From Glycomyces arizonensis DSM 44726 (lineage in GTDB: Bacteria; Actinomycetota; Actinomycetes; Mycobacteriales; Micromonosporaceae): 64,000 bases of DNA. The position numbers were made by a program, and so were the translations under genes. The notes beneath the pieces are model-generated. The model had not been told where the DNA came from. It saw only the letters and a list, made by a program, of their open reading frames with translations, and ran no database searches. The DNA is taken from the NCBI RefSeq assembly GCF_000482705.1, contig NZ_AXWO01000004.1, forward strand, positions 124,001 through 188,000. The letters are read 5' to 3'. Of this stretch, positions 1-64,000 are shown piece by piece. Numbering within the stretch: the first letter of the stretch is position 1; every line of letters starts with the position of its first letter.

Positions 1-859
1 GCGGGATTCCCGACGCGTCGACGGCGTCCAGGAGGCGCCGGAGATCGGCGAGGGCATCGCCGATGGAGACGTGCAGTGCCCGATCGCCCGTCGTGGCCTC
101 GAATCCGGAAAGGCGCCCGGCCAGGGTCGGCACGAGCGCCGCGGAGGCGGGGGTCAGGTCGACCCGGCGGCCGCCGATCCGCGACTTCAACTCGCCCGGT
201 GTGCCGCGGGCGATCACCCGTCCGCCGTCGATGAAGGTCACGTCGTGGGCGAGCGCGTCGGCCTCGTCGAGGTACTGGGTGGTCAGCAGCACGGTCGTGC
301 CCTGCCCGAGGAGTCCGCCGATGATCTCCCAGAGCGCCAGGCGGCTCGCCGGATCGAGCCCGGTCGTCGGCTCGTCCAGGAACAGGATCGACGGACGGCC
401 GATCAGGCTGACCGCGAGGTCGAGTTTGCGGCGCATGCCGCCCGAGTAGCGCTTGACGGGCTTGCCGGCGGCACCGGTGAGGTCGAACAGTTCGAGCAGC
501 TCGGCGGAGCGCTGCCGTGCCACCGTCCGCGGCAGCCGGTGCAGGCGGGCGAACATCGCCAGATTCGCCTGCCCGGTCAGCTTCTGGTCGACCGCCGCGG
601 ACTGGTTCGCCACGCCGATCACCGCCCGCACCGCCTCCGGGCGGGCCAGCGCGTCGACTCCTCCGATGCTGACGCTGCCCGAGTCGGGGCGCAGCAGTGT
701 GGACAGAATGCGAACCACGGTCGTCTTGCCCGCACCGTTCGGACCCAGCAGTGCCATGACCGAACCCGCCTCGACGTCGAGGCTCACGCCGAACAGTCCG
801 GCCGTCTCGGTGTAGGCCTTCGTCAGATCGCGCACCGCGATCGCCGCGGACTCGACCAT
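1..859 (-). CDS. ABC transporter ATP-binding protein, DrrA-like (3' end beyond window)
   Basis: This gene reads leftwards from an ATG at 859 and is still open at position 1, so only the first 286 or so residues are present. The protein is the ATPase of an ABC exporter. It has Walker A GPNGAGKTT near residue 40, the signature YSGGMRRKLDLA, and Walker B LFLDEPTTGLDP followed by the H-loop-equivalent region LLTTQYLDEAD. In daunorubicin-resistance-type (DrrA) ATPases this Q/Y-L-D-E-A-D pattern is usual, and the C-terminal accessory region follows here as well. The permease would be expected just outside the left edge. The start follows one base after the stop of the small upstream gene. Both probably belong to the tetO-like controlled transcript that begins near 1130. 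The substrate is unknown. Confidence 0.9.
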   Translation of the reverse strand, partial: MVESAAIAVRDLTKAYTETAGLFGVSLDVEAGSVMALLGPNGAGKTTVVRILSTLLRPDSGSVSIGGVDALARPEAVRAVIGVANQSAAVDQKLTGQANLAMFARLHRLPRTVARQRSAELLELFDLTGAAGKPVKRYSGGMRRKLDLAVSLIGRPSILFLDEPTTGLDPASRLALWEIIGGLLGQGTTVLLTTQYLDEADALAHDVTFIDGGRVIARGTPGELKSRIGGRRVDLTPASAALVPTLAGRLSGFEATTGDRALHVSIGDALADLRRLLDAVDASGIP

Positions 860-860
860 G

Positions 861-1100
861 TCAGTCGCTCGTGCGCGAGAACAGTGCGGCGATCCGGCGC
901 TGCCAACCTGCCAGCATCCGCGGCGGGCGATCGTGTGCCGGGGCCGAGCCCTGATGCGAGCCGGTGCCGCGATCCCGCAAGGGACGGTTCTGGAGCGATC
1001 GGCCGTGATGGCCCTCCGGGTGGTCCTGATGCCGCGGAAGCCCGGGCATGCGATGCGTCGCCTCGTGCAGCGCCTTCACCACGGCGTGATCTTTCGACAT
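861..1100 (-). CDS. small hypothetical protein, first gene of ABC exporter operon
   Basis: This is a 79-residue His- and Arg-rich protein of unknown function, MSKDHAVVKALHEATHRMPG onward. Reading frame alone allows a much longer protein, but the ATG at 1100 is preceded at a good distance by GAGAGG. It also sits just downstream of the tetO-like operators, so this start is preferred. The stop TGA (863-861) is one base from the ATPase ATG, which supports co-translation. No transmembrane segment or recognised domain is seen. It could be a non-conserved leader peptide rather than a functional protein. Confidence 0.5.
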   Translation of the reverse strand: MSKDHAVVKALHEATHRMPGLPRHQDHPEGHHGRSLQNRPLRDRGTGSHQGSAPAHDRPPRMLAGWQRRIAALFSRTSD

Positions 1101-1143
1101 GACTGCCGCCTCTCGTTGTGGCACGGCCGCTGAGCCGCGCCTC

Positions 1144-1180
1144 TCTCTACCACTGATAGAGACTCTACCACTGATAAGGT
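1144..1180. promoter_or_regulatory. tandem tetO-like operators
   Basis: Two abutting 19-bp sites, TCTCTACCACTGATAGAGA (1144-1162) and ACTCTACCACTGATAAGGT (1162-1180), lie between the divergent exporter operon and the tetR gene. The first closely resembles the classical Tet repressor operator TCCCTATCAGTGATAGAGA. The arrangement suggests control of both directions by the adjacent repressor. Confidence 0.75.
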
Positions 1181-1214
1181 GAGAGGCAAGAGGCGCGACG
1201 AACAGGGGCGGACG

Positions 1215-1835
1215 ATGGCGTTGGACCGGCAGCAGGTGGTGGCAGAGGCGGTCGCCCTGCTCGATGCCGAGGGACTCGACGGCGTGACGACCCGCAAGCT
1301 CGCCACCCGCCTCGGCGTGCGGTCGCCCACGCTCTACTGGCATGTGCCGAACAAGGCCGCCCTGGTCACCGCCATCGCCGACGCGATCCTCGCCGACCTC
1401 GTGGGGCGGATGTCGCCGCCGACACCCGATGAGCCCTGGCAGGACTGGTTGACCGGCCTCGCCCGCGAGCTCCGCCGCGCGCTGGTGGCCCACCCGGACG
1501 GCGCGCGCGTCATCTCCGCCGCGCAACTGTCCGCCGCGATGAACGCCGTCTCCGAACTCGCCATGAGCTCCCTCGTCGCCAAGGGCCTCCCACTTCCCCG
1601 CGCACGGGTCGTCACCCTTGCCGTGGAGCGCTTCACCGTCGGCTATGTGCTCGAAGAGCAGGCGCCGCGCCCCGACGAGACCGCGCTGAAAAACTGGGAC
1701 CTCGCCGAGTTCACCGCCGCGCACCCCACCCTCATCGCCGGGATCACCGACTACTTCCAAGACGGCCGCACGCCCGACGACCTCTTCGACGATTGCCTCC
1801 GCGTCGTCATCGCGGGCGCCGCGGCCGCGGCCTGA
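1215..1835 (+). CDS. TetR-class transcriptional repressor (TetR_C type)
   Basis: A 206-residue repressor of the original TetR class. The N-terminal helix-turn-helix contains LDGVTTRKLATRLGVRSPTL followed by YWHVPNKAALV, a pattern typical of Tet(A)-type repressors with the TetR_C ligand domain. The ATG at 1215 is chosen because it follows AGGGGCGG. An in-frame GTG at 1179 would lie inside the operator. It is divergent from an ABC exporter, and the operators between them strongly resemble tetO, so it probably represses the exporter until a drug-like ligand binds. The ligand cannot be read from the sequence. Confidence 0.88.
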   Translation: MALDRQQVVAEAVALLDAEGLDGVTTRKLATRLGVRSPTLYWHVPNKAALVTAIADAILADLVGRMSPPTPDEPWQDWLTGLARELRRALVAHPDGARVISAAQLSAAMNAVSELAMSSLVAKGLPLPRARVVTLAVERFTVGYVLEEQAPRPDETALKNWDLAEFTAAHPTLIAGITDYFQDGRTPDDLFDDCLRVVIAGAAAAA

Positions 1836-1930
1836 CGGAGCGCTGCGGCCTCGGCTGCGGTGCGGGGCGGCATCGCCAGTTGGTCGGGACGGCGTCAGTC
1901 AGGCCGCCGCGTTCTTGTCGGTGGCTCGGT

Positions 1931-2923
1931 TCATGCTTCTTGCAGCCGTGCCGTCAGCCAGTCGGCCGCCGCAGGAAGCCAGTCGGCTCGGACGTTGCCG
2001 AGGAGGTGGTCGCCCTCATCTATCGACAGGTACTCGCCGCGCGGCGCCAGTCGGGCCAGTGCCGCGCCGTTCACCACGCCGGGTATGACGTCTCGGCCGC
2101 CGTCGATCACCAGCACCGGGCCCTCGATGCGCGGCGCGAGCCCGCTCAGGTCGACCCGGCCTGCGAAGCCGCGGGCGGCGTCGAGGCTTCCGGCGCGATC
2201 GGTGAGGGTCTCGGTCACGAAGGGCGGCAGGGCGTCCCAGTCCAGCCGGAACGGGCCGCTGACCGTGACGGCGGCGGCGACCCGGGACTCACGGGCCGCG
2301 CTCTCGGCGGCGAAGTAGCCGCCGAGGCTGAGCCCCACCAGACCGATCCGGTCGGCCCCCAGCGCGTCGGCGACGCGGCCGACGACCCGGTGGTAGTCGG
2401 CCCGGATCACCGTGTCGGCGGCGAGCACCCCCTGGCCCGGCCCGTCCATGGCGAACACCGTCGCGCCGCGGCGCAGCAGCGCCGTGCACACGTCGTGGAA
2501 CTCCTCCTTCCCGGAGTCCATCCCGGGGATGACGACGACCGTGGACGCCCCTCCCGGGCCGCGGAGCCACCCGGCGAAGCCGGGGCCCTCGATCCGCTTC
2601 GCCGCGGGTTCGGCCAGGGCGAGGGCGCGGCCCATGGCCCGATCGGACGCGGCCGCGCTCTCGGCGGCCTGAGCGCGGTCTCGGCTCGGGGCGAGGGTGG
2701 CGAAGTGGAACCACCGGGCGGCCGCACGGCAGTGCTCGGCGGCGCTGACCGCCGAGGCGGCCCGGTCCGCGCGCGCGAGGTGAGCGCGCCCGACGTCCGC
2801 GAAGCGCTCGGGCCACTCCTCCAGCTTGGCCAATCGCCCGGTGACCCTGCGGTACTCGTGCGGGTCGAGCCCGGCGCCGGTGGCGCGGCTGAAGTTCGCC
2901 TCGGCGAACTGCGCGACGCTCAT
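1931..2923 (-). CDS. alpha/beta hydrolase (FrsA/DUF1100-like)
   Basis: A 330-residue alpha/beta hydrolase with an N-terminal helical segment (about 1-110), resembling the FrsA/2,6-dihydropseudooxynicotine hydrolase group. The nucleophile elbow is GLSLGG. The acid is probably in VLVIDGGRDVI and the histidine in DEGDHLLGN near the C-terminus. Its ATG overlaps the stop of the upstream oxidoreductase gene (ATGA at 2923-2920), so the two are translationally coupled. The substrate is unknown. A role in breaking down a carbonyl compound jointly with the oxidoreductase is inference. Confidence 0.85.
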   Translation of the reverse strand: MSVAQFAEANFSRATGAGLDPHEYRRVTGRLAKLEEWPERFADVGRAHLARADRAASAVSAAEHCRAAARWFHFATLAPSRDRAQAAESAAASDRAMGRALALAEPAAKRIEGPGFAGWLRGPGGASTVVVIPGMDSGKEEFHDVCTALLRRGATVFAMDGPGQGVLAADTVIRADYHRVVGRVADALGADRIGLVGLSLGGYFAAESAARESRVAAAVTVSGPFRLDWDALPPFVTETLTDRAGSLDAARGFAGRVDLSGLAPRIEGPVLVIDGGRDVIPGVVNGAALARLAPRGEYLSIDEGDHLLGNVRADWLPAAADWLTARLQEA

Positions 2924-3843
2924 CGCGAGCCCCCGATCGTGAGCACCGCTTTGCCTCTGATGCGACGCTCCCGCAGGTCGACGATCACCGCGGCGGCGTC
3001 GGACCAGTCGGCGACGCGGCCGATCTCGGGGTGCAGCCGCCCGGCCGCCACGAGCCTGACGAGCGTCTCCAGGTCGGCGCCGTACGGGGCTCGGGCGTAG
3101 TGGAAGTGCCTGAGGCGGGCGTTCTGCGGCCCGTCGAAGAAGGAGAAGAAGTCCAATGTGGCGCTCTGCCTGCTCGCCTGGCCGAACCAGATCAGCGTGC
3201 CCTCCGGCCGCAGTCTGGCGAGCGCCGCAGGCAGTGCGGCGCCGCCGGTGGACTCGAGCACCACGTCGAAGGGCCCGGCCGCGTCGGCGAGGTCGTGCAC
3301 GACGTGCGCGGCTCCCAGCTCGGCGAGCCGGGCTCCCCGCTCGGGCGTGGCCGTCACGGCGGTGATCTCGGCACCGGCCCCCGCGGCGAGTTCGGTGAAG
3401 TAGTGGCCGACGCCGCCGGAGGCCCCGGTCAGCAGCAGCCGCCGACCCGCCACGGCCCCGGCCGCGCGCAGCAGGCGCAGCGCGGTGATCCCGGCCAGCG
3501 GCAGCCCGGCGGCTGCGACGGCCCCGACCGACTCCTGAAGGGCGACGAGCGAATGGGTCGGGACGGCGGCGTACTCGGCCCACCCCGCGGCCGGCGGATG
3601 CCCGACGACGCGAGCGCCGGCGGGCGGGCCCGACCCGTCGGCGGCGGCCTGCACCACCAGTCCGGCGACGTCCTTTCCCGGACGCAGGCCGAGGGCGGGA
3701 TCCTCCAGCAGGAACGTCTCGCCCCGGTTCACCGAGAACGCCTCCACCCGGATCAGCGCTTCGCCGGGTGCGGGCGGCGGCTGGGAGTCCGCCTGGAATT
3801 CGACGGGCCGCGCGGGGTCGCCGGTGGGTGTCAATCGCTTCAT
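2920..3843 (-). CDS. zinc-independent MDR/quinone-reductase-type NAD(P)H oxidoreductase
   Basis: A 307-residue medium-chain dehydrogenase/reductase of the quinone oxidoreductase branch. It has an N-terminal GroES-like domain (EALIRVEAFSVNRGE) and a Rossmann domain with LTGASGGVGHYFTELAAGAG. The catalytic-zinc cysteine and histidine ligands of alcohol dehydrogenases are absent, as expected in this branch. The start at 3843 (MKRLTPTG) gives family-typical length. It is the first gene of a two-gene operon with the hydrolase and diverges from a LysR gene that probably controls it. Confidence 0.87.
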   Translation of the reverse strand: MKRLTPTGDPARPVEFQADSQPPPAPGEALIRVEAFSVNRGETFLLEDPALGLRPGKDVAGLVVQAAADGSGPPAGARVVGHPPAAGWAEYAAVPTHSLVALQESVGAVAAAGLPLAGITALRLLRAAGAVAGRRLLLTGASGGVGHYFTELAAGAGAEITAVTATPERGARLAELGAAHVVHDLADAAGPFDVVLESTGGAALPAALARLRPEGTLIWFGQASRQSATLDFFSFFDGPQNARLRHFHYARAPYGADLETLVRLVAAGRLHPEIGRVADWSDAAAVIVDLRERRIRGKAVLTIGGSR

Positions 3844-3899
3844 GTCGGCAATGCAAGCCGCGCCCTCCTCCATCGGCCAACAACCGGGGCGAGCGATTG

Positions 3900-3914
3900 A
3901 CAACCGCTGGTTGT
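3900..3914. promoter_or_regulatory. LysR-type operator between divergent genes
   Basis: ACAACCGCTGGTTGT is a perfect 6-3-6 inverted repeat in the 104-bp divergent intergenic region. A further half-like copy, ACAACCGG, lies about 20 bp to the left. The layout fits a recognition and activation site for the adjacent LysR protein. Confidence 0.6.
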
Positions 3915-3947
3915 CGCCGGTGCTCAACGCCTGGATAGGGTGGCGGC

Positions 3948-4859
3948 ATGGATCCCGATCCGGCACAGGTCCGCGCGTTCGTGCTCGCGGCCGAGGAACT
4001 GCATTTCGGCAGGGCCGCCGAGCGGCTGTCCATATCCCAGCAGGCCCTGTCGAAGCGGATCGCCGCCTTGGAGTCGCGCCTGGGCGTGCGGCTGCTCGAC
4101 CGCGGCGGCCGCGGCGTGCGGCTGACCGAGCCGGGCACGCGGTTCCTCGGACCCGCCAGGAACGCGCTGAACGCGGGCGAGGCGGCCGTGGCCGCGGTGA
4201 GGCCCGCCGGTCGCCCGCTCCGGATCGACGTGTGGGGGCATCTCTTCGCCCCCATGCGCACGCTGGGCCGGATCGCCGAGCGCAGCGAACTGAGGCTCGA
4301 ACTCGGCCACGGACGCGATCTGCCGTCCGTGTCGGCCGCGCTCTTGGGGCACCAGATCGACGTCGGCTTCGGTCGCGTCCACCCTCCCGTGGACGAGGGC
4401 CTCACTCAGCGCCTGGTGCGGCTGGAGCCGGTCGACGCCGTCCTCAGCGCCGACCACCCGCTGGCCTCGGAGCCGCATCTCAGACCGGACCGGCTGCGCG
4501 GCAGTCTGCTGTGGACGCCCGGGCCGCTCGACCGGCTCGATTTCCTGCGCCGCTTCGCCGACCGGTTCGGCATCGAGCGGCACACCAGCGGCGTCAATCT
4601 GGGGCTCGACCATTTCGCCGCCCAGATCGCGGCCGACCCGACCTGCTTCTCCCTGTTCCCGCCCGACTGCCCGCTGCCCGACGTCCCCGGGATCCGCTCG
4701 ATTCCGCTCTTGGAACCGATGCCCCTGTACGCCTGGTCGCTCGTGTGGCGCCGAGACGACCCGTCCCACCTGCTCGCCCCGCTGCTGGCCGCGCTCGCCG
4801 ACCAGGCCCGCCGCAACCGCTGGCTGGAATTCGACCCGAACCGCGACTGGCTCCCCTGA
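3948..4859 (+). CDS. LysR-family transcriptional regulator
   Basis: A 303-residue LysR regulator. The N-terminal winged helix-turn-helix (residues about 5-62) contains LHFGRAAERLSISQQALSKR. The rest is a periplasmic-binding-type effector domain. It is transcribed away from the oxidoreductase/hydrolase pair, and the dyad at 3900-3914 lies between them, so it is the likely regulator of that operon and of itself. The effector is unknown. Confidence 0.92.
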   Translation: MDPDPAQVRAFVLAAEELHFGRAAERLSISQQALSKRIAALESRLGVRLLDRGGRGVRLTEPGTRFLGPARNALNAGEAAVAAVRPAGRPLRIDVWGHLFAPMRTLGRIAERSELRLELGHGRDLPSVSAALLGHQIDVGFGRVHPPVDEGLTQRLVRLEPVDAVLSADHPLASEPHLRPDRLRGSLLWTPGPLDRLDFLRRFADRFGIERHTSGVNLGLDHFAAQIAADPTCFSLFPPDCPLPDVPGIRSIPLLEPMPLYAWSLVWRRDDPSHLLAPLLAALADQARRNRWLEFDPNRDWLP

Positions 4860-4886
4860 CCTCGGCCGGTCTCGACCTGTGCGGCG

Positions 4887-5738
4887 CTACCGCCGGTAGT
4901 CGCCGGCCTCGGCTCCGAGCACGTTCAGCAGCGCCAGTGCCTCGGCGGCACGGGATCCGGGCGGCGCGCTGTAGAGCACGAGGTGCTGGTCGCGGTCAGT
5001 GAGCGCGAGCGAGTCGCAGTCGACGGCGATCTCCCCGACGACCGGGTGGCGGAACGTCTTGGTGAGCGTCGCCGCCGCCCGCACGTCGCGCCGCTCCCAG
5101 AGGCGGGCGAACTCGGCGCTGCCCTCGCGCAGCTCCTCGACGAGCCCGGTCACCACGGGATCGGACGGGTACCGCGCGAGGGCGGACCGGAGGTCCATGA
5201 CGACGTGGTGCCGGAACGCCGCGGCGTCGGAGACCCCGTACAGCGGCGCCTCGCCGCGCGCCGACCCGAGGAACGCCAGGCGCGCGAGGTTGCGGTCCTC
5301 CGGCTCGATCTCGGCGAAGTCCTCCATGAGCGCGGCCGCCAGGTCGTTCCACGCGAGCACCTCGAACGCGGCGGAGACCACCATGGCGGCAGTCTGCGGC
5401 AGCCGCTCGATGAGCGCGAGGATGCTCGGGCGGACGTCGCGCCGGTGCAGTGCGGTGCGGCTCGGCGCGGTGCCCGCCAGGACGTGGAGGTGGCCCGACT
5501 CGGCGTCCGTCAGACGCAGCGCGTCCGCGATCCCGGCGAGGACCTCGCCCGACGGCCGCGGCGCCCGGCCCTGTTCGAGGCGGACGTAGTACTCCGTGGA
5601 GATGTGCGCGAGGGTCGCGACCTCCTCGCGGCGCAGCCCCGGCGTCCGTCGCCTGGGGCCCGAGGGGAGGCCGACGTCCTCGGGTCTGAGCCGCTCGCGA
5701 CGGCTGCGGAGGAACGCCCCGAGCTCCTGCTTGTCCAT
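4887..5738 (-). CDS. XRE-family regulator with MmyB-like ligand domain
   Basis: A 283-residue regulator. The N-terminal XRE helix-turn-helix (about 5-75) contains the conserved string PGLRREEVATLAHISTEYY. The C-terminal part (about 100-275) matches the MmyB-like PAS-type ligand-binding domain (AAFEVLAWNDLAAALMEDF, RHPVVGEIAVDCDSLALTDR). The ATG at 5738 places MDKQELGAFLRSRRERL at the N-terminus, as in homologues. It is divergent from the SDR gene at 5825. Regulators of this type are usually paired with one reductase gene, and the operator at 5768-5796 fits that. Confidence 0.93.
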   Translation of the reverse strand: MDKQELGAFLRSRRERLRPEDVGLPSGPRRRTPGLRREEVATLAHISTEYYVRLEQGRAPRPSGEVLAGIADALRLTDAESGHLHVLAGTAPSRTALHRRDVRPSILALIERLPQTAAMVVSAAFEVLAWNDLAAALMEDFAEIEPEDRNLARLAFLGSARGEAPLYGVSDAAAFRHHVVMDLRSALARYPSDPVVTGLVEELREGSAEFARLWERRDVRAAATLTKTFRHPVVGEIAVDCDSLALTDRDQHLVLYSAPPGSRAAEALALLNVLGAEAGDYRR

Positions 5739-5767
5739 GCCCCCAAGTCTGCACGCCGCGCGGCGGC

Positions 5768-5796
5768 GCATCCAGGTACCGTCTGTGCCTGGATGC
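5768..5796. promoter_or_regulatory. inverted-repeat operator for XRE/SDR divergent pair
   Basis: GCATCCAGG (5768-5776) and CCTGGATGC (5788-5796) form a perfect 9-bp inverted repeat with an 11-bp spacer, in the 86-bp gap between the divergent XRE and SDR genes. Half-site spacing is about two helical turns. Confidence 0.6.
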
Positions 5797-5824
5797 GGGC
5801 CGGGGGCCGATTGACACTGGCACC

Positions 5825-6607
5825 ATGACGAACGATATTCGCATCGCACCCACTGGCCTGCTCACCGGCAAGGTCGTGTTCATCACCGGCGCCAGCCGCG
5901 GGATCGGGGAGGCCGCGGCACGGCTCTTCGCCGAGGAGGGCGCGTCGGTCGTGCTCGCCGCCCGCGGCACGGCCGCCCTCGAGAAGATCGTCGCCGAGAT
6001 CCGCGCCGACGGCGGCACCGCGGACGCGGTGACCGTGGACCTCGCCGACCGCACGAGCATCCGCGCGGCGCTCGACTGCGTCGAGGAACTGCACGGACGG
6101 CTCGACGGCGCGTTCAACAACGGCGCGGCGATCCAGCGGCCCGGGCCGCTCGACGCGACGAGCGAGGAGGACATCGAGCACCAGTTCGCCGTGAACTTTC
6201 GCGGCCACTGGACCGCGATGACGGCCGAGGCCGCCCTCATGCGCCGAAGCGGCGGCGGGGCGATCGTCAACACCTCCAGCATCGGCAGCCGCCGCGCGAA
6301 CCCCGCGCTCCCCGCGTACGGCGCGATGAAGCGCGCGCTCAACAGCATCACCGAGTCCGCCGCCGTGACGTGGGCGCCGCAGGGCATCCGCGTCAACGGC
6401 ATCACGCCCGGCGGCACGGCGACGGCGATGATCGACGAGTGGGAGGCGGCGGTCCCCGGCGTCACGGACCGCATTGTCGCCATGACCCCGCGCGGCCGCA
6501 TGGCCGAGCCCCGCGAGGTGGCCGAGGCCGCCGCGTGGCTGCTCAGCGACCGGGCCTCGGTGGTGACGGGCGCGATCGTGCCGGTGGACGGCGGCGCGGG
6601 AGCCTGA
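5825..6607 (+). CDS. SDR-family NAD(P)-dependent oxidoreductase
   Basis: A 260-residue classical short-chain dehydrogenase/reductase. The cofactor motif is TGASRGIGEAAAR, the structural motif is NNGAA, catalytic Ser is in IVNTSSIGS, and the catalytic YxxxK is YGAMK. The C-terminus ends in the usual VVTGAIVPVDGG. It is divergent from the XRE regulator and probably its target. The 14 bases before the ATG lack a clear Shine-Dalgarno sequence, so the mRNA may be leaderless. The substrate is unknown. Confidence 0.92.
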   Translation: MTNDIRIAPTGLLTGKVVFITGASRGIGEAAARLFAEEGASVVLAARGTAALEKIVAEIRADGGTADAVTVDLADRTSIRAALDCVEELHGRLDGAFNNGAAIQRPGPLDATSEEDIEHQFAVNFRGHWTAMTAEAALMRRSGGGAIVNTSSIGSRRANPALPAYGAMKRALNSITESAAVTWAPQGIRVNGITPGGTATAMIDEWEAAVPGVTDRIVAMTPRGRMAEPREVAEAAAWLLSDRASVVTGAIVPVDGGAGA

Positions 6608-6668
6608 GACGGAGCCGGGGCCTGAGACAGAGCCTGAGACGGAGCCGGGGCCGCCGCGCGGCGGCCCC
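6603..6668. terminator. tandem repeat and bidirectional terminator hairpin
   Basis: The 18-base word CCTGAGACGGAGCCGGGG occurs at 6603-6620 and again at 6633-6650, with a truncated copy between. It runs into the hairpin GGGGCCGCC/GGCGGCCCC (6647-6655 with 6660-6668). The hairpin lies between the convergent SDR and small membrane protein genes and probably ends both transcripts. Confidence 0.6.
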
Positions 6669-6673
6669 GCTGC

Positions 6674-6958
6674 TCACTCCTCGTCCGGCGACCTGCCCAG
6701 GATGCTCGCCCACGCCTTCCGAAGCCGCTCGCGCATGAAGTAGGCGCCGCCGAGGATCAGGACCACGAACGGGATCATGATCGGCAGCACCGTCGTGAAC
6801 CCGATGACCAGCGCGGCCGTCTCAATGCCGATGAAGGACGCGGCGCCCATGTAACCGAGCGTCGAGACCGTCTGCAGGCGGTAGAAGACCAGCGCCATCC
6901 GCTCTCTGAGCCCGACGGGTTTCGGATCCTGGGGGTCGACGTCGTCGTCCGGTTCCAT
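6674..6958 (-). CDS. small membrane protein of unknown function
   Basis: A 94-residue protein with an acidic N-terminus (MEPDDDVDPQD) and two hydrophobic segments, roughly residues 35-55 and 57-75 (YMGAASFIGIETAALVIGFT then PIMIPFVVLILGGAYF). The C-terminal tail is charged. No family is recognised. It is transcribed alone, convergent with the SDR gene and divergent from the VOC gene at 7102. Confidence 0.7.
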   Translation of the reverse strand: MEPDDDVDPQDPKPVGLRERMALVFYRLQTVSTLGYMGAASFIGIETAALVIGFTTVLPIMIPFVVLILGGAYFMRERLRKAWASILGRSPDEE

Positions 6959-7101
6959 CGGTCATGTATACCAGCGCGGCGCGGTTCGGCCCCAGACGAA
7001 ATGGCCGGGTGCGACCGCGGACCGGGGTCACGTGTCGGGGCGCCGTCCGGACCCTCGGAAGCGGCCCGGATTGTCGGTGGGCTCTGGCAGACTTCGGCAC
7101 C

Positions 7102-7518
7102 ATGAGAACTCAAGTCACGTTCGACTGCGCCGATCCGCATGCCCAGGCCGCCTTCTGGGCCCAGGTCTTCCACACCGCCGTCGAGGACCACTCGGCACTG
7201 GTGGACCAGTTGGTCGACGCCGGACGCCTGTCCGCGGAGGAGCGGATCGCGATCGACGGGCGCTCGGCGTTTCGCGACGTCGCCGCCTGCCGCGACCCCG
7301 AAGGCGTCGAGCCGCGGCTATTTTTTCAACGCGTTCCCGAATCCAAGGTCGCCAAGAACCGCGTCCACATCGACGTCCACGTCGACGAAGAGGAGAAGCG
7401 GGCCGAGATCGAGCGCCTCGTCGCCCTCGGCGCGCAGTTCGTGGAGACGCACGCCGACCGCGGTCCGACCACCCACGTCATGCGCGACCCCGAGGGCAAC
7501 GAGTTCTGCCTGCACTAG
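7102..7518 (+). CDS. glyoxalase-like VOC domain protein
   Basis: A 138-residue single VOC-fold protein of the Glyoxalase-like (CalC/PhnB-related) type. It starts with TQVTFDCADPHAQAAFWAQV and ends with THVMRDPEGNEFCLH, which are the conserved strand motifs of this group. The ATG at 7102 is chosen because homologues begin at this point. Upstream frame is open but unsupported. Members of this family often bind or detoxify small molecules, and none has a safely predictable substrate. It runs convergent to the sugar dehydrogenase gene. Confidence 0.88.
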   Translation: MRTQVTFDCADPHAQAAFWAQVFHTAVEDHSALVDQLVDAGRLSAEERIAIDGRSAFRDVAACRDPEGVEPRLFFQRVPESKVAKNRVHIDVHVDEEEKRAEIERLVALGAQFVETHADRGPTTHVMRDPEGNEFCLH

Positions 7519-7542
7519 TTCTTCTGACTGCACCGACGCCGG

Positions 7543-8592
7543 TCAGGCGTCGAGTCTGACGGGCCTCCCGGTGCGGGCGGCCTCGTAGAGCCCGGTGATG
7601 AGGGCGACGGCCTGGCGGTTGTCCTCCAGGCCGACGCGCACGGTCCCCTCGCCGCCGAGGGCGGCGAGGAAGTCGCGGTACTGGTGGACGAGCGCGGCCG
7701 GCTGCGCCGCGCCGGAGCGGTGCTCGTCGGCCTGGTTGGGGCTCTGCCCCTGGACGCCCATGAACACCTCGGGGCGGTCGGCGCCCGCCGGAGTGCGGTG
7801 GAAGAACACGAGCCGGTCGTTCTCGATCACCGCGGACCCCTTGTCGCCGTGGATCTGGAGGCGCGCGGTCAGGCCGGGGTAGACGGCGGTCGAGGCGTGG
7901 ATCGTCCCGACGGCGCCGGAGTCGAAGCGCACCGCCCCCACCGCGACGTCCTCGGTCTCGAGTCGCTCGTGCGCGAGCGTGGCGGTGAACCCGACGACTT
8001 CGACCGGCCGCCCCATGGCGGCCACGAGCAGGTCGACGGTGTGCACGCCCTGGTTCATCAGGGCGCCGCCGCCGTCGAACTCCCACGTGCCGCGCCACGC
8101 GCCCGAGTCGTAATATGTCTGACCTCTCCACCAGTCGATGTTCGCCGTCCCCGACGTGAGGCGGCCGAGCTCCCCGGCGCGGATCGCGTCGATCACGGTC
8201 TCGGTCGCCGGGTCGAAGCGGTGCTGGGAGACCACGGCGACGAGCTTCCCGGTGCGCTGCCTGGCGGCGATGACGCGGTCGATGCGGTCGGCGGTGATGT
8301 CGGCGGGCTTCTCGATCATGACGTGCGCGCCCGCCTCCATCGCCCGGACGGCGGCGTCGCCGTGCAGGCCGGTCGGGGTGCACACGGCCGCGACGTTCGC
8401 GCCGGTGGCGGCGACGGCGGTCTCGATGTCGCCGAAGGCCTTGGCGCCGTAGCGTTCGGCCATGGACCGGGCCCGGTCCGGGTTGAGGTCCACCACGGCG
8501 GCGAGCTCGGCTTGCCCGGGGAACGACTGGAGGGCCTCGGCGTGGCTGGAGGAGATGACGCCCGCGCCGATGATCGCGAAGCGGAAGGTCAT
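7543..8592 (-). CDS. Gfo/Idh/MocA-family oxidoreductase
   Basis: A 349-residue NAD(P)-dependent sugar dehydrogenase-like protein. The N-terminal Rossmann motif is AIIGAGVISSSHAEAL, the conserved EKP motif is MIEKPADIT, and the C-terminal alpha/beta domain contains GGGALMNQGVHTVDLL. It is translationally coupled to the upstream isomerase (ATGA at 8592-8589). The pair is typical of inositol or sugar-lactone catabolic modules. The exact sugar is not determinable. Confidence 0.93.
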   Translation of the reverse strand: MTFRFAIIGAGVISSSHAEALQSFPGQAELAAVVDLNPDRARSMAERYGAKAFGDIETAVAATGANVAAVCTPTGLHGDAAVRAMEAGAHVMIEKPADITADRIDRVIAARQRTGKLVAVVSQHRFDPATETVIDAIRAGELGRLTSGTANIDWWRGQTYYDSGAWRGTWEFDGGGALMNQGVHTVDLLVAAMGRPVEVVGFTATLAHERLETEDVAVGAVRFDSGAVGTIHASTAVYPGLTARLQIHGDKGSAVIENDRLVFFHRTPAGADRPEVFMGVQGQSPNQADEHRSGAAQPAALVHQYRDFLAALGGEGTVRVGLEDNRQAVALITGLYEAARTGRPVRLDA

Positions 8593-9425
8593 ACCAGCGC
8601 CACCCCGACCTCGGCGGTGAGCGCGGCGAACGCGCGCGCGGCGCGGCCGAACGCCTCGGGGCCCTCGCGGTTCGGCTCGGACGGCGAGGCGGCCAGGTGC
8701 GGTTCGAGGGAGGCGAAGCCGACGAAGCCGTCCTCGCGCATCGCCTCCAGGGTCTCGCGCAGCTCGCCGTCGCCCTCCCCCGCGGGCACGACCTGGCCGG
8801 TGGCCAGGATCGCGTCCTTGACCTGGAGGTATTCGAGGTAGGGGCGCAGCAGCGCGTAGCCCTCGGTGAAGGGCCGGACGCCGACCTGCACGAAGTTGGC
8901 GCTGTCCCAGGCCACGCGCAGCGCGGGCGAGTCGATCGCGGCCATGAGGTCGGCGACGCGGGCGGGGGTGTCGCCGTAGACGCCCTTCTCGTTCTCGTGC
9001 AGCAGGATCAGGCCCTCGGCCTTGGCGACCTCCGCGAGCGCGCCCATGCGTTCGAGGACCGGCTCGCGCACCTCCTCGGCGGTCTGGCCGTCCTCGCGGT
9101 AGTAGGAGAAGATCCGCACATAGCGGGTCTCGAACGCGTCGGCGACGCGGACGAGGCGCCGCAGCCGCTCGACCTCGTACTCGACCGGCCCGGAGACCTG
9201 GCTCTTGCCGATGGGGGAGGCGACGGCCGAGACCGCCGCCGACCGCTGCTTCAGGGCGGCCTGGACCCGGGAGAGGACCTCGTCGTCCATGTCGACGACG
9301 TTGACCCCCCAGGCGCTGCGGACCTCCACGTGCTTCGCTCCGTGCGCCGCGAGCACGGCTGCCTGGACCGACGGGTCGGGGTCGATCTCGTCGCCGAACC
9401 CCGACAGCGACCACTGAACCTGCAT
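8589..9425 (-). CDS. sugar phosphate isomerase/epimerase (xylose-isomerase-like TIM barrel)
   Basis: A 278-residue AP-endonuclease-2/xylose-isomerase-like barrel. Metal-binding residues are expected in HENEKGVYGD, AWDSANFVQVG and the C-terminal SLEPHL. The start at 9425 (MQVQWSLSGFGDEI) is chosen over a longer open frame because homologues begin with this strand. It is the first gene of the operon, with a LacI-type operator about 150 bp upstream. Confidence 0.88.
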   Translation of the reverse strand: MQVQWSLSGFGDEIDPDPSVQAAVLAAHGAKHVEVRSAWGVNVVDMDDEVLSRVQAALKQRSAAVSAVASPIGKSQVSGPVEYEVERLRRLVRVADAFETRYVRIFSYYREDGQTAEEVREPVLERMGALAEVAKAEGLILLHENEKGVYGDTPARVADLMAAIDSPALRVAWDSANFVQVGVRPFTEGYALLRPYLEYLQVKDAILATGQVVPAGEGDGELRETLEAMREDGFVGFASLEPHLAASPSEPNREGPEAFGRAARAFAALTAEVGVALV

Positions 9426-9574
9426 CTGCTTCTGCCTTCTTCCTCGCCATTGCGGAAATTCAGAGCATTCCTCGGGTCGCTTCCCGATCGCCCGTTGCCG
9501 ACGCGGGCGCAGTGCCCGGTTGACGGGCACTGTTGAACAGCGGCAACGGATGCGAGCCGTCGCCGCCCGTCGTT

Positions 9575-9588
9575 GGGAAGCGCTTTCC
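9575..9588. promoter_or_regulatory. LacI-family-type operator upstream of sugar operon
   Basis: GGGAAGCGCTTTCC is a near-perfect dyad with the AAGCGCTT core typical of LacI/GalR-family and CebR-like operators. It lies about 150 bp upstream of the isomerase start, and no LacI gene is in the window. Control by a distant LacI-family regulator is inference. Confidence 0.55.
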
Positions 9589-9710
9589 GGTGACCCTACT
9601 CGGTCCGCGCCGCACATGCAATGGCCGCAGTGAGGGAAAGGCGAGACGCCCTCGCAAGATGACGAGGAAGGCCGCGGCCCGGCGTGGGCGAGCGGACCGA
9701 CGTTCCAAGA

Positions 9711-9800
9711 TTATAAGATATACTCTATAGTCTCGATGTTGCAGGCAGATCGATTTTCCGAGGCTGTAAGATATAGAATATAACCTATAATCTCGATATC
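9711..9800. repeat. AT-rich palindromic repeat, locus 1 (diverged)
   Basis: Two related direct copies lie about 65 bp apart. Each has TAAGATATA followed by CTATAGTCTCGAT (first copy) or CTATAATCTCGAT (second copy). The second includes TATAACCTATAA. This is the most diverged of seven loci carrying TTATAG/CTATAA elements. It lies downstream of the UvrA-like gene, beyond its GC hairpin. Confidence 0.65.
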
Positions 9801-9847
9801 GGTGAGCGGATCACCGGAATCGCGGCTTCGGAGTGCCGCCGCACATT

Positions 9848-9894
9848 GCGGCCCCGGTGTCCGCGAGCGATCCGCTCGCGGACACCGGGGCCGC
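9848..9894 (-). terminator. 22-bp perfect hairpin after UvrA-like gene
   Basis: The arms 9848-9869 and 9873-9894 are exact inverted repeats of 22 bp around a 3-base loop (ATC), starting 14 bp after the UvrA-like stop. There is no T-tract, which is common for actinobacterial terminators. Confidence 0.75.
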
Positions 9895-9907
9895 GGTTCC
9901 GCTTCGT

Positions 9908-12286
<2,379 letters not shown>

Positions 12287-12307
12287 CTTCTCTCCATCTG
12301 TGGTGCG

Positions 12308-12340
12308 GGCGGCCCGCCCGAGTTCGCCGGGCGGGCCGCC
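12308..12340 (-). terminator. GC hairpin between VOC and UvrA-like genes
   Basis: GGCGGCCCGCCCG (12308-12320) pairs exactly with CGGGCGGGCCGCC (12328-12340) around a 7-base loop. It lies downstream of the VOC gene stop on the minus strand and upstream of the UvrA-like start. Confidence 0.7.
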
Positions 12341-12375
12341 GCGAGGTCGCAGTCGGGTGTTTTAGGGAGACGCGC

Positions 12376-12792
12376 TCACTTTTCGCGCGGTTGGTTGATG
12401 CGGACCATGTTGCCCGCCGGGTCGCGGAACGCGCAGTCGCGGACGCCGTACGGCTGGTCGAGCGGTTCCTGGAGCACTTCGGCGCCGGAGGAGCGGACGC
12501 GTTCGAAGACGCCGTCGCAGTCCTCGGTGGTGAGGATGACGCCGCGCAGCAGGCCCTTGGCGAGCAGTTCGGCGGCGGCGTCCTTGTCGGCCTGCGTGGC
12601 GTTCGGGTCGCCGACGGCCGGTTCGAGGACGATGTCCACGTCCGGCTGTGAGGGCGGCCCGACGGTCACCCAGCGCATCCCCTCGAAGGCGACGTCGTTG
12701 CGCACCTCGAAGCCGAGGGCGTCGCGGTAGAAGGCGAGCGCCGTGTCGTGGTCGTCGACGGCGATGAAGCAGGTGGCGATCTTGATGTCCAT
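12376..12792 (-). CDS. VOC-family protein (glyoxalase/bleomycin-resistance-like)
   Basis: A 138-residue VOC protein. It begins MDIKIATCFIAVDDHDTALA and ends with the conserved VRDCAFRDPAGNMVRINQ. One VOC repeat pair is visible, with candidate metal or ligand residues in the N-terminal strand and the late DPAGN loop. The ATG at 12792 gives a family-typical length. It lies six bases downstream of the AraC-type regulator gene in the same direction, so the two form an operon. This AraC-plus-VOC pairing is common in actinobacteria. Confidence 0.9.
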   Translation of the reverse strand: MDIKIATCFIAVDDHDTALAFYRDALGFEVRNDVAFEGMRWVTVGPPSQPDVDIVLEPAVGDPNATQADKDAAAELLAKGLLRGVILTTEDCDGVFERVRSSGAEVLQEPLDQPYGVRDCAFRDPAGNMVRINQPREK

Positions 12793-12797
12793 GCGCT

Positions 12798-13241
12798 TTA
12801 CGCTACCGACGGCGGTTCCGGTTTTGCTTCTCCATTCCTGACCGGCCGCGTGTAGACCTTGGCGACGCACGCCGGGATGGCCGCTCCCGCGTCGTGCGGG
12901 CGCGCCCGGTAGGCGCTCGGGCTCTCGCCGACCAGCTCGGTGAAGCGCGAGCTGAACGACCCCAGCGAGGTACAGCCGACCGCGAAGCAGACCTCGGTCA
13001 CCGACAGGTCGCCGCGCCGCAGCAGCGCCTTGGCCCGCTCGATGCGGCGCGTCATCAGATAGCTGTACGGCGTCTCGCCGTAGGCGGCCCGGAAACTGCG
13101 GGAGAAGTGGCCCTGCGACATGAGGGCGACGCGCGCCAGGGCGGCGACGTCCAGCGGCTTCGCGTAGTCGCGGTCCATCATGTCGCGGGCCCGGCGCAGC
13201 CGGACGAGGTCCTCCAACATCACAGGACAACCATTGCACAT
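12798..13241 (-). CDS. AraC-family regulator (short, HTH-only)
   Basis: A 147-residue protein made almost wholly of the AraC double helix-turn-helix. Helix 1 region is PLDVAALARVALMSQGHFSR, then ETPYSYLMTRRIERAKALL, and the second HTH has VGCTSLGSFSSRFTELVGES. No N-terminal sensing domain is present. The start may be the ATG at 13241 or at 13220 (MLEDLVRLRRARD). It is cotranscribed with the VOC gene and probably controls it. Confidence 0.88.
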   Translation of the reverse strand: MCNGCPVMLEDLVRLRRARDMMDRDYAKPLDVAALARVALMSQGHFSRSFRAAYGETPYSYLMTRRIERAKALLRRGDLSVTEVCFAVGCTSLGSFSSRFTELVGESPSAYRARPHDAGAAIPACVAKVYTRPVRNGEAKPEPPSVA

Positions 13242-13323
13242 CCGGCGTCACCGCAGCGAGCACCGGATTCCGCCGTGGGCGTAACATGCGGAATCCGGCG
13301 CGGCGGCCGCCTTATGATGAGGC

Positions 13324-13716
13324 ATGGCCGAGACCTTTCCCCCGACGAAGCCGCCGACCGGCGAGGAGCCGGACCGCGCAGCTCAGGACCATGCGACGGC
13401 GAAGCGCGAGCCCGCCGAAGACTGCCGCGAGCCGCTGTGGCGCGACGCGCTCGGCGAATGCCTGCGCAGTCTGCGCCACGAACGCGGCGAGAAGCTGGCC
13501 GACACGGCGAGCCGGGCGGGCATCTCGCCGCAGTACCTCTCCGAGATGGAGCGCGGCGTCAAGGACCCGTCGAGCGAGATGATCGCCGCCGCCTGCGGCG
13601 CGCTGGACGTGACGCTCACGGACCTGGCGATCGCCGTCGCCGAACGCACGCGCGCCTCGCAGATCACCGCCCTCGCCGCGATCGGCGCCAGGGCGGCCTA
13701 CGCGCTGGCGGCGTGA
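13324..13716 (+). CDS. XRE-family regulator, ClgR-like
   Basis: A 130-residue protein with a disordered N-terminus (about 1-38) and one XRE helix-turn-helix (about 45-105): LGECLRSLRHERGEKLADTA then SRAGISPQYLSEMERGVKDP. The YLSE-ERG-K string followed by S-E is characteristic of ClgR/PopR, the activators of clp protease genes in actinobacteria. It is convergent with and 10 bp from the clpP pair, whose upstream region has two sites matching the ClgR pattern. ClgR is itself usually a Clp substrate with a C-terminal Ala-Ala, and this protein ends in ALAA, which fits. Confidence 0.82.
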   Translation: MAETFPPTKPPTGEEPDRAAQDHATAKREPAEDCREPLWRDALGECLRSLRHERGEKLADTASRAGISPQYLSEMERGVKDPSSEMIAAACGALDVTLTDLAIAVAERTRASQITALAAIGARAAYALAA

Positions 13717-13726
13717 CCGCCGCGCC

Positions 13727-14314
13727 TCACCGCTCCTCCATGACGTGGTCGATGAGGCCGTACTCCTTCGCCGCGTCCGCGGTGAAGACGCGGTCGCGGT
13801 CGGTGTCGGCGCGCAGCGTCTCCGGGGTCTGCCCGGTGTGGCGCGAGAGGATGCCCTCGATGTCCGCGCGCACGCGCACGACCTCGTCGGCCTGGAGGAT
13901 GAGGTCCGGGATCGGCCCGCGCCCCTGGGCCGCGGGCTGGTCGAGGACGATGCGCGCGTGCGGCAGCGCGGCCCGCTTGCCGGGCGCGCCCGCCGAGAGG
14001 AGCACGGCCCCGGCCGCGATGGCCTGGCCCACGCACGTGGTCGCCACCGGCGGCTTGATGTAGCGCATCGTGTCGTACACGCCGAGCATCGCGCTCGGGT
14101 CCCCGCCTTCGCAGTTGATGTAGAGCTGGACGTCGCGGTCGGGGTTGTCGGCCTCCAGGTGCAGCAGCTGCGTGATCAGCGCGTTGGCGACGCCCGTGTC
14201 GATGGGCGTGCCGAGGTAGACGATCCGCTCGCTGAGCAGGTGCGAGTAGACGTCCATGACCCGCTCGCCGCGCGGGTGCTGCGTGATGACGTTCGGGATG
14301 GTGTAGGTGCTCAT
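13727..14314 (-). CDS. ClpP-family protein lacking catalytic Ser and His (pseudoprotease)
   Basis: A 195-residue ClpP homologue with full-length fold. The active-site motif normally GQAAS-M-G is here GQAIAAG, so the nucleophile is Ala100. The MHQP histidine is replaced by Asp125 (RIVLDQPAAQG). The third residue, Asp174 in TDRDRVFTADAAKEYGLID, is kept. The ATG overlaps the stop of the active clpP upstream (ATGA at 14314-14311). It probably forms mixed rings or stacked heptamers with its partner, like plant and cyanobacterial ClpR. That role is inferred. Another possibility is an independent structural function. Confidence 0.9.
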   Translation of the reverse strand: MSTYTIPNVITQHPRGERVMDVYSHLLSERIVYLGTPIDTGVANALITQLLHLEADNPDRDVQLYINCEGGDPSAMLGVYDTMRYIKPPVATTCVGQAIAAGAVLLSAGAPGKRAALPHARIVLDQPAAQGRGPIPDLILQADEVVRVRADIEGILSRHTGQTPETLRADTDRDRVFTADAAKEYGLIDHVMEER

Positions 14315-14940
14315 CGCGAGGCTCCTTCGGGAGTGAGGCCGAGGCCGATGTTGCGGCGGGTGTGCGGGGCGATCTCGTCGAAGGAGCTCACCACGGCGTC
14401 GATGAAGCCGTAGTCGAGCGCCTCGCGGGCCGTGTACCAGCGGTCGCGCAGCGAGTCCTCGAAGATCCGCTCGACGCTCTGGCCCGTGTCCTCGGCGATG
14501 ATGCCGAGCACCGTGTCCCTGGTGTGCCGCAGGTCGTCGGCCTGCAGCTCGATGTCGACGGCCGCGCCGCCGATGCCGGCCGAGCCCTGGTGCATCAGCA
14601 CGCGGGCGTGCGGCAGGGCCCGGCGCTTGCCCTTGGTGCCCGCCGACAGCAGGAACTGGCCCGCGCTGCACGCCAGGCCCAGATCCAACGTAGACACATC
14701 ACAGGGGATGATCCGCATGACGTCGCGGATCGCCAGCATCGAGGGCACCGAGCCGCCCGGCGAGTGGATCCACAGTGCGATGTCGGCCGAGGCGTTCTCC
14801 ATGGCGAGGCTCATCAGCTGCGTCGCCAGCAGGGTGCCGTTGTCGTCGTCCAGGACGCCGTCGAGCACGAGGACGCGCTGCTGGTACAGCTCGCGGCGCG
14901 CCCGGTCGTCGAACAGCGGTGGTTTCGAATCTTCGCTCAT
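14311..14940 (-). CDS. clpP: ATP-dependent Clp protease proteolytic subunit ClpP
   Basis: A 209-residue serine protease subunit. The catalytic triad can be read as Ser92 (GLACSAGQFLL), His117 (VLMHQGSAG) and Asp166 (SLRDRWYTAREALDYGFID). The N-terminus is longer and more charged than the mature E. coli form and may be processed. It is the first gene of a two-gene operon with a catalytically dead paralogue. Two CGC-N5-GCG sites lie 44-69 bp upstream. It is likely a second (ClpP3/P4-type) set rather than the essential clpP1P2, because it is not next to tig or clpX here. Confidence 0.92.
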   Translation of the reverse strand: MSEDSKPPLFDDRARRELYQQRVLVLDGVLDDDNGTLLATQLMSLAMENASADIALWIHSPGGSVPSMLAIRDVMRIIPCDVSTLDLGLACSAGQFLLSAGTKGKRRALPHARVLMHQGSAGIGGAAVDIELQADDLRHTRDTVLGIIAEDTGQSVERIFEDSLRDRWYTAREALDYGFIDAVVSSFDEIAPHTRRNIGLGLTPEGASR

Positions 14941-14983
14941 GCCACCACGGTGCGCCCGCGCGCACCGCGCCCGCCACCGAATC

Positions 14984-15009
14984 CGCCCTGAGCGGATCCG
15001 CTCTCAGCG
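14984..15009 (-). promoter_or_regulatory. two ClgR-type boxes upstream of clpP pair
   Basis: CGC-N5-GCG occurs twice, at 14984-14994 and 14999-15009, within a larger dyad that includes the perfect 14-mer GAGCGGATCCGCTC. Read on the clpP strand, both fit the ClgR pattern CGCYNANRGCG: CGCTGAGAGCG and CGCTCAGGGCG. They sit just upstream of the clpP start and near a ClgR-like gene. Confidence 0.6.
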
Positions 15010-15050
15010 GCGCGGGGCCGGAGGGGCGACCGGGCCCCGGAAGCTTGAGG

Positions 15051-17282
15051 TCACTCCTCGAATTCGAAATCGAGGTATCGGGTCTCGTCGCCGGTGGTGG
15101 CGTAAAACTGTACGTCGTTCTTCGAGTCGTACACCTCGGCCGGGGGCTCGAAGACGATCTGGAACGCGGTCAGTTCGGCGGGGACCGCGAAGTCCACCGT
15201 GAAGTACCGCGCTATGCCGGCCTCGCCCGGCTGGTCGGAGTCCCGCTGCTCGTCGCGGTGCTCGACGTCCTTCGGGGCGATCGTGCCGGTGTCGGTGTTG
15301 ATCCACAGCTGTTTCGCGGGATCGTAGGGCCAGGTCATCTCGTATGCGGTGACCTCCATCAGATAGGCGAACTCGACGGTGACGAGCGCGAGTTCCGGCG
15401 CGCACAGGTACCCCCGCTCCTCATCGAAGACCGAGCGGGTGGCGACGAAGTCGATGTCGAACCAGCTGCTGCTGGTCCAGTAGTCGTCCTGCGAGGCCAA
15501 CTCCATCTCGAGGTGGAGGTTGTTGGTGCTCTCGCCGAACACGCCGTGGTAGTAGGCCGCGATCTGGTCGGCGATCTCACCGGTGCGAAGGTCGAGGGTC
15601 TGGGTGCGCTCGGCGTCGGTGACGCCGACCGTCGCCGCCGCCTCGTCTTCCGCCACATCGCCGTCCACCACGGCGACGTACGCCGTGTCCCCCTCGGGGA
15701 TGCCGTCGGTCTCCCACTCGCCGCTGCCGAATCCGATCTCGGTCAGGACCGTGTGGGCGCTGTCCTCGGGTAGTTCGAACCGCCGCCCCTCCGCGGGGAA
15801 GTGCGCCACCATGACGCGCTCCGATCCCGAGACGTCGAGCTCCTCCCCGAGCAGCTCAGTGAGGAGGTGGGCCTGGTCGGCGTCGAAGAGGGCGACGCAG
15901 GAGACGTGCAGTTCGAAGTGCGGGCCGCGCAGCACCGCCGGAGCCGACTCCAGCAGTTCGGCGTCTTCGAGGCAGACCTGATCCTCGTCGGCGGTGATCA
16001 CGGCGGAGGACGGCCCCGGCTCGGCGCCGCCTGGCAGCTCGGTGAAAAACCAGATCAGTGCGGCCGCTGCCGCGACGGTGACGGCCACCGCCGAGGACAC
16101 GACCGCCAGGAAGCGCCTCCTGGGCGGGCCCGTGTGGGGAGGGAGGACGCTCGTCGGCTCCTCGGCGGCCACCGTGATCGTGTCGCTTGCGATCTCGTGC
16201 GTGTCGGCGGTCGGGACGCCGGGTGTCGCCGCGCCCTCGGCGACCGCCAGCTCGGGCTGCTCGACGCCGACCGGCGCGATGCCGAGTTCGCTGTGGATCA
16301 TGTTCGCCACCAGCGGCATCCGGGACGCACCGCCCACGAGGAATACGTTGCCGAGACGGTGCCCGTCCGATTCGACCGCGGCCTTGAGCCGCTTGAGCTC
16401 CCGGATCATCGGTTCGAGCAGCGGCCGCGCCAGCGCGTCGAGTTCGGGCCGGGTGAGGTGGAGCCCCGCTTCGACCCCGGGGATCGCGACGGGCGACACC
16501 GCCGTGCGCGAGAGCATCTCCTTGGCCTCTCGCGCTTCGCTCCACAGTGAGCGGCGGTTGCGCCCGTGCTCGGTGGTCTCGGGATGTTCGAGCGCGGTCC
16601 AGGCGTCGTGATGGTCGCTCCCGGCGGTCCGCCGCAGGTGCTCGACGATGGCGGCGTCGATGTCGACGCCGCCCAAGTCGTCCAGGCCGCCCTCGGCCAC
16701 GATGGACAGCCGCTCGCCGTCGCGGGCGAGCACCGCGATGTCGACGGTGCCCGCCCCGACGTCGACCACGGCCAGCGCCTCGTCGGCGTCGACGGGGCGG
16801 TCCAGGACCGCCTGGTAGTAGTGCGCGGCGGCCACCGGTTCGGTCACCACGGTCACCGGCGGGAACCCGGCCTTCGCGGCGGCCGAGGCGAGCACCTCGC
16901 GCCGCCGCGCGCTCCACGTCGACGGGCAGGTCACCACCGTCTCGGGCAGTGCGCCGGTGATCTCGGCGCAGACTGCGGCGACCCGGCGGAGGACCGCGGC
17001 GAACATCGCCTCGACGCTCACTTCCTCGTTGCCGAGCAGGACCGAGCCGTGTCCTATGTGCCGCTTGGGGTGCGGTTCGAACCGGTCGGGTGCGGCCGTG
17101 GACAGCCGCGCGGCGTCGCGGCCGACGACGAGGCCGCCCGCTTCGTCGCGGAACACCCCGACGGGCAGGATCGGCTGCCCGTCGAACAGGAGCGGGCGCG
17201 TCCGCCCGTCGGGCCAGCGCAGCATGGCGACGGTGTGCGAGGTGCCGAGGTCGACGCTGAGGAGGTATGAGGAGGGGGACAT
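15051..17282 (-). CDS. membrane-anchored Hsp70/actin-like ATPase with large extracytoplasmic domain
   Basis: A 743-residue protein. Residues about 1-385 form an Hsp70-type nucleotide-binding domain: phosphate-1 SVDLGTSHTVAML, phosphate-2 VVDVGAGTVDIAVL and adenosine motif VFLVGGASRMPLVANMI. A linker then leads to one membrane segment (about 415-435, RRRFLAVVSSAVAVTVAAAA). About 305 acidic residues follow outside the membrane, with no recognised fold but several aromatic beta-rich stretches. The usual DnaK substrate-binding domain is missing. Similar DnaK-ATPase-plus-TM proteins occur in actinobacteria with varied outer domains, and a signalling or envelope-stress role is speculative. It lies upstream of the clpP operon in the same direction. 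Confidence 0.85.
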   Translation of the reverse strand: MSPSSYLLSVDLGTSHTVAMLRWPDGRTRPLLFDGQPILPVGVFRDEAGGLVVGRDAARLSTAAPDRFEPHPKRHIGHGSVLLGNEEVSVEAMFAAVLRRVAAVCAEITGALPETVVTCPSTWSARRREVLASAAAKAGFPPVTVVTEPVAAAHYYQAVLDRPVDADEALAVVDVGAGTVDIAVLARDGERLSIVAEGGLDDLGGVDIDAAIVEHLRRTAGSDHHDAWTALEHPETTEHGRNRRSLWSEAREAKEMLSRTAVSPVAIPGVEAGLHLTRPELDALARPLLEPMIRELKRLKAAVESDGHRLGNVFLVGGASRMPLVANMIHSELGIAPVGVEQPELAVAEGAATPGVPTADTHEIASDTITVAAEEPTSVLPPHTGPPRRRFLAVVSSAVAVTVAAAAALIWFFTELPGGAEPGPSSAVITADEDQVCLEDAELLESAPAVLRGPHFELHVSCVALFDADQAHLLTELLGEELDVSGSERVMVAHFPAEGRRFELPEDSAHTVLTEIGFGSGEWETDGIPEGDTAYVAVVDGDVAEDEAAATVGVTDAERTQTLDLRTGEIADQIAAYYHGVFGESTNNLHLEMELASQDDYWTSSSWFDIDFVATRSVFDEERGYLCAPELALVTVEFAYLMEVTAYEMTWPYDPAKQLWINTDTGTIAPKDVEHRDEQRDSDQPGEAGIARYFTVDFAVPAELTAFQIVFEPPAEVYDSKNDVQFYATTGDETRYLDFEFEE

Positions 17283-17443
17283 TGCTCGAATATATCGCCG
17301 TTCTATTGGCGCCATGCACTTCCGCGTGCCGGGCTCGGCCGTTCCGGCTGGGAGTGCGGCCGAAAGGATCGCACGCTGTCAGTCTGCCCTGCCTTTGCCA
17401 GGCGATGCGCTGTCATGGGCGCATCGCCCGGCGGTCTCGCGCA

Positions 17444-17815
17444 TCAGCCTTCGCAGGTGCGTTGGCAGGTGAACCAGACCAGGCCCGCGGCCTCTTTGAG
17501 TCGGCTGGTGTTGTCGCCCTGACTGGTCCAGTCGCGGTGGGCGGGTTCGCAGAGCCACAGATCGGGTTCGTTGACGGTCAGGCCGGTCATGTAGCCCAGG
17601 AGCGCGGGTTCGTGGTCGGGGAAGGAGAGCCAGAGGCGCGGGGCGCTGGCCATGGTGCCGAAGTGGACGGTTCGGTCGGCGATGGTGTGGGCGTCGAGGA
17701 CGGTGAGCCGTGCGGGGTCGATCGGGTCGGTGAGCTGGACGGCGATGGGTGCGGCGGCGAGGGCGCGGAGGTAGCGGGCCCGGATGCGGTGCGGTGCGTA
17801 GCGGGAGCGGCTCAT
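17444..17815 (-). CDS. hypothetical protein, second gene of orphan pair
   Basis: A 123-residue soluble protein, not recognised. It contains LTVLDAHTIADRTVHFGTMA and ends WFTCQRTCEG with two cysteines. It overlaps the stop of the upstream 300-residue gene by ATGA (17815-17812), so the two are made together. The composition is ordinary for the genome. Function is unknown. Confidence 0.7.
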   Translation of the reverse strand: MSRSRYAPHRIRARYLRALAAAPIAVQLTDPIDPARLTVLDAHTIADRTVHFGTMASAPRLWLSFPDHEPALLGYMTGLTVNEPDLWLCEPAHRDWTSQGDNTSRLKEAAGLVWFTCQRTCEG

Positions 17816-18714
17816 GAGAGGCCACCGCCGGTGATCGGGTGGCGGGCGTCGAATCGGACTTCCCAGGTGTGGATGTAGCCGTTGCCGGTGTAGGGCTGGG
17901 GCCGTGGTGGTTTGGTCGAGGTGCGGCCGGGATCGGGAGTGGGCGCGGTGGCCTCATCGGTGGCTTCATCGTGCGGGTCGACCGGTTCGGGCGCTGTCTT
18001 TGCAGTGCGAGAGCCGAAGACGGCGATGACCCAGCGGAGGACGAGCAGGAACGCGGTGACGGTGCGACCGTGGTCGTGGCCGTGTGCGCTGCGCTGGGCG
18101 TGGGCGGCGGCCAGGGGCGCGGAGTCGATGAGCCAGCGGTCCCAGGCGTCCTCCTGGAGCCGGGTGAACTGGTGGGGATTTTCGTTGTGCTCGGTGTGTT
18201 CGGAGTGATCAGTTCGTTCGGTGCGCTCGGCGGAGGCTTCGGGCTCCGGTCGCGTCCAGAAGCGGGGGCGGTAGCGCGGAGTCGGGCGGGGTCGCTCCTG
18301 CTCTGGCGGAAGCGGATCGGGAAGCTCGTTCCGGCGGTGGCGGCCGGTGCGGCCGTCCTGGTACCAGCCGGGCGTGCCGTAGGGGCCGGGGTCTTCGGGA
18401 TCGTGGGGCTTGCCGCCGATCTCCCACGTGTCGCCGGGCTGGTGGCGCAGGTGGGGCGGTTCGTAACGCGGGCTGGCCGGGTCGGAGTCGGGTGCGGACA
18501 GGTCGGTGCAGTCGGGGTCGTGCTGGTAGCGGTAGGCGCCGGGAGTGTGCGGGTCGGGCTGCCCGTCGGGCAGGAACAGGCGGCGTCCGGCCCAGTCGTA
18601 AAGGCCGTCGCCGGGGACCTCGGTCAGGGGACTGCCGGGGCCGCGGGAGTGTCGCTCGGTGGTGTTTTGATCGGTTGCGCCGAGCCGATTTTGGCGTAGG
18701 CTGACATGAACCAT
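17812..18714 (-). CDS. hypothetical proline/aspartate-rich protein, first gene of orphan pair
   Basis: A 300-residue, largely low-complexity protein rich in Pro, Asp, His and Arg. The N-terminal half contains short repeated Pro/Gly/Asp phrases (GQPDPHTPGAYRYQHDPDCT, GKPHDPEDPGPYGTPGWYQD). One hydrophobic stretch near residues 218-232 (TVTAFLLVLRWVIAVFG) is a possible membrane segment. The C-terminus GYIHTWEVRFDARHPITGGG looks more folded. No known family is recognised. It is translationally coupled to the 123-residue gene. Function is unknown. Confidence 0.65.
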   Translation of the reverse strand: MVHVSLRQNRLGATDQNTTERHSRGPGSPLTEVPGDGLYDWAGRRLFLPDGQPDPHTPGAYRYQHDPDCTDLSAPDSDPASPRYEPPHLRHQPGDTWEIGGKPHDPEDPGPYGTPGWYQDGRTGRHRRNELPDPLPPEQERPRPTPRYRPRFWTRPEPEASAERTERTDHSEHTEHNENPHQFTRLQEDAWDRWLIDSAPLAAAHAQRSAHGHDHGRTVTAFLLVLRWVIAVFGSRTAKTAPEPVDPHDEATDEATAPTPDPGRTSTKPPRPQPYTGNGYIHTWEVRFDARHPITGGGLS

Positions 18715-19060
18715 GGGAGGTTCGCCTCTCTGGTTGAAGGAGGCGGGCCGCCAACTGATTGGTAGTCTGTGCGGCGGCCCGCCGCTCCTTATTCGTTTGG
18801 TCTATGGTTCGCGCACTGCGCGATTTGAGCATCATCGCGCACCGGCTCTGGGCGCGCAACCATCAACACGCGTGTTTTTCCGCTTTTCACTCTTCTGGAT
18901 CGGTTAGCCTGATCACACAGGAGTGTCGTAATGCAAAGCCGTTCGAGGCGTAAGCAATTGGATGGCCTTGTTCGCTGTCTCCGCACACCTCTAATTCTTG
19001 TGGCGCTCTGCGGGGAGATTCGGCACTGGCACCGGTTGCCTTGAGCGATACGGTTAGCCG
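18715..19060. other. intergenic region with structured leader
   Basis: A 346-bp divergent gap between the orphan pair (minus) and an SDR gene (plus). It holds an 11-bp hairpin at 18742-18783, close to the start of the orphan pair. The rest is moderately AT-rich (18785-19020) and is presumably promoter sequence. No small gene or RNA gene is recognised. Confidence 0.5.
18742..18783 (-). promoter_or_regulatory. leader hairpin of orphan gene pair
   Basis: GGCGGGCCGCC (18742-18752) pairs exactly with GGCGGCCCGCC (18773-18783) across a 20-base loop. It falls in the presumed 5' leader of the 300-residue gene, 28 bp before its start. It could be an attenuator-like structure or an operator. Confidence 0.4.
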
Positions 19061-19798
19061 ATGAACCGATTCGAAGGCAAAGTCGCCGTCGTCACCGGAG
19101 GCGCCAAGGGCATCGGGGCGGCCTGCACGGCCCGCCTCGCCAGTGAAGGGGCGGCCGTGTACGTCGCCGACATCGACGAGGAGGCGGGGCATCGCATCGC
19201 CGAGGAGACCGAGGGAACCGTCTACTTTCACCGGTGTGACGCGTCCAGTCTCGCCGACTGGGAGGCGCTGGGCTCGGCCGCGCTCGACGTGCACGGGCGC
19301 ATCGACGTGGTGGTCTCCAACGCGTTCGCCAGCACCAATGGCGCGCCGCACGAACTGTCCGAAGCGGACTGGGATCGGACGCACGAGGTCACTCTGAAGG
19401 CCACCTACCTCGGCGTCAAGGCGCTCATCGAGCCACTGCGGGCCGCGCGCGGCGCGGTCGTGGCGATCACCTCGGTCCACGCTCACCGCTCGCAGCTGGG
19501 CTATACCGCTTATGCCGCCGCCAAGGGCGGACTCAGCATGCTCATCCGGCAGCTCGCCGTCGAGTACGCCCCGGACGTGCGGTTCAACGCGATCGCTCCG
19601 GGCCCCATCTACACCACGCACTGGGCGGGGACATCCGAAGAGGACATGGTCATTGCCGGGCAGGAGACCCTCATCGGCCGTGTCGGCCGCGCCGATGAGA
19701 TCGCCGCCGCCGTCGCCTTCCTCGCCTCAGAGGAAGCGAGCTACGTGACCGGAGCCGAGCTGCCCGTGGACGGCGGCTGGCTGGCCCTCAAGCGCTGA
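19061..19798 (+). CDS. SDR-family NAD(P)-dependent oxidoreductase
   Basis: A 245-residue classical short-chain dehydrogenase/reductase. It has TGGAKGIGAACTARL for cofactor binding, catalytic Ser in AITSVHAH, YAAAK as catalytic Tyr/Lys, and the C-terminal VTGAELPVDGGW. The NAG-type motif appears as SNAFAS. It stands alone, with AT-rich palindromes immediately after its stop, and is convergent with the aldo/keto reductase. The substrate is unknown. Confidence 0.92.
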   Translation: MNRFEGKVAVVTGGAKGIGAACTARLASEGAAVYVADIDEEAGHRIAEETEGTVYFHRCDASSLADWEALGSAALDVHGRIDVVVSNAFASTNGAPHELSEADWDRTHEVTLKATYLGVKALIEPLRAARGAVVAITSVHAHRSQLGYTAYAAAKGGLSMLIRQLAVEYAPDVRFNAIAPGPIYTTHWAGTSEEDMVIAGQETLIGRVGRADEIAAAVAFLASEEASYVTGAELPVDGGWLALKR

Positions 19799-19810
19799 CG
19801 CGCCGGTGCC

Positions 19811-19907
19811 AAATCTTATACCACATAGGCTATAACCTATAATAATGTTATAGCCTATAGCTTACAAGGGTATAAGCTATACCCTTGTAAATTATAGGCT
19901 ATAAGGA
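19811..19907. repeat. AT-rich palindromic repeat, locus 2
   Basis: Three elements lie between the convergent SDR and AKR genes. The first is a 12-bp hairpin, ATAGGCTATAAC (19825-19836) with GTTATAGCCTAT (19847-19858). The second is a 13-bp perfect hairpin, TTACAAGGGTATA (19862-19874) with its complement (19878-19890). The third is a single TTATAGGCTATAA copy near 19892-19904. Either strand could use these as terminators. Confidence 0.8.
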
Positions 19908-19926
19908 ATGCTCTGGCCTCAGTGCC

Positions 19927-20766
19927 TCAGTGGCCGAAGGCGTCCGAGTCCGCCGCTGCCGATTCGCCCTTGTCCAGGGCCGAAATCGCGGCCACGTCCT
20001 CGCTGCTCAGCGAGAAGTCGAAGATGTCCAGGTTCTGCGCCAGGCGCTCGGTGTTGCTGGACTTCGGAACCGCCGTCAGGCCCAGCTCCATGTGCCAGCG
20101 GAGCACGATCTGCGCCGGGGTCTTCCCGTAGCGCTCGGCCAGGTCGACGACCACCTGCTCCTGCAGCACGTCGACCCCCTCGCCGCCGATCGGCGACCAC
20201 GACTGCGTGACGATCCCGTGCTCGGCGTGGAAGCTTCGCGGCCCCTCCCTTGTGACACCGGGGTTGAGCTGGATCTGGTTCACGTCCGGGACCACGCCGG
20301 TCTCGGCGATGATCCGCTCCAGGTGCGACGGCTTGAAGTTCGAGGTGCCGATCGCCTTCACGCGCCCCTGTTCGAGCAGCCGCGCCAGGCCCTGCCACGC
20401 CTCCACGTACTGGTCCTGGTCCGGGTTGGGCCAGTGGATGAGGAGCAGGTCGATGTAGTCCAGGCCCAGCCTGTCGGCACTGCGCTCGAACGCCTCGGCG
20501 GCCAGCTCCACGCCGTGCCACTTCTTGTTGAACTTCGTGGTGACGAACAGCTCCTCGCGAGCCGCGCCGGAAGCCTTGAGTCCGCGGCCCACACCGCGCT
20601 CGTTGCCGTAGTTCTCCGCGGTGTCGACCAGGCGGTAGCCGAGCGCGATCGCGTCCGCGATCACGCGCTCGCACTCCGCGTCGTCCATCGGCCAGGTGCC
20701 CATGCCCAGGCGCGGCATCGCCGCGCCGTGCGGGAGGGTGACGGTAGGTGCGGTCGTCGGTGACAT
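19927..20766 (-). CDS. aldo/keto reductase
   Basis: A 279-residue AKR of the 2,5-diketo-D-gluconate reductase-like group. The catalytic Asp and Tyr are in RLVDTAENYGNERGVGRG, the Lys in LFVTTKFNKKWHG, and the His in IDLLLIHWPNPD. The cofactor-binding end has VPKSSNTERLAQNLDIFDF. It has its own promoter, divergent from the rhodanese gene. The natural substrate is unknown, and such enzymes commonly reduce small aldehydes with NADPH. Confidence 0.93.
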   Translation of the reverse strand: MSPTTAPTVTLPHGAAMPRLGMGTWPMDDAECERVIADAIALGYRLVDTAENYGNERGVGRGLKASGAAREELFVTTKFNKKWHGVELAAEAFERSADRLGLDYIDLLLIHWPNPDQDQYVEAWQGLARLLEQGRVKAIGTSNFKPSHLERIIAETGVVPDVNQIQLNPGVTREGPRSFHAEHGIVTQSWSPIGGEGVDVLQEQVVVDLAERYGKTPAQIVLRWHMELGLTAVPKSSNTERLAQNLDIFDFSLSSEDVAAISALDKGESAAADSDAFGH

Positions 20767-20879
20767 CGTTCAACCCGTCTGCTCGGAATCGCTGTACCGC
20801 CCACCATCCTCCTACCGGCCCCTCCGAGCGCAAGGGAGGCGTGCCGCAGATCACTTACGCGCCTCAGCGGTCGTAGTCC

Positions 20880-20897
20880 CATTGGTTTGTGCCAATG
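20880..20897. promoter_or_regulatory. small dyads upstream of rhodanese gene
   Basis: CATTGG (20880-20885) and CCAATG (20892-20897) form an inverted repeat. A further pair of GTAC words near 20911-20923, separated by a short spacer, lies just before the rhodanese ATG. Regulator-binding sites are plausible. No regulator gene adjoins. Confidence 0.35.
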
Positions 20898-20933
20898 CCT
20901 TTCAAGTTTTGTACCAGTATGTACTTTGACGGC

Positions 20934-21395
20934 ATGGAGAACCCCGTGCTTCGCGTCCCGCCCGCCTCGGCCGGCGACGCCCTCGCCTACTTCACCTCCC
21001 AGCTCGCCTTCCGCACCGACGTCTCCGACGTCCACGCGGCCTTGGAGAGCGGCGACCCCGGTTTCACCCTTGTCGACACTCGCGGCAGGGCCGCCTGGGA
21101 CCAGGGCCGAGTGCCGCAAGCGGTCCACCTGCCCACCGACGACATCGCCGCGAAGGCGCCCGACCTCGTCGACCGCGGCGGGCCGGTCGTCGTCTACTGC
21201 TGGGGGCCGGGCTGCAACGGCGCCATCCGCGCCGCCGCCGCGTTCGCCCGCGCCGGCTACCAGGTCAAGGAGATGCTCGGCGGCATGGAGTACTGGATCC
21301 GCGAGGGCCTGCCCATCGCGACCGACGACGGTCTCGCCGCTCGGGAACCCGACCCGCTGACCGTTCCTACCGCAGGAGTCTCCTGCGCCTGCTGA
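20934..21395 (+). CDS. rhodanese-like domain protein
   Basis: A 153-residue single rhodanese domain. It has LVDTRGRAAWDQGRVPQAVH and the active-site loop YCWGPGCNGA with the nucleophilic cysteine after VVVY. The C-terminus has an unusual CAC end. The ATG at 20934 is preferred over an upstream in-frame start because the domain begins directly after it. The next gene (PIG-L) starts 19 bp downstream, so they may share a transcript. It probably handles sulfane sulfur or acts as a thiol-dependent transferase. Confidence 0.88.
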   Translation: MENPVLRVPPASAGDALAYFTSQLAFRTDVSDVHAALESGDPGFTLVDTRGRAAWDQGRVPQAVHLPTDDIAAKAPDLVDRGGPVVVYCWGPGCNGAIRAAAAFARAGYQVKEMLGGMEYWIREGLPIATDDGLAAREPDPLTVPTAGVSCAC

Positions 21396-21414
21396 AGGAA
21401 GGCATACTGGGCGC

Positions 21415-22149
21415 ATGGCCGAACTGCTTGAAATGCCGACCGACTGGACCCGCGCGCTGGCCATTGTGGCCCACCCCGATGACATGGAGTACGGCGCCGC
21501 CTCGGCCGTCGCCGCCTGGACCGCCGAAGGCCGCGAGGTCGCCTACCTCATGGTCAGCCGCGGCGAGGCCGGCATCGACACCCTCACGCCCGCCGAGTGC
21601 GCCCCGCTGCGCGAGGCCGAGCAGATCGCCAGCGCCGCCGTCGTCGGCGTCGACCAGGTCGAGTTCCTCGACCACCCCGACGGCGTCATCGAGGGAGGCG
21701 TTCCGCTCCGCCGCGACCTGGCCGCCGCCATCCGGCGCCACCGCCCCGAGCTGATCGTCACGCTCAATCCCCGCGAACACTTCCGGCCCGGCGGCTGGAA
21801 CAGCGCCGACCACCGCGCCGTCGGCGAAGCCGTGCTCGACGCTGCCGTCGACGCGGGCAACCGGTGGATCTTCCCCGAGCAGCTCGACGGCGACTTGGAG
21901 CCGTGGCCGGGCGTGCGGTGGGTCGCCCTCGCCGCCTCCCCGCAGGCGACGCACGCGGTCGACACCACCGAGACCATGGAGACCGGGATCGCCTCGCTCC
22001 TGGAGCACCGCACCTACATCACGGCGCTCACCGACGTCGACCCCGAGACCTACGCCCGAGAGTTCCTCGCGAACTTCGCCACGGCGAGCGGCGAGCGGTT
22101 CGGCACGCGCTACGCCACGACATTCGAACTCATCACGCTCGCGGGCTGA
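21415..22149 (+). CDS. PIG-L/LmbE-family deacetylase
   Basis: A 244-residue zinc-dependent N-acetylhexosamine deacetylase-like protein. The metal site is HPDD near residue 20 (AIVAHPDDMEYGAA), with the third ligand in SADHRAVGEAVL. This family includes MshB of mycothiol synthesis and GlcNAc-deacetylases. The length is shorter than MshB and the MshB-specific regions are not evident, so it is probably a different small-molecule deacetylase or mycothiol conjugate amidase relative. It follows the rhodanese gene closely. Confidence 0.88.
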   Translation: MAELLEMPTDWTRALAIVAHPDDMEYGAASAVAAWTAEGREVAYLMVSRGEAGIDTLTPAECAPLREAEQIASAAVVGVDQVEFLDHPDGVIEGGVPLRRDLAAAIRRHRPELIVTLNPREHFRPGGWNSADHRAVGEAVLDAAVDAGNRWIFPEQLDGDLEPWPGVRWVALAASPQATHAVDTTETMETGIASLLEHRTYITALTDVDPETYAREFLANFATASGERFGTRYATTFELITLAG

Positions 22150-22285
22150 GAGCCCTCAGGCCCCGCGACCGCTCGATCAGGCTCTCGGCCGCGGCGATGA
22201 CGGCGTCCGCCGATATCTCGACCTTCTCGCCGCAGGCTCGCCACCGACAGCACCGCCGGGCGACCGATCCGCCTCGGCGGGATGT

Positions 22286-23005
22286 CTAAGTCGCCGGTTC
22301 GACGTCGCCGACGATCGTGCCTTCGCCGGAGTCGGCCACGGACTCGACGATGAAGAAGTCGCCGTCGACCTCCCTGGCCCCATTGCCGTGGTTGTACTGG
22401 CCCGAGAGGATGTACTCGCCCGGTTGCATGGTCTGGCCCTCGATGAGCGTCCACCGGAAGACCAGGTAGCCGTCCTGCTCGAAGACGTCAGCCGGGTCGA
22501 AGTATTGATCGGAGGTCGTCCACGAGCCGGTGTACTCGACGTCCGCGCCGATGACGACGTGGAGCTCCACGGTCAGCTCGGTGACCGGCTCGTCGGCCTG
22601 AATCGTCACCTCGCTCTGCGACCAGTAGTCGTTGTCGTTGCCGTTGATCCGCGCCCCGGCCGTGAGGTAGTCGACCTCGTCGACCGGCTCGGGCCGCTCC
22701 GACGGCGCGACGGCGTCCTCCGTCTGCTCGGGGGACGCCGACTGCGAGGTCGGACCCGGGCCCGCCGGGACCTGCTCGACGTCCGGGTTCAGGCCGTAGT
22801 TGACGAACACGATCGCACCGATGAGCACCATGATGGCGCCGGTGGCGGCCGCCAGGTGCGGGATGCGGGTGCGGCGGCGCACCGGCTCGGCCGCGACCGC
22901 GTCGGGCTCGGCCATCCCGGACGCGACGCGGTTCCACATGCGCTCGGTGTCCGGCTCGAACTCCTCGGCGCTGGCGCGCAAACGGTCAGGCAGGTCGTTG
23001 CTCAT
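22286..23005 (-). CDS. membrane protein partner of ECF sigma factor (probable anti-sigma)
   Basis: A 239-residue protein. The cytoplasmic N-terminus (about 1-50) resembles the helical region of actinobacterial membrane anti-sigma partners, MSNDLPDRLRASAEEFEPDT then MWNRVASGM. One membrane helix follows (about 52-70, AAATGAIMVLIGAIVFVNYG). The outer part is a Pro/Glu linker and a beta-rich domain rich in Asp, Tyr and Trp. The ATG overlaps the sigma factor stop (ATGA at 23005-23002). No zinc HxxxCxxC motif is seen, so release would not be by a ZAS-type redox switch. Confidence 0.82.
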   Translation of the reverse strand: MSNDLPDRLRASAEEFEPDTERMWNRVASGMAEPDAVAAEPVRRRTRIPHLAAATGAIMVLIGAIVFVNYGLNPDVEQVPAGPGPTSQSASPEQTEDAVAPSERPEPVDEVDYLTAGARINGNDNDYWSQSEVTIQADEPVTELTVELHVVIGADVEYTGSWTTSDQYFDPADVFEQDGYLVFRWTLIEGQTMQPGEYILSGQYNHGNGAREVDGDFFIVESVADSGEGTIVGDVEPAT

Positions 23006-23556
23006 CGCCCCACCCCGTTCGGTATGGAATCCCATGAGGACCCGTTCTGTCCGCCGGACGGCGGCCCCAGGATCTTCCGCAGTTCGGCCAGGCCCTTCGA
23101 GGTCTGGCTCTTCACCGTCCCGACTGAGACCCCGAGCGCCTCGGCCGTCTCAAGCTCGGAGAGCCCCAGCGAGTGGCGCAGGACGACGCAGGCGCGCTTG
23201 CGGAACGGCAGCCGGGCCAGCGCGCGGCGGACGTCCACGACGGCCGCGACGTTCGGCTCGCTCACCGACTCGCCCGGACGCAGCCAGAACATGGCGTTGC
23301 GGCGGCGCTCGCGGACCGCCGAGCGGATGCGGGTCTTGGCCAGGTTGGCGACGATGCCGCGGGCGTAGGCGATGCCCGACGCGGAGCGCTCCACCCGGTT
23401 CCACTGCTTCCACACGGCGAGCATCGCGTCGGCCGCGAGGTCCTCGGCGGCCGCCTTCTCGCCGAGGAGGAGCCATGCGAACCGGGCCAGTTCGGCGTGG
23501 TGCTGTTCGAAGAAGACGCGGAAGGCGGCTTCTCCTTGAGGGGCGGGGACATCCAA
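23002..23556 (-). CDS. ECF sigma factor, SigE-like family
   Basis: A 184-residue RNA polymerase sigma factor. Region 2 is FRVFFEQHHAELARFAWLLL then AAEDLAADAMLAVWKQWNRV, and region 4 is LGLSELETAEALGVSVGTVK SQTSKGLAELRKIL. No ATG is available at family-typical length. The TTG at 23556 follows GGAGG at a six-base spacing and is the best start. It is coupled to the membrane protein gene downstream. Target promoters are unknown, and a repeat-rich non-coding island lies upstream. Confidence 0.88.
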   Translation of the reverse strand: MDVPAPQGEAAFRVFFEQHHAELARFAWLLLGEKAAAEDLAADAMLAVWKQWNRVERSASGIAYARGIVANLAKTRIRSAVRERRRNAMFWLRPGESVSEPNVAAVVDVRRALARLPFRKRACVVLRHSLGLSELETAEALGVSVGTVKSQTSKGLAELRKILGPPSGGQNGSSWDSIPNGVGR

Positions 23557-24564
23557 CTCGGCCCTCCGGATGCGGGAAGGTATCGGGGAGCCGGATTTTA
23601 GCAGCGGAGCACGCACGGGCGGAAGTCCGCCCGCGCGCGCCCGCTCTTCGGCGCGCGTGCGAGTCGTTGCCGGGCGGTGCATGCCCGTCGGCGCGGCGCC
23701 GGTCGCGTCTTGCTCGATCGCCGGGAGACCTACCGCGTGCTTCTGCCCGTCGGTCCCCCGATCAGCTACGGCGATCGAGCCTTCGGCGGACGCGTTCGCC
23801 GGGATGGCGGCGTTGTCGGGACGCCTCATCTTCATCCGATCCGAAGTAGTTGTAGTTGTTGTGGGTGCGGCGGAGCCGGGTTGCCGCACCGACAGGAAGT
23901 TGCCGCCGAGGCGCGAAAGGTTGCCGCGAATCCCGAGATTTCTCCGGATTCGGCGCGAATGCGCGGCGGCGGCCGTTCGGGAGGCGCGCTGCGAGTGCCG
24001 ACGAGTCGATCGGCAGGTCGAAAGAGGCGGTCGAAGACACCGAGCCGGGCATGGGTGGAGCGAGTAAACCCCGGTCCATCCATATACACGTGTATGCACC
24101 TGTGTCGATCCATGCGTGGATGGAGCGGGCACGGGCGGAAGCAACCGCCACTCCGACCCGGCCTACCCGTCCTGAGACGCATGGGCGGAGCGGACACGGC
24201 CGGAAGGCTCTGCTGGGCCGCTTCGAGCGCGGTGGCGAGCGCGGGGACGGGCGCAAGCAAGCGCCGCCCCGAGACGCGCGGGCGGAGCCCGGGGAGCACT
24301 CGAATTCGCGCGATCTCGGTCCCGTCCCGAGACGCGTGGGCGGAGCGGACACGGCTGGAAGGCTCTGCTGGGCTGCTTCGAACGCGGTGGCGAGTGCGAG
24401 CCGAGCGCGCGCACGGGCGGAAGTCCGCCCGCGCCGCCTCTTCGGCGCGCGTGCGAGTCGTTGCCGGGCGGTGCCGGACAGCGCGCGCCCGTCGGCGCGG
24501 TGCCGGTCGCGTCTTGCCCGATCGCCGGGAGACCTGAGGAACACGCAGGACCGTGCGCCGTTCT
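23557..24564. repeat. 1-kb non-coding island with nested direct repeats
   Basis: No gene is supported here. An imperfect long direct repeat occurs at 23613-23731 and 24411-24535 (about 120 bp, beginning GCACGGGCGGAAGTCCGCCC and ending GATCGCCGGGAGACCT). Inside it, a 70-bp repeat at 24174-24243 and 24329-24398 differs at about five positions (GAGACGC, then TGGGCGGAGCGGACACGG). Fragments of both recur between. A 25-bp word at 24053-24077 is identical to part of the gene at 28.8 kb. The open frames through it are GC-driven and look non-coding. Confidence 0.7.
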
Positions 24565-25143
24565 TCAGGGCCGGTGGCCCGATTCGATTCCTCCGAGGTG
24601 GCTCACCGAGGCGATCTCGACGACCTCCAGGCCTCGCAACGTCGTCACCGCTCCCGACGGAACGCCCTCCCGCACCAGCGCCTCAGGAACACTCTCATCC
24701 CCCAGTAGCGTCCGCAGCAGGTCGACCGTCACCCCGCCGTGGGCCGCCACCGCCAGCGCCTCGTCGCTCCCCTCGTGCTCAACCAGGAAGTCGCGGAATC
24801 GATCCCCCGCCCCCCGAGACGAGTCCCCAACAGACGGAACGAAGTCACGGTCAGCGCTCGCGCGGGCCCACTCCTCCACGAATGCTCCGATCGGCAGGCT
24901 CTCGTCCCAGTTCATGCGCTCGGTCAGGCGCGCGTCGGTCCGCACCTTCAGGCCGCAGGCGGCCGCCACCGGCTCGGCCGTCTCGCGCGCCCGCCGCAGC
25001 GGACTGGCGAACACGCCCGTCAAGCCCGCGCCGCGCAGCCGCTCGGCCGCGAGCGCCGCCTGAGCCCGGCCCCGCTCGGTCAGCCCCGGATCGCCGGCCG
25101 ATCGCTCCTTCTCTCCATGCTGCACAACGTAGATCAGTGCCAT
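24565..25143 (-). CDS. histidine phosphatase family protein
   Basis: A 192-residue phosphoglycerate-mutase-like phosphatase. The N-terminal active site is VVQHGEKE, where the usual RHGE arginine is Gln, and the catalytic His is kept. The second conserved Arg is in FASPLRRARETAEPV, and the late catalytic His is in ALAVAAHGGVTVDLLR. The Arg-to-Gln change in the phosphate pocket may alter activity. It is divergent from the membrane protein gene at 25343. Confidence 0.87.
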   Translation of the reverse strand: MALIYVVQHGEKERSAGDPGLTERGRAQAALAAERLRGAGLTGVFASPLRRARETAEPVAAACGLKVRTDARLTERMNWDESLPIGAFVEEWARASADRDFVPSVGDSSRGAGDRFRDFLVEHEGSDEALAVAAHGGVTVDLLRTLLGDESVPEALVREGVPSGAVTTLRGLEVVEIASVSHLGGIESGHRP

Positions 25144-25342
25144 GGGACCGGATCGTATCGCCCGAGGGGTAAGGCTGTCCCCACCTTTATTCGGCCCGCG
25201 TACGGCACTGCGCGGCAGCGAAAACGCCCATAGCGTTGAGCACGTGAGAAAGCGCCGCCGCCGTCGGCGCCCCACTGAACGACAACACCGCAAGCGCCGC
25301 GCCCGATCGAGATCACCGCCGAGACCGCAAAGGCCACCGCAC

Positions 25343-26392
25343 ATGAACACCACTCCAGCCCCCACCCCCACGGCCACGCCGCGCTGGCACCGCCCGCTGA
25401 CCGCCTCCGGCATCGTCTTCGCCGCACTCACCGCCTTCGCCTTCGTCGCGATGTTCGTCGACGACCGCACCCTCATGGGCGAGTCGGTGTGGCTCAAGGT
25501 CTTCAAATTCTCCTTCGCCTTCTTCGCCTACAACCTCACGCTCGCCTGGCTCATCGGCCACATGACGCGGGCCCGGCGCTTCGGCTGGTGGTCCGGCACC
25601 GTGTTCGCCGCCCTGAGCGTCTTCGAGGTCGGCGTCATCGCCATGGCCGCCTCCCTCGGCACCTACAGCCACTTCAACTCCTCTGACGAGCTCTCCAACC
25701 AGATCGTCCAGAACGCCTTCCAGTACGGCGTCCCGGTCCTGTTCATGATCAACTTCGTCATGGCGATCGTCGTGCTGTGGCAGCGCATCGGCGACCGCGC
25801 CGTCACCGCCGTCATCCGGTGGGGCCTGCTGCTGTCGACTCTCGGCATGATCGCCGCGTTCTTCATCGTCGGGCTCTCCAAGCAGCGGCCTCGGACCGTC
25901 GAGGACGCCTACGGCGACCCTGTGGAGCTCAGCTCCGGGCACGGCATCGGCGACCCCGACGGCAACGGCATGTTCCTCACCAACTGGAGCGTCACCGGCG
26001 GCGACCTGCGGGTGCCGCACTTCATCGGCCTGCACGGCATCCAGGTGCTCATCGCGGCGGCGCTGGTGCTCAGTGTGCTGGCCGTCCGCTTCACCAGGCT
26101 GCGCGACGAGCGGGTCCGCGCGGGTATCATTCACTCGCTCGGCCTGGGCTACCTGGGGCTGTTCGCCACGACCACGTGGCAGGCCGTCCGCGGCCAGTCC
26201 CTCATCGCCCCCGACGCCGCCACCCTCGCCGCGCTGGCCGCCTCGGCCGCGGTCGCCGTCATCGGCGTCGCCGTCGCGATCTGCAGGGCCCGCAAGGCGA
26301 CCCCGATGGAGGACCCGATCCCGGCGGACTTCGTGCGCGAAGCCGAGAAGATCACCGCCCAAGACTGGGAGCCCGCCGTCCCGCTTCGTTAG
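25343..26392 (+). CDS. multi-pass membrane protein of unknown function
   Basis: A 349-residue integral membrane protein with about eight hydrophobic helices (first at ASGIVFAALTAFAFVAMFVD, last near residue 305). Polar features in the middle include TYSHFNSSDELSNQIVQ and the loop GLSKQRPRTVEDAYGDPVEL. The C-terminus is cytoplasmic and charged. It resembles uncharacterised actinobacterial membrane proteins. No transporter or enzyme motif is recognised. The ATG at 25343 gives a start just before the first helix. AT-rich palindromes follow the stop by 16 bp. Confidence 0.82.
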   Translation: MNTTPAPTPTATPRWHRPLTASGIVFAALTAFAFVAMFVDDRTLMGESVWLKVFKFSFAFFAYNLTLAWLIGHMTRARRFGWWSGTVFAALSVFEVGVIAMAASLGTYSHFNSSDELSNQIVQNAFQYGVPVLFMINFVMAIVVLWQRIGDRAVTAVIRWGLLLSTLGMIAAFFIVGLSKQRPRTVEDAYGDPVELSSGHGIGDPDGNGMFLTNWSVTGGDLRVPHFIGLHGIQVLIAAALVLSVLAVRFTRLRDERVRAGIIHSLGLGYLGLFATTTWQAVRGQSLIAPDAATLAALAASAAVAVIGVAVAICRARKATPMEDPIPADFVREAEKITAQDWEPAVPLR

Positions 26393-26408
26393 CAACATTG
26401 CAGGAAAC

Positions 26409-26477
26409 AGGATATAGGCTATAACCCCTCACTGAGAGGTTATAGCCTATATCCTATCTAGGTTATAAGGTATAACG
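26409..26477. repeat. AT-rich palindromic repeat, locus 3
   Basis: AGGATATAGGCTATAACC (26409-26426) pairs perfectly over 18 bp with GGTTATAGCCTATATCCT (26438-26455) around an 11-base loop. It is followed by the smaller GGTTATAAGGTATAAC. It lies after the membrane protein stop and before the carboxypeptidase gene, both on the plus strand, as expected for a terminator. Confidence 0.8.
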
Positions 26478-26699
26478 CTTGCCGAAAGTATTGTGCCGAC
26501 GCCTCCTCGGCCGTACGCTGACTCTGGCCCACTGGTTTCGCTCGACTCCATGGAGGGAGACACGATGCCGCCGCGTCGACCGCATCGGCCCGAGCCGCAG
26601 CCGAATCGGCTCGCGCCGCGGGCGCATCGGCTCACTTCCGAAAACACCGTCACCGCGGCCCGTGCTCGGGCCGTCCTTCGACCGCGATGGGAGCTCGTC

Positions 26700-27677
26700 G
26701 TGACACAACCGCTCTGGCCGAGGCGCCTTCACCCCGGCGACACCGTCGTCATCGCCGCGCCCTCCGGGCCCGCGCTGTCCAGCCGCCGCGAAGAAATCGA
26801 CGCCGCCGCCGAGACCATCAAGGAAATGGGCTTCACGCCCCGCCTGTCCGGCCTCGTCGAGTCCGCCGCCAGGCACTTCTGGCGCTCCGCGCCTCCCGCC
26901 GAGCAGGCCGCCGAGCTCAACGCGCTGCTGTCCGACCCCGAGGTCCGCGCCATCGTGCCGTTCTCCGGCGGCAACGCGACCACCGGCTACATCGACCGGA
27001 TCGACTACGACGCGGTTCGGGCCGACCCCAAGCCGATGCTCGGCTTCTCCGACATCACCGCGCTCCACCTCGCCATCCACTCCCGGACCGGCCTGATCGG
27101 CTTCCACGCCGACTTCGCGTCCGGCCTGGGCGGCAGCTGGGCGCAGGCCGCACCCGAGCGCCGTGCCGAGCTGCTCGACCTCTACCGCGGCCTGCTGACC
27201 GGCCAGATCACCGAGACCGAGCTCCCCGCCGAGACCGACTGGGAGACCTGGCGTCCCGGCGCCGTCACCGGCCGCCTCGTCGGCGGACTGCTCGACCGGC
27301 TCGTCCGGCTCCAGTCCACCCCGTACGCCCTCGCACCCGAACGGTTCGACGGCGCGATCTTCTTCTGGGAGGACGTGGGCCGCAAGCTCGGCCATGTCTG
27401 GAACGACCTCCACTCGCTCCGCATGCAGGGCGTGTTCGACCGCGCCGCCGCGATGGTCGTCGGCATCCCCGCCGACATCGAGGGGCCGGGGGAGGATTAC
27501 GGGCCCGCGACGGTCAAGGACGCCGTCCTCGACGTCCTCGCCGACTACGACCTCCCGATCCTCGCAGGAGTTGACTTCGGCCACACTGGACCGAATCTGC
27601 CTATGCCGATCGGTCTGAAGGCCGCCGTGGACGCCGACTCCCACCAGCTCAAACTGCTTGAATCACCGGTCGTCTAG
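26700..27677 (+). CDS. LD-carboxypeptidase family protein (peptidase S66)
   Basis: A 325-residue S66 family protein (LdcA/MccF). The N-terminal HPGDTVVIAAPSGPALSSRR is typical. The nucleophile Ser is not in the canonical GxxS setting: FSGGNATTGYIDRIDYDAV carries the region, and MLGFSDITALHLAI follows. The catalytic Glu/His side is at FFWEDVGRKLGHVWNDLHSL and VDFGHTGPNLPMPIG. The GTG at 26700 gives family-typical length with GGGAG upstream. An in-frame ATG at 26565 after GGAGGGAG would add 45 low-complexity residues. It may trim muropeptides or inactivate peptide-nucleotide toxins, as MccF does. Confidence 0.83.
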   Translation: MTQPLWPRRLHPGDTVVIAAPSGPALSSRREEIDAAAETIKEMGFTPRLSGLVESAARHFWRSAPPAEQAAELNALLSDPEVRAIVPFSGGNATTGYIDRIDYDAVRADPKPMLGFSDITALHLAIHSRTGLIGFHADFASGLGGSWAQAAPERRAELLDLYRGLLTGQITETELPAETDWETWRPGAVTGRLVGGLLDRLVRLQSTPYALAPERFDGAIFFWEDVGRKLGHVWNDLHSLRMQGVFDRAAAMVVGIPADIEGPGEDYGPATVKDAVLDVLADYDLPILAGVDFGHTGPNLPMPIGLKAAVDADSHQLKLLESPVV

Positions 27678-27764
27678 ACGCTTCGTGCACATGCGCCGCG
27701 CAGGCGGATTTCTATCCGATTTAGTGGTTGCATTCCTATTGACCTTCAGGCACGGTTGGTAGAC

Positions 27765-28310
27765 ATGAAGATTCGAACGGCCGGACCCGCAGATGCAGAC
27801 GAGATCGTGCAAGTTCGCGTGGCATCGTGGCGCGCGGCTTACAGCGGCCTCGTCGACGACAAGGTGCTCTCCGGCCTGCGAGATGAGCCCTCCGAGTCGT
27901 TCGTGATGAACCTGAGTTCGCCGCCGCCGTTCTGGCTGACGCTGGTGGCCGAGCGCGGCCCCGACGTCATCGGGTCCATCACGGTCGGCTGGGACACCAG
28001 GGAATCGGGCCGAGGCGAGGCGGAGTCCGGGCAGCCCGGCGAGGTGTGGATGCTGTACGTGCATCCCGATCACTGGGGCGGCGGCGCGGGGTACGCGCTG
28101 ATGCGCGAGGCGCACAAGGCGCTCAACGAGTTCGGGCTGGCGCCGATCCGCGTGTGGGTGCTCGAGGGCAACGAGGTCGGCAAGCGGTTCTATGAGCGCT
28201 ACGGGTTCGTCCTGGACGGAGAACGGGCCGACTACGAGATCGGACGCCGGGCCTATCCGATCGTGCGCTACACGCTCCCGAAGGACCGCCTGGTGGACGA
28301 GCTCGTCTAA
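27765..28310 (+). CDS. GNAT-family N-acetyltransferase
   Basis: A 181-residue GNAT acetyltransferase. Motif D/A can be read as EVWMLYVHPDHWGGGAGYAL MREAH, where the acetyl-CoA pyrophosphate loop is slightly altered (WGGGAGYAL in place of the usual QxxGxG/A). Motif B is GNEVGKRFYERYGF. The ATG at 27765 gives the usual MKIRTAGPADADEI start. The acceptor substrate is unknown. AT-rich repeats lie 12 bp after the stop, before the convergent gene. Confidence 0.9.
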   Translation: MKIRTAGPADADEIVQVRVASWRAAYSGLVDDKVLSGLRDEPSESFVMNLSSPPPFWLTLVAERGPDVIGSITVGWDTRESGRGEAESGQPGEVWMLYVHPDHWGGGAGYALMREAHKALNEFGLAPIRVWVLEGNEVGKRFYERYGFVLDGERADYEIGRRAYPIVRYTLPKDRLVDELV

Positions 28311-28321
28311 CGGCCATGTTG

Positions 28322-28351
28322 AGTTATACCCTATAATTTATGTCCTATAAC
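28322..28351. repeat. AT-rich palindromic repeat, locus 4 (short)
   Basis: GTTATACCCTATAA then TCCTATAAC form a short imperfect inverted repeat (outer arms 28323-28328 and 28346-28351) between two convergent genes. It is a reduced member of the TTATAG/CTATAA family. Confidence 0.65.
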
Positions 28352-28376
28352 GCGGAAGGGCGCTTGCGGTGCTTCG

Positions 28377-29429
28377 TCAGGTCGGGAGTTGGATCGTGGC
28401 CACGACCGGGGCATGGTCGCTGCCGTCTTTTTCGAGGACCTCGAAGTCGCGCACCGCGATCTCCTCGTCGACCAGGACATGGTCGAGCGTCACCGCGGGC
28501 GGGCGCACGAGTCCGTTGAGGTAACCGCCCTCGATCGGGCGCCACGTCGCGGCCAGGCCCTCGCCGGTCGTCTCGGCGGCGTCGGTGTAGCCCGAATCGA
28601 TGAGATCGCGCAGCATCCCGTGGTCGAGCGTCGCGTTGAAGTCGCCCGCCAAGACCCACGGCACCGCGTCCTCAGGCCTCGGGAGCTCCCCGAAGTCGGC
28701 CTCCCACAACGGGATCCGCTCAGGACTCGCGGGCGCGGCCGTGTGCACCGCCATGAAGCGTGCCTTCGCTCCGTCCGGCAGGGTCACCTCGGCCGCGATC
28801 TGGTGGAAGATCCCTCCCGGCTCCAGCTCCTCGAGCCGCTCGAGCGGGTGGAGCGAGTAAACCCCGGTCCCCACCGCCAGCTCGGCGGGCTCGGCGATGA
28901 CGTACGGCATCCTGTCCTCAAGCCCCAGCTCGGCCAACCGCTCATAGGCGGACGGCGTCAGCTCCTGGACGCTGAGAAGGTCCGGTTCGTAGCGGTCGAC
29001 CAGCTCGACGATGCGCTCCAGGTTCGCCGTGCCCACGTACACGTTCACCGACAGCACCCGCAGCTCGACGCCGTCGGCCACCGGCTGCTCGTTCGGGATC
29101 GCCCGCGGGGCGATCACCGCCACCATGGCCAGCGCCGCCACGCCGGTGGCGATCGCGGCCCTCCAGTGCCGGAACGCCGCCTGCACCCCCGCGCCCACCA
29201 GCGCCGCCCCGGCGACGTACGGGACGAACGCGATGGTCGTGACCAGGATCCACCCCGACTCCAGGCCGAACAGGCGGATCGCGGCATAACCCCAGACCGC
29301 GGCCGTCGCCGCCCACGAGCACGCCCGGAAGACGCGACCCCGGTACCAGCGCACACGGCTCACTTCCGTTTGCGGCGCTTCGGGCTCGCGGAGTCGCACC
29401 GTCGCGTCGGCAGCCTGGAAATCGCCCAT
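28377..29429 (-). CDS. endonuclease/exonuclease/phosphatase-family membrane protein
   Basis: A 350-residue protein. Residues about 30-110 contain three hydrophobic segments. The rest is an EEP (DNase I-like) domain: LRVLSVNVYVGTANLERIVE, YEPDLLSVQELTP, then FMAVHTAAP, VLAGDFNATLDHGMLRDLI and catalytic His in GSDHAPVVATIQLP. This architecture is common in actinobacteria, acting outside the membrane on an unknown phosphoester. The stretch coding TGVYSLHP shares an identical 25-bp word with the non-coding island at 24.05 kb. Confidence 0.9.
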   Translation of the reverse strand: MGDFQAADATVRLREPEAPQTEVSRVRWYRGRVFRACSWAATAAVWGYAAIRLFGLESGWILVTTIAFVPYVAGAALVGAGVQAAFRHWRAAIATGVAALAMVAVIAPRAIPNEQPVADGVELRVLSVNVYVGTANLERIVELVDRYEPDLLSVQELTPSAYERLAELGLEDRMPYVIAEPAELAVGTGVYSLHPLERLEELEPGGIFHQIAAEVTLPDGAKARFMAVHTAAPASPERIPLWEADFGELPRPEDAVPWVLAGDFNATLDHGMLRDLIDSGYTDAAETTGEGLAATWRPIEGGYLNGLVRPPAVTLDHVLVDEEIAVRDFEVLEKDGSDHAPVVATIQLPT

Positions 29430-29507
29430 GGGCCGAGCCTAGCCGAGGCGGCCCACCCCGAACGCGTCATCGCATCGCGTTGTCCGCACGGCTCGGGCCA
29501 CGCCGGC

Positions 29508-29537
29508 GCGGCGCGGCGGCCGAGGCCGCCGCGCCGC
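29508..29537 (-). terminator. GC hairpin after xylanase gene
   Basis: The arm 29508-29521 is the exact reverse complement of 29524-29537 (14 bp, very short loop). It lies about 30 bp downstream of the xylanase stop. Confidence 0.7.
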
Positions 29538-29566
29538 AGGTGCGTTGGATAAAGGTTCGGGTTCGG

Positions 29567-30592
29567 TCAGCTGCAGGAGACCGAGGGCCAGTTCCAGTTG
29601 CCGTTGTGCTTGATGGTGACGCCGAAGTTGTTGCCGCTGCCGTTCGGCGTGCAGACCATCCGCGTCGCGGTCGGCCACTCGGCGTTGCAGTTCCAGTAGG
29701 CGATGACCCTGGCGGGGTCGGGGAGGTTCAGGACGACCCTCCAGTCGCTGGAGCCGGACACGTTGACGCCGAGGTTGTACCGGTCGCTCCACTGCTGACC
29801 GGCGGTCAGCGACGCGGTGCAGGCGCCGCCGCCACCGCCGTCGTTCCCGCCGTCGTCACCGCCACCGCCGTCGTTCCCGCCGTCGTCACCGCCGCCGGAG
29901 CTGCCGACCGTGATGTTGGAGCTGCCGCTGCTCTGGTAGCCCTCGGTGGCCATGATCATGTAGTGGGTGAAGCTGCCGAGGTTCAGCCCGGCGCGGGCCC
30001 ACGCGTCGAAGTGGGTGCCGGTGTTGATGGTGCCGCTGCTCCGGGCGCTCTGCCGGACGCTCCAGTACTGCGCGAAGGTCTTGTTGTCGCCTTCGACGGA
30101 CGGCTTGTTGTACCGCATGGACTTGAGGATGGTGTACGTGCCGCCGTCGTCGTTGACCGTGCCGAGGGTCTGGGCGCCGCTGCTGGGGTTGTAGGGGCCG
30201 TGGGACTCGACGATGTAGTACTCCACCAGCGGGTTGGTGGTCCAGCCGTAGAGCGCCAGGTAGCCGTTGCTGCCGTGGTTGACCCAGCCGTTGTAGCTCA
30301 CGCTCCGGCGGCCGCCGTTGCTCCAGCCCTTGCCGCCGACCCAGTTGTTGACTCCGTTCCACTGGGAGCTGTAGTTCCCCCCAGAGCCGAGGGTCATCGA
30401 GGCCGCGCCCTGGGTGTCGGTCCAGAACGAGTAGTAGTAGCCGTTGTGGGTGCCCGTCTGGTTGCTGGTGATGGTCTGCTGGGCCTGAGCGGTGCCGGGC
30501 AGCATTATCCCGGTCGCGCCGAGCGCCAGGACGGCGGAGCCTCCGAGAAGGATGCTCCTGCGGCTGAACGGGCCGCTTGAGTCGTGTTTCAT
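29567..30592 (-). CDS. secreted GH11 endo-1,4-beta-xylanase with C-terminal CBM2-type module
   Basis: A 341-residue secreted enzyme. The N-terminus carries a Tat-type signal ([20 protein letters not shown], cleavage near AQA at 38). The GH11 beta-jelly roll spans about 39-225, with the nucleophile Glu in [15 protein letters not shown] and the acid/base Glu in [14 protein letters not shown] Gly/Asp/Asn linker encoded by two 30-bp repeats precedes a carbohydrate-binding domain (about 263-341, from [20 protein letters not shown] to the final Cys) resembling CBM2. It hydrolyses xylan outside the cell. No sugar transporter is in this window. Confidence 0.93.
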
Positions 30593-31091
30593 GGGCGTCT
30601 TCCTTCTTGTGACGCTGGCGGGGCCAGCCTGCGCGGTGCGAACCGGCGGTTCCGGCGGCGGACGGTAACATCCGCCGCGCGCCGTCGTCGTACGACGCAG
30701 CTTGTTCTGGTCGGTAGGCGTGAGGGAGCGACGACCTGAGGACCGGTCCCGCTCGGCGGTTGCGATCGACGGCCATCGATGTCTTCTGGTGTGAACAGTA
30801 TGGTGTCGCCCCGCCGGGTTGTCAATAAGTTCCGGAAGGTTTTCGATAATTAAATCTCGCATGTACATGTTCGAGAGATGATGTAAGGCCTGTATATGGC
30901 TAGTACTTAAGCGGTAAAGATCAAGATGGGTCGATGCTTTGCGCGATCTTCGGTCTGGAAATCGAGTCATGTGAGCCGAAACTTTCGGAATATTTTCGAA
31001 CGGTGTTGAGAGGTGTGAGCGGACCGTCGCCACCTTGTTCGGCTCGCCGTGGCGGCGGATCGCGGCAGCGGTCTGGAGTGCGGCCGTCCTA
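30593..31091. other. long leader/promoter region of xylanase gene
   Basis: About 500 bp without a supported gene. The stretch 30825-31000 is notably AT-rich (TTTTCGATAATTAAATCTCG), as expected of a promoter. A perfect dyad CCGAAACTTTCGG lies at 30976-30988. No RNA gene is recognised. Confidence 0.55.
30976..30988. promoter_or_regulatory. GAAA-TTTC dyad, possible xylan-response operator
   Basis: CCGAAACTTTCGG is a perfect 6-1-6 dyad, followed by ATATTTTCGAACGG. Actinomycete xylanase genes often carry GAAA-N-TTTC-type elements upstream. It is 384 bp from the start codon, which is far, so the assignment is tentative. Confidence 0.4.
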
Positions 31092-31568
31092 TCACCACAC
31101 GGGGCGCAGGGGCGGCAGCGGGCCGCCGTCGGTCAGCGCCCTGATGAGATCGCCCAATATCGCGTGCAGGTCGCCGAGCTCGGCCGCGCCGATCCGGTCG
31201 CCGAGCTCCGCCTCCAAGCTCTGGAGGATGCGGCCCGCCACCCGCAGGTGCACCAGCGCAGTTGAAGTGAGCACGACCAGCTTCCTCCTGCCGCCTTCGG
31301 GGTGCGGGCGCCGCTCGACGTACCCGTGCCGCTCCAGGTAGTCCACGATCTGCCCGGCGGCCTGCTTCGTCACGCCCAGGCGCTGCGCCAGCTCGCTACT
31401 GGTCGCCCCCTCGGCCCCCAGCGCCTGGAAGGCCAGGCCGTGGACCGGCCGCAGATCGCCGTACCCGGCCTCCGCGCCCCGCGCGGTGAACTCGGAGATC
31501 AGGAGCTGGAACGCCAGGCCGAGCTTGAATGCGAGCTCGAGGTCGTCGAGGCCGTCGTCGCCGTTCAT
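31092..31568 (-). CDS. MarR-family transcriptional regulator
   Basis: A 158-residue winged helix-turn-helix protein: [40 protein letters not shown] contains the recognition helix and wing. The N-terminal part (about 1-45) is helical for dimerisation. It is divergent from the cupin gene. The intergenic region is dominated by an 18-bp perfect palindrome, so it probably represses both genes. The ligand is unknown. Confidence 0.9.
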
Positions 31569-31589
31569 GCCGTCGAGTTTGCCATATGA

Positions 31590-31630
31590 GAGTCAAGCTG
31601 CTTTACTTAATGAGTAAAGCAGCTTGACTC
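31590..31630. promoter_or_regulatory. large MarR-type palindromic operator
   Basis: GAGTCAAGCTGCTTTACT (31590-31607) and its exact reverse complement (31613-31630) flank a 5-base centre. This 41-bp dyad occupies most of the 80-bp gap between the divergent marR and cupin genes. It can also be read as two overlapping smaller sites with TTTACT/AGTAAA at the centre. Confidence 0.8.
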
Positions 31631-31648
31631 ATGAAAGGCAGTGAACCC

Positions 31649-32023
31649 ATGCACGTCATCACGCCCACCGACGACAACGTCATCGCCACCGCCGCAGCCG
31701 AGATGACCGGTCTCGCCTCCCCCAGCCGCGGCAGCACCGAACTGAGCACCTGGAAGGTCGGCATCGAGCCCGACACCGCCGGCCCCAAGCACGTCATCGA
31801 CCGCGAGCAGGTCTGGACGGTGACCGCCGGAGCCCTCGAGGTCGTCGCCGAGGGTCGCACCGAGCAGGTGCGCGAGGGCCAGACCCTCGTGGTCCCCGCG
31901 GGCGTCCTCCGCGTCTTCCGGACCACGGACCAGGCTGCGGAGGCGCTCGTCGCCATGGCCGTCGGCGGCCGCGCCTTCCTCCCAGGAGACGACACCGGGC
32001 AGCCCGTGCCCTGGGCGCAGTAG
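31649..32023 (+). CDS. cupin domain protein
   Basis: A 124-residue small beta-barrel (cupin 2) protein. The conserved strands are GPKHVIDREQVWTVTAGALE and REGQTLVVPAGVLRVFR. The typical metal-binding His residues are only partly present (KHVIDREQ). The ATG at 31649 follows AAAGG at a good distance. An in-frame ATG at 31631 would sit directly against the operator. Its expression is probably controlled by the divergent MarR protein. Confidence 0.82.
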   Translation: MHVITPTDDNVIATAAAEMTGLASPSRGSTELSTWKVGIEPDTAGPKHVIDREQVWTVTAGALEVVAEGRTEQVREGQTLVVPAGVLRVFRTTDQAAEALVAMAVGGRAFLPGDDTGQPVPWAQ

Positions 32024-32162
32024 CACCGCCCGCCGGGCATACGGGCGGCCCGCGGCGCTGGGGTGCCGTCCTGCGCCGCGGGCCGTGCTTCCTGGTTTCC
32101 TTACAGGGCTGAAGTTCCTTTTGGGACTGAGTTTTCTTTTGAGACCGGGCTTCCTGGCGGGA

Positions 32163-32588
32163 CTAGGCCGCGGCGGCGGCCGAGGCGGTCTCCCCCTGAG
32201 CCTCCTTGCGGGACTGGAGGATCCGCTTCGCCGTCCGGCTGGTCGCCTCGGCGAGACCCAGGATCATCAGGGCGTTGATCGCGTGGAGGCCGAAGACGAG
32301 CTGCCCCGCCGTCGTCCCGCCGACGCTGACCGCCGCGATCACCGACTGCAGGGCCACCAGCCCCACCACACCCGCCGTCATGCCGACCAGCTTGCCCCCG
32401 GCACGCGACAGCGCGGCGAACAGGATCGCCAGGAGCGAGACCGTGCCGATGAGGTAGCCGTTCATGATGTGCAGGGCGAACGCGTCGCGCGTGTCGCCCG
32501 TTCCCATGGCGCCGTAACCGGCCAGGAAGAACTGGATCCCGATCAGGATCTGTACCAGCATCATCCAGATTCGAAAGAACTTAAGCAT
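32163..32588 (-). CDS. DUF6220-like four-helix membrane protein
   Basis: A 141-residue membrane protein with four predicted helices (WMMLVQILIGIQFFLAGYGA, LIGTVSLLAILFAAL, GMTAGVVGLVALQSVIAAV, FGLHAINALMILGLAEAT) and a charged C-terminus. The pattern with two conserved histidines (AFALHIMNGY, FGLHAINALM) matches the DUF6220 family, possibly a heme-binding four-helix bundle. It overlaps the AhpD-like gene by 8 bp and is its operon partner. Confidence 0.78.
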   Translation of the reverse strand: MLKFFRIWMMLVQILIGIQFFLAGYGAMGTGDTRDAFALHIMNGYLIGTVSLLAILFAALSRAGGKLVGMTAGVVGLVALQSVIAAVSVGGTTAGQLVFGLHAINALMILGLAEATSRTAKRILQSRKEAQGETASAAAAA

Positions 32589-33615
32589 CGATGGCTCCTA
32601 TTTCAGTGAGGTTGCATTGCATTCGGTCGACGGCGTGCATCACCGCGAAGCCCAGGACGGACACGGTGCGGTGGTCGGACAGCACACCCGCGCGCCACGT
32701 CGCCACGGCGTCGTCGTCGATCGAGCCCGGGTCGAGCGCCGCCGACGCCGCCAGGCGGGCGCCCAGCGCCGCCCCGTCCGGCAGGTCCTCGATCCCGTCG
32801 ATCGCGACCGGCCGGGGCACCGGCTCCAAACCCCACTGGTCCACCGACTCGGTGACGGCTCGCTCGACGCTCTGCGCCGCGCGCTCGTCCAGTAGCTCGC
32901 GCCCGCAGCCCGCGACCGCCCGCAGCTGCGCGTACGCGCGCCCCACCGGCGACTCGCCCGCCCAGGCGGGAACGGCGAGGTCGAGCGTCGACCACCGCTC
33001 CTGGAGCCACGGCTCCCGCGGTTCGAGCAGCGGCAGGCTCAACCCCGGCTCCAGATCCGCCGCCACGGCTGTGCGGACCTGCCGGGACGCCACCGCGCGG
33101 CCCAGCTTCGTGGCGGTGACCGGATGCGGTGAAACGTTGTGCGCCAACACCTTCAACAGTCGGGTGATGAACTCGAAGACCAGCGCGGTCCCGATGAACC
33201 GCGGCGCGGCCGATGCGCGGAACGGCCCGTCCAGGCTCGGCACGGCTGCCCACTCGGCCAGGTCCGCGTGCGCGTACGGCGTCCTGCCCTCGCGCACGGC
33301 CTCGGCGAGGTCGTGCTCCCCGGCGGCGTGCAGCATGACCGTGTGCGCGTCGACGCAGAACCGGCAGGCGTTCTTGACCGCGATCGTGGTCGCCACGACC
33401 TCCTTCGCGGTGCGCTCGGCGGGCCCGCCGACGAGCAGCGACTCCCGCAGCAGCGCCCACATCGGCGCGAGCAGCTCGGGAGCGGGGGAGAGCATCGTGA
33501 ACGGCGGACCGACGGTGAGGCCGAGTTCGGCCTTCGCCTGCCGGTAGACATCGGCCACGAGTCCTTCGGCGGCGTCGGGGTCGACGGGGGTGACGTGTCG
33601 GATTGAAGGTGCCAT
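32581..33615 (-). CDS. carboxymuconolactone decarboxylase/AhpD-like protein
   Basis: A 344-residue protein with an AhpD-type fold. The redox motif is CRFCVDAHTVML (CxxC with the following His). A second AhpD-like half (about 170-340) lacks a CxxC. Members with CxxC can act as peroxidase or disulfide reductase partners. The start at 33615 gives MAPSIRHVTPVDPDAAEGLV. It forms an operon with the DUF6220 gene and diverges from a two-component system. The 14-bp dyad between them suggests the response regulator controls it. Confidence 0.82.
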   Translation of the reverse strand: MAPSIRHVTPVDPDAAEGLVADVYRQAKAELGLTVGPPFTMLSPAPELLAPMWALLRESLLVGGPAERTAKEVVATTIAVKNACRFCVDAHTVMLHAAGEHDLAEAVREGRTPYAHADLAEWAAVPSLDGPFRASAAPRFIGTALVFEFITRLLKVLAHNVSPHPVTATKLGRAVASRQVRTAVAADLEPGLSLPLLEPREPWLQERWSTLDLAVPAWAGESPVGRAYAQLRAVAGCGRELLDERAAQSVERAVTESVDQWGLEPVPRPVAIDGIEDLPDGAALGARLAASAALDPGSIDDDAVATWRAGVLSDHRTVSVLGFAVMHAVDRMQCNLTEIGAIDA

Positions 33616-33743
33616 CGCATCGGGTCCCTCGGGTGGGTTGCGGCACAGGTTTTCGCGCCTCAATCGAGAATCCCCTGTGCGGGGGCGGATGTCGTCGTCC
33701 CCTTGTCGGAGATCCGCTCCGGGCCGTACGTCGCAACGCTGGT

Positions 33744-33773
33744 CCCCGTGTACGACCCTGGTCGTACACGGGG
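33744..33773. promoter_or_regulatory. 14-bp perfect dyad between AhpD-like operon and two-component genes
   Basis: CCCCGTGTACGACC (33744-33757) and GGTCGTACACGGGG (33760-33773) are exact inverted repeats with a 2-base centre, 52 bp from the kinase start. It is a good candidate operator for the NarL-type response regulator. Confidence 0.7.
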
Positions 33774-33825
33774 CCTGGAACCGCTGGTCGACGCTGCCGC
33801 CGACGGCCCGACCTAGGATGGAGCG

Positions 33826-34971
33826 ATGTCGAACAAAGCGGTGTCGAAGCGCTTGCCCGTCGGGCGGAAGGACATCATGCTCGGAGCCGCGCTCATGGCG
33901 GTCTCCGAGCTGATGGCCCTCTTCGGCCCGTTCGAGGTCGACCTGCCGCCCTACGCGTGGGCGGCGCTCGGCATCGGGCCGGTCGCACTGGTGTTCCGGC
34001 GCGCCTACCCGCGCACCGTGGTCACCGTCGCGATCGTCTGCATGGTCGTCCTCACCCACCTCGACCTCGGCCTGCTCCCCGCCGTGCCCGCGCTGGTGGC
34101 CATCGCCACGGCCATGTACATCGGGTACCGCTCCTGGACCGTCACCGTGGTGCTCGTGCTCTCGGCGACCATCGCCTTCGGCTTCTGGTGGTCCGCCGAT
34201 CGGAGCCTCACCGGCGACGTCGTCAGGGACACCCTGCTCATCGTCGGCTGGCTGCACGTCGCGATGATCTCCGGTGAAAGCCGGCGCCAGCGGGACGCCT
34301 ACATCGAGGAGGCCGAGCGCACCAAGGAGGAGGCGGTCAAGCGCAAGGCCGCCGACGAGCGCGTCCGCATCGCCCGCGAGCTGCACGACTCCCTGACGCA
34401 CTCCATCTCCGTCATCCGCGTCCAGGCCGGCGTCGCCGTCCACTTGGCGCGCAAGCGGAACGAGCAACCCGCCGAGGCGCTCCTCGCCGTCGAGGAGGCC
34501 GCGAAGGACGCCACGAGGGAATTGCGCGAGACGCTCACGATGCTGCGCGACGACGACGGCCTCAGACTCGGCCGCATCAAGGACCTCACCGAGCGCTACC
34601 AGGGGCTCGGCCTCGAAATCGACCTCCAATGCGACTGCGACAACCTCGAAGTGGAACCCGAGGTGGACCACGCCGCCTACCGGATCGTGCAGGAGGCGCT
34701 CACCAACGCCGTCCGCCACTCCGGCGGCAACCGCGTCGAGGTCCGCGTCGGACGCCTCGATGGCGCACTCGGCGGTGCGCTCGACCTCGCCGTCGTCGAC
34801 AACGGCCGCGTCGCGTCCTTCGAGCCCGGCCGGGGTATCACCGGGATGCGCGAACGCGTCGACTCGCTCGGCGGCTCGCTCACGGTCGGCCCGGACCCGC
34901 ACGGGTTCGCCGTCCGCGCCCAACTCCCGGTGCAGACCGGGGCCGATACCGAACGGAAGGCACTGCGTTGA
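33826..34971 (+). CDS. NarL/DesK-type sensor histidine kinase
   Basis: A 381-residue kinase. Four to five hydrophobic helices (about 15-150) form the sensor, with almost no outside loop, so it probably senses a membrane or intracellular signal. The HisKA_3 box is RVRIARELHDSLTHSISVIR with phospho-His at about residue 187. The ATPase has AYRIVQEALTNAVRHSGGN (N-box) and GRGITGMRERV (G-box). The stop overlaps the response regulator start. Confidence 0.93.
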   Translation: MSNKAVSKRLPVGRKDIMLGAALMAVSELMALFGPFEVDLPPYAWAALGIGPVALVFRRAYPRTVVTVAIVCMVVLTHLDLGLLPAVPALVAIATAMYIGYRSWTVTVVLVLSATIAFGFWWSADRSLTGDVVRDTLLIVGWLHVAMISGESRRQRDAYIEEAERTKEEAVKRKAADERVRIARELHDSLTHSISVIRVQAGVAVHLARKRNEQPAEALLAVEEAAKDATRELRETLTMLRDDDGLRLGRIKDLTERYQGLGLEIDLQCDCDNLEVEPEVDHAAYRIVQEALTNAVRHSGGNRVEVRVGRLDGALGGALDLAVVDNGRVASFEPGRGITGMRERVDSLGGSLTVGPDPHGFAVRAQLPVQTGADTERKALR

Positions 34972-35630
34972 TCCGGGTGCTCCTCGCCGACGACCAGCCG
35001 CTCATGCGCGGCGGCTTCCGCGCGCTCATCGACGCCGAGGACGACATGACCGTCGTCGCCGAGGCCGCCGACGGGCCCGCCGCGGTCGAACTCGCCCTCG
35101 CCCACCGGCCCGACGTCGCGCTCCTCGACGTCGAGATGCCCGGCGGCGACGGCATCAGCGCCGTTCGCGAGATCGCCTCGCGAGACGTGCTGTCAGCGCT
35201 GCGCGTCGTCATGCTCACCAACTACTCCTTCGACGCCTACGTCTTCGACGCGCTGCGCGCCGGAGCCGCCGGATACCTCGTCAAGGACACCGAGCCCGAG
35301 GAGCTGCTGCGCTGCGTCCGCGCCGCCGCGTGCGGCGAGACCCTGCTGTCACCCGCGATCGCCGCGAAGCTCGTCGCCGAGTACGTGGCCCACCCGCCCG
35401 CGCGGCTGGCCGGGAAGATCGAGGGCCTGACCGGCCGCGAGACCGAGATCGTCGCCCTGGTGGCGCGGGGCCTGACCAACGCCGAGATCGCCGAGCGGCT
35501 GTTCATCAGCCCCGCCACGGCCAAGACGCACGTCCACCGGGCGATGATGAAACTCGGCGTCAGAGACCGCGCCGGACTGGTCGTGTTCGCCTACGAGTCC
35601 GGCCTGGTGCAGCCCAAGGGCGACGGCTGA
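34968..35630 (+). CDS. NarL/FixJ-family response regulator
   Basis: A 220-residue regulator. The receiver domain has acidic pocket ADDQ, phospho-Asp54 (VALLDVEMPGGDG) and Lys in GYLVKDTEPEEL. The C-terminal LuxR-type HTH is LTGRETEIVALVARGLTNAE IAERLFISPATAKTHVHR. Translation starts at TTG (34968) within TTGA overlapping the kinase stop, preceded by GGAAGG. The target operon is likely the divergent AhpD/DUF6220 pair. Confidence 0.93.
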   Translation: MIRVLLADDQPLMRGGFRALIDAEDDMTVVAEAADGPAAVELALAHRPDVALLDVEMPGGDGISAVREIASRDVLSALRVVMLTNYSFDAYVFDALRAGAAGYLVKDTEPEELLRCVRAAACGETLLSPAIAAKLVAEYVAHPPARLAGKIEGLTGRETEIVALVARGLTNAEIAERLFISPATAKTHVHRAMMKLGVRDRAGLVVFAYESGLVQPKGDG

Positions 35631-35636
35631 GCGTCG

Positions 35637-36503
35637 CTAGCCGATCGCCGACTCGTCGTGGCGCGCTCCGCCGTGCCCCGCGGCGCGGTCCTCCTCGGCG
35701 AGCGCCGAGACGTTGTACTCCGCGCCGAACAGCAGGACCGCGTTGGTGATCCACAGCCACACCAGGAAGACGATGACGCCGCCGAGCGTGCCGTAGGTCT
35801 TGTCGTAATTGGCGAAGCTCGCCACGTACAGCCCGAACGCCACCGACGCGACGACCCACAGCACCACCGCCACGACCGCGCCGGGGGCGCGGAATCCGAA
35901 CGGCGATCGCCTCGCCGGGGCCAGCCAGTACAGGAGCGCGACGATCACCATCACCAGCACGAGGATGATCGGCCACTTCACCCACTTCCAGGCGGTGACG
36001 GCCGTGCCGCCCGCGCCGACCGCCTCCCCGATCGCGGTGGCCACGGCGCCGCCGGTGGCGGCGACGAGGCCGCACACCGCCGTCAGCACGCCGACGACCA
36101 CGGTCAGCACGACGCGGACGATCAGGACGGTCCACCACTTGCGGGTCTCGCCGGTGCCGTTCACCTCGTTGAGCGCCCGCGAGAACGCGGCGATGTAGTT
36201 CGACGCGGCCCACAGGGCGGTGGCGAGGCCCACCAGTGCCATGACACCGGCGGTCGCCGGATTGGTCTGCAGGCCGGTGACCGCGTTCTCGATGATGGAC
36301 ATGGCGTCGGCCGGGGCCACGTCCCCGATGCCCTTCAGGAGCTCCTCGGTGGCGTCCTCGTCGAGCATGCCGATGAGCGAGGTGCCCACCAGGATGGCCG
36401 GGAAGAGCGACAGCACCGAGTAGTACGTCAGCGCCGCGGCGTCGTCCAAGCGATTCGCCTTGAGGAACCGCTTCGCCGCGGTCTTGAAGGAACGACGGCC
36501 CAT
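35637..36503 (-). CDS. YihY/virulence factor BrkB family membrane protein
   Basis: A 288-residue membrane protein with six hydrophobic helices and the family hallmark DDAAALTYYSVLSLFPAILV near the N-terminus. The late motif is GGVIVFLVWLWITNAVLLFG AEYN. E. coli YihY was once named RNase BN in error, and the molecular function is not known. The start at 36503 (MGRRSFKTAAKRFL) is preferred. It lies just downstream of the DUF7144-like gene. Confidence 0.9.
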   Translation of the reverse strand: MGRRSFKTAAKRFLKANRLDDAAALTYYSVLSLFPAILVGTSLIGMLDEDATEELLKGIGDVAPADAMSIIENAVTGLQTNPATAGVMALVGLATALWAASNYIAAFSRALNEVNGTGETRKWWTVLIVRVVLTVVVGVLTAVCGLVAATGGAVATAIGEAVGAGGTAVTAWKWVKWPIILVLVMVIVALLYWLAPARRSPFGFRAPGAVVAVVLWVVASVAFGLYVASFANYDKTYGTLGGVIVFLVWLWITNAVLLFGAEYNVSALAEEDRAAGHGGARHDESAIG

Positions 36504-36539
36504 GGACCCCACCGTGCCAGCTCGGGGCACGGCGCGCGA

Positions 36540-36996
36540 CTAAACGGACGATTCCGTCATCGGCGTCGCCCGCGTTCGGGCCGACCTCGTCGGCCTGCGT
36601 GGCGACGGCCCAGACCACGAAGACGTCGAGGACGATCACCAGCGATGCCCACAGTGGATGGCGTGGCGCGAGGAGGCACTGGTTCACCGCGGAGACGGCC
36701 GCGACCAGCATCGCCAGTGCCGCCTTGCCGCGCAGGCGGCCGAGGCGCCTGGTCACCCCGATCAGCGCGAGCCCCAGGACGACTCCGGCGAGGCCGATGA
36801 CGAGGTTCACCCAGCCCCAGACGGTGCCGTCGCCGCGGTACCAGTAGCCGCCGGGGAAGGCGAACGCCTCGCCCGCGGCGCTGGCGCAGCCGATGACGAC
36901 CTGCGAGACGCTGACGGGCAGCAGCAGGACCCCGGCGAGGACCAGTCCGCCGCGCGGCCGGTGCCGGGTCGGAGGGTTCCAGTCCTGGCGAGTCAA
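36540..36996 (-). CDS. DUF7144-like membrane protein, probable frameshift near its 3' end
   Basis: The N-terminal 130 residues are a four-helix membrane protein (RGGLVLAGVLLLPVSVSQVV, WGWVNLVIGLAGVVLGLALI, GKAALAMLVAAVSAVNQCLL, ASLVIVLDVFVVWAVAT) matching the small DUF7144-type family. Such proteins normally end after this last helix. Here the frame stays open for a further 1 kb, through the whole YihY gene in another phase, to 35560. A one-base shift around 36560-36600 would give a natural end TPMTESSV and a TAG at 36542-36540. The coordinates given use that stop, so the span is not a multiple of three. Confidence 0.6.
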
Positions 36997-37069
36997 GTGC
37001 GTCCCTTGCGTGCCGTGGAGCGCCGCGGCGAGTGGTCGGTGCCGTCCCAGCTTAGGCGACGGCGGGTTC

Positions 37070-37666
37070 CTATGTGGTCTGGCGCGCCGAGTCCGGCAGG
37101 CGGTGCAGCCAGTTGTCGAGCAGGGCGCTGCCGTCGTCGGTGAGGATCGACTCGGGATGGAACTGCACCCCTTCGACGTCGAGGTCCCGGTGGCGCAGCG
37201 CCATGACGACCCCGTCGGCGGTGGTGGCGGCGACCGCCAGCGGAGGGGCGACGGTATCAGGCTCGACGGCCAGGGAGTGGTAGCGGGTGGCCGTCAACGG
37301 GTTCGCGCAGCCCGCGAACAGGCCGAGGCCGTCGTGGTGGATCGGTGAGGTCTCGCCGTGGCGCAGCTGCGGGGCCCGCGAGACCGTCGCGCCCCAGTGC
37401 TCGGCGATGACCTGGTGGCCCAGGCACACGCCGAGGATCGGCACCGACGCGGCGAACCGGTCGAGCAGGGCGTGGCCGAGCCTGGCCTCGGCGGGGCGCC
37501 CGGGGCCGGGCGAGAGGAGGATCCCGGCCGGGCGCAGCGCCTCGGCCTCGGCGAGGGTGACCGCGTCGCAGCGGCGGACCTCGACGCGGGCGCCCAGGGC
37601 GCGCAGGTAGCTGACGATGGTGTGGACGAAGGAATCGCGGAAGTCGACGACGAGGACGCTACCCAT
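37070..37666 (-). CDS. glutamine amidotransferase, aminodeoxychorismate/anthranilate synthase component II
   Basis: A 198-residue class I glutaminase (PabA/TrpG). The nucleophile is in ILGVCLGHQVIAEHWG, the catalytic His/Glu in VEGVQFHPESILTDDG, and the N-terminal SVLVVDFRDSFVHTIVSYL is typical. It hydrolyses glutamine and passes ammonia to a chorismate-using partner not found in this window. The gene overlaps the small membrane protein gene by 8 bp and belongs to the sortase operon, as in Streptomyces and near trpG-pknB in mycobacteria. Here YihY and DUF7144-like genes follow instead of pknB. Confidence 0.92.
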   Translation of the reverse strand: MGSVLVVDFRDSFVHTIVSYLRALGARVEVRRCDAVTLAEAEALRPAGILLSPGPGRPAEARLGHALLDRFAASVPILGVCLGHQVIAEHWGATVSRAPQLRHGETSPIHHDGLGLFAGCANPLTATRYHSLAVEPDTVAPPLAVAATTADGVVMALRHRDLDVEGVQFHPESILTDDGSALLDNWLHRLPDSARQTT

Positions 37667-37973
37667 CGCCCTCCTGGTCCTCGGCGTCCGCGGGAGCCGT
37701 CGCGGTCTGGTAGTCCTCGGGGTCGAAGCCGGTATGCGGGCAGTCGACGCCGGGTGTGCAGCTGGGTTCATCTCCGGCGGGCTCATTGTCGCCGCCCTCC
37801 TCGTTCTCGACGGTCGTACCGCCGACGTCGACGTTGCTCCACGGCATCATGGGCCGGATCGCGGGGAACGCCACGAACCACAGCAGCGCGAAGACTCCCG
37901 CCGTCAGGGCCAGGGAGCCGATGAGCTTGCCGGGCAGGCCGCCGGGGAGGCGCTTCCAGATCCATCCGTACAC
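37659..37973 (-). CDS. small single-pass membrane protein between sortase and pabA/trpG
   Basis: A 104-residue protein with one helix (about 18-40, IGSLALTAGVFALLWFVAFP) and an acidic outer tail with two cysteines (SCTPGVDCPHTGF). It is one base downstream of the sortase gene and overlaps the amidotransferase gene. Similar small proteins occupy this place in other actinobacteria. Function is unknown, and an accessory role to the sortase is inferred from position only. Confidence 0.78.
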   Translation of the reverse strand: MYGWIWKRLPGGLPGKLIGSLALTAGVFALLWFVAFPAIRPMMPWSNVDVGGTTVENEEGGDNEPAGDEPSCTPGVDCPHTGFDPEDYQTATAPADAEDQEGDG

Positions 37974-37974
37974 G

Positions 37975-38985
37975 TCAGGCCTCCGGGTCGATCGCCGCGT
38001 CCGGCAGGTCGCCGTCCGGGTCGCGCTCGATGGTTTCGATGAGCTGGGAGTAGACGACGTACCGCTGGTAGTTGTCCCACCGTGGGTGGCAGGTGAACAA
38101 GGTCAGCCAGTAGTCGTCGTCGCCGGGCTCGACGCCGGGCTCGCCCGGCACGGGGGCCGTGATGTCGACCTGGGTCTCGTCGACGACGACGTGCTCTTGG
38201 ACCTCGTAGATGTAGAAGTATTCCTTGGTCTCGATGACGACCTTGTCATCGGGTTCGAGGTCGCGGATCTCGGAGAAGATCGCGGGGACGTTGTGGCCGG
38301 CGAGGGTGAAGTTGCCCTGCTCGCCGGGATAGGCGCCGTCGAGGTACCGGCCGGGCGCGTACCGGATGTCGTCCAGGTCGGTGCCCTCGACGAGGATCCA
38401 CGACTCGGGGCGGATGTCGGGCGCCCACATGCGGGCGAAGGCGTCGCCGAGATCGGGGATGGGGGCGCCGTCGACGCCCTCCTCCGCCTCTTTCTCGACA
38501 TTCCAGAGGACGTCGAGGTCGGTGGAGAGGTCCTCTTGGTGGTTGTTGATCTCGGCGCTGACGCCGAAGACCTCGTAGGCGGCGTAGAGCAGGACGATGA
38601 CGCCGAAGGTGATGAGGACTTCGCCGACGCCGCGGACGGTCTTGCGGACCTTGCCGGTGCTCTCGTCGTCGCGGTGGCGCTTGACGGACTGCTTCTTGCG
38701 GGCGGCGGAGTCGGCGCCGACGGGCGCCGGGACGGGGTCGGTCGGGATCTGGGGGAGGATTGCGGTGGCGTCGGGCGCAGGGATGAGATCGGGAGGATCC
38801 TTCTTCTTCCCCGCAGAGGGCGGTCGCAGTGGAGCGGTCTGGTCGTGAGGGGGGTCCGTCTGCGGGTAGGGCGACGGGCGCGGTGAAGGGGAGGGCGGGG
38901 GCACACTGGCCCTGCCCGGGCTCGGCGCGGGCCGCGGCGGGGAAGGGGGTTCCTCCGCGAAGGGCGACCAGTCCTGCTCGTTCAC
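37975..38985 (-). CDS. class E sortase
   Basis: A 336-residue transpeptidase. A Pro-rich cytoplasmic N-terminus (about 1-95) leads to one membrane helix (about 119-138) and an extracytoplasmic sortase domain. The catalytic residues can be placed as His231 (LAGHN), Cys299 (TLFTCHPRWDN) and Arg308 (YQRYVV). Class E sortases of high-GC Gram-positives anchor proteins with LAxTG signals to peptidoglycan. No such substrate was recognised in the window. It is the first gene of a three-gene overlapping operon. Confidence 0.93.
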   Translation of the reverse strand: MNEQDWSPFAEEPPSPPRPAPSPGRASVPPPSPSPRPSPYPQTDPPHDQTAPLRPPSAGKKKDPPDLIPAPDATAILPQIPTDPVPAPVGADSAARKKQSVKRHRDDESTGKVRKTVRGVGEVLITFGVIVLLYAAYEVFGVSAEINNHQEDLSTDLDVLWNVEKEAEEGVDGAPIPDLGDAFARMWAPDIRPESWILVEGTDLDDIRYAPGRYLDGAYPGEQGNFTLAGHNVPAIFSEIRDLEPDDKVVIETKEYFYIYEVQEHVVVDETQVDITAPVPGEPGVEPGDDDYWLTLFTCHPRWDNYQRYVVYSQLIETIERDPDGDLPDAAIDPEA

Positions 38986-39390
38986 CTGGGAACATCGCCT
39001 CCGTCAGATCATGTGATCGGCTCGTTGGGGAACGGTTTCGCAACCATAACGTCCCACGCCATCCTAAGGTGACGTCTCGAGTCCAAGTATCGCCCGAATG
39101 GGCACGTGAGCGGGGACCACGCACCAAAAGACGGCTGAACGAGCCCGTTTTCACCGACAGTGCGGAACCGGGCGCACTGAGCGGTCCCGGCCATCGACTG
39201 CGGGCGGCTGCGGCTGCGGCCGCGCGGCGCGGCCGCGGGACCGCTCCGGCGCCGAGCGGGGTGGCGTCGCCCAGTAGCCCACCACAGGCGCGCGGTGTAG
39301 ACCGCTCCCGCGGCCGGGCAGGGTGGCGGGCACCCCCGAGACAAGCGGTACCCTGAACTTCGGATATGTCCCTCAATTGGAGAACCGCCG
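38986..39390. other. 405-bp divergent intergenic region, sortase/crgA
   Basis: No gene is seen. It contains GC-rich dyads near 39205-39240 (a run around GCGGCCGCG and CGGCCGC) and ordinary promoter-like sequence for the two divergent genes. The crgA start has TTGGAGAA upstream. Confidence 0.5.
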
Positions 39391-39651
39391 ATGCCGAAGT
39401 CACGCATGCGCAAGAAGAAGGTCTACTCGAACGCTTCGGGGAGGAGCTCCCAGAGCGGCGAGAGCTACGAGCCCAGTCCGATGTGGGTGCCGATCACCGC
39501 CGTCGCGCTCATCGTGATCGGCATCGGGTGGCTGACGCTGTTCTACCTGTCGGGCATGTCGTACCCCGTCGCCGCCTGGGGCTATTGGAACCTGGCGGTC
39601 GGCTTCGCGGCCATGGTCGCGGCCCTGCTGGTCCTCTCCAAGTGGCGATGA
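39391..39651 (+). CDS. crgA: cell division protein CrgA
   Basis: An 86-residue protein with the CrgA signature: basic start MPKSRMRKKKVY, a short polar region, then two membrane helices (about 31-53 and 60-82, SPMWVPITAVALIVIGIGW and YWNLAVGFAAMVAALLVLS). CrgA sits at the division site and interacts with FtsZ, FtsQ and penicillin-binding proteins in mycobacteria and inhibits Z-ring formation in Streptomyces. Its place near sortase E, ppiA and rhomboid genes is the conserved one. AT-rich palindromes follow the stop. Confidence 0.93.
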   Translation: MPKSRMRKKKVYSNASGRSSQSGESYEPSPMWVPITAVALIVIGIGWLTLFYLSGMSYPVAAWGYWNLAVGFAAMVAALLVLSKWR

Positions 39652-39670
39652 CGCCGTACCGCGTTTCTAA

Positions 39671-39760
39671 TTTTATAGGCTATAATATTGTTATAGCCTA
39701 TAATTTATAGGTTTTAGATCTTATATGATATAGGATCTGAGGTTATTATAGCCTATAACA
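39671..39760. repeat. AT-rich palindromic repeat, locus 5
   Basis: This locus shows the cleanest copy: TTATAGGCTATAA (39673-39685), TATTG, TTATAGCCTATAA (39691-39703). A dyad AGATCTTATATGATATAGGA follows around 39717-39738, and another TTATAGCCTATAA lies at 39746-39758. It lies between crgA (plus) and the thiolase (minus), which are convergent, and ends only 7 bp from the thiolase stop. Confidence 0.85.
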
Positions 39761-39764
39761 TTGG

Positions 39765-40922
39765 TTAGAGCAGCTCGAACACCGTTGCATTGGCCATGCC
39801 GCCGCCCTCGCACATCGTCTGGAGGCCTCGCCTCGCGCCGACGTCGCGCATGTAGTGCAGCATCGTCGTGGCCAGCCTCGCCCCCGACGCCCCCAGCGGG
39901 TGGCCCAGCGCGATCGCGCCGCCGCGCGGATTCATCCGCTCCTCGTCGGCGCCCGTCTCGGCCAGCCACGCCAGCGGGATCGACGCGAACGCCTCATTGA
40001 CCTCGAACACGTCGATCTCGTCGAGGTCCAGACCGGCCCTGCGCAGGATCCTCGCCGTCGCCGGAATCGGCCCGTCCAGCATCATCACCGGATCCGAGCC
40101 GACCACCGTCGAGGCCGCGATCCGCGCCAGCGGCCGCACCCCGAGCCGACGCGCGTGCTCGTCGGTGGTGATCACCAGCGCCGCCGCTCCGTCCGAGATC
40201 TGCGACGACGACCCCGCCGTCACCGAACCATCCTCTTTGAACACCGGCTTCAGGCTCGCCAGTTTCTCCATGCTCGTGTCGCGCCGGATCCCCTCGTCGC
40301 CCGCGACGCCCGCCAGCGGTGCGATCTCCGCATCGAACGCGCCCTTGTCGGCCGCGTCGGCGGCCTTCTCGTGGCTGGCCAGTGCGAACGCGTCCATCGC
40401 CTCCCGGCTCACCCCGTAGCGCTCGGCCACCAGCTCCGCCGCGATGCCCTGGTTGAACAGGACCGGCGCGGCGGCGTCCACGCGATCGCCGTAGCGCTCG
40501 CGCACCGCCGGACCGTACGGCTCACCGGCGCCGGTACCGACGTTCGAACCCATCGGCACGCGCGTCATCGACTCCACGCCCCCGGCGACCACCACGTCGG
40601 CGTGCCCGGCCAGCACCGCCGCCGCGGCACTGCTGATCGCCTGCTGGCCCGAACCGCACTGCCGGTCGATAGTGGTGCCGGGGATCGCCCCAGGCCACCC
40701 TGCCGCCAAGACCGCGTTGCGCGCGACGTTCCACGACTGCTCCCCGACCTGCGAGACGCAGCCGAGCACGACGTCGTCGACCGCGTCCGGCTCCAGCCCC
40801 GAGCGCTCCAGCGCCGCGGTGAGCGCGTGCGCGGCCAAGTCGACCGCGTGGACCCCCGAGAGTCCGCCGCCGCGCCTGCCGACCGGGGTGCGCGCGGCGG
40901 CGAGGACCACGGCCTCAGGCAT
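39765..40922 (-). CDS. acetyl-CoA C-acyltransferase (thiolase)
   Basis: A 385-residue thiolase. The acyl-accepting Cys is in TIDRQCGSGQQAI, the His in VNEAFASIPLAW/GGAIALGHPLGASGAR, and the second Cys in LQTMCEGGGMANATV. It cleaves or forms beta-ketoacyl-CoA. It is a stand-alone copy without a FadB partner nearby. It is coupled to the PEBP gene upstream by an 8-bp overlap. Confidence 0.95.
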   Translation of the reverse strand: MPEAVVLAAARTPVGRRGGGLSGVHAVDLAAHALTAALERSGLEPDAVDDVVLGCVSQVGEQSWNVARNAVLAAGWPGAIPGTTIDRQCGSGQQAISSAAAAVLAGHADVVVAGGVESMTRVPMGSNVGTGAGEPYGPAVRERYGDRVDAAAPVLFNQGIAAELVAERYGVSREAMDAFALASHEKAADAADKGAFDAEIAPLAGVAGDEGIRRDTSMEKLASLKPVFKEDGSVTAGSSSQISDGAAALVITTDEHARRLGVRPLARIAASTVVGSDPVMMLDGPIPATARILRRAGLDLDEIDVFEVNEAFASIPLAWLAETGADEERMNPRGGAIALGHPLGASGARLATTMLHYMRDVGARRGLQTMCEGGGMANATVFELL

Positions 40923-41430
40923 TGCGGTACACCGGCGTGATCAGGCCCCTCGCCAGCACGTTGAAGGTGATGTTGAACGAGCCCACCGCCATCGACGCGT
41001 CGGAGGGCACCTCCAGCTTCTGCTTCAAGGCGTGGACGGCGAAGATGTAGCGGTGCTGGCGGTCCCCCGGAGGCGGAGCCGCACCGGCGAAGCCGACCTT
41101 CCCCGAGTCGCTGCGCAGCTGCACCACGCCCGCGGGCGGGTCGAGGTCGGCGCCGGTGGCCAGCTCGGTGACCGTCGGGTCGAGGTCGAGCATCATCCAG
41201 TGCCACCAGCCCGAGCCGGTGGGCGCGTCGGGGTCGAAGCAGGTCACCGCGAACGCGGCGGTCTCCTCGGGGAAGCCCGACCAGGACAACTGGGGTGAGA
41301 CGTCCCGGCCCGAGACATGGGCCTCGGGCAGCGTCTCGCCGTCGGCGACGTCGGTGGACGTCACCTCGAACGGGGGAACCTGCGGAAGGAAGTCGTACGG
41401 CCAGGGGGCCTGCGGACGGTCGAGCGTCAT
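40915..41430 (-). CDS. YbhB/YbcL family Raf kinase inhibitor-like (PEBP) protein
   Basis: A 171-residue phosphatidylethanolamine-binding-like protein. It has the central DPDAPTGSGWWHWMMLDLDP (canonical DPDAP...HW) and the late GDRQHRYIFAVHAL. There is no signal peptide. The biochemical role of bacterial PEBP proteins is not settled. It is the first gene of a two-gene operon with the thiolase. Confidence 0.93.
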   Translation of the reverse strand: MTLDRPQAPWPYDFLPQVPPFEVTSTDVADGETLPEAHVSGRDVSPQLSWSGFPEETAAFAVTCFDPDAPTGSGWWHWMMLDLDPTVTELATGADLDPPAGVVQLRSDSGKVGFAGAAPPPGDRQHRYIFAVHALKQKLEVPSDASMAVGSFNITFNVLARGLITPVYRNA

Positions 41431-41664
41431 CGTCTCCTCCTACTGACGGCGACGGGTGCGGAGCCGCGGAACCGCGGCGAACCCGTTGAGGCCCACGGGG
41501 CCCCACTACAGCACCGTAGCGCTTGGCCGGACCCCGCGCAGCCAGGGCCGCCACGCGCCCCGCGTCGGACCCCGAAGGCCACGCATGCGCTCGCCGATAC
41601 CGCGGCAGTGCCGCTCGGCAGTGCCGCTCGACGATGTCCGGAAGCAGCGCATACGCTGGTGGAC

Positions 41665-42759
41665 ATGCCGAACACCGACGTCATCTCATTCTCCCGGGGC
41701 GCCCCGTCGCTCGACATCGTCGACACCGAGGGCCTCAAGACCGCCGCCGCCGCCGCGCTCGACACCGACCCGGCACGGGTCACCGGCTACGGCACCTCCG
41801 TCGGCTACCCGCCGCTGCGTGAGTGGATCGCCGCCAAGCACGAGGTCGAGCCGGAGAACGTGCTGGTCACCAACGGTTCGATGCAGGCCGACGCGTTCTT
41901 GTTCGACGACCTGGTGGAGGCCGGAGCGCCCGTCATCGTCGAGCGGCCGACCTACGACCGGACCCTGCTGGGCCTGCGCCAGCGGCGCGGCGAACTGCAC
42001 CCGGTGACCGTGCAGGCCGACGGCCTCGACGTCGACGAACTCGAGGCCATCCTCAAGGGCGGGGTGCGGCCGAGTCTGGCGCACATCATCCCGAACTTCC
42101 AGAACCCGGCCGGCGTGACGCTCTCCGGCGACAAGCGGCGCCGCCTCCTGCAGCTCGCCGCCGAGTACGACTTCACGATCTTCGAAGACGACCCGTACCT
42201 CGACATCCGCTTCCGCGGCGAGCAGTTCCCGACCATGCTCTCCGAAGACACGCAGGGTCGCGTGGTGTACGCGTCGTCGTTCTCCAAGACCGTGTGCCCC
42301 GGGCTGCGCACCGGCTACCTGGTCGGCCCCGCCGACTTGATCGGCCGGATCGCCAAGGCCGCCACGAACACCTACATCGCGCCGAACATGTTCGCGCAGG
42401 CGACGATCCACCAGTTCGCGCAGGCGGGCGCGCTCGACCGGTCCATCGCCACCGTGAAGGCGGCGCTGGAGGAGCGCGTGGACCAGCTCTCGGCCTCGCT
42501 GCGGGCGCATCTGCCGAACGCCGAGTTCGTGGTCCCCGACGGGGGGTACTTCCTGTGGGTGGACCTGGGCGAGGGCGTCGACTGCGAGAAGGTGGCCTCG
42601 GCCGCCGCCGACGAGGGCGTGCAGGTCGTCAAGGGCACCGACTTCGTGGTCGAGGGCGGGGAGTCGTGCCTGCGTCTGGCCTACTCGGCCGTGCACGTCG
42701 ACCGGATCGACGAGGGCGTGCGCCGCCTGGCGAAGGCCGTCGAGGCCACCCGCGCCTAG
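41665..42759 (+). CDS. PLP-dependent aminotransferase (class I/II, 2-aminoadipate-type)
   Basis: A 364-residue fold-type I aminotransferase. PLP Lys is in VVYASSFSKTVCPGLRTGYL, the Asp in FTIFEDDPYLDIRF, and the substrate-binding Arg in ESCLRLAYS. It resembles the catalytic half of MocR-like proteins without a GntR HTH, similar to LysN. The start at 41665 (MPNTDVISFSRGAP) is preferred over longer open sequence. It is transcribed alone and followed by two hairpins. Confidence 0.92.
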   Translation: MPNTDVISFSRGAPSLDIVDTEGLKTAAAAALDTDPARVTGYGTSVGYPPLREWIAAKHEVEPENVLVTNGSMQADAFLFDDLVEAGAPVIVERPTYDRTLLGLRQRRGELHPVTVQADGLDVDELEAILKGGVRPSLAHIIPNFQNPAGVTLSGDKRRRLLQLAAEYDFTIFEDDPYLDIRFRGEQFPTMLSEDTQGRVVYASSFSKTVCPGLRTGYLVGPADLIGRIAKAATNTYIAPNMFAQATIHQFAQAGALDRSIATVKAALEERVDQLSASLRAHLPNAEFVVPDGGYFLWVDLGEGVDCEKVASAAADEGVQVVKGTDFVVEGGESCLRLAYSAVHVDRIDEGVRRLAKAVEATRA

Positions 42760-42813
42760 ACCGCACTTCGATCACACTGCGTGCTGAAATCGACACGTCA
42801 CGTCGACAATGGG

Positions 42814-42845
42814 TGGCGGTTATACGCCATGGCGCATAACCGCCA
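42814..42845 (+). terminator. imperfect palindrome after aminotransferase gene
   Basis: TGGCGGTTAT (42814-42823) pairs with ATAACCGCCA (42836-42845), and the inner CGCC/GGCG also pairs, with one A/C mismatch. It is 55 bp after the stop and probably ends the transcript. Confidence 0.65.
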
Positions 42846-42870
42846 CAGGCAAACCCTTCACATTGGGCGC

Positions 42871-42938
42871 ATGGGGCGCGAGAATCGGTCTCGTGGTCGC
42901 GGCGCAGCCGCGCGGTAAGACCGAATTCTCGCCCCCAT
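42871..42938. other. long two-tier hairpin of unknown function
   Basis: Outer arms 42871-42891 and 42917-42938 pair over about 20 bp with one bulge (GAATCGGTCT with AGACCGAATTC). The loop contains a second perfect hairpin, CGCGGC-GCA-GCCGCG (42898-42912). It lies in a 356-bp gap between the aminotransferase stop and the convergent membrane protein gene. No other feature is seen in that gap. Confidence 0.55.
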
Positions 42939-43115
42939 TGGCGCCGGATCGGTGAACTCGCCCACTCCCCCCCGGGGCGAGGCACCGGTCCGGCGTTCAA
43001 CTTCCGCACGGGACCTGAGCGCGGTGAAGCGGGCCCGGGCAGCCGAGAACACCTCCGACCGGCGGGTCGCGCCGATCGGAACACGGACCTCACCCCGCTC
43101 GAACGATGCGGGCGT

Positions 43116-43490
43116 TCAGCGGTGCACGTGCTCGATCAGTTCCTCGTTGATCGCCTCGTCGGTGATGCGGGGATTCCGCTCGGTGTCGTCGAGCAGCTCA
43201 TCGGCCAGCAGCGACTCGCCGATCGACTCGGTGCGCTTGCGGTACCACATGTACGCGGCGGCTCCGCCCACCGCGACTCCGGCGCCGATCACCGCGGCCA
43301 CCAGCGGCCACCTGCGGGGCTGCGGCTTCCGCAGCCCGGCCTTCATCAGCATGCCGTTGACCTTCGGCGCCGCGGCGTCGCGCGTCCCCCGCGCGGCGGC
43401 CACCCCGGCGTTCTTGAAGCAGACCGCCCCTTGGGTGAGGTTGTCCTTGACTTCCTTGGCGGGAGTCGTGGAATTCCGGCTGAAACCCAT
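43116..43490 (-). CDS. single-pass membrane protein of unknown function
   Basis: A 124-residue protein: a polar N-terminus (GFSRNSTTPAKEVKDNLTQG), one membrane helix (about 61-83, RRWPLVAAVIGAGVAVGGAA), and an acidic C-terminal tail (DDTERNPRITDEAINEELIE). It is found divergent from ppiA. A conserved neighbour of this kind is known in other actinobacteria, but no function is assigned here. Confidence 0.78.
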   Translation of the reverse strand: MGFSRNSTTPAKEVKDNLTQGAVCFKNAGVAAARGTRDAAAPKVNGMLMKAGLRKPQPRRWPLVAAVIGAGVAVGGAAAYMWYRKRTESIGESLLADELLDDTERNPRITDEAINEELIEHVHR

Positions 43491-43606
43491 CGTGATAGCC
43501 CTCCTCTAGGTGCTCGTAGTCTCATGTTGCCCCGCCTTGCGAGACGCGTCGCGCGAAACGGGGGAGAAAGTTGGACCAACATGACGCGTCTGGCACCATT
43601 GACGCC

Positions 43607-44119
43607 ATGACAAAGGCGACTCTGAAGACCAACGTCGGTGACATCAAGCTCGACCTGTTCGACAACCAAGCGCCCAAGACGGTCGCGAACTTCGTGGGCC
43701 TGGCCGAGGGCACCAAGGAGTACACCGACCCCAACACCGGCCAGTCCGGCTCGGGCCCGTACTACGACGGCGTCATCTTCCACCGCGTCATCAGCGGCTT
43801 CATGCTCCAGGGTGGCGACCCGACCGGCACCGGCCGCGGCGGCCCCGGCTACCAGTTCGGCGACGAGATCCACCCGGACCTGCACTTCGGGCAGCCCTAC
43901 CTGCTGGCCATGGCGAACGCCGGGCCGGGCACCAACGGCTCCCAGTTCTTCATCACCGTCTCGCCCACGCCGCACCTCAACGGCCGCCACACCATCTTCG
44001 GCGTCGTCGCCGACGCGGACTCCAAGGCCGTCGTCGACCAGATCGCCAAGACGCAGACCGGGCCGATGGACCGTCCCGTCAGCGACATCGTGATCAACAG
44101 TGTGAGCATCGAGAAGTAA
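43607..44119 (+). CDS. ppiA: cyclophilin-type peptidyl-prolyl cis-trans isomerase
   Basis: A 170-residue cytosolic cyclophilin. The active-site Arg and Phe are in VIFHRVISGFMLQGGDPTGT, with TNGSQFFITVSPTPHLNGRH completing the pocket. There is no signal peptide. Its stop abuts the rhomboid ATG (44120), so the genes are cotranscribed, as in Streptomyces and near Rv0009. Confidence 0.95.
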   Translation: MTKATLKTNVGDIKLDLFDNQAPKTVANFVGLAEGTKEYTDPNTGQSGSGPYYDGVIFHRVISGFMLQGGDPTGTGRGGPGYQFGDEIHPDLHFGQPYLLAMANAGPGTNGSQFFITVSPTPHLNGRHTIFGVVADADSKAVVDQIAKTQTGPMDRPVSDIVINSVSIEK

Positions 44120-45079
44120 ATGAGCGATGAGCAGTCGGCCCCGGTCTGCTATCGCCACCGGAACCGCGAGACCTACCTGCGGTGCGTCCGCTGCGACAAG
44201 CCGATCTGCGCCGACTGCCGAATCGACGCCCCCGTCGGGTTCCAATGCCCTGACTGCGTAGCCGAGGGCCGGCGCACCGCGCGCCGGCCCCGCTCGGCCT
44301 TCGGCGGGCGGGCCTCCACGGCGTTCGGCGGATCCGGGGGCGGATCGGCGGGCACGGTCACGAAGGTCATGATCGGCCTGAACGTCGCCATGTTCGTGCT
44401 GACGCTCGTCGTCGGCGGCACGGCCGCGATCGGCGGCGGTGCCACTGACCTGCACCGCGCGCTGGCCGAGGCCAGCTTCTTCGTGCACCCAGACGGTTAT
44501 GTCTACTCCGACGCGCTCGTCGAGCTGTTCGGGAACGGGTTCTCCCTCCCCGGCGTGGCCACGGGCGGCGAATACCGGATGCTGACCGCGATGTTCATGC
44601 ACTTCGGGGCCATTCACCTGCTGTTCAACATGGTGGTGCTGTGGATCCTCGGTCGAGTGCTGGAGCAGGACCTCGGCCCGCTGCGGTTCCTCGCGGTGTA
44701 CCTTCTCGCGGGCCTGACCGGAAGCGTGGCGGTCTACCTGTTCACCGACCCGCTCACGCTGACGGCGGGCGCGTCGGGGGCCATCTACGGCCTCTTCGGC
44801 GCGCTCATCATGGTCAACAGGCGCTTGAGCCGGGACAGCTCGGGAATCTACATCCTGCTCGGCCTGAACCTCGTGCTGACCGTGGTGAGTGGCTTCAGCC
44901 TGGCCGGTCACGTCGGCGGGCTGGTCGGCGGCCTGCTGTGCGGCGCGGTGCTGGCCTTCACGCCGCGGGCGCAGCGGCGTGTGCTGCACTGGGTCGGCTT
45001 CGCCGTGGTCCTGGCGCTGCTGGTGGCCTTGACGATGTGGCGCACCGGAGCGCTCGAGAGCCAGTACGGCCTCGTCTGA
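44120..45079 (+). CDS. rhomboid family intramembrane serine protease
   Basis: A 319-residue protein. The N-terminus (about 8-48) is a B-box-like zinc finger with CYRHRNRETYLRCVRCDKPI then CADC and CPDC. Six or seven hydrophobic helices follow. The catalytic Ser is in LTAGASGAIYGLFGALI and the catalytic His in SLAGHVGGLVGGLL. The gene begins one base after the ppiA stop. Its substrates are unknown. Confidence 0.94.
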   Translation: MSDEQSAPVCYRHRNRETYLRCVRCDKPICADCRIDAPVGFQCPDCVAEGRRTARRPRSAFGGRASTAFGGSGGGSAGTVTKVMIGLNVAMFVLTLVVGGTAAIGGGATDLHRALAEASFFVHPDGYVYSDALVELFGNGFSLPGVATGGEYRMLTAMFMHFGAIHLLFNMVVLWILGRVLEQDLGPLRFLAVYLLAGLTGSVAVYLFTDPLTLTAGASGAIYGLFGALIMVNRRLSRDSSGIYILLGLNLVLTVVSGFSLAGHVGGLVGGLLCGAVLAFTPRAQRRVLHWVGFAVVLALLVALTMWRTGALESQYGLV

Positions 45080-45205
45080 GCGCCGTCTGCGGGCGGTGCC
45101 GCCCGGGCTCACCGGGTGTCCGCGCGGCTTCGGTCGCGCGAGCGGCGGTGCGGCTCGCCTGGGCCTTCCGTGGCACCATGAGGCGCCGCTCGCCTCAGCC
45201 GGGTC

Positions 45206-45874
45206 TCAGATCGCGCCTTTCATGCAGTCCGCCCATGCCCTGGCCTGCTCCAGGTCTTCCGGTGTGTCGCAGTCGAACCACGGCGGCGGCCCTGTCTGCT
45301 CCCAGTACACCCCCTCCACCTCGATCCCGTTGAACAGGCTCCTCGCCGGATCGCCCGGCATCGCCCTCGCGGCGTTCGCCCGCACCGCCGCAGTGGGCCA
45401 GACCCCGCACAGCCACTGCCGCCGCCCGGCGTCGTCGCAATACAGCGCGCCCGTGCCCGCCCCGGCCTCATCGGCCCGCCGCATCAGCAGGCGCAGCGCC
45501 TCCGGGCACATGAACGGCAGGTCGCCCGGCAGGATCACCACCCGTTCGCAATCGGCGGGCACTGCCTCCAGCCCCGAGGCCACCGCCCTGGCGGGCCCCG
45601 ACCCCGGCGGATCCTCCAGCACCGCCAGCACGCCCTCCGGCAGCGGCCCGGCCGTCGGCGGCCGCGCCCCGACCACCACCGAGCACGCGGCGTCGACGCA
45701 GGCGGCGAGCATCCGCTCGAGAATGGTGATGCCGTCGACCACCAGCTCGCTCTTCGCGGTGCCCGCGAACCTCCGGGCCCTGCCGCCGACGAGGAAGAGC
45801 GCGGCGAAGCCGTCCTCTCCTCGCCCACCGCCCGAACCGGAGTGACCAGTGCCCTCAACGGGAGTGTCTCCCAT
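45206..45874 (-). CDS. MobA-like NTP transferase
   Basis: A 222-residue nucleotidyltransferase of the molybdenum cofactor guanylyltransferase type. The nucleotide loop is degenerate, LFLVGGRARRFAGTAKSELV in place of the usual LAGGxSxRMGxDK. The later VILPGDLPFMCPEALRLLM and CDTPEDLEQARAWAD are typical. It may attach GMP or CMP to molybdopterin. The moaA/moaD genes at 63.3-64 kb make a Moco role plausible. It is cotranscribed with the DUF4192 gene. Confidence 0.82.
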   Translation of the reverse strand: MGDTPVEGTGHSGSGGGRGEDGFAALFLVGGRARRFAGTAKSELVVDGITILERMLAACVDAACSVVVGARPPTAGPLPEGVLAVLEDPPGSGPARAVASGLEAVPADCERVVILPGDLPFMCPEALRLLMRRADEAGAGTGALYCDDAGRRQWLCGVWPTAAVRANAARAMPGDPARSLFNGIEVEGVYWEQTGPPPWFDCDTPEDLEQARAWADCMKGAI

Positions 45875-45883
45875 ACTTCAAGC

Positions 45884-46861
45884 CTAGCCATCGAGAAGCT
45901 CGCTCGCTTTCTCGCGGCCGATTCCGGCCAGTGCCCCCGGCGGGATTCCCGCCTGGAGCGCGTTCAGCAGCAACCGCGCCAACCGGTAGGTCGGCCGTGC
46001 CCGCAGCGCCAGCTCCAGCGCCTCGAGCGCCAAGACGCCGTTGCCGAACCGGTAGGCCGCGAAACCGGCGACCGTCGCGGCCGGGGCGACCAGCTCGTCA
46101 TCGAGGTGGCGGGCCAGCCAGATCCACAGATCGGTGCGGTTGCCCTCGAACCTGCCGGAGTTGATGCGGTCGATCGCGTAGTCGCGGATGTCGAGATCGC
46201 CCAGCGCCAGGCCGAGCGTGGCGATGCCCTCGACGTCGGGGAGCTCGGGCGAACTCATCCACTGGTCGAGGGCCTTGAGGTCGCGGCCGCGCTGCTCGGC
46301 CCAGTCGAGCTCGATCTCGGCGAGCAGGGCCGCGTCGACCGCGGTGGCGACGGCGGCGCGGCGGCCCGGTTCGGCGGGGTCGAGCTGGGCGGCCACGGCC
46401 TCGCGGTCCGGAAGGGCGTGGGCCCCGGCGACGGCGACCTCGCACGAGGCCGGGGAGGTCTGCGGCACGGGCTTGCCCTCGGCCGGGCAGCAGTCCCGCG
46501 CGCAGTCGAGGCTGAACCAGCGGCCCTCGGTGATGCGGATCCGGTCGATCGGCTTGATGCCCGCCGCGTCGAGCCGCTGCGCGGTGCGCGCGAGCGCGGC
46601 CTCGGCGACCTCCCGCTCGCCGTAGACGATGAGGATGCACCCGTCGCAGTCGTTGCGGCACAGCTGCGCGGTGAGGTCCCGCAGGTGCTCGATGTGGTCG
46701 GCCGAGCCGGGCAGGTCGACGCGGAAGGTGCACTGGAATTCGAGCTTCGCCAGCCCGACCACGACGAGGCTGTGCTCTGGATGGAATCCCAGGAGCAGTG
46801 GGACGGTGGTGATGAGGTCGATGGGACCTTTGATCCTGATTTTCGTCTCTGTCATGTTCAT
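45884..46861 (-). CDS. DUF4192 domain protein
   Basis: A 325-residue protein of the actinobacterial DUF4192 family, recognised from IKGPIDLITTVPLLLGFHPE HSLVVVGL and the C-terminal tetratricopeptide-like region ALEALELALRARPTYRLARL. A cysteine cluster lies in SLDCARDCCPAEGKPVP. Function is unknown. The start could be 46861 or 46855. The DnaA box pair lies 52 bp upstream, and MobA is 9 bp downstream. Confidence 0.87.
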   Translation of the reverse strand: MNMTETKIRIKGPIDLITTVPLLLGFHPEHSLVVVGLAKLEFQCTFRVDLPGSADHIEHLRDLTAQLCRNDCDGCILIVYGEREVAEAALARTAQRLDAAGIKPIDRIRITEGRWFSLDCARDCCPAEGKPVPQTSPASCEVAVAGAHALPDREAVAAQLDPAEPGRRAAVATAVDAALLAEIELDWAEQRGRDLKALDQWMSSPELPDVEGIATLGLALGDLDIRDYAIDRINSGRFEGNRTDLWIWLARHLDDELVAPAATVAGFAAYRFGNGVLALEALELALRARPTYRLARLLLNALQAGIPPGALAGIGREKASELLDG

Positions 46862-47264
46862 GCCACAAGTGTCTTGCCGATGTCAACAGATGGCAAGAAT
46901 TAATTTCCTGCCTGTGGATAACTCTATGACGCCTGTGGATAACTATGTAGTTGAATTTCTCTCATGCGTGGTATGTGTTTATCCATCGCATTCCTGAGCA
47001 CCACCGGAGTCCTCGATGGGCGGTGCGGTGCGCTCCCACGTGCGGCGTCTCCGCCACTGAGGCGGACGGCATTCGGGCCGCCGAGTCGGCGCGCCGCGAC
47101 GGCGGCAGGGACTAGGCTGGAGAACTGAGTCAACCGGCGGCGCCCTCGCCCGGCGCGGTGCCGGCAATCGGGTTTCAACAGGCTCGCGGCAGTACCAGTC
47201 CACCACTCGCCCAGCACAAACGGCGAGCGCGTGCACGACCGGGCCGCGCAAGAAGGAGCATCTC
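46862..47264. other. divergent intergenic region DUF4192/dnaE
   Basis: A 403-bp gap. It holds two DnaA boxes at 46913 and 46934 and a CTTGCC...GGCAAG dyad around 46873-46897. A GC-rich stretch leads to the dnaE GTG, which has AAGGAG upstream. No gene or RNA gene is seen. Confidence 0.6.
46913..46942. promoter_or_regulatory. pair of perfect DnaA boxes
   Basis: TGTGGATAA, the reverse complement of TTATCCACA, occurs at 46913-46921 and 46934-46942, as part of a repeated word CCTGTGGATAACT. The spacing is 21 bp, two helical turns. A weaker TTTATCCAT lies at about 46978. They lie between divergent DUF4192 and dnaE genes. Confidence 0.72.
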
Positions 47265-50804
<3,540 letters not shown>

Positions 50805-50811
50805 TGGTCAA

Positions 50812-50848
50812 GTTATAGGTTATAGTCTTTGTTGCTATAACCTATACC
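50812..50848. repeat. AT-rich palindromic repeat, locus 6
   Basis: TATAGGTTATAG (50814-50825) pairs perfectly with CTATAACCTATA (50835-50846) around a 9-base loop (TCTTTGTTG). It lies 8 bp after the dnaE stop and before the convergent methyltransferase gene. Confidence 0.8.
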
Positions 50849-51020
50849 TAGATCTGGCCCCGATTGCGAGGGCCGGACCCGTTCGCGCGCGAGGTCCACC
50901 GAGAGCGGCGCCCCGTTCCAGACGGACAAGGTGGTCGAGCCCGTCCAGTGCGCCGCTGCCACCCCTGAGTGCGTGAAAGCCTCGAATCGGGTTGCCCCGC
51001 TTCGCCCGCGGAAGCCGCGC

Positions 51021-51677
51021 CTACGACTCGGGGGGCCTGCGGACCAGGAAGTGGGCGAACTCGAAGCCGCGTTCGCTGTCTTCGGGCGGCTGCTCGATCA
51101 GCCTGGCGGTCTCGGTGAATCCGGCGTCGGTCAGCAGCGCCGCGACGCGGTCGATCGACAGCCGGTAGGCGAGGGTGACCTTGTGGTCGAACGGCCAGGC
51201 GAGCTGCGAGGCGTCGGTGCTGGCGAAGAACATCAGCATCAGGTGGCCGCCGGGCGCGAGCACGCGGTGGAACTCGGCGAAGACATCGGGGAGCTTCTCG
51301 GGAGGGGTGTGGATGATGGAGCACCGCGACACCAGGCCGCCGAGCGTGCCGTCCTCGACCTCCAGCGCGGTCAGTGATCCCTGCTCGAAGCGCAGACTCG
51401 GCCGCTCCCGGCGGGCGACTGCGAGCATCTCGGACGAGAGGTCGACGCCGAACGCGTCCAGACCGCGGTCGTGCAGGTACCCGGTGACGCGCCCCGGGCC
51501 GCACCCCGCGTCGAGGACCGGCTGCGAACCGGCCTCCTTCACCAGGTCGGCGAAGGCGTCCAACATGGCACGGTCGAGAGGGTTGTCCTGCATGGTGCTT
51601 CGGAAGGTCTCGGCGTACTCCTCGGCGACGGAGTCATAGGCCGAGCGGGTGGTGGTGAGGAATGCGGGTTCGCTCAT
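51021..51677 (-). CDS. class I SAM-dependent methyltransferase
   Basis: A 218-residue methyltransferase. Motif I is QPVLDAGCGPGRVTGYLHDR, with Asp in FGVDLSSEMLAVA, and motif III around RVLAPGGHLMLMFF. The acceptor substrate is unknown. The start at 51677 (MSEPAFLTTTRSAYDSVAEE) is normal for the family. A 20-bp hairpin lies just upstream of it, separating it from the lipoprotein gene. Confidence 0.92.
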   Translation of the reverse strand: MSEPAFLTTTRSAYDSVAEEYAETFRSTMQDNPLDRAMLDAFADLVKEAGSQPVLDAGCGPGRVTGYLHDRGLDAFGVDLSSEMLAVARRERPSLRFEQGSLTALEVEDGTLGGLVSRCSIIHTPPEKLPDVFAEFHRVLAPGGHLMLMFFASTDASQLAWPFDHKVTLAYRLSIDRVAALLTDAGFTETARLIEQPPEDSERGFEFAHFLVRRPPES

Positions 51678-51700
51678 GATGAGGACCCTACGCGCCGAGT

Positions 51701-51748
51701 CGGACATGTGCGGGCCGGCCGGATCCCGGGCCGGCCCGCACATGTCCG
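51701..51748 (-). terminator. 20-bp perfect hairpin between lipoprotein and methyltransferase genes
   Basis: Arms 51701-51720 and 51729-51748 are exact inverted repeats (CGGACATGTGCGGGCCGGCC) around an 8-base loop. It begins 10 bp downstream of the lipoprotein stop, and it overlaps the leader of the methyltransferase gene. Confidence 0.75.
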
Positions 51749-51757
51749 ATGGGGACG

Positions 51758-52273
51758 CTACTCGGCCAGTCCGTCGGCGAGGGCGGTCTCGAACTCCGCC
51801 TGGACGTCCTCCGGCGTGCCGTTGGGGCCGTAGTGGAGGACCACCGAGCCCTCGGCGTGGGCCTCGCCGATCTCCTCGGCGGCGGCAGCGGCCATCTCGG
51901 CGGTCATGTACAGCATCACGGTGGCCTGCGAGCCTTCCTCGCCGATGGTGAAGGCCTGCGTGCAGTCGGTGATGTCGCAGGACTCGACGTCGGCGCCGAG
52001 GTCGGTGAACTCCCCGTCGGAGAGGCCGGCCTCCATGAGGACGTCCACGACGGCCTGGGTGCTGATGGGCGGCTCGAGCGCGGCCGCGGCCTCGGCCGGC
52101 ATGTTGTCGAGGTCCCCGGCCGACTCCCACTCGTCGGCGACCGAGGGGGGAGTGGACCCCTCCTGCTCGGCTCCCGCGTCGGGCGTCTCGGGCTCTTCTT
52201 CGTCGCCGCTGCTGCATCCGGCGACACCAAGGACGGCCACAACAGCGGCGGCCGCGATCACCACACGTCGCAT
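51758..52273 (-). CDS. putative lipoprotein
   Basis: A 171-residue secreted lipoprotein: signal MRRVVIAAAAVVAVLGVAGC with lipobox LGVAGC, then an acidic linker. A domain with a Cys pair (ESCDITDCTQAF) and Ala-rich helices follows. No family is recognised. It is transcribed alone with a perfect hairpin after the stop. Confidence 0.82.
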   Translation of the reverse strand: MRRVVIAAAAVVAVLGVAGCSSGDEEEPETPDAGAEQEGSTPPSVADEWESAGDLDNMPAEAAAALEPPISTQAVVDVLMEAGLSDGEFTDLGADVESCDITDCTQAFTIGEEGSQATVMLYMTAEMAAAAAEEIGEAHAEGSVVLHYGPNGTPEDVQAEFETALADGLAE

Positions 52274-52379
52274 ATATCCACTCCCATCGAAGCGTTGACT
52301 ACGCGGATCATATCGGTTTAGTTCGATGTATCAACGCGCGGGTGGAAGCGGTACCAAGGGGAGTTCGGGCCCACTGGCC

Positions 52380-52961
52380 TCAGGCGGGGCGAGCCTCCTG
52401 TCCGGTGCCGGTGACGGCCTTGAGTTCGTCTATGCCGCTTCGGATCAGCTCGGGCATCTCCCGTGTCTCGGAGTCGTCGAGCCAGCGCTCGAAGGCGACT
52501 CGGAAGACCGCGATGCCGGCCTCGGCGGCGAGGATCGCGGGCAGCTCGGGCGTGCCGCGCTCGCGCAGTGCCGCGGCCATGGTGCGCGCCAGCGACGCCA
52601 GCTTCACCAGCTCGCGCTCCTGGAGCTCCGGGTTCGCGGCGATGACGGCCTGGCGCTTGAGAGCCCGCTCGCGGCGGTCCTGGAGGACCTCGCCGAGCCT
52701 CTCCAGGGCCCGGGCGACCGCCTCGAACGGGGCGGTGCCCTCGGGGGCGGCGCCGACGGCCTCGGTGATGGCGCCGCTGAACGGCTCGGAGCTGAAGAGC
52801 ACCTCGCGTTTGTCGCCGAAGTGCCGGAAGAACGTGCGCTCGGTGAGCCCGGCCCGCTCGGCGATCGCCGCGACGGTGGTCTGCTCGAACCCGCGCTCGG
52901 CGAACAGCTCCAGGGCGGCCTCCTCCAGCCGCCCGCGCGCGTTCGGTTCCCATCTGCCCAT
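52380..52961 (-). CDS. TetR-family transcriptional regulator
   Basis: A 193-residue repressor. HTH: LFAERGFEQTTVAAIAERAG LTERTFFRHFGDKREVLF. The C-terminal helical ligand domain is unspecified. It diverges from the epimerase gene, and two dyads lie between, so it most likely controls that gene and itself. Confidence 0.92.
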   Translation of the reverse strand: MGRWEPNARGRLEEAALELFAERGFEQTTVAAIAERAGLTERTFFRHFGDKREVLFSSEPFSGAITEAVGAAPEGTAPFEAVARALERLGEVLQDRRERALKRQAVIAANPELQERELVKLASLARTMAAALRERGTPELPAILAAEAGIAVFRVAFERWLDDSETREMPELIRSGIDELKAVTGTGQEARPA

Positions 52962-52982
52962 CTCCCCATACTAGTTGACGAC

Positions 52983-53021
52983 AGTGACTGACATGAGATA
53001 CGTTTATGTCAGTCACTGACA
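52983..53021. promoter_or_regulatory. TetR-type operators in divergent region
   Basis: AGTGACTGACAT (52983-52994) and its exact complement (53006-53017) form an inverted repeat with an 11-bp spacer. The right arm is itself part of the 15-bp perfect palindrome TGTCAGTCACTGACA (53007-53021). This fits two bound dimers between the tetR and epimerase genes. Confidence 0.75.
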
Positions 53022-53064
53022 TCAGGTGGTCCAGACGGGCCGCCGCACCATCGGGAGGAAACCC

Positions 53065-53982
53065 ATGCGCGTATTCGTCACCGGCGCCACCGGCTGGATC
53101 GGCTCCGCTCTCGTCCCCGAGCTCATCGCCGCCGGGCACGACGTCGTCGGCCTCGCCCGCTCCGACGCGGGCGCCGCCGCGCTCGACGAGGCGGGAGCGG
53201 AGGCCCTGCGCGGCAGCCTCGACGACCTCGACGTGCTGCGCAAGGCGGCCGTCGACGCCGACGGCGTCGTCCACCTCGCGTTCAAGCACGACGTCGCCTT
53301 CGGGGGCGACTTCCCCGCTGCCGGCGCCGCGGACCGGGCCGCCATCGAGGTCTTCGGTGAGGCCCTGGCCGGCACCGGCCGACCCTTGGTCATCGCCTCC
53401 GGCATGCTCGAGACCGCCGTCGGCGAGCTCGCCACCGAACGCGACCACCCCGACCCGGCCGCCGTTTCGGTCGCGGCCGTCCGGTTCGCCAACGCGCAGG
53501 CGACGCTCGACCTCGCCGAGCGCGGCGTCCGCGCCTCGGTGGTGCGGCTGCCGCCGACCGTCCACGGCGACGGCGACAACGGCTTCGTGCCGGCCCTCGT
53601 CGGCGTCGCCCGGACCATGGGCGTCTCCGGCTACATCGGCGACGGCGCCGCCCGCTGGGCCGCCGTCCACCGTTCCGACGCCGCGACGCTGTTCCGCCTC
53701 GCGGTCGAAAAGGCCCCGGCCGGGTCGGTGCTGCACGCGGTCGGGGACGAGGGCGTCCCGACCCGCGCCATCGCCGAGGCGATCGCGAGGCACCTCGGCG
53801 TGCCCGCCGCCTCCGTCGCCCCCGAGGACGCGTACGACCACTTCGGTTGGGTCGGCGCCTTCGCCGGGAACGACCGCGCCGCCTCGGGCGCGATCACGCG
53901 AGAGCTGCTCGGCTGGGAGCCCACCGGACCCGGCCTCCTCGCCGACCTCGACCAGGGCCACTACTTCGCCGAGCGGTCCTGA
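53065..53982 (+). CDS. NAD-dependent epimerase/dehydratase family protein
   Basis: A 305-residue extended SDR. The cofactor motif is VFVTGATGWIGSALVPELIA. The usual YxxxK is not evident, since the corresponding place has AVRFANAQATLDLAERG, as in atypical NmrA-like/extended SDRs. The ATG at 53065 follows GGGAGGAAA. It is divergent from the TetR gene, which probably represses it. The substrate is unknown. Confidence 0.9.
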   Translation: MRVFVTGATGWIGSALVPELIAAGHDVVGLARSDAGAAALDEAGAEALRGSLDDLDVLRKAAVDADGVVHLAFKHDVAFGGDFPAAGAADRAAIEVFGEALAGTGRPLVIASGMLETAVGELATERDHPDPAAVSVAAVRFANAQATLDLAERGVRASVVRLPPTVHGDGDNGFVPALVGVARTMGVSGYIGDGAARWAAVHRSDAATLFRLAVEKAPAGSVLHAVGDEGVPTRAIAEAIARHLGVPAASVAPEDAYDHFGWVGAFAGNDRAASGAITRELLGWEPTGPGLLADLDQGHYFAERS

Positions 53983-53994
53983 ACCGGGACGCGA

Positions 53995-54810
53995 CTACTC
54001 GGCGGCGGACGTCCATCGGGCCCTGCGGGCCGTGCGCCGCATGACCCGCAGGAGGATCGGGCCGGTCAAGGCGATGAGCAGCGCCGTCGTCGCCGCCCGG
54101 CCGAGGTCCCACCCCAGGGACGTCGCCAGCGAGTAGGCGAGCAGACGCGAGAGGTTCTCGCCAAGGCCGCCACCGGGGACATATGTGAGGTTCCCCTGCG
54201 TTATCGCGAACGGCCAGAACGACAGGTTCAGCAGCAGGCCGAACGCGAGCGACGCCACCACGGCGTAGGCCGCGAGCATCGCGATCTCGCCGAACCGGCC
54301 GCGCCGGGTCTCCGGCGCGGCCGCGTTCGGTCCCGGCAGCAGCCCCGCGCCCAGACCGACGAACGCCGCCGCGAACATCTGGTACGGCATCCACGGCCCC
54401 ACGCCGCCGGTCAGCAGCGCCGAGGCGAACAGGCCGGTGTTGCCCAGGATGAACCCGAACCCCGGGCCGAACACCCTGCCCGCCAAGATGATCAGGAAGA
54501 ACACCGTCTCGACGCCCGCCGCGCCCGCCCCGAACGGGCGCACCGCCGCCACCACCGCCGACAGCACCCCCAGCATCGCCACCGCCCGTGCGTCCATGCC
54601 GCCCTCGGCGAGCTGGACCAGCGCCACGGCCGTCACGACCGGCAGCAGCAGCGCGAACAGCCACGGCCCCGACGTCGTCTCGGTCAAGGCCCCGCCCGGC
54701 GCGGCCAGCAGCGGCCACGCCGTCGCCACCAGCCCGAACGCCGCCGCGAGCGCCACCGCCACCGCGCCGCGCCAGCGGAAGGCCGGGCGCGGGCTACTCG
54801 GCGCCGTCAT
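53995..54810 (-). CDS. ECF transporter S component, predicted cobalamin-type
   Basis: A 271-residue membrane protein with six or more helices (AVAVALAAAFGLVATAWPLL, FALLLPVVTAVALVQLA, AMLGVLSAVVAAVRPF, VFFLIILAGRVFGPGFGFIL and others). It is the substrate-binding component of an energy-coupling-factor transporter. The AAVRPFGAGAAGVETVFF and LGNTGLFASALLTGGVGPWM phrases are typical of the actinobacterial CbrT-like S components. It is the last gene of the B12-riboswitch operon, overlapping the ATPase gene by 17 bp. The cobalamin specificity is inferred from the riboswitch. Confidence 0.85.
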   Translation of the reverse strand: MTAPSSPRPAFRWRGAVAVALAAAFGLVATAWPLLAAPGGALTETTSGPWLFALLLPVVTAVALVQLAEGGMDARAVAMLGVLSAVVAAVRPFGAGAAGVETVFFLIILAGRVFGPGFGFILGNTGLFASALLTGGVGPWMPYQMFAAAFVGLGAGLLPGPNAAAPETRRGRFGEIAMLAAYAVVASLAFGLLLNLSFWPFAITQGNLTYVPGGGLGENLSRLLAYSLATSLGWDLGRAATTALLIALTGPILLRVMRRTARRARWTSAAE

Positions 54811-56398
54811 CGGCCCCGCCCAGTGCCGCGGCCACCTCGTCGACGGTCAGCCAGCCGGGCAGGATCTTCTCCACCTGCGGTGCGAACATCGGCGAGGCCG
54901 AGACGATGCCCCGCGCCGGGCCGTCGGCCACCACCTGCCCGTCGGAGAGGAGGGCGACCCGGCTCGCGAACTCGGCGACGAACTCGACGTCGTGGGTCGA
55001 CACGATCACGCAGTGGCCCGCCTCGGCCAGCTTGCGCAGCCGCGCCGCGAGAGCGTCCTTGCCCGGGTAGTCGAGCCCCCGCGTCGGCTCGTCGAGCAAG
55101 AGCAGCGGCGGCGCGGCCGTCAGCGTCACCGCGAGGGCCAGCGCCAGCCGCTGGCCCTCGGACAGGTCCCGCGGGTGGGTGCGGTCGTCGATGCCGTCGA
55201 CGAGGTCGGCCAGGATCTTCGCGCACGTCCCCGCCGGGGCGTCGCCGTCGCGGTCGGCGCCCTCGCACTCGCCCGCCACCGTCTCGGCGTAGAGCAGATC
55301 GGCCGGTTCGGCCGGGACCAATCCCGCCAGACTGCGGCGCCTGCCCGGTTTCAGCGCCGCCGGGTCGCCGCCCTCGATCGACACCGATCCGGCCGAGCGC
55401 CTCCCGGTGCCCTGGAGCGCCCACAGCAGGCTCGACTTGCCTGATCCGTTGCGGCCCATGACGGCGATGCGCTCGCCCCTGGCGGCGGTGAGGTCGATGC
55501 CGTCGACCGCCCTGACGCCGGGGTAGTCGACCGTCACGCCGCTCGCCTCCAGCAGCGCCGGGCCGGTCCGTTCCGCCGCCGCGGCCGGTGCCCGCCCCGC
55601 GAGCCGCTCGCGCAGGCCCGACGCGGTGCGACGCGCCTGCCGGATCGTCACCGGCGGCCCCGCCCACCCCGCCAGCTCGCCCAGGCGCACCACCGGCGGC
55701 GCCACCGGGGAGTCCCCCAGCACCTCGCCCAGCGAGCCCGCGGTGACCTTGCCGCCTTGCAGCAGCAGCGCCGAGTCCGCGTACTGCACGACCCGCTCCA
55801 GGCGGTGCTCGGCGAGCAGCACGGTCACGCCGAGGTCGTGGACGAGCCGGTGCAGCGCCGAGAGCACCTCGTCGGCTGCGCCCGGGTCGAGTGCCGACGT
55901 CGGCTCGTCCAGCACCAGCGCCGCCGGGCCCGCCACGAGCGCCGCGCCGATCGCCACCCGCTGCCGCTGCCCCGACGACAGCGCCGCCAGTGCCCGGCCG
56001 CGCACGTCCGACAGGCCGAGGAGGTCCACGATCTCGGTGACGCGCTTGCGCATCGCCGCCTGCCGCAGGCCGAGCTGCTCGGCGGTGTAGGCCAGTTCCA
56101 GCTCCACGTCGTCGGTCACGAAGCCCGCCAAGGGGTCCTGGGCGACGTAGCCGACCGCATCGGCCAGGTCCGCCGGGGACGAGGAGCGCACGCTCCTGCC
56201 CGCCACGGTGATCTCGCCGGTCATCGTCCCGCCGGTGAAGTGCGGGACCAGGCCGTTGACGCACCGCAGCAGCGTCGACTTGCCCGCGCCGGTGGTGCCG
56301 ACGAGCAGGCAGAACTCGCCTTCGGGGACATCGAGGCTCACGTCGTCGAGGATCGTGCGCTCGGCGTACCGGAAGGTCACTCGGTCGAAATCGATCAT
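54794..56398 (-). CDS. fused EcfA-EcfA' ATPase of ECF transporter
   Basis: A 534-residue protein with two ABC ATPase domains in one chain. Domain 1 has LLVGTTGAGKSTLLRCVNGL, Q-loop VAQDP, ALSSGQRQRVAIGAAL and LVLDEPTSALDPG. Domain 2 has VMGRNGSGKSSLLWALQGTG, LSEGQRLALALAVTL and LLLLDEPTRGLDY. Both Walker and signature motifs are intact, though the signatures are LSSGQ and LSEGQ. It energises substrate uptake with EcfT. Its start overlaps the EcfT stop (ATGA at 56398-56395). Confidence 0.93.
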   Translation of the reverse strand: MIDFDRVTFRYAERTILDDVSLDVPEGEFCLLVGTTGAGKSTLLRCVNGLVPHFTGGTMTGEITVAGRSVRSSSPADLADAVGYVAQDPLAGFVTDDVELELAYTAEQLGLRQAAMRKRVTEIVDLLGLSDVRGRALAALSSGQRQRVAIGAALVAGPAALVLDEPTSALDPGAADEVLSALHRLVHDLGVTVLLAEHRLERVVQYADSALLLQGGKVTAGSLGEVLGDSPVAPPVVRLGELAGWAGPPVTIRQARRTASGLRERLAGRAPAAAAERTGPALLEASGVTVDYPGVRAVDGIDLTAARGERIAVMGRNGSGKSSLLWALQGTGRRSAGSVSIEGGDPAALKPGRRRSLAGLVPAEPADLLYAETVAGECEGADRDGDAPAGTCAKILADLVDGIDDRTHPRDLSEGQRLALALAVTLTAAPPLLLLDEPTRGLDYPGKDALAARLRKLAEAGHCVIVSTHDVEFVAEFASRVALLSDGQVVADGPARGIVSASPMFAPQVEKILPGWLTVDEVAAALGGADDGAE

Positions 56399-57498
56399 CG
56401 GGGTCCCGCCTTCGTGGACGTATTGGGCGCCAGCAGTGCCGGCGCGGCGGCGATGAGCACGCCGCAGGCGGCGTACAGGGGCAGCGGCGGCACCGCGAGC
56501 GGGCTCGTCGCGGGCCAGAGCGTCCCCGGCTCGGCGATGCCGCTGAGCACCGTGCCCGCCACGGCGGCCGCGCCCGAGAGCAGCACCGCCCAGTCGCGGC
56601 CGCCGAAGACGTCGGCCCGGTAGCGGGTGCGCGGGACCCGGCGCGAGGCGAACGCGATCCCGAAGACCGCCGCTCCCGCCCCACACGCCAGCAGCGACCA
56701 GGCGACCGGCGCGGGCGTCGCCGAGCCGAGCAGGGCGTACGCCCCCGCGCACAGTCCGAGCATGCCGGTGAGGAGGAACGCGGACGTGGCGCGGCGCGCG
56801 GCGGCCGGGATGTCCGAGGCCCGGCCGTAGCCGCGCGAGGCCATCGCCGCCGCGAGCGCCAGCGACCGGTCCAGCGCGTCGTGCAGCACCGGGACGACGA
56901 CGGTGCGCATCAGGTTCGCCGGACTGCGGCTCACATTGCCGCGCAGCGCCCTCGCCCGGCGGATCCGCGCCACGCTCTCCACGAGCTGCGGCGCCACCGA
57001 CAGCGCCACCACGACCGCGACGCTCACCTCGTACAGCGCGGCCGGGACCGAGCGCAGCAGCCGCCTCGGGCTCGCCAGCGCATTCGCCGCGCCCACGCAC
57101 ACCAGCAGCGTCGCCAGCCGCAGCCCGTCGTACGCCGCCGCCAGGGCGCCCTCGGCGGAGACCGCGCCGCCGAGGCGGAACCCGGCGGCCCACTCCGGCA
57201 ACTGCACCGACGGCAGCTCGAACAGGACGGTCGCGCCGTCGGCGCCGCCGAAGACGACGTAGAACACCATGCGCACCGCGATCGCCGCCGCGCCGATCAG
57301 CAGGAACACCCGATAGGCGCCCGACCACGGCTCGTCGCCGCGGCACCAGGTGACGACGAGCCCGGAGACGGCGACGACGAGCAGCAGCAGCCACGGGTTC
57401 GCGGTGCGGCTGGCGGCGGTGGCGAGCAGCAGCGCCCAGCCCCACCAGGCGACGGGGTGCGCGCCGTGATGCGCGGCGCGGCTGACTGCGGTCTTCAC
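56395..57498 (-). CDS. EcfT transmembrane component of ECF transporter
   Basis: A 367-residue membrane protein. The two coupling-helix motifs with Ala-Arg-Gly cores are visible as RRARALRG and AMASRGYGR. About seven helices include WWGWALLLATAASRTANPWL. Translation starts at GTG (57498), overlapping the DUF4430 stop as GTGA. An additional hydrophobic region in the C-terminal third (about 230-355) extends it beyond typical EcfT. It couples ATP hydrolysis to the S component. Confidence 0.9.
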   Translation of the reverse strand: MKTAVSRAAHHGAHPVAWWGWALLLATAASRTANPWLLLLVVAVSGLVVTWCRGDEPWSGAYRVFLLIGAAAIAVRMVFYVVFGGADGATVLFELPSVQLPEWAAGFRLGGAVSAEGALAAAYDGLRLATLLVCVGAANALASPRRLLRSVPAALYEVSVAVVVALSVAPQLVESVARIRRARALRGNVSRSPANLMRTVVVPVLHDALDRSLALAAAMASRGYGRASDIPAAARRATSAFLLTGMLGLCAGAYALLGSATPAPVAWSLLACGAGAAVFGIAFASRRVPRTRYRADVFGGRDWAVLLSGAAAVAGTVLSGIAEPGTLWPATSPLAVPPLPLYAACGVLIAAAPALLAPNTSTKAGPR

Positions 57499-58097
57499 GA
57501 GCGTTTGTCGCGTCGCAGCCGCCAGACGACGAGTCCGGCGATCAGCGCGAGGACGGCGACCGCGATCAGCCACGTCGGCGACCCGCCGCCGTCGGTCTCG
57601 GTCTCGGCGCCGGTCTCTTCAGCGGCTTGGCCCGCCCCGGCCGCGTCTCCTGGGGCGATGGCGGGCGGCTCGGAGCCGTCGCCGAACACCCACCCTTCGA
57701 CGTCGCCCGCATCGGGGTCGCGCGTGAGGGCGCCGCCGCTGGAGAACACCCACTCGCCCTCATCGTCCGCGTACCAGTACGACCACGACGCGTCGGCCGG
57801 AGGCATCGGGCCGCAGTCGGCCTCGGGGAAGTCGTCGATCCGGCACACCGCGCCGGGGAACGAGCCCACCTGGACGACCGCGAACCCGGCCTGAGCGAGC
57901 GCCTCCATCCCGTCGCCGGGATCGGCGGCGCAGCCGACGGACGGCTCACCCCGCCCGGAGTCGACCACGACGGCCACGCCCTCGCAGCCGCCGCCTTGAG
58001 CGACGGCGGGCGACGCCTGCGCCGAGGCGGCAGCGGCGGCGAGCACCGCGGCCGCCCCGGCGCGGACGATCAGACCGCGCCGGGACAGGCGGGTCAT
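57495..58097 (-). CDS. secreted DUF4430 protein (transcobalamin beta-domain-like), membrane tethered
   Basis: A 200-residue protein. It has an N-terminal Tat-like signal (LSRRGLIVRAGAAAVLAAAA), a beta-grasp-type domain (about 38-135) with SYWYADDEGEWVFSSGGALT and DPDAGDVEGWVFGDGSEPP, and a C-terminal membrane helix (about 176-194) with basic tail WRLRRDKRS. DUF4430 is related in fold to the C-terminal domain of intrinsic factor and transcobalamin. The gene overlaps both neighbours. Binding the lower face of B12 is a prediction from the pairing. Confidence 0.87.
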   Translation of the reverse strand: MTRLSRRGLIVRAGAAAVLAAAAASAQASPAVAQGGGCEGVAVVVDSGRGEPSVGCAADPGDGMEALAQAGFAVVQVGSFPGAVCRIDDFPEADCGPMPPADASWSYWYADDEGEWVFSSGGALTRDPDAGDVEGWVFGDGSEPPAIAPGDAAGAGQAAEETGAETETDGGGSPTWLIAVAVLALIAGLVVWRLRRDKRS

Positions 58098-59338
58098 TCG
58101 CCGCCCTTGCCCTCGGCGGACTCGTCCCGAGCGGCCGCCGCGCCGCGGCGGCCGCGGACGACGAGGAACGCCACGACGGCGACCAGCACCACGGCGGCGC
58201 CCACGATCACCCACGGCACCCAGGCATTGCCGTCGTCGTCGGCCTCCTCGCCCGCCTCGTCACTGGCCGCACCGTTGTCCGCGGACTCGCAGTCTGCGGC
58301 CGGGACGTCGGCGGCCAGATCGGAGGCGTCGAGCTCGGCGAGGCTCTGCCCCGACAGCGGCACGAGGGCCTGCGCGGTCGCCAGGAGCCGCGAGGCCTCC
58401 CCCGTCTCGGGGTCCTCGGGGTCGGAGAAGCGGATCGCGCCCGCGCCGTCCTCGCCGCAGCCGATCTGCAGGCCGATGAGGTAGGCCACGGCCGCCTCAG
58501 CGGCCTCGGTGGCGCCTTCGGACGTCAGCAGCGCCTGCGCGGCCAGCGCCGTCGAGTTCGCGTTCGCGCCGAACCCGCCGTCGAAGGAGCCGTCCTCGCC
58601 CTGGTGGTCCTTGAGCCACCCGAGCGCGCCCTCGCGGGCGTCGGCCCCGTCCTCGCCGATGGCGGTCAGCGCCGAGACGGCGGTGCCGGTCGTGTCGGGG
58701 TCGCCGGTGCACGAGCCCGACTCGGGCACGGCGTAGGAGAAGCCGCCGTCGTCGCACTGGGCGGCCAGGAGCGCGGCGGTGACCGCTTCGCTCACGCCGT
58801 CCTCGGTGCGCGAGAGGCCGAGCGCGGCCCACGACAGCGAGCCGCCGTCGAGCCCTTCGACCGAGGCCTCGGCGACCTCGTCGGCGAGCTTGACGCCGCC
58901 GAAGTCCGTCGGGTCGCCGCCCGCGGTGGCCACGACGTACATGACCTTCCCGGCCGAGCCGAGTGCGATCGGGGCGTCCTCGCCCTCGGCGGGGTAGACA
59001 TAGGAGCCCAGCGTGTCCGGGTCGTTGATCCACTCGAGGCTCGCCTGCACCTGGTCGCCGCCGACGCCCGCGGCCATGAGGCCGATGAGGGAGTCGAGGG
59101 TGGCGCTGACGTTGGGCGCGCCGTTGAACTCGAAGTGGTCGCCGCTGGACTGGGCGGCGAGCCAGGAGGCGGCGGCCGCGGCGGGGTCGTCGTACGGGGC
59201 GTCGTCCTGGGCGTGGGCCGGGGCGGCCGCCGCGAAGGCGACGACGGGGAGGACCGCGGCGGCGGCCGCGGTGCGCAGCAGCCCGCGGCGGAGCGGGCGG
59301 GGCATGGATTTGCGCAGTCGTGTCGACTGGTGGCGCAT
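58094..59338 (-). CDS. secreted alpha/alpha-barrel protein (prenyltransferase/terpene-cyclase-repeat, transcobalamin alpha-domain-like)
   Basis: A 414-residue protein. It has an N-terminal signal (RRGLLRTAAAAAVLPVVAFA, cleavage near AHA), then repeated helical hairpins with ASWLAAQSSGD, LLAAQCDDGGFSY, LGWLKDHQGEDGSFDGGFG and YLIGLQIGCGEDGAGAIRF. Cysteines probably form disulfides. A linker rich in Asp/Ala/Glu precedes a membrane helix (about 371-391). The repeats match the squalene-cyclase/prenyltransferase barrel, but no catalytic DxDD-type motif is seen, which suggests a binding role. It is the first gene after the B12 riboswitch. Confidence 0.87.
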   Translation of the reverse strand: MRHQSTRLRKSMPRPLRRGLLRTAAAAAVLPVVAFAAAAPAHAQDDAPYDDPAAAAASWLAAQSSGDHFEFNGAPNVSATLDSLIGLMAAGVGGDQVQASLEWINDPDTLGSYVYPAEGEDAPIALGSAGKVMYVVATAGGDPTDFGGVKLADEVAEASVEGLDGGSLSWAALGLSRTEDGVSEAVTAALLAAQCDDGGFSYAVPESGSCTGDPDTTGTAVSALTAIGEDGADAREGALGWLKDHQGEDGSFDGGFGANANSTALAAQALLTSEGATEAAEAAVAYLIGLQIGCGEDGAGAIRFSDPEDPETGEASRLLATAQALVPLSGQSLAELDASDLAADVPAADCESADNGAASDEAGEEADDDGNAWVPWVIVGAAVVLVAVVAFLVVRGRRGAAAARDESAEGKGGE

Positions 59339-59439
59339 TGCCTGACCTTTCTGAAGCGCGGGCGAGGTCTTCGGCAGGCGGCGGCGCCGCAAGCGCCTGT
59401 AGACCACGACAGGCGTTGGAAATGGAAATGGCGGCTTGT

Positions 59440-59580
59440 GGGCATTCGGGCTCACGCGGGTGGACCGAGACGACTGAGAGGTTGCTCGGATGGTGTTCGA
59501 AAACGAACCGCGACTACCGCTGCGGGTCAGCGCCGGCTTCCGACCGGACTTCCCCCACAGGACGCCTGTTGAGTTTGCGT
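59440..59580 (-). ncRNA. cobalamin riboswitch
   Basis: Read on the minus strand, this leader has the conserved B12 core GCTGACCCGCAGCGGTA (59531-59515), preceded by GGAAGTCCGGTCGGAAGCC. It ends with GTGAGCCCGAATGCC (59455-59441), a match to the late conserved AGCCNGA..CC segment. It begins a few bases after a clear promoter and about 100 bp before the first gene of the ECF operon. A CGCCTGT/ACAGGCG hairpin lies between riboswitch and start codon (about 59418-59394) and may be the expression platform. Confidence 0.82.
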
Positions 59581-59582
59581 TC

Positions 59583-59612
59583 ATTCTGTCGCTCGGCACT
59601 ACAGGGTGTCAA
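59583..59612 (-). promoter_or_regulatory. promoter of the B12 operon
   Basis: Minus-strand TTGACA (59612-59607) and CAGAAT (59588-59583) are separated by 18 bp. Transcription is predicted to start about 59576, at the beginning of the riboswitch. Confidence 0.65.
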
Positions 59613-59677
59613 GGCGGTCGCGCTGTGAGTGGAGCCGTTCACTGCGCTCGGTGGCGTGCGCGGCGGCACACAAGTCA

Positions 59678-59707
59678 TTGACCCATAGCACCGGGTGTCG
59701 ATACGGT
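59678..59707 (+). promoter_or_regulatory. promoter of TetR gene, likely leaderless
   Basis: TTGACC (59678-59683) and TACGGT (59702-59707) with an 18-bp spacer end 7 bp before the GTG start at 59714, so transcription and translation would begin at the same base. Confidence 0.6.
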
Positions 59708-59713
59708 GCAGGC

Positions 59714-60373
59714 GTGAGCAGAAACAAAAACGCCGATTTGGACAGAGTGCTCCGCGCCGCCACCAGGGCGTTCCTGGAACGCGGATTCGCGGCGACCTCC
59801 ATGTCGGACCTCGTGGCCGCCACGGGCATGAACCGGGCGGGCCTCTATTCGGCCTTCGGTTCGAAGCACCAGCTGTACATCACCGCGCTGGCCCGCTACC
59901 GCGAGGACACCGAGCCCGAGATCCGCGCGATCACCCGCCGCGCCCTGGACCGGCCGCCCCCCGAGCGCCTGGACGCCCCCAGGGTCGTCGGCGACATCCT
60001 CGAAGTGGTGGCGCGGCACAGCAAGGAGGGCGGGTTCGTCGTCCGCGCGGCCGTGGAGCTGGCCGACGACCCGGCCACCATGCGGCGCGTCCAGGAGGCG
60101 TGGTCGGAGCTCGAACGCGACCTGGCCATGATCCTGGCGCGCGCCAACGACGAAGGGGAGATGGCCGAACCGGTCGACCCCGGGCGGCTGGCGAGGACGC
60201 TGCTGGTGTTCATCCAGGGCGCGTTCGTGGTCGGGCACGCCGACGAGGACGACGGCCGCCTCGACGACGCCGCGGCCGGACTAGTGGCGCTCCTCGACCG
60301 TCACAGACCCCCGGCCACCGCAGAACCGATCCGGAGCCAGGCCCCCAACGACGCCTTACTCAGCGATTCATAG
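59714..60373 (+). CDS. TetR-family transcriptional regulator
   Basis: A 219-residue regulator. HTH: FLERGFAATSMSDLVAATGM NRAGLYSAFGSKHQLYITAL. The C-terminal domain is of the TetR_C_16-like acyl/ligand class. The GTG at 59714 is preferred because the promoter ends immediately before it. The frame is open further upstream but lacks signals. Its last 73 bp overlap the 3' end of the convergent MinD-like gene. Its target is unknown. The divergent B12 operon has no obvious dyad for it. Confidence 0.9.
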   Translation: MSRNKNADLDRVLRAATRAFLERGFAATSMSDLVAATGMNRAGLYSAFGSKHQLYITALARYREDTEPEIRAITRRALDRPPPERLDAPRVVGDILEVVARHSKEGGFVVRAAVELADDPATMRRVQEAWSELERDLAMILARANDEGEMAEPVDPGRLARTLLVFIQGAFVVGHADEDDGRLDDAAAGLVALLDRHRPPATAEPIRSQAPNDALLSDS

Positions 60374-61683
60374 CGAATCGGCTCCCCCGAATCCAGCAGC
60401 TTCTCATAGGGCGCAAGCAGCACCACCCTCGTCCTGGCCGCGAAGTGCCGTTGCACCGCAGGCAGATCCACATCCTTCCGATGGGCGGGCATCGAGACCA
60501 CCGAGACCGCGTTCCGCACCAGGTCCCTGCGGCCGGTCTGCTCCAGGTGATCGAGCATCCGAGCCGCCGTCTCCGCCGAGTCGTTGCGCGCCGACATCGT
60601 CACCACCAGCTGGTCGGTAGCGTCGATGGCCGACTGCCAGTTCTGGGCGCGGACGTTGTTCCCGGTGTCGACGACGATGAGCTTGTAGAAGCGTGAGACG
60701 GCCTCGCGCAGATCCCCGAACGCCTTCGAGGTCAGCATCTCCCCGGCCGTGGCCGACTCGTCCGAGGCGAGGACGTCGAACATCGCCCCGCCCTGGGCGC
60801 GGACGTACTGCGACAGGTCGCCGACTCTTCCGGTGGGGCCCCTGAAGTGGTCGAGGTCCCTCAGCAGGTCGCGGACGGTGCGGATGTGGAAGTCCTGCTG
60901 TGCCCGCATTCCGAGGGTGCCTTGCGTCTCGTTGTTGTCCCAGGCCAGGACGTAGCCGCCCCGATGGCGGCCGAACGTCATGGCGAGCATGAGGACGGCG
61001 ACGGTCTTGCCCGCCCCGCCCTTGGGATTGACGACGGTGACCTGGCGCAGGCCGCCGAAGTTGCGCCGCACGGTCTCGATCGCGCGCTGGTGGGCCCGCT
61101 CGCGCGCGCTGGGCGGCAGGGCGAGCGCGCCGAAGGTCAGCCGGTGGAGCGCGCCGCGCAGGCCGGTCTCGGCGACGGGCGGGCGCGGCGGGACGACGCG
61201 GCGGCTGGCGAAGTCGTCGGCGGTGACGCCGACGCGTTCGAGCGCGCCCGGATGGTCGGGGAACGCCAGCGCCGTGGAGGGGCTGAACGACTCGCGCCGC
61301 GGCCGGCTCGGCGGCGTGTTGAAGTACTGGTCTTGGCTCTGCGGCGTGTTGAGGTACGGGTCCGGAGCGGGAGGCGAGCTCTGCGGAGGGCTGAACTCCT
61401 GGTCGCCGGTCGGGGGTGAGCTGTACTCGCGATCGGGCGGCGCGTTGTGCTCACTGTCCGATGGGCCGCTGTACTCGCGGTCCGCGCTCGGCGGTGCGTT
61501 GTATTCACGGTCCCCGCTCGGCTGCGCGCCGATCCCTTGGTTCGCGCCCGGCTGCGCATTGAGCGCTTGGTTCGCACCTGGCGGCGCGCTGCGCCTCTGG
61601 TTCGCACCTGGCGGTGCGAACGGCGACCACGCTGGAGCATCCGGCCCGCGCAGAGGCGCGGCGTCCTCTTCGGTGTGCTCCAT
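60301..61683 (-). CDS. MinD/ParA-like ATPase with repetitive disordered N-terminus
   Basis: A 460-residue protein. Residues about 1-150 are disordered and built from imperfect repeats (PPGANQRRSA, PPGANQALNA, QPGANQGIGA, then DREY-type units). The deviant Walker A is VTVVNPKGGAGKTVAVLML and the switch aspartate region is KLIVVDTGNNVRAQNW. The architecture resembles ESX/type VII-linked or EspI-like MinD proteins. No other ESX genes are in view. The C-terminus overlaps the TetR gene. A positioning or regulatory ATPase role is inferred. Confidence 0.87.
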   Translation of the reverse strand: MEHTEEDAAPLRGPDAPAWSPFAPPGANQRRSAPPGANQALNAQPGANQGIGAQPSGDREYNAPPSADREYSGPSDSEHNAPPDREYSSPPTGDQEFSPPQSSPPAPDPYLNTPQSQDQYFNTPPSRPRRESFSPSTALAFPDHPGALERVGVTADDFASRRVVPPRPPVAETGLRGALHRLTFGALALPPSARERAHQRAIETVRRNFGGLRQVTVVNPKGGAGKTVAVLMLAMTFGRHRGGYVLAWDNNETQGTLGMRAQQDFHIRTVRDLLRDLDHFRGPTGRVGDLSQYVRAQGGAMFDVLASDESATAGEMLTSKAFGDLREAVSRFYKLIVVDTGNNVRAQNWQSAIDATDQLVVTMSARNDSAETAARMLDHLEQTGRRDLVRNAVSVVSMPAHRKDVDLPAVQRHFAARTRVVLLAPYEKLLDSGEPIRYESLSKASLGAWLRIGSAVAGGL

Positions 61684-61775
61684 AGGGCCTCCTCGGGTCG
61701 GATGCGGTTACCGACCTATTGTGGCCTATCGGTGCGTGGCCGCGCGGGAACTCCGCGCCAGCGCCACTGTCCGTT

Positions 61776-62972
61776 TTACAACAGTCGTGGCTGCTCAGGG
61801 CCGGAACGCGTCACGGGAACCATCCCGAAGGGACTGAACAGTCCTTGGTCCACATCGGTCAGCAGCGGCGATCCGTCACCGGTGTGGCTGACGTAGGCCA
61901 GATCCCTTGTGCGGCTGAGTGCGACGTACAGCTCCCGGCGCGCCTCGGGCGTGTTCGGCCACGCCTCGGCGGTCATCCCGGTCAGGCACACCACCCGGTA
62001 CTCCTCGTCGGCGGCCGCGGCGACCGAGACGCCGTCGGGCCCGATCACGGCCACCTCGTCGGCGGCGACGCCGAGTTCGGCCAGGTGGTCGGTGAGCTGC
62101 TCGACGAAGCGCTTCTCGTCCTCCTCGTCGACCGCGTAGTACCGGCCGATCCCCGAGCCCTCGAGCGCCGGGCGCTGCGGCTGGGTGAGCCTGCCGGGGA
62201 CGCGGCTGATCGGCTCGATGACCTGGGAGGCGGCGACGAGGAGCGCGGCGGGGCTGCGGTGGTTGCGCGAGAGCCGCACGACGTGGGCGTTCGAGAACCG
62301 CTCGGCGAACGCCCCGAACGCGGCGGGGCCGCCGCCCAGCGCCGAGTCGGGGTCGCCGGTGGCGGTGACGTCGGCTTCGGGGCCGCGGTGCTCCATGAGC
62401 CGCTTGTAGAGCCGCATCGGCATGCGCGGCAGGTCATCGACGAACAGGTGGCCCAGCTCGGGCGGGGCCGCGGTGGTGAAGTCGGCGAATTCGGCGACGG
62501 TGATCGCCGAGGACTCGCGGCCGAGCAGCGTGCCCAGCTCGCCGCGGATGCGGGCCGCTCCGGCGCCGGAGGCGGCGATGACGAGGCACTGCGCGGCTGG
62601 GATGCCGAGTTCCTGCACGAGATAGGCGACGCGCCGGATGAGCAGATGGGTCTTGCCGGTGCCGGGGGAGGCGTTGATGAGCAGCGGTCCGGGCCCGGCC
62701 GAGGCGGCCACGCGCTGCATGGCGTCGAGGGAGTCGAGCAGTCCCGCGCCCACTTCGTCCATGCCGGTGAGCAGCGGCGCGGAGTCCTGCCAGGGGTCGG
62801 GGGCCTGCGTCGTCAGGGCCGGGTCGGGCATCGGGACGACCTCGCGCGCGGACCTGAGGTGCGGCCTGCTCGACCGGCGCCGCTTCTCGGCGGTGGTCCG
62901 CATGTCCGCTGACAGCTCGAACAGCGGGGACGCCACCTGTGGTCTCGTTCGTTCGTCAGGACGGCGCACCAC
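61776..62972 (-). CDS. reduced UvrD/Rep-like superfamily I ATPase
   Basis: A 398-residue protein, about half of UvrD length. Walker A is NASPGTGKTHLLIRRVAYLV. Motif II is weak (HLFVDDLPRM). GDPDSALGGG replaces GDxxQSIYxFRG. Motif IV is LSRNHRSPAALL and motif VI is RRELYVALSRTRDLAYVSHT. The 1B and 2B insertions and a clear motif V are missing. GTG at 62972 is one possible start, and ATGs at 62903 and 62831 are others. It may be an ATPase without true helicase activity. Confidence 0.8.
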   Translation of the reverse strand: MVRRPDERTRPQVASPLFELSADMRTTAEKRRRSSRPHLRSAREVVPMPDPALTTQAPDPWQDSAPLLTGMDEVGAGLLDSLDAMQRVAASAGPGPLLINASPGTGKTHLLIRRVAYLVQELGIPAAQCLVIAASGAGAARIRGELGTLLGRESSAITVAEFADFTTAAPPELGHLFVDDLPRMPMRLYKRLMEHRGPEADVTATGDPDSALGGGPAAFGAFAERFSNAHVVRLSRNHRSPAALLVAASQVIEPISRVPGRLTQPQRPALEGSGIGRYYAVDEEDEKRFVEQLTDHLAELGVAADEVAVIGPDGVSVAAAADEEYRVVCLTGMTAEAWPNTPEARRELYVALSRTRDLAYVSHTGDGSPLLTDVDQGLFSPFGMVPVTRSGPEQPRLL

Positions 62973-63337
62973 TGCATCCTCGCAAACGGGAATCGGCGTC
63001 GACCAGGCGGCTCCCTGACAGAAGCGGTTTTCGTGAAACAGACATCGACTCGCAATCCTCTCAGTAAGAAGGATATAGCCTATAACTTCGACTGCTGCTA
63101 AAGGGCGCCTTCGGCAGCGCGGAGGTTATATCCTATAAGTATGTTATAGCCTATAAGGCCGATTGTCTGGAAGAAGAGGTAAAACGTGCGATCAGCGCAT
63201 TGCTGAGATGGAAGACCGGCCGCTCGCGAAGGGCGGGAGGACCGAGGCCGGCTTGAACGAGAAGGGTCGGCCGGGATCGGCCGCTCGCAAAGCGCAGTAG
63301 GGTCGAGGTCGGCGCGGACGAGAAGGGCCAGTCCGGG
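62973..63337. other. intergenic region between UvrD-like gene and moaD
   Basis: A 365-bp gap. It contains the seventh AT-rich palindromic locus (63071-63158) and three tandem 61-bp units that run into moaD (63217-63399). No gene is seen. Confidence 0.65.
63071..63158. repeat. AT-rich palindromic repeat, locus 7
   Basis: GGATATAGCCTATAAC (63071-63086), GTTATATCCTATAAG (63125-63139) and GTTATAGCCTATAAGG (63143-63158) are three half-like to full copies of TTATAGCCTATAA. They are spread over 88 bp, with a GC-rich insert in the middle. They lie downstream of moaD and upstream of the UvrD-like gene on the same strand. Confidence 0.8.
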
Positions 63338-63399
63338 TCAGCCGCCCGCGAAGGGCGGGAGGACCTCGACCGTGGCGCCCTTGGCCAGCGCGGCCGTAT
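63217..63399. repeat. three tandem 61-bp units overlapping the moaD 3' end
   Basis: Units begin at 63217, 63278 and 63339, each opening with C(G/A)GCCGC(T/C)CGC. GAAGGGCGGGAGGACC is shared by units 1 and 3. Unit 3 covers the moaD stop region and C-terminal codons, so units 1 and 2 look like decayed copies of the end of moaD. Confidence 0.65.
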
Positions 63400-63589
63400 C
63401 GTCCCGGGCGGCCAGGCCGTTCACGAGGAGCGTCGACGCCTTCAGCACGCGTTCGAGCTCGTAGCCGTGTCGCTCGGCCAGGACCGACTTGAGTTCGGCG
63501 AGGTCGCCCGCCCGCGCCGTCTCCTCGGCGGTGCCCGCGGCCGCCTTCGCCCCCGCGAAATAGCGGACCGTCACCTCGCTCGCCGCCAT
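63338..63589 (-). CDS. moaD: molybdopterin synthase small subunit MoaD
   Basis: An 83-residue ubiquitin-like sulfur carrier. It starts VTVRYFAGAKAAAGTAEETA and ends in the functional Gly-Gly (VLPPFAGG). It is thiocarboxylated and gives sulfur to precursor Z in molybdopterin synthesis. It is one base downstream of moaA in the same operon. The 3' end is duplicated downstream as tandem 61-bp units. Confidence 0.92.
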   Translation of the reverse strand: MAASEVTVRYFAGAKAAAGTAEETARAGDLAELKSVLAERHGYELERVLKASTLLVNGLAARDDTAALAKGATVEVLPPFAGG

Positions 63590-63590
63590 C

Positions 63591-64000
63591 TCAGCCCCCG
63601 ATCGCCGACATCGGGCGCGCGGGCTGGAGGAACGACGGGTCGTCGATGCCGTGACCGGGGAGTTTGCCCCACATGGCCTCGCGCCACCGCTCGGCGATCG
63701 CCGCGTCGTCCGCGCCGGAACGGACCAGGCCCCGCAGGTCGGTCTCGCCCCGCGCGAACAGGCAGTTGCGGACCTGGCCGTCGGCGGTCAGGCGGGTGCG
63801 GTCGCAGTCGCCGCAGAACGGGCGCGTGACCGAACCGATGACGCCGACCTTCACCGGGCCACCGTCCTTTGCGGAGGAGCCGTCTTTTGCAGAAGCACCG
63901 TCGACCAGCCACGTCTCGGCGGGGGCCGAACCCCGATGAGCAGGATCGGGCGTCAAGTCGAACTCGCCGCGCAGCGACTCCAGGATCTCGGCGGCGGTGA
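63591..64000 (-). CDS. moaA: GTP 3',8-cyclase MoaA (C-terminal part; gene runs off right edge)
   Basis: Only the last 136 or so residues are in the window, and the frame continues past 64000. The C-terminal 4Fe-4S cysteines are in SVTRPFCGDCDRTRLTADGQ VRNCLFARGE, the standard MoaA CxxC...C pattern. The usual C-terminal Gly-Gly is present (MSAIGG). An insertion of SAKDG repeats near the start of the visible part is unusual. It is a radical SAM enzyme that starts molybdopterin synthesis, cotranscribed with moaD. Confidence 0.93.
   Translation of the reverse strand, partial: TAAEILESLRGEFDLTPDPAHRGSAPAETWLVDGASAKDGSSAKDGGPVKVGVIGSVTRPFCGDCDRTRLTADGQVRNCLFARGETDLRGLVRSGADDAAIAERWREAMWGKLPGHGIDDPSFLQPARPMSAIGG

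Follow-up and report, generated by a model that had tools for sequence, protein, structure and literature searches.

The popR-clpP3-clpP4 locus of Glycomyces arizonensis and catalytic triad loss in actinobacterial ClpP4

How might a Clp protease work when one of two ClpP subunits encoded side by side has lost its catalytic residues? The question is raised by two neighbouring genes in a stretch of 64,000 nucleotides from Glycomyces arizonensis DSM 44726 (contig NZ_AXWO01000004.1, positions 124,001 to 188,000; the whole stretch is called the window here). The host belongs to the soil actinobacteria, and its genome (5.05 Mb in 49 contigs) holds four ClpP genes: the clpP3-clpP4 pair of the window and an ordinary clpP1-clpP2 pair on a different contig, near a ClpX gene. 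Its ATPases are a ClpX with a VGF loop, two ClpC-type proteins (LGF and VGF) and a fourth, ClpB-like protein in which no loop of the VGF/LGF type was seen.

The locus and its regulator

Both proteins match the Pfam family CLP_protease (E 3.5e-53 for ClpP3, 2.4e-64 for ClpP4), and at the triad motifs both can be aligned to E. coli ClpP (Ser97/His122/Asp171) with no gap. HMMER alignments to solved ClpP structures give the same register. A sequence-only reading of this locus had found Ser92, His117 and Asp166 in the first gene and Ala100, Asp125 and Asp174 in the second; codons and alignment confirm both sets (Table 1). A complete triad is absent from the window ClpP4, in which both Ser and His are replaced. 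The second gene had also been read as translationally coupled to the first, and coupling is likely in view of their 4-nt overlap. Beyond that reading, we find a changed substrate/oxyanion loop in ClpP4, where SPGGS has become CEGGDP (residues 68-73), and can name the module to which the locus belongs.

Table 1. Features of the clpP3-clpP4 locus and neighbouring genes (window coordinates)
Feature	Position	Strand	Remarks
clpP3-type gene	14311..14940	-	209 aa; start ATG at 14940, stop TGA 14311-14313; triad Ser92/His117/Asp166 intact; N-terminal (R)GER axial-loop motif absent
ClpP3 Ser92 codon AGC	14665-14667	-	
ClpP3 His117 codon CAC	14590-14592	-	
ClpP3 Asp166 codon GAC	14443-14445	-	
clpP4-type gene	13727..14314	-	195 aa; start ATG at 14314, stop TGA 13727-13729; PRGER axial-loop motif and pocket tyrosine present
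ClpP4 Ala100 codon GCG	14015..14017	-	nucleophile position
ClpP4 Asp125 codon GAC	13940..13942	-	catalytic His position
ClpP4 Asp174 codon GAC	13793-13795	-	triad Asp retained
ClpP4 codons 69-73	14096..14110	-	EGGDP replacing PGGS(V); altered substrate/oxyanion loop
clpP3 stop/clpP4 start overlap	14311..14314	-	4 nt (ATGA)
popR/clgR-type HTH regulator gene	13324..13716	+	130 aa; downstream of and convergent with clpP4; C-terminus YALAA, degron-like
PopR-box-like palindrome	14982..14996	-	TCCGCT-CAG-GGCGGA (TCCGCTCAGGGCGGA); 41 nt upstream of clpP3 start
Gene for Hsp70-like protein	15051-17315	-	754 aa; directly upstream of clpP3; Hsp70-like ATPase domain, hydrophobic stretch and further C-terminal part
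Gene for UvrA-like protein	9908-12286	-	792 aa, below the usual UvrA length; double ATP-binding protein, zinc-finger-like cysteines present; possibly a drug-resistance-type UvrA paralogue

The convergent HTH protein has ClgR as its best NCBIfam match, under the cut-off of that model (61.9 vs 170 bits). The box TCCGCTCAGGGCGGA agrees with 9 of the 12 consensus bases of TCTGCC-N3-GGCAGA, reported as the PopR site element of S. lividans (PMC9775585). That same consensus ranked first when the palindromes upstream of clpP3 were counted blindly in relatives, with no motif supplied, and the box signal upstream of clpP3 scores far above shuffles across the family; a scan for sigma-70 promoters and terminators gave no result. 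Among 189 loci, clpP3 and clpP4 are spaced by -4 in 141, and the HTH gene is convergent in 167, with a C-terminal AA in 162. The same three-gene arrangement occurs on a Streptomyces fungicidicus plasmid. Gene order, the convergent AA-ending HTH protein, the PopR-type box and the S. fungicidicus match thus identify the locus as the known actinobacterial popR-clpP3-clpP4 module. With its Streptomyces counterpart it shares gene order, overlap or near-overlap of the two genes, a PopR-type regulator of the kind described, a PopR-type box and a coexisting clpP1P2. However, the Glycomyces box is a TCCGCT/GGCGGA variant, and whereas Streptomyces ClpP4 keeps Ser and has Gly for His, Glycomyces ClpP4 combines Ser to Ala, His to Asp and an altered substrate loop.

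In Streptomyces the module is a backup Clp protease (Viala 2000, as cited in PMC9765437, PMC12607617 and PMC9775585). Expression of clpP3P4 in S. lividans is held off through degradation of PopR by ClpP1P2, and viability requires either clpP1P2 or clpP3P4 (PMC9765437). These findings on regulation come from the work of others on Streptomyces, and we carry them over to Glycomyces by inference. Its PopR-like activator, with a degron-like C-terminal AA, would be kept low by the housekeeping ClpP1P2, and upon failure of ClpP1P2 it would accumulate, bind the box upstream of clpP3 and switch the pair on.

Triad loss in ClpP4 across actinobacteria

We compared 178 distinct operons; since the searches were seeded with the window ClpP4, the proportions that follow are not unbiased population frequencies. 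The ClpP3 triad was intact in every operon, whereas that of ClpP4 was incomplete in 145 and intact in 33, and the reverse case never occurred. Losses in ClpP4 affected Ser in 122 operons, His in 27 and Asp in 23, and the triad states include AHD, GHD, ADD, GDD, SGD, EHN, EHH, WHT, WHD, FHN, SHN, DHD and SDD. A tree built from an alignment of the ClpP proteins of 218 loci, with the catalytic columns masked, fell into two halves, ClpP1/ClpP3 and ClpP2/ClpP4. By parsimony the triad switched between intact and broken at least 11 times, with at least 8 changes for Ser, 5 for His and 6 for Asp, on what is a quick tree with some weakly supported and long branches. The window ClpP4 lies in a mostly Ser-less clade of 65 rows (SH-aLRT 99). 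An EGGD loop is found in 106 of 134 Ser-less ClpP4 proteins vs 6 of 56 Ser-bearing ones. Ser-bearing members do occur inside the Ser-less clade (Kribbella, Janibacter, Aeromicrobium, one Actinomadura, one Nocardia). As they still carry the altered loop, their sequences suggest that Ser was regained rather than retained; loci with a nucleophile Ser and a retained CEGGD loop are L039, L084, L086, L089, L094 and L098.

Other lineages show other states. S. fungicidicus ClpP4 reads GQAAS and VLLGQP, with Ser kept and His replaced by Gly. The Gly at the His position is common to all 15 sampled ClpP4 proteins of one genus (g23) that are close to S. fungicidicus ClpP4, a resemblance from which the genus was inferred to be Streptomyces. 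On the Prescottella equi plasmid p1-WH99 (L220:2501-3100), a ClpP4 from an operon of the same layout, HTH gene included, has Gly at the nucleophile and Gln at the Asp position, so that this plasmid-borne copy took another route of inactivation. In ten genomes of a further genus (g38; L141, L156, L157, L164 and relatives) the nucleophile is Glu and the Asp has become Asn or His.

Within the window's clade the His to Asp change is confined to 11 of 19 Glycomyces, the other 8 keeping His (8 AHD, 7 ADD, 4 GDD). Ser loss in ClpP4 is old and widespread, and His to Asp is younger. The sequence-only reading had proposed a catalytically dead subunit, and our comparison supports both this and its conservation in that state. 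The reading merged two histories, however: a large clade has lost Ser throughout or almost throughout, whereas His to Asp is limited, within that clade, to part of Glycomyces. It also held that intact triads in close relatives would speak against a dead subunit; instead, the window's residues recur in a relative with 95% identity and in further Glycomyces. With these shared residues, and with Ser-less ClpP4 found widely in the class, neither a sequencing error nor a recent one-off mutation can account for them. The pair was not found, at the threshold used, in 3 of 22 Glycomyces genomes (G017, G018, G021); two of these retain clpP1-clpP2, and one (3.3 Mb, 92% complete) has no ClpP at that threshold.

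The open-access literature that we searched makes no mention of triad loss in ClpP4, nor of such loss as a general and repeated feature; the ClpP3P4 system itself is known.

A proposed division of labour between ClpP3 and ClpP4

The features for docking ATPases and for the axial entrance are divided between the two proteins. The axial-loop motif is present in 174 of 178 ClpP4 vs 3 of 178 ClpP3, the pocket aromatic Tyr/Phe62 in 178 vs 45 and Tyr/Phe82 in 148 vs 14, and a charged residue at position 112 in none vs 87; pocket position 60 is polar in many ClpP4 proteins. Among 30 P1-like proteins the axial-loop motif occurs in only one and the pocket is kept in 28. ClpP1 thus already lacks the motif, which makes the axial-loop part of the split older than ClpP3, and it still has the pocket, so that pocket erosion is a step specific to ClpP3. 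This erosion is concentrated among the partners of Ser-less ClpP4: the pocket of ClpP3 is kept in 11 of these 122 and, in the other groups, in 19 of 33 and 21 of 23. The last of these is the Streptomyces-type group, whose ClpP3 retains most pocket aromatics, so that the docking half of the split does not hold everywhere. A strong raw association (64/5/12/21) links Ser loss in ClpP4 to pocket loss in ClpP3, but it reduces to at most five independent supported pairs. The predicted fold of ClpP4 is that of an ordinary ClpP (pLDDT 83; Z around 28 and rmsd 1.7 over nearly the full length against ClpP structures), and that of ClpP3 resembles, among other ClpPs, M. tuberculosis ClpP1 (pLDDT 75, Z around 24). 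Sequence comparison favours ClpP4 as the docking side.

We consider it probable that the pair builds an obligate core, with ClpP3 as the cutting subunit and ClpP4 serving for docking or gating. The two proteins would most likely co-assemble into a single mixed tetradecamer in which all peptide-bond cleavage comes from ClpP3. ClpP4, a putative pseudo-protease in the window's clade, would provide the axial gate and the surface to which ClpX/ClpC dock with their xGF loops. By analogy with ClpP1P2, which in Mycobacterium consists of two homo-heptameric rings, two such rings would be favoured over mixed ones. That ClpP3 is the source of cleavage is likely: S. lividans can depend on clpP3P4 in place of clpP1P2 (PMC9765437), and a Streptomyces ClpP4 is without the catalytic His, which should leave cleavage there to ClpP3. 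The 33 operons with an intact ClpP4 triad, some of them inside the Ser-less clade, imply that catalysis may persist or return in some.

Possibly active and dead subunits alternate instead within mixed ClpP3/ClpP4 rings, as in cyanobacterial ClpP3/ClpR, the dead ones spacing or slowing the active sites. The loss of catalysis is the same as in ClpR, and each ring of Synechococcus ClpP3/R alternates three ClpP3 with four ClpR (PMC4673316). However, the nearest characterised relatives, Streptomyces ClpP1P2, have two homo-heptameric rings (PMC11005422), and since docking and axial features are divided between ClpP3 and ClpP4, one docking ring fits better; we regard mixed rings as unlikely. Still less probable is that ClpP4 acts on the housekeeping core, associating with ClpP1 or ClpP2 so as to block or redirect it, with ClpP3 acting separately. 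A precedent exists in ClpP-ADEP of S. hawaiiensis, which breaks up oligomers of ClpP1 and also forms a pair with ClpP2 (PMC12607617), and the host genome does contain clpP1P2, but the 4-nt overlap ties clpP3 to clpP4 in most operons and, at least in Streptomyces, clpP3P4 is expressed mainly upon failure of ClpP1P2 (PMC9765437).

That ClpP4 is decaying under relaxed selection is very improbable. Catalytic residues were lost by many routes and median omega in Glycomyces is slightly higher for ClpP4 than for ClpP3 (0.30 vs 0.24; simple NG86 estimates from a GC-rich genome, hence approximate), but both values lie far below 1 and indicate purifying selection, the frames are full-length without stops, identity is 73-95% across families and many structural residues are invariant. 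A pseudogene is ruled out by omega and conservation. Catalysis by another route, with water or another residue in place of Ser/His, could draw on the retention of Asp171 in 87% of ClpP4 but is scarcely credible with nucleophile replacements that include Ala, Gly, Trp and Phe, and with an altered substrate loop.

ClpP4 compared with other Clp cores

The sequence-only reading had likened ClpP4 to ClpR, and as a mode of working the comparison is sound: like the ClpR of cyanobacteria, plastids and apicoplasts, ClpP4 has the ClpP fold without a working triad (Ala100 and Asp125 in the window) and an active ClpP as partner. Unlike ClpR, ClpP4 sits in a two-gene operon under a PopR-type regulator, often keeps Asp and, outside Glycomyces and Streptomyces, usually keeps His. 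Membership in the cyanobacterial and plastid ClpR lineage is not supported by sequence, as ClpP4 falls beside actinobacterial ClpP2 and other ClpP4 in a tree without ClpR sequences, and its best score is with the general model PRK00277 (it scores under every NCBIfam ClpP cut-off). A cyanobacterial ClpR with its catalytic site restored did not make the core faster (PMC4673316), so that inactive subunits can be harmless or even of benefit. In Streptomyces and Mycobacterium, ClpP1P2 is likewise a paralogue pair with split labour; in Streptomyces cutting falls to the ClpP1 type and ATPase docking to the ClpP2 type, only ClpP1 being needed for catalysis in S. hawaiiensis (PMC9765437, PMC11005422). 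However, both of its subunits have full triads, whereas the split in ClpP3P4 can be read from the sequences themselves. The S. hawaiiensis protein ClpP-ADEP is also an additional ClpP paralogue that alters the Clp system, but unlike ClpP4 it is ClpP1-like and lies near the ADEP biosynthesis cluster.

In conclusion, we lean towards the view that the actinobacterial ClpP4 lineage evolved ClpR-like pseudo-protease subunits on its own, several times, which would have given an obligate two-part protease with a cutter that has partly lost its ATPase-docking face and a docker that has lost cutting. Of the Clp cores in Streptomyces and its relatives, ClpP3P4 is the less well understood. If ClpP4 is a dead docking subunit, the activity, drug response and partner choice of ClpP3P4 would become predictable and testable subunit by subunit. 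The ClpR principle would then have evolved repeatedly, and the diverse inactivating substitutions would be natural variants that may help to ask why Clp cores tolerate or even prefer dead subunits.

Follow-up and report, generated by a model that had tools for sequence, protein, structure and literature searches.

How Gram-positive bacteria capture vitamin B12 outside the cell is a largely open question, and it bears on the locus described here. To our knowledge, ECF importers usually leave capture of the vitamin to the S component alone and work with no substrate-binding protein; an ECF transporter with a capture device at the cell surface would therefore widen this picture. Which transporters carry B12 and its precursors has itself been called an open problem (PMC6593275). 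The locus encodes two exported proteins next to a set of ECF genes, raising the question of whether these proteins hold B12 for an importer.

The operon and its cobalamin riboswitch

The locus occupies positions 53995-59612, minus strand, of the 64-kb window (the whole stretch of DNA analysed, from Glycomyces arizonensis DSM 44726). A promoter and a cobalamin riboswitch precede five genes, which overlap successively by 4, 4, 4 and 17 bases. The promoter, the riboswitch and the five overlapping genes had been claimed from the letters of the DNA, and all were found. The parts of the locus are:

59583..59612, minus strand: sigma-70-like promoter, TTGACA-18-CAGAAT, 10/12 matches
59420..59577, minus strand: cobalamin riboswitch aptamer RF00174, 33.7 bits, full-length match 1-189
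59346..59352, minus strand: ribosome-binding site AGAAAGG of the first gene, from the sequence
58094..59338, minus strand: P0001, exported membrane-tethered alpha/alpha-toroid protein, SCO2321-like (SCO2321_fam 2.1e-16, below its curated cut-off)
58136..58231, minus strand: C-terminal membrane anchor of P0001, from hydropathy
57495..58097, minus strand: P0002, exported membrane-tethered SLBB/transcobalamin-beta-domain-like protein, SCO2322-like (SCO2322_fam 1e-5, below its curated cut-off; structure and fold search)
57645..58010, minus strand: beta-grasp domain of P0002 (AlphaFold pLDDT 90.3, pTM 0.85)
56395..57498, minus strand: P0003, EcfT of the CbiQ family (PF02361 1.5e-9 over residues 21-226)
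54794..56398, minus strand: P0004, fused EcfA-EcfA' ATPase (two ABC_tran stretches, 2.4e-47; TIGR04521 6.9e-76)
53995..54810, minus strand: P0005, ECF S component (PF12822, ECF_trnsprt, 4.4e-5, below its cut-off)

The Rfam search of the leader had been set as a check. The aptamer passes the RF00174 gathering score of 31.5 bits and lies upstream of the genes and in line with them. It is the sole Rfam match in the window and was recovered again by a second search. One promoter-like motif was counted, against a mean of 0.0 in shuffled sequences. In the predicted fold the ribosome-binding site may pair with an upstream GACCT, a weak pairing whose shuffle z-score is not significant, and the folding signal of the expression platform was no better than that of shuffled sequences.

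The operon is pan-actinobacterial. Of 40 homologous loci, ranging from the host's own genus to distant families, 36 carry an RF00174-type aptamer immediately upstream and in the orientation of the genes. Cobalamin-clan aptamers also stand at named loci, with no other vitamin riboswitch. Two outcomes set beforehand as speaking against the sequence-only reading, a leader lacking the aptamer and homologous operons under a different vitamin riboswitch, did not arise, and the claimed B12-regulated uptake operon is borne out by the aptamers here and at the homologous loci. Import of another vitamin was rejected. It is very likely that the locus encodes a corrinoid importer.

Two exported proteins with the folds of animal B12 carriers

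Signal peptides and C-terminal transmembrane segments were predicted in both P0001 (signal peptide, toroid, segment at residues 370-401) and P0002 (signal peptide, beta-grasp domain, segment at residues 171-196), in agreement with the proposed export and membrane tethering of the first two gene products. These architectures were derived from sequence and hydropathy.

The toroid falls under the Pfam cut-offs in P0001 alone and became clear once a family profile was used, which matches the squalene-hopene cyclase fold at 6e-41. Animal carrier proteins are absent among the best 60 matches of this profile search. The cyclase motif DXDD occurs in 0 of 115 toroids, and P0001 has DPDT instead, which upholds the earlier description of an alpha/alpha-barrel protein without catalytic motifs. 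The profile's resemblance to squalene-hopene cyclases might also suggest a secreted enzyme, a terpene-cyclase or prenyltransferase relative standing beside a B12 transporter by chance. We rejected this explanation as extremely improbable on the missing DXDD motif, the export of the toroid, its fusion to SLBB in relatives and the cobalamin riboswitches that unlinked toroid genes carry of their own.

The beta-grasp domain of P0002 has the topology b-b-a-b-b-b-b-b in the AlphaFold model, with a beta-hairpin after the helix, and four of its cysteines are invariant in the family. When the model was compared with 350,542 PDB chains by Foldseek, animal transcobalamin and haptocorrin ranked first (probability 0.72-0.97) with weak E-values (≥0.08 for transcobalamin), and the next unrelated match near the head of the ranking had a probability of 0.25. 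The hairpin and the nearest fold place P0002 in the transcobalamin-like SLBB clade, again with weak E-values. The sequence-profile search of the PDB with the SLBB family gave chance matches only, mostly antibodies, and no link to transcobalamin. For P0001, P0002 and the tested relatives, no match to the Pfam eukaryotic cobalamin-binding family was listed. The second protein had been identified as DUF4430, an assignment that did not hold: the Pfam HMM (PF14478) matched neither P0002, nor any of 50 homologues, nor the host genome, and kinship is backed by the fold and by profile-profile comparison (hhalign of the SLBB family against DUF4430 proteins, probability 85%, E 6.8e-6). The broader claim, that the two surface proteins carry the two folds of transcobalamin and intrinsic factor, stands on the toroid homology and the first rank of transcobalamin in Foldseek.

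The ECF transporter and its probable substrate

The ECF transporter set is complete at the locus, with EcfT, two ABC ATPases and an S component, as proposed, the S component being assigned by a match below the cut-off. P0005 belongs to a conserved family (A1) with at least 589 relatives. Its proposed likeness to CbrT was not seen, as a profile of 14 S components matched none of those whose structures are in the PDB. P0003 has about 140 extra C-terminal residues with further hydrophobic segments by hydropathy. This long EcfT and the fused EcfA-EcfA' are both present as described; they are found across the family and are not peculiar to this genome.

The host genome contains metH and a cobalamin riboswitch upstream of metE, and searches of it for cobN, cbiC and cobS found none of the three. 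With this set of genes, the host probably must import complete B12. A CbiMNQO/ECF-type cobalt importer under a cobalamin riboswitch was considered, since P0003 belongs to the CbiQ family and cobalt transporters are often controlled by such riboswitches (PMC3766115). P0005 has no match to CbiM in the Pfam search, the host lacks the cobaltochelatase CobN and CbiC, so that cobalt could not enter the corrin, and the surface proteins are transcobalamin-like; on these grounds cobalt import was rejected as very improbable. Uptake of cobinamide, alpha-ribazole or dimethylbenzimidazole, as precursors or fragments of B12, in place of complete cobamides is improbable to a somewhat lesser degree, cobinamide being also imported by CbrT and BtuFCD (PMC5997447, PMC6593275). 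Without CobS, however, imported precursors could not be completed in this host. Whole cobalamin is the ligand known for scaffolds of the transcobalamin type, which likewise argues against a precursor.

We therefore favour, with a probability of roughly 0.78, a B12 importer in which two surface proteins jointly hold B12 and deliver it to the S component, with uptake driven by EcfT and EcfA-A'. B12 as the ligand, the joint clamp by P0001 and P0002 and the hand-over to P0005 are each inferred. At low intracellular cobalamin the riboswitch would permit expression of the operon. The toroid and SLBB proteins would then stand outside the membrane, each anchored by its C-terminal transmembrane helix. 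The non-catalytic toroid has the fold of the alpha domain in transcobalamin and intrinsic factor, the SLBB domain that of their beta domain, and the two proteins most likely hold B12 between them. Captured B12 would be passed to the S component, EcfT and the fused ATPase would drive it into the cell, and MetH would use it.

Joint capture and comparison with known systems

The conserved gene order is toroid-SLBB-T-A-S, which the Streptomyces SCO2321/SCO2322 copies share. SLBB is present in 98 of the 109 loci that have all of T, A and S, the toroid in 92 and both in 88. Natural single-chain fusions occur as SLBB-toroid (L136, L144, L164, L166, Streptomyces) and as toroid-SLBB, the animal order, in L125. 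The fusion alignment was built from natural fusions; on L125, MAFFT put toroid-only rows on SLBB columns. The SLBB-toroid order of the fusion model is swapped relative to transcobalamin and precludes superposing the two as two-domain structures.

A B12 importer without a joint clamp is rather unlikely. One protein, probably SLBB, would bind B12 and the other would serve in structure, docking or wall anchoring, or the two would act in sequence. SLBB copies outnumber toroid copies in several operons, and SLBB stands without a toroid beside ECF genes in five genomes (G068, G282, G325, G400, G120), which would fit such an importer. In the first four, which keep SLBB and ECF, neither a toroid nor, genome-wide, a cobalamin riboswitch was found, and for this reason their SLBB domain may act by itself or have another ligand. 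Against separate action stand the repeated fusions in both orders, the paired duplications with two toroid and two SLBB genes (L087, L092), and the co-regulation of unlinked toroid and SLBB genes, each with its own cobalamin riboswitch, in four genomes (G160, G192, G224, G341). For a joint clamp in the wider sense, an ECF importer class with a dedicated two-protein extracellular clamp that is the still-split bacterial counterpart of animal B12 carriers, its domains repeatedly fused in both orders in actinobacteria, we see an even chance.

The animal carriers transcobalamin, haptocorrin and intrinsic factor share the toroid and the beta-grasp domain with its beta-hairpin insert, and are the best structural matches of P0002. 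Their two domains lie in one chain and they are taken up by receptor endocytosis, whereas here two genes encode two membrane-tethered chains, predicted to feed an ATP-driven importer, and single chains occur only in relatives (L125, L136). ECF-CbrT of Lactobacillus delbrueckii (PMC5997447) is likewise an ECF-type importer assigned to B12. Its ECF module is shared with other S components and no surface binding proteins are known for it, whereas T, A-A' and S are dedicated here and lie in one operon, and P0005 has no sequence match to CbrT. For B12-auxotrophic freshwater acI actinobacteria, a cobalamin-riboswitch ECF locus was proposed as B12 importer (PMC5301498); it is alike by description in riboswitch and ECF genes, and the passage describing it mentions no surface proteins.

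The SCO2321 (NF053823) and SCO2322 (NF040672) families are remote homologues of P0001 and P0002, and their NCBIfam names carry no function. Our literature search found no functional study of SCO2321-2325 or of DUF4430 with ECF. If the pair binds B12, these unnamed families, common in actinobacteria, would gain a function, and a prediction of 2007 would open the origin of intrinsic factor and transcobalamin to testing. In that work, bacterial toroid and SLBB proteins in CbiO/CbiQ operons were predicted to be B12 scavengers and proposed, through transfer to animals, as the source of animal transcobalamin, in a clade of low-GC Gram-positives, planctomycetes and some archaea with fusions in both orders (Burroughs et al., 2007; PMC1796856). 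The core idea is thus already published. Those systems and the present one share the two exported domains, the neighbouring EcfA- and EcfT-type genes and the fusions in both orders. They differ in that the present actinobacterial family is missed by Pfam DUF4430, is split into two chains, has its own S component and riboswitch evidence, and carries four invariant cysteines. What is new is the actinobacterial family with its split chains, the evidence from riboswitches, and surface binding proteins dedicated to an ECF importer, and the locus represents a widespread split-chain actinobacterial form of the 2007 idea with much stronger evidence.

The operon and its control element

The riboswitch and five-gene ECF operon with two exported proteins, as described in the sequence-only reading, are borne out by the Rfam score, the overlapping genes and the domain matches. 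In the Rfam scan of the window, the RF00174 cobalamin aptamer ahead of the operon is the sole match (33.7 bits; gathering score 31.5). The five genes overlap successively by 4, 4, 4 and 17 bases.

Features of the operon (export and anchoring predicted from sequence)
59612 down to 53995, minus strand: whole unit, promoter to S component
59612, minus strand: promoter-like site, upstream end of the unit
minus strand: P0001, exported toroid protein with C-terminal membrane anchor
57495-58097, minus strand: P0002, exported small protein with C-terminal anchor
minus strand: P0003, EcfT
minus strand: P0004, ECF ATPases, fused pair
minus strand: P0005, ECF S component

TetR-like regulators were seen by inspection on both flanks, at 52380-52961(-) and 59606-60373(+), with no sign of membership in the operon.

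Cobalamin control extends to homologous operons. Of 40 homologous loci, 36 carry an RF00174 aptamer immediately upstream in the same orientation, some scoring under the Rfam gathering score. Among 14 further named loci, a cobalamin-clan aptamer (RF00174, AdoCbl or AdoCbl-II) precedes the unit in eight, and a riboswitch for another vitamin in none. The window's genome has only one further cobalamin riboswitch (74 bits), ahead of the B12-independent methionine synthase gene metE.

Second cobalamin riboswitch of the window's genome
L193:5754-6129 (G000:C4:29753-30128), plus strand: riboswitch; metE next, 6172-8436(+)

B12-dependent metH is present in this genome and cobN, cbiC and cobS are absent, so the host uses B12 but very probably can neither synthesize nor complete it. 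This speaks for import of complete cobamides. The absence of these three genes counts against import of cobalt or a precursor.

The toroid and beta-grasp proteins

P0001 is a member of the alpha/alpha-toroid superfamily by its family profile, which matches squalene-hopene cyclases at 6e-41. The residues aligned with the catalytic DXDD motif read DPDT, and none of 115 toroid family members carries the motif.

P0002 has no above-threshold Pfam match, and none of 50 homologues matches Pfam DUF4430, so the DUF4430 name given earlier applies by fold, but not by Pfam. Profile-profile comparison with true DUF4430 proteins also favors it (probability 85%, E 6.8e-6). The AlphaFold model of the domain, with the 50 homologues as input (pLDDT 90.3, pTM 0.85), shows strand, strand, helix, hairpin and three strands, the order given for the transcobalamin-like SLBB clade by Burroughs et al. 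(PMC1796856). Against 350,542 PDB chains, the top seven matches are all transcobalamin, and haptocorrin and human transcobalamin 2BB5 are also among the first 13. These transcobalamin and haptocorrin matches have probabilities of 0.72 to 0.97 with weak E-values (0.08 to 0.7); other folds nearby reach at most 0.25. The family has four invariant cysteines. Residues 5-12 of P0002, in the signal peptide, contain SRRGLIV, which recalls a twin-arginine motif; the P0001 counterpart is LRRGLLR. Tat export is possible.

Distribution, linkage and fusions

A profile search found at least 589 relatives of the S component, including those in Lentzea, Streptomyces, Amycolatopsis, Janibacter and Nocardioides. 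In 109 loci with EcfT, EcfA and S component genes, sampled via the S component or toroid, SLBB genes are present in 98 and toroid genes in 92, with both in 88; several of the incomplete loci end at contig edges. When sampled by SLBB profile instead, SLBB occurs in 66 of 396 phylum genomes, with a toroid within about 5 kb in at least about 52 of the 66. Some operons (L087, L092) contain two toroid-SLBB pairs.

One-chain SLBB-then-toroid proteins occur in Crossiella L136, L144, L164, L166 and in many Streptomyces. A Nocardioidaceae MAG (L125) encodes the reverse, toroid-then-SLBB, in 585 aa with a single signal peptide and a single anchor, the domain order of animal B12 carriers. A fold search with the toroid portion of a natural fusion's model ranks terpene cyclases first and matches transcobalamin with probability 1.0 (E 1.9e-4).

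In four genomes the toroid and SLBB genes lie far apart or on separate contigs, each with its own cobalamin riboswitch; six of the eight aptamers, at 28 to 31 bits, are slightly under the gathering score.

Riboswitches of unlinked toroid and SLBB genes
G160: C13:69380, C19:39627
G192: C10:51725, C1:105241
G224: C78:39428, C31:7311
G341: C1:954667, C1:1812771

At L085 (G030:C3:643759-646462), two units face each other convergently, one a toroid-SLBB pair and the other, on the opposite strand, a single SLBB gene, with one cobalamin riboswitch each and no EcfT or S component gene within the 12 kb examined. In the genome of L100 and G229:C1:3656980-3659127, a toroid gene and one for a bona fide Pfam DUF4430 protein lie downstream of an SLBB-EcfT-EcfA-S operon; both beta-grasp families thus occur in one neighbourhood.

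An SLBB lipoprotein precedes a one-chain ECF transporter in four genomes from families f17 and f22; no toroid gene is adjacent, and RF00174 has no match anywhere in these genomes. This SLBB protein may act alone or have another ligand. EcfT, EcfA, EcfA' and S component form one polypeptide of 1006-1134 aa in this order, across three genera. Such a natural one-chain transporter would bear on the idea that the S component dissociates from the module in the course of transport.

One-chain transporters downstream of the SLBB lipoprotein
L235:5605-8625, minus strand
L236:5614-8811, minus strand
L237:5339-8743, minus strand
L238:5034-8060, minus strand

Proposed mechanism and comparison with known systems

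Direct support covers the regulatory element, the make-up of the operon, the folds and their conservation, with export and anchoring predicted from sequence; we infer that the ligand of the importer is B12. The toroid and SLBB proteins would jointly bind B12 between them, as in transcobalamin, where it is sandwiched between the two domains (Burroughs et al., PMC1796856). Bound B12 would be handed over to the S component and taken up through the ECF importer in an ATP-driven manner, by analogy with ECF-CbrT (PMC5997447). A CbrT-like S component, as had been proposed, is not supported, because P0005-type proteins show no sequence relationship to any S component of solved structure.

Bacterial toroid+SLBB proteins encoded alongside CbiO- and CbiQ-like genes in operons were predicted to scavenge B12 and to have given rise to the animal proteins (Burroughs et al., 2007; PMC1796856); our literature searches found no experimental test. 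Kang et al. (2017; PMC5301498) noted that acI actinobacteria have ECF modules accompanied by cobalamin riboswitches. Compared with the kind predicted in 2007, the window's system is actinobacterial, lies outside the Pfam model and is on two chains; this form, together with the riboswitch evidence assembled here, is what is new.
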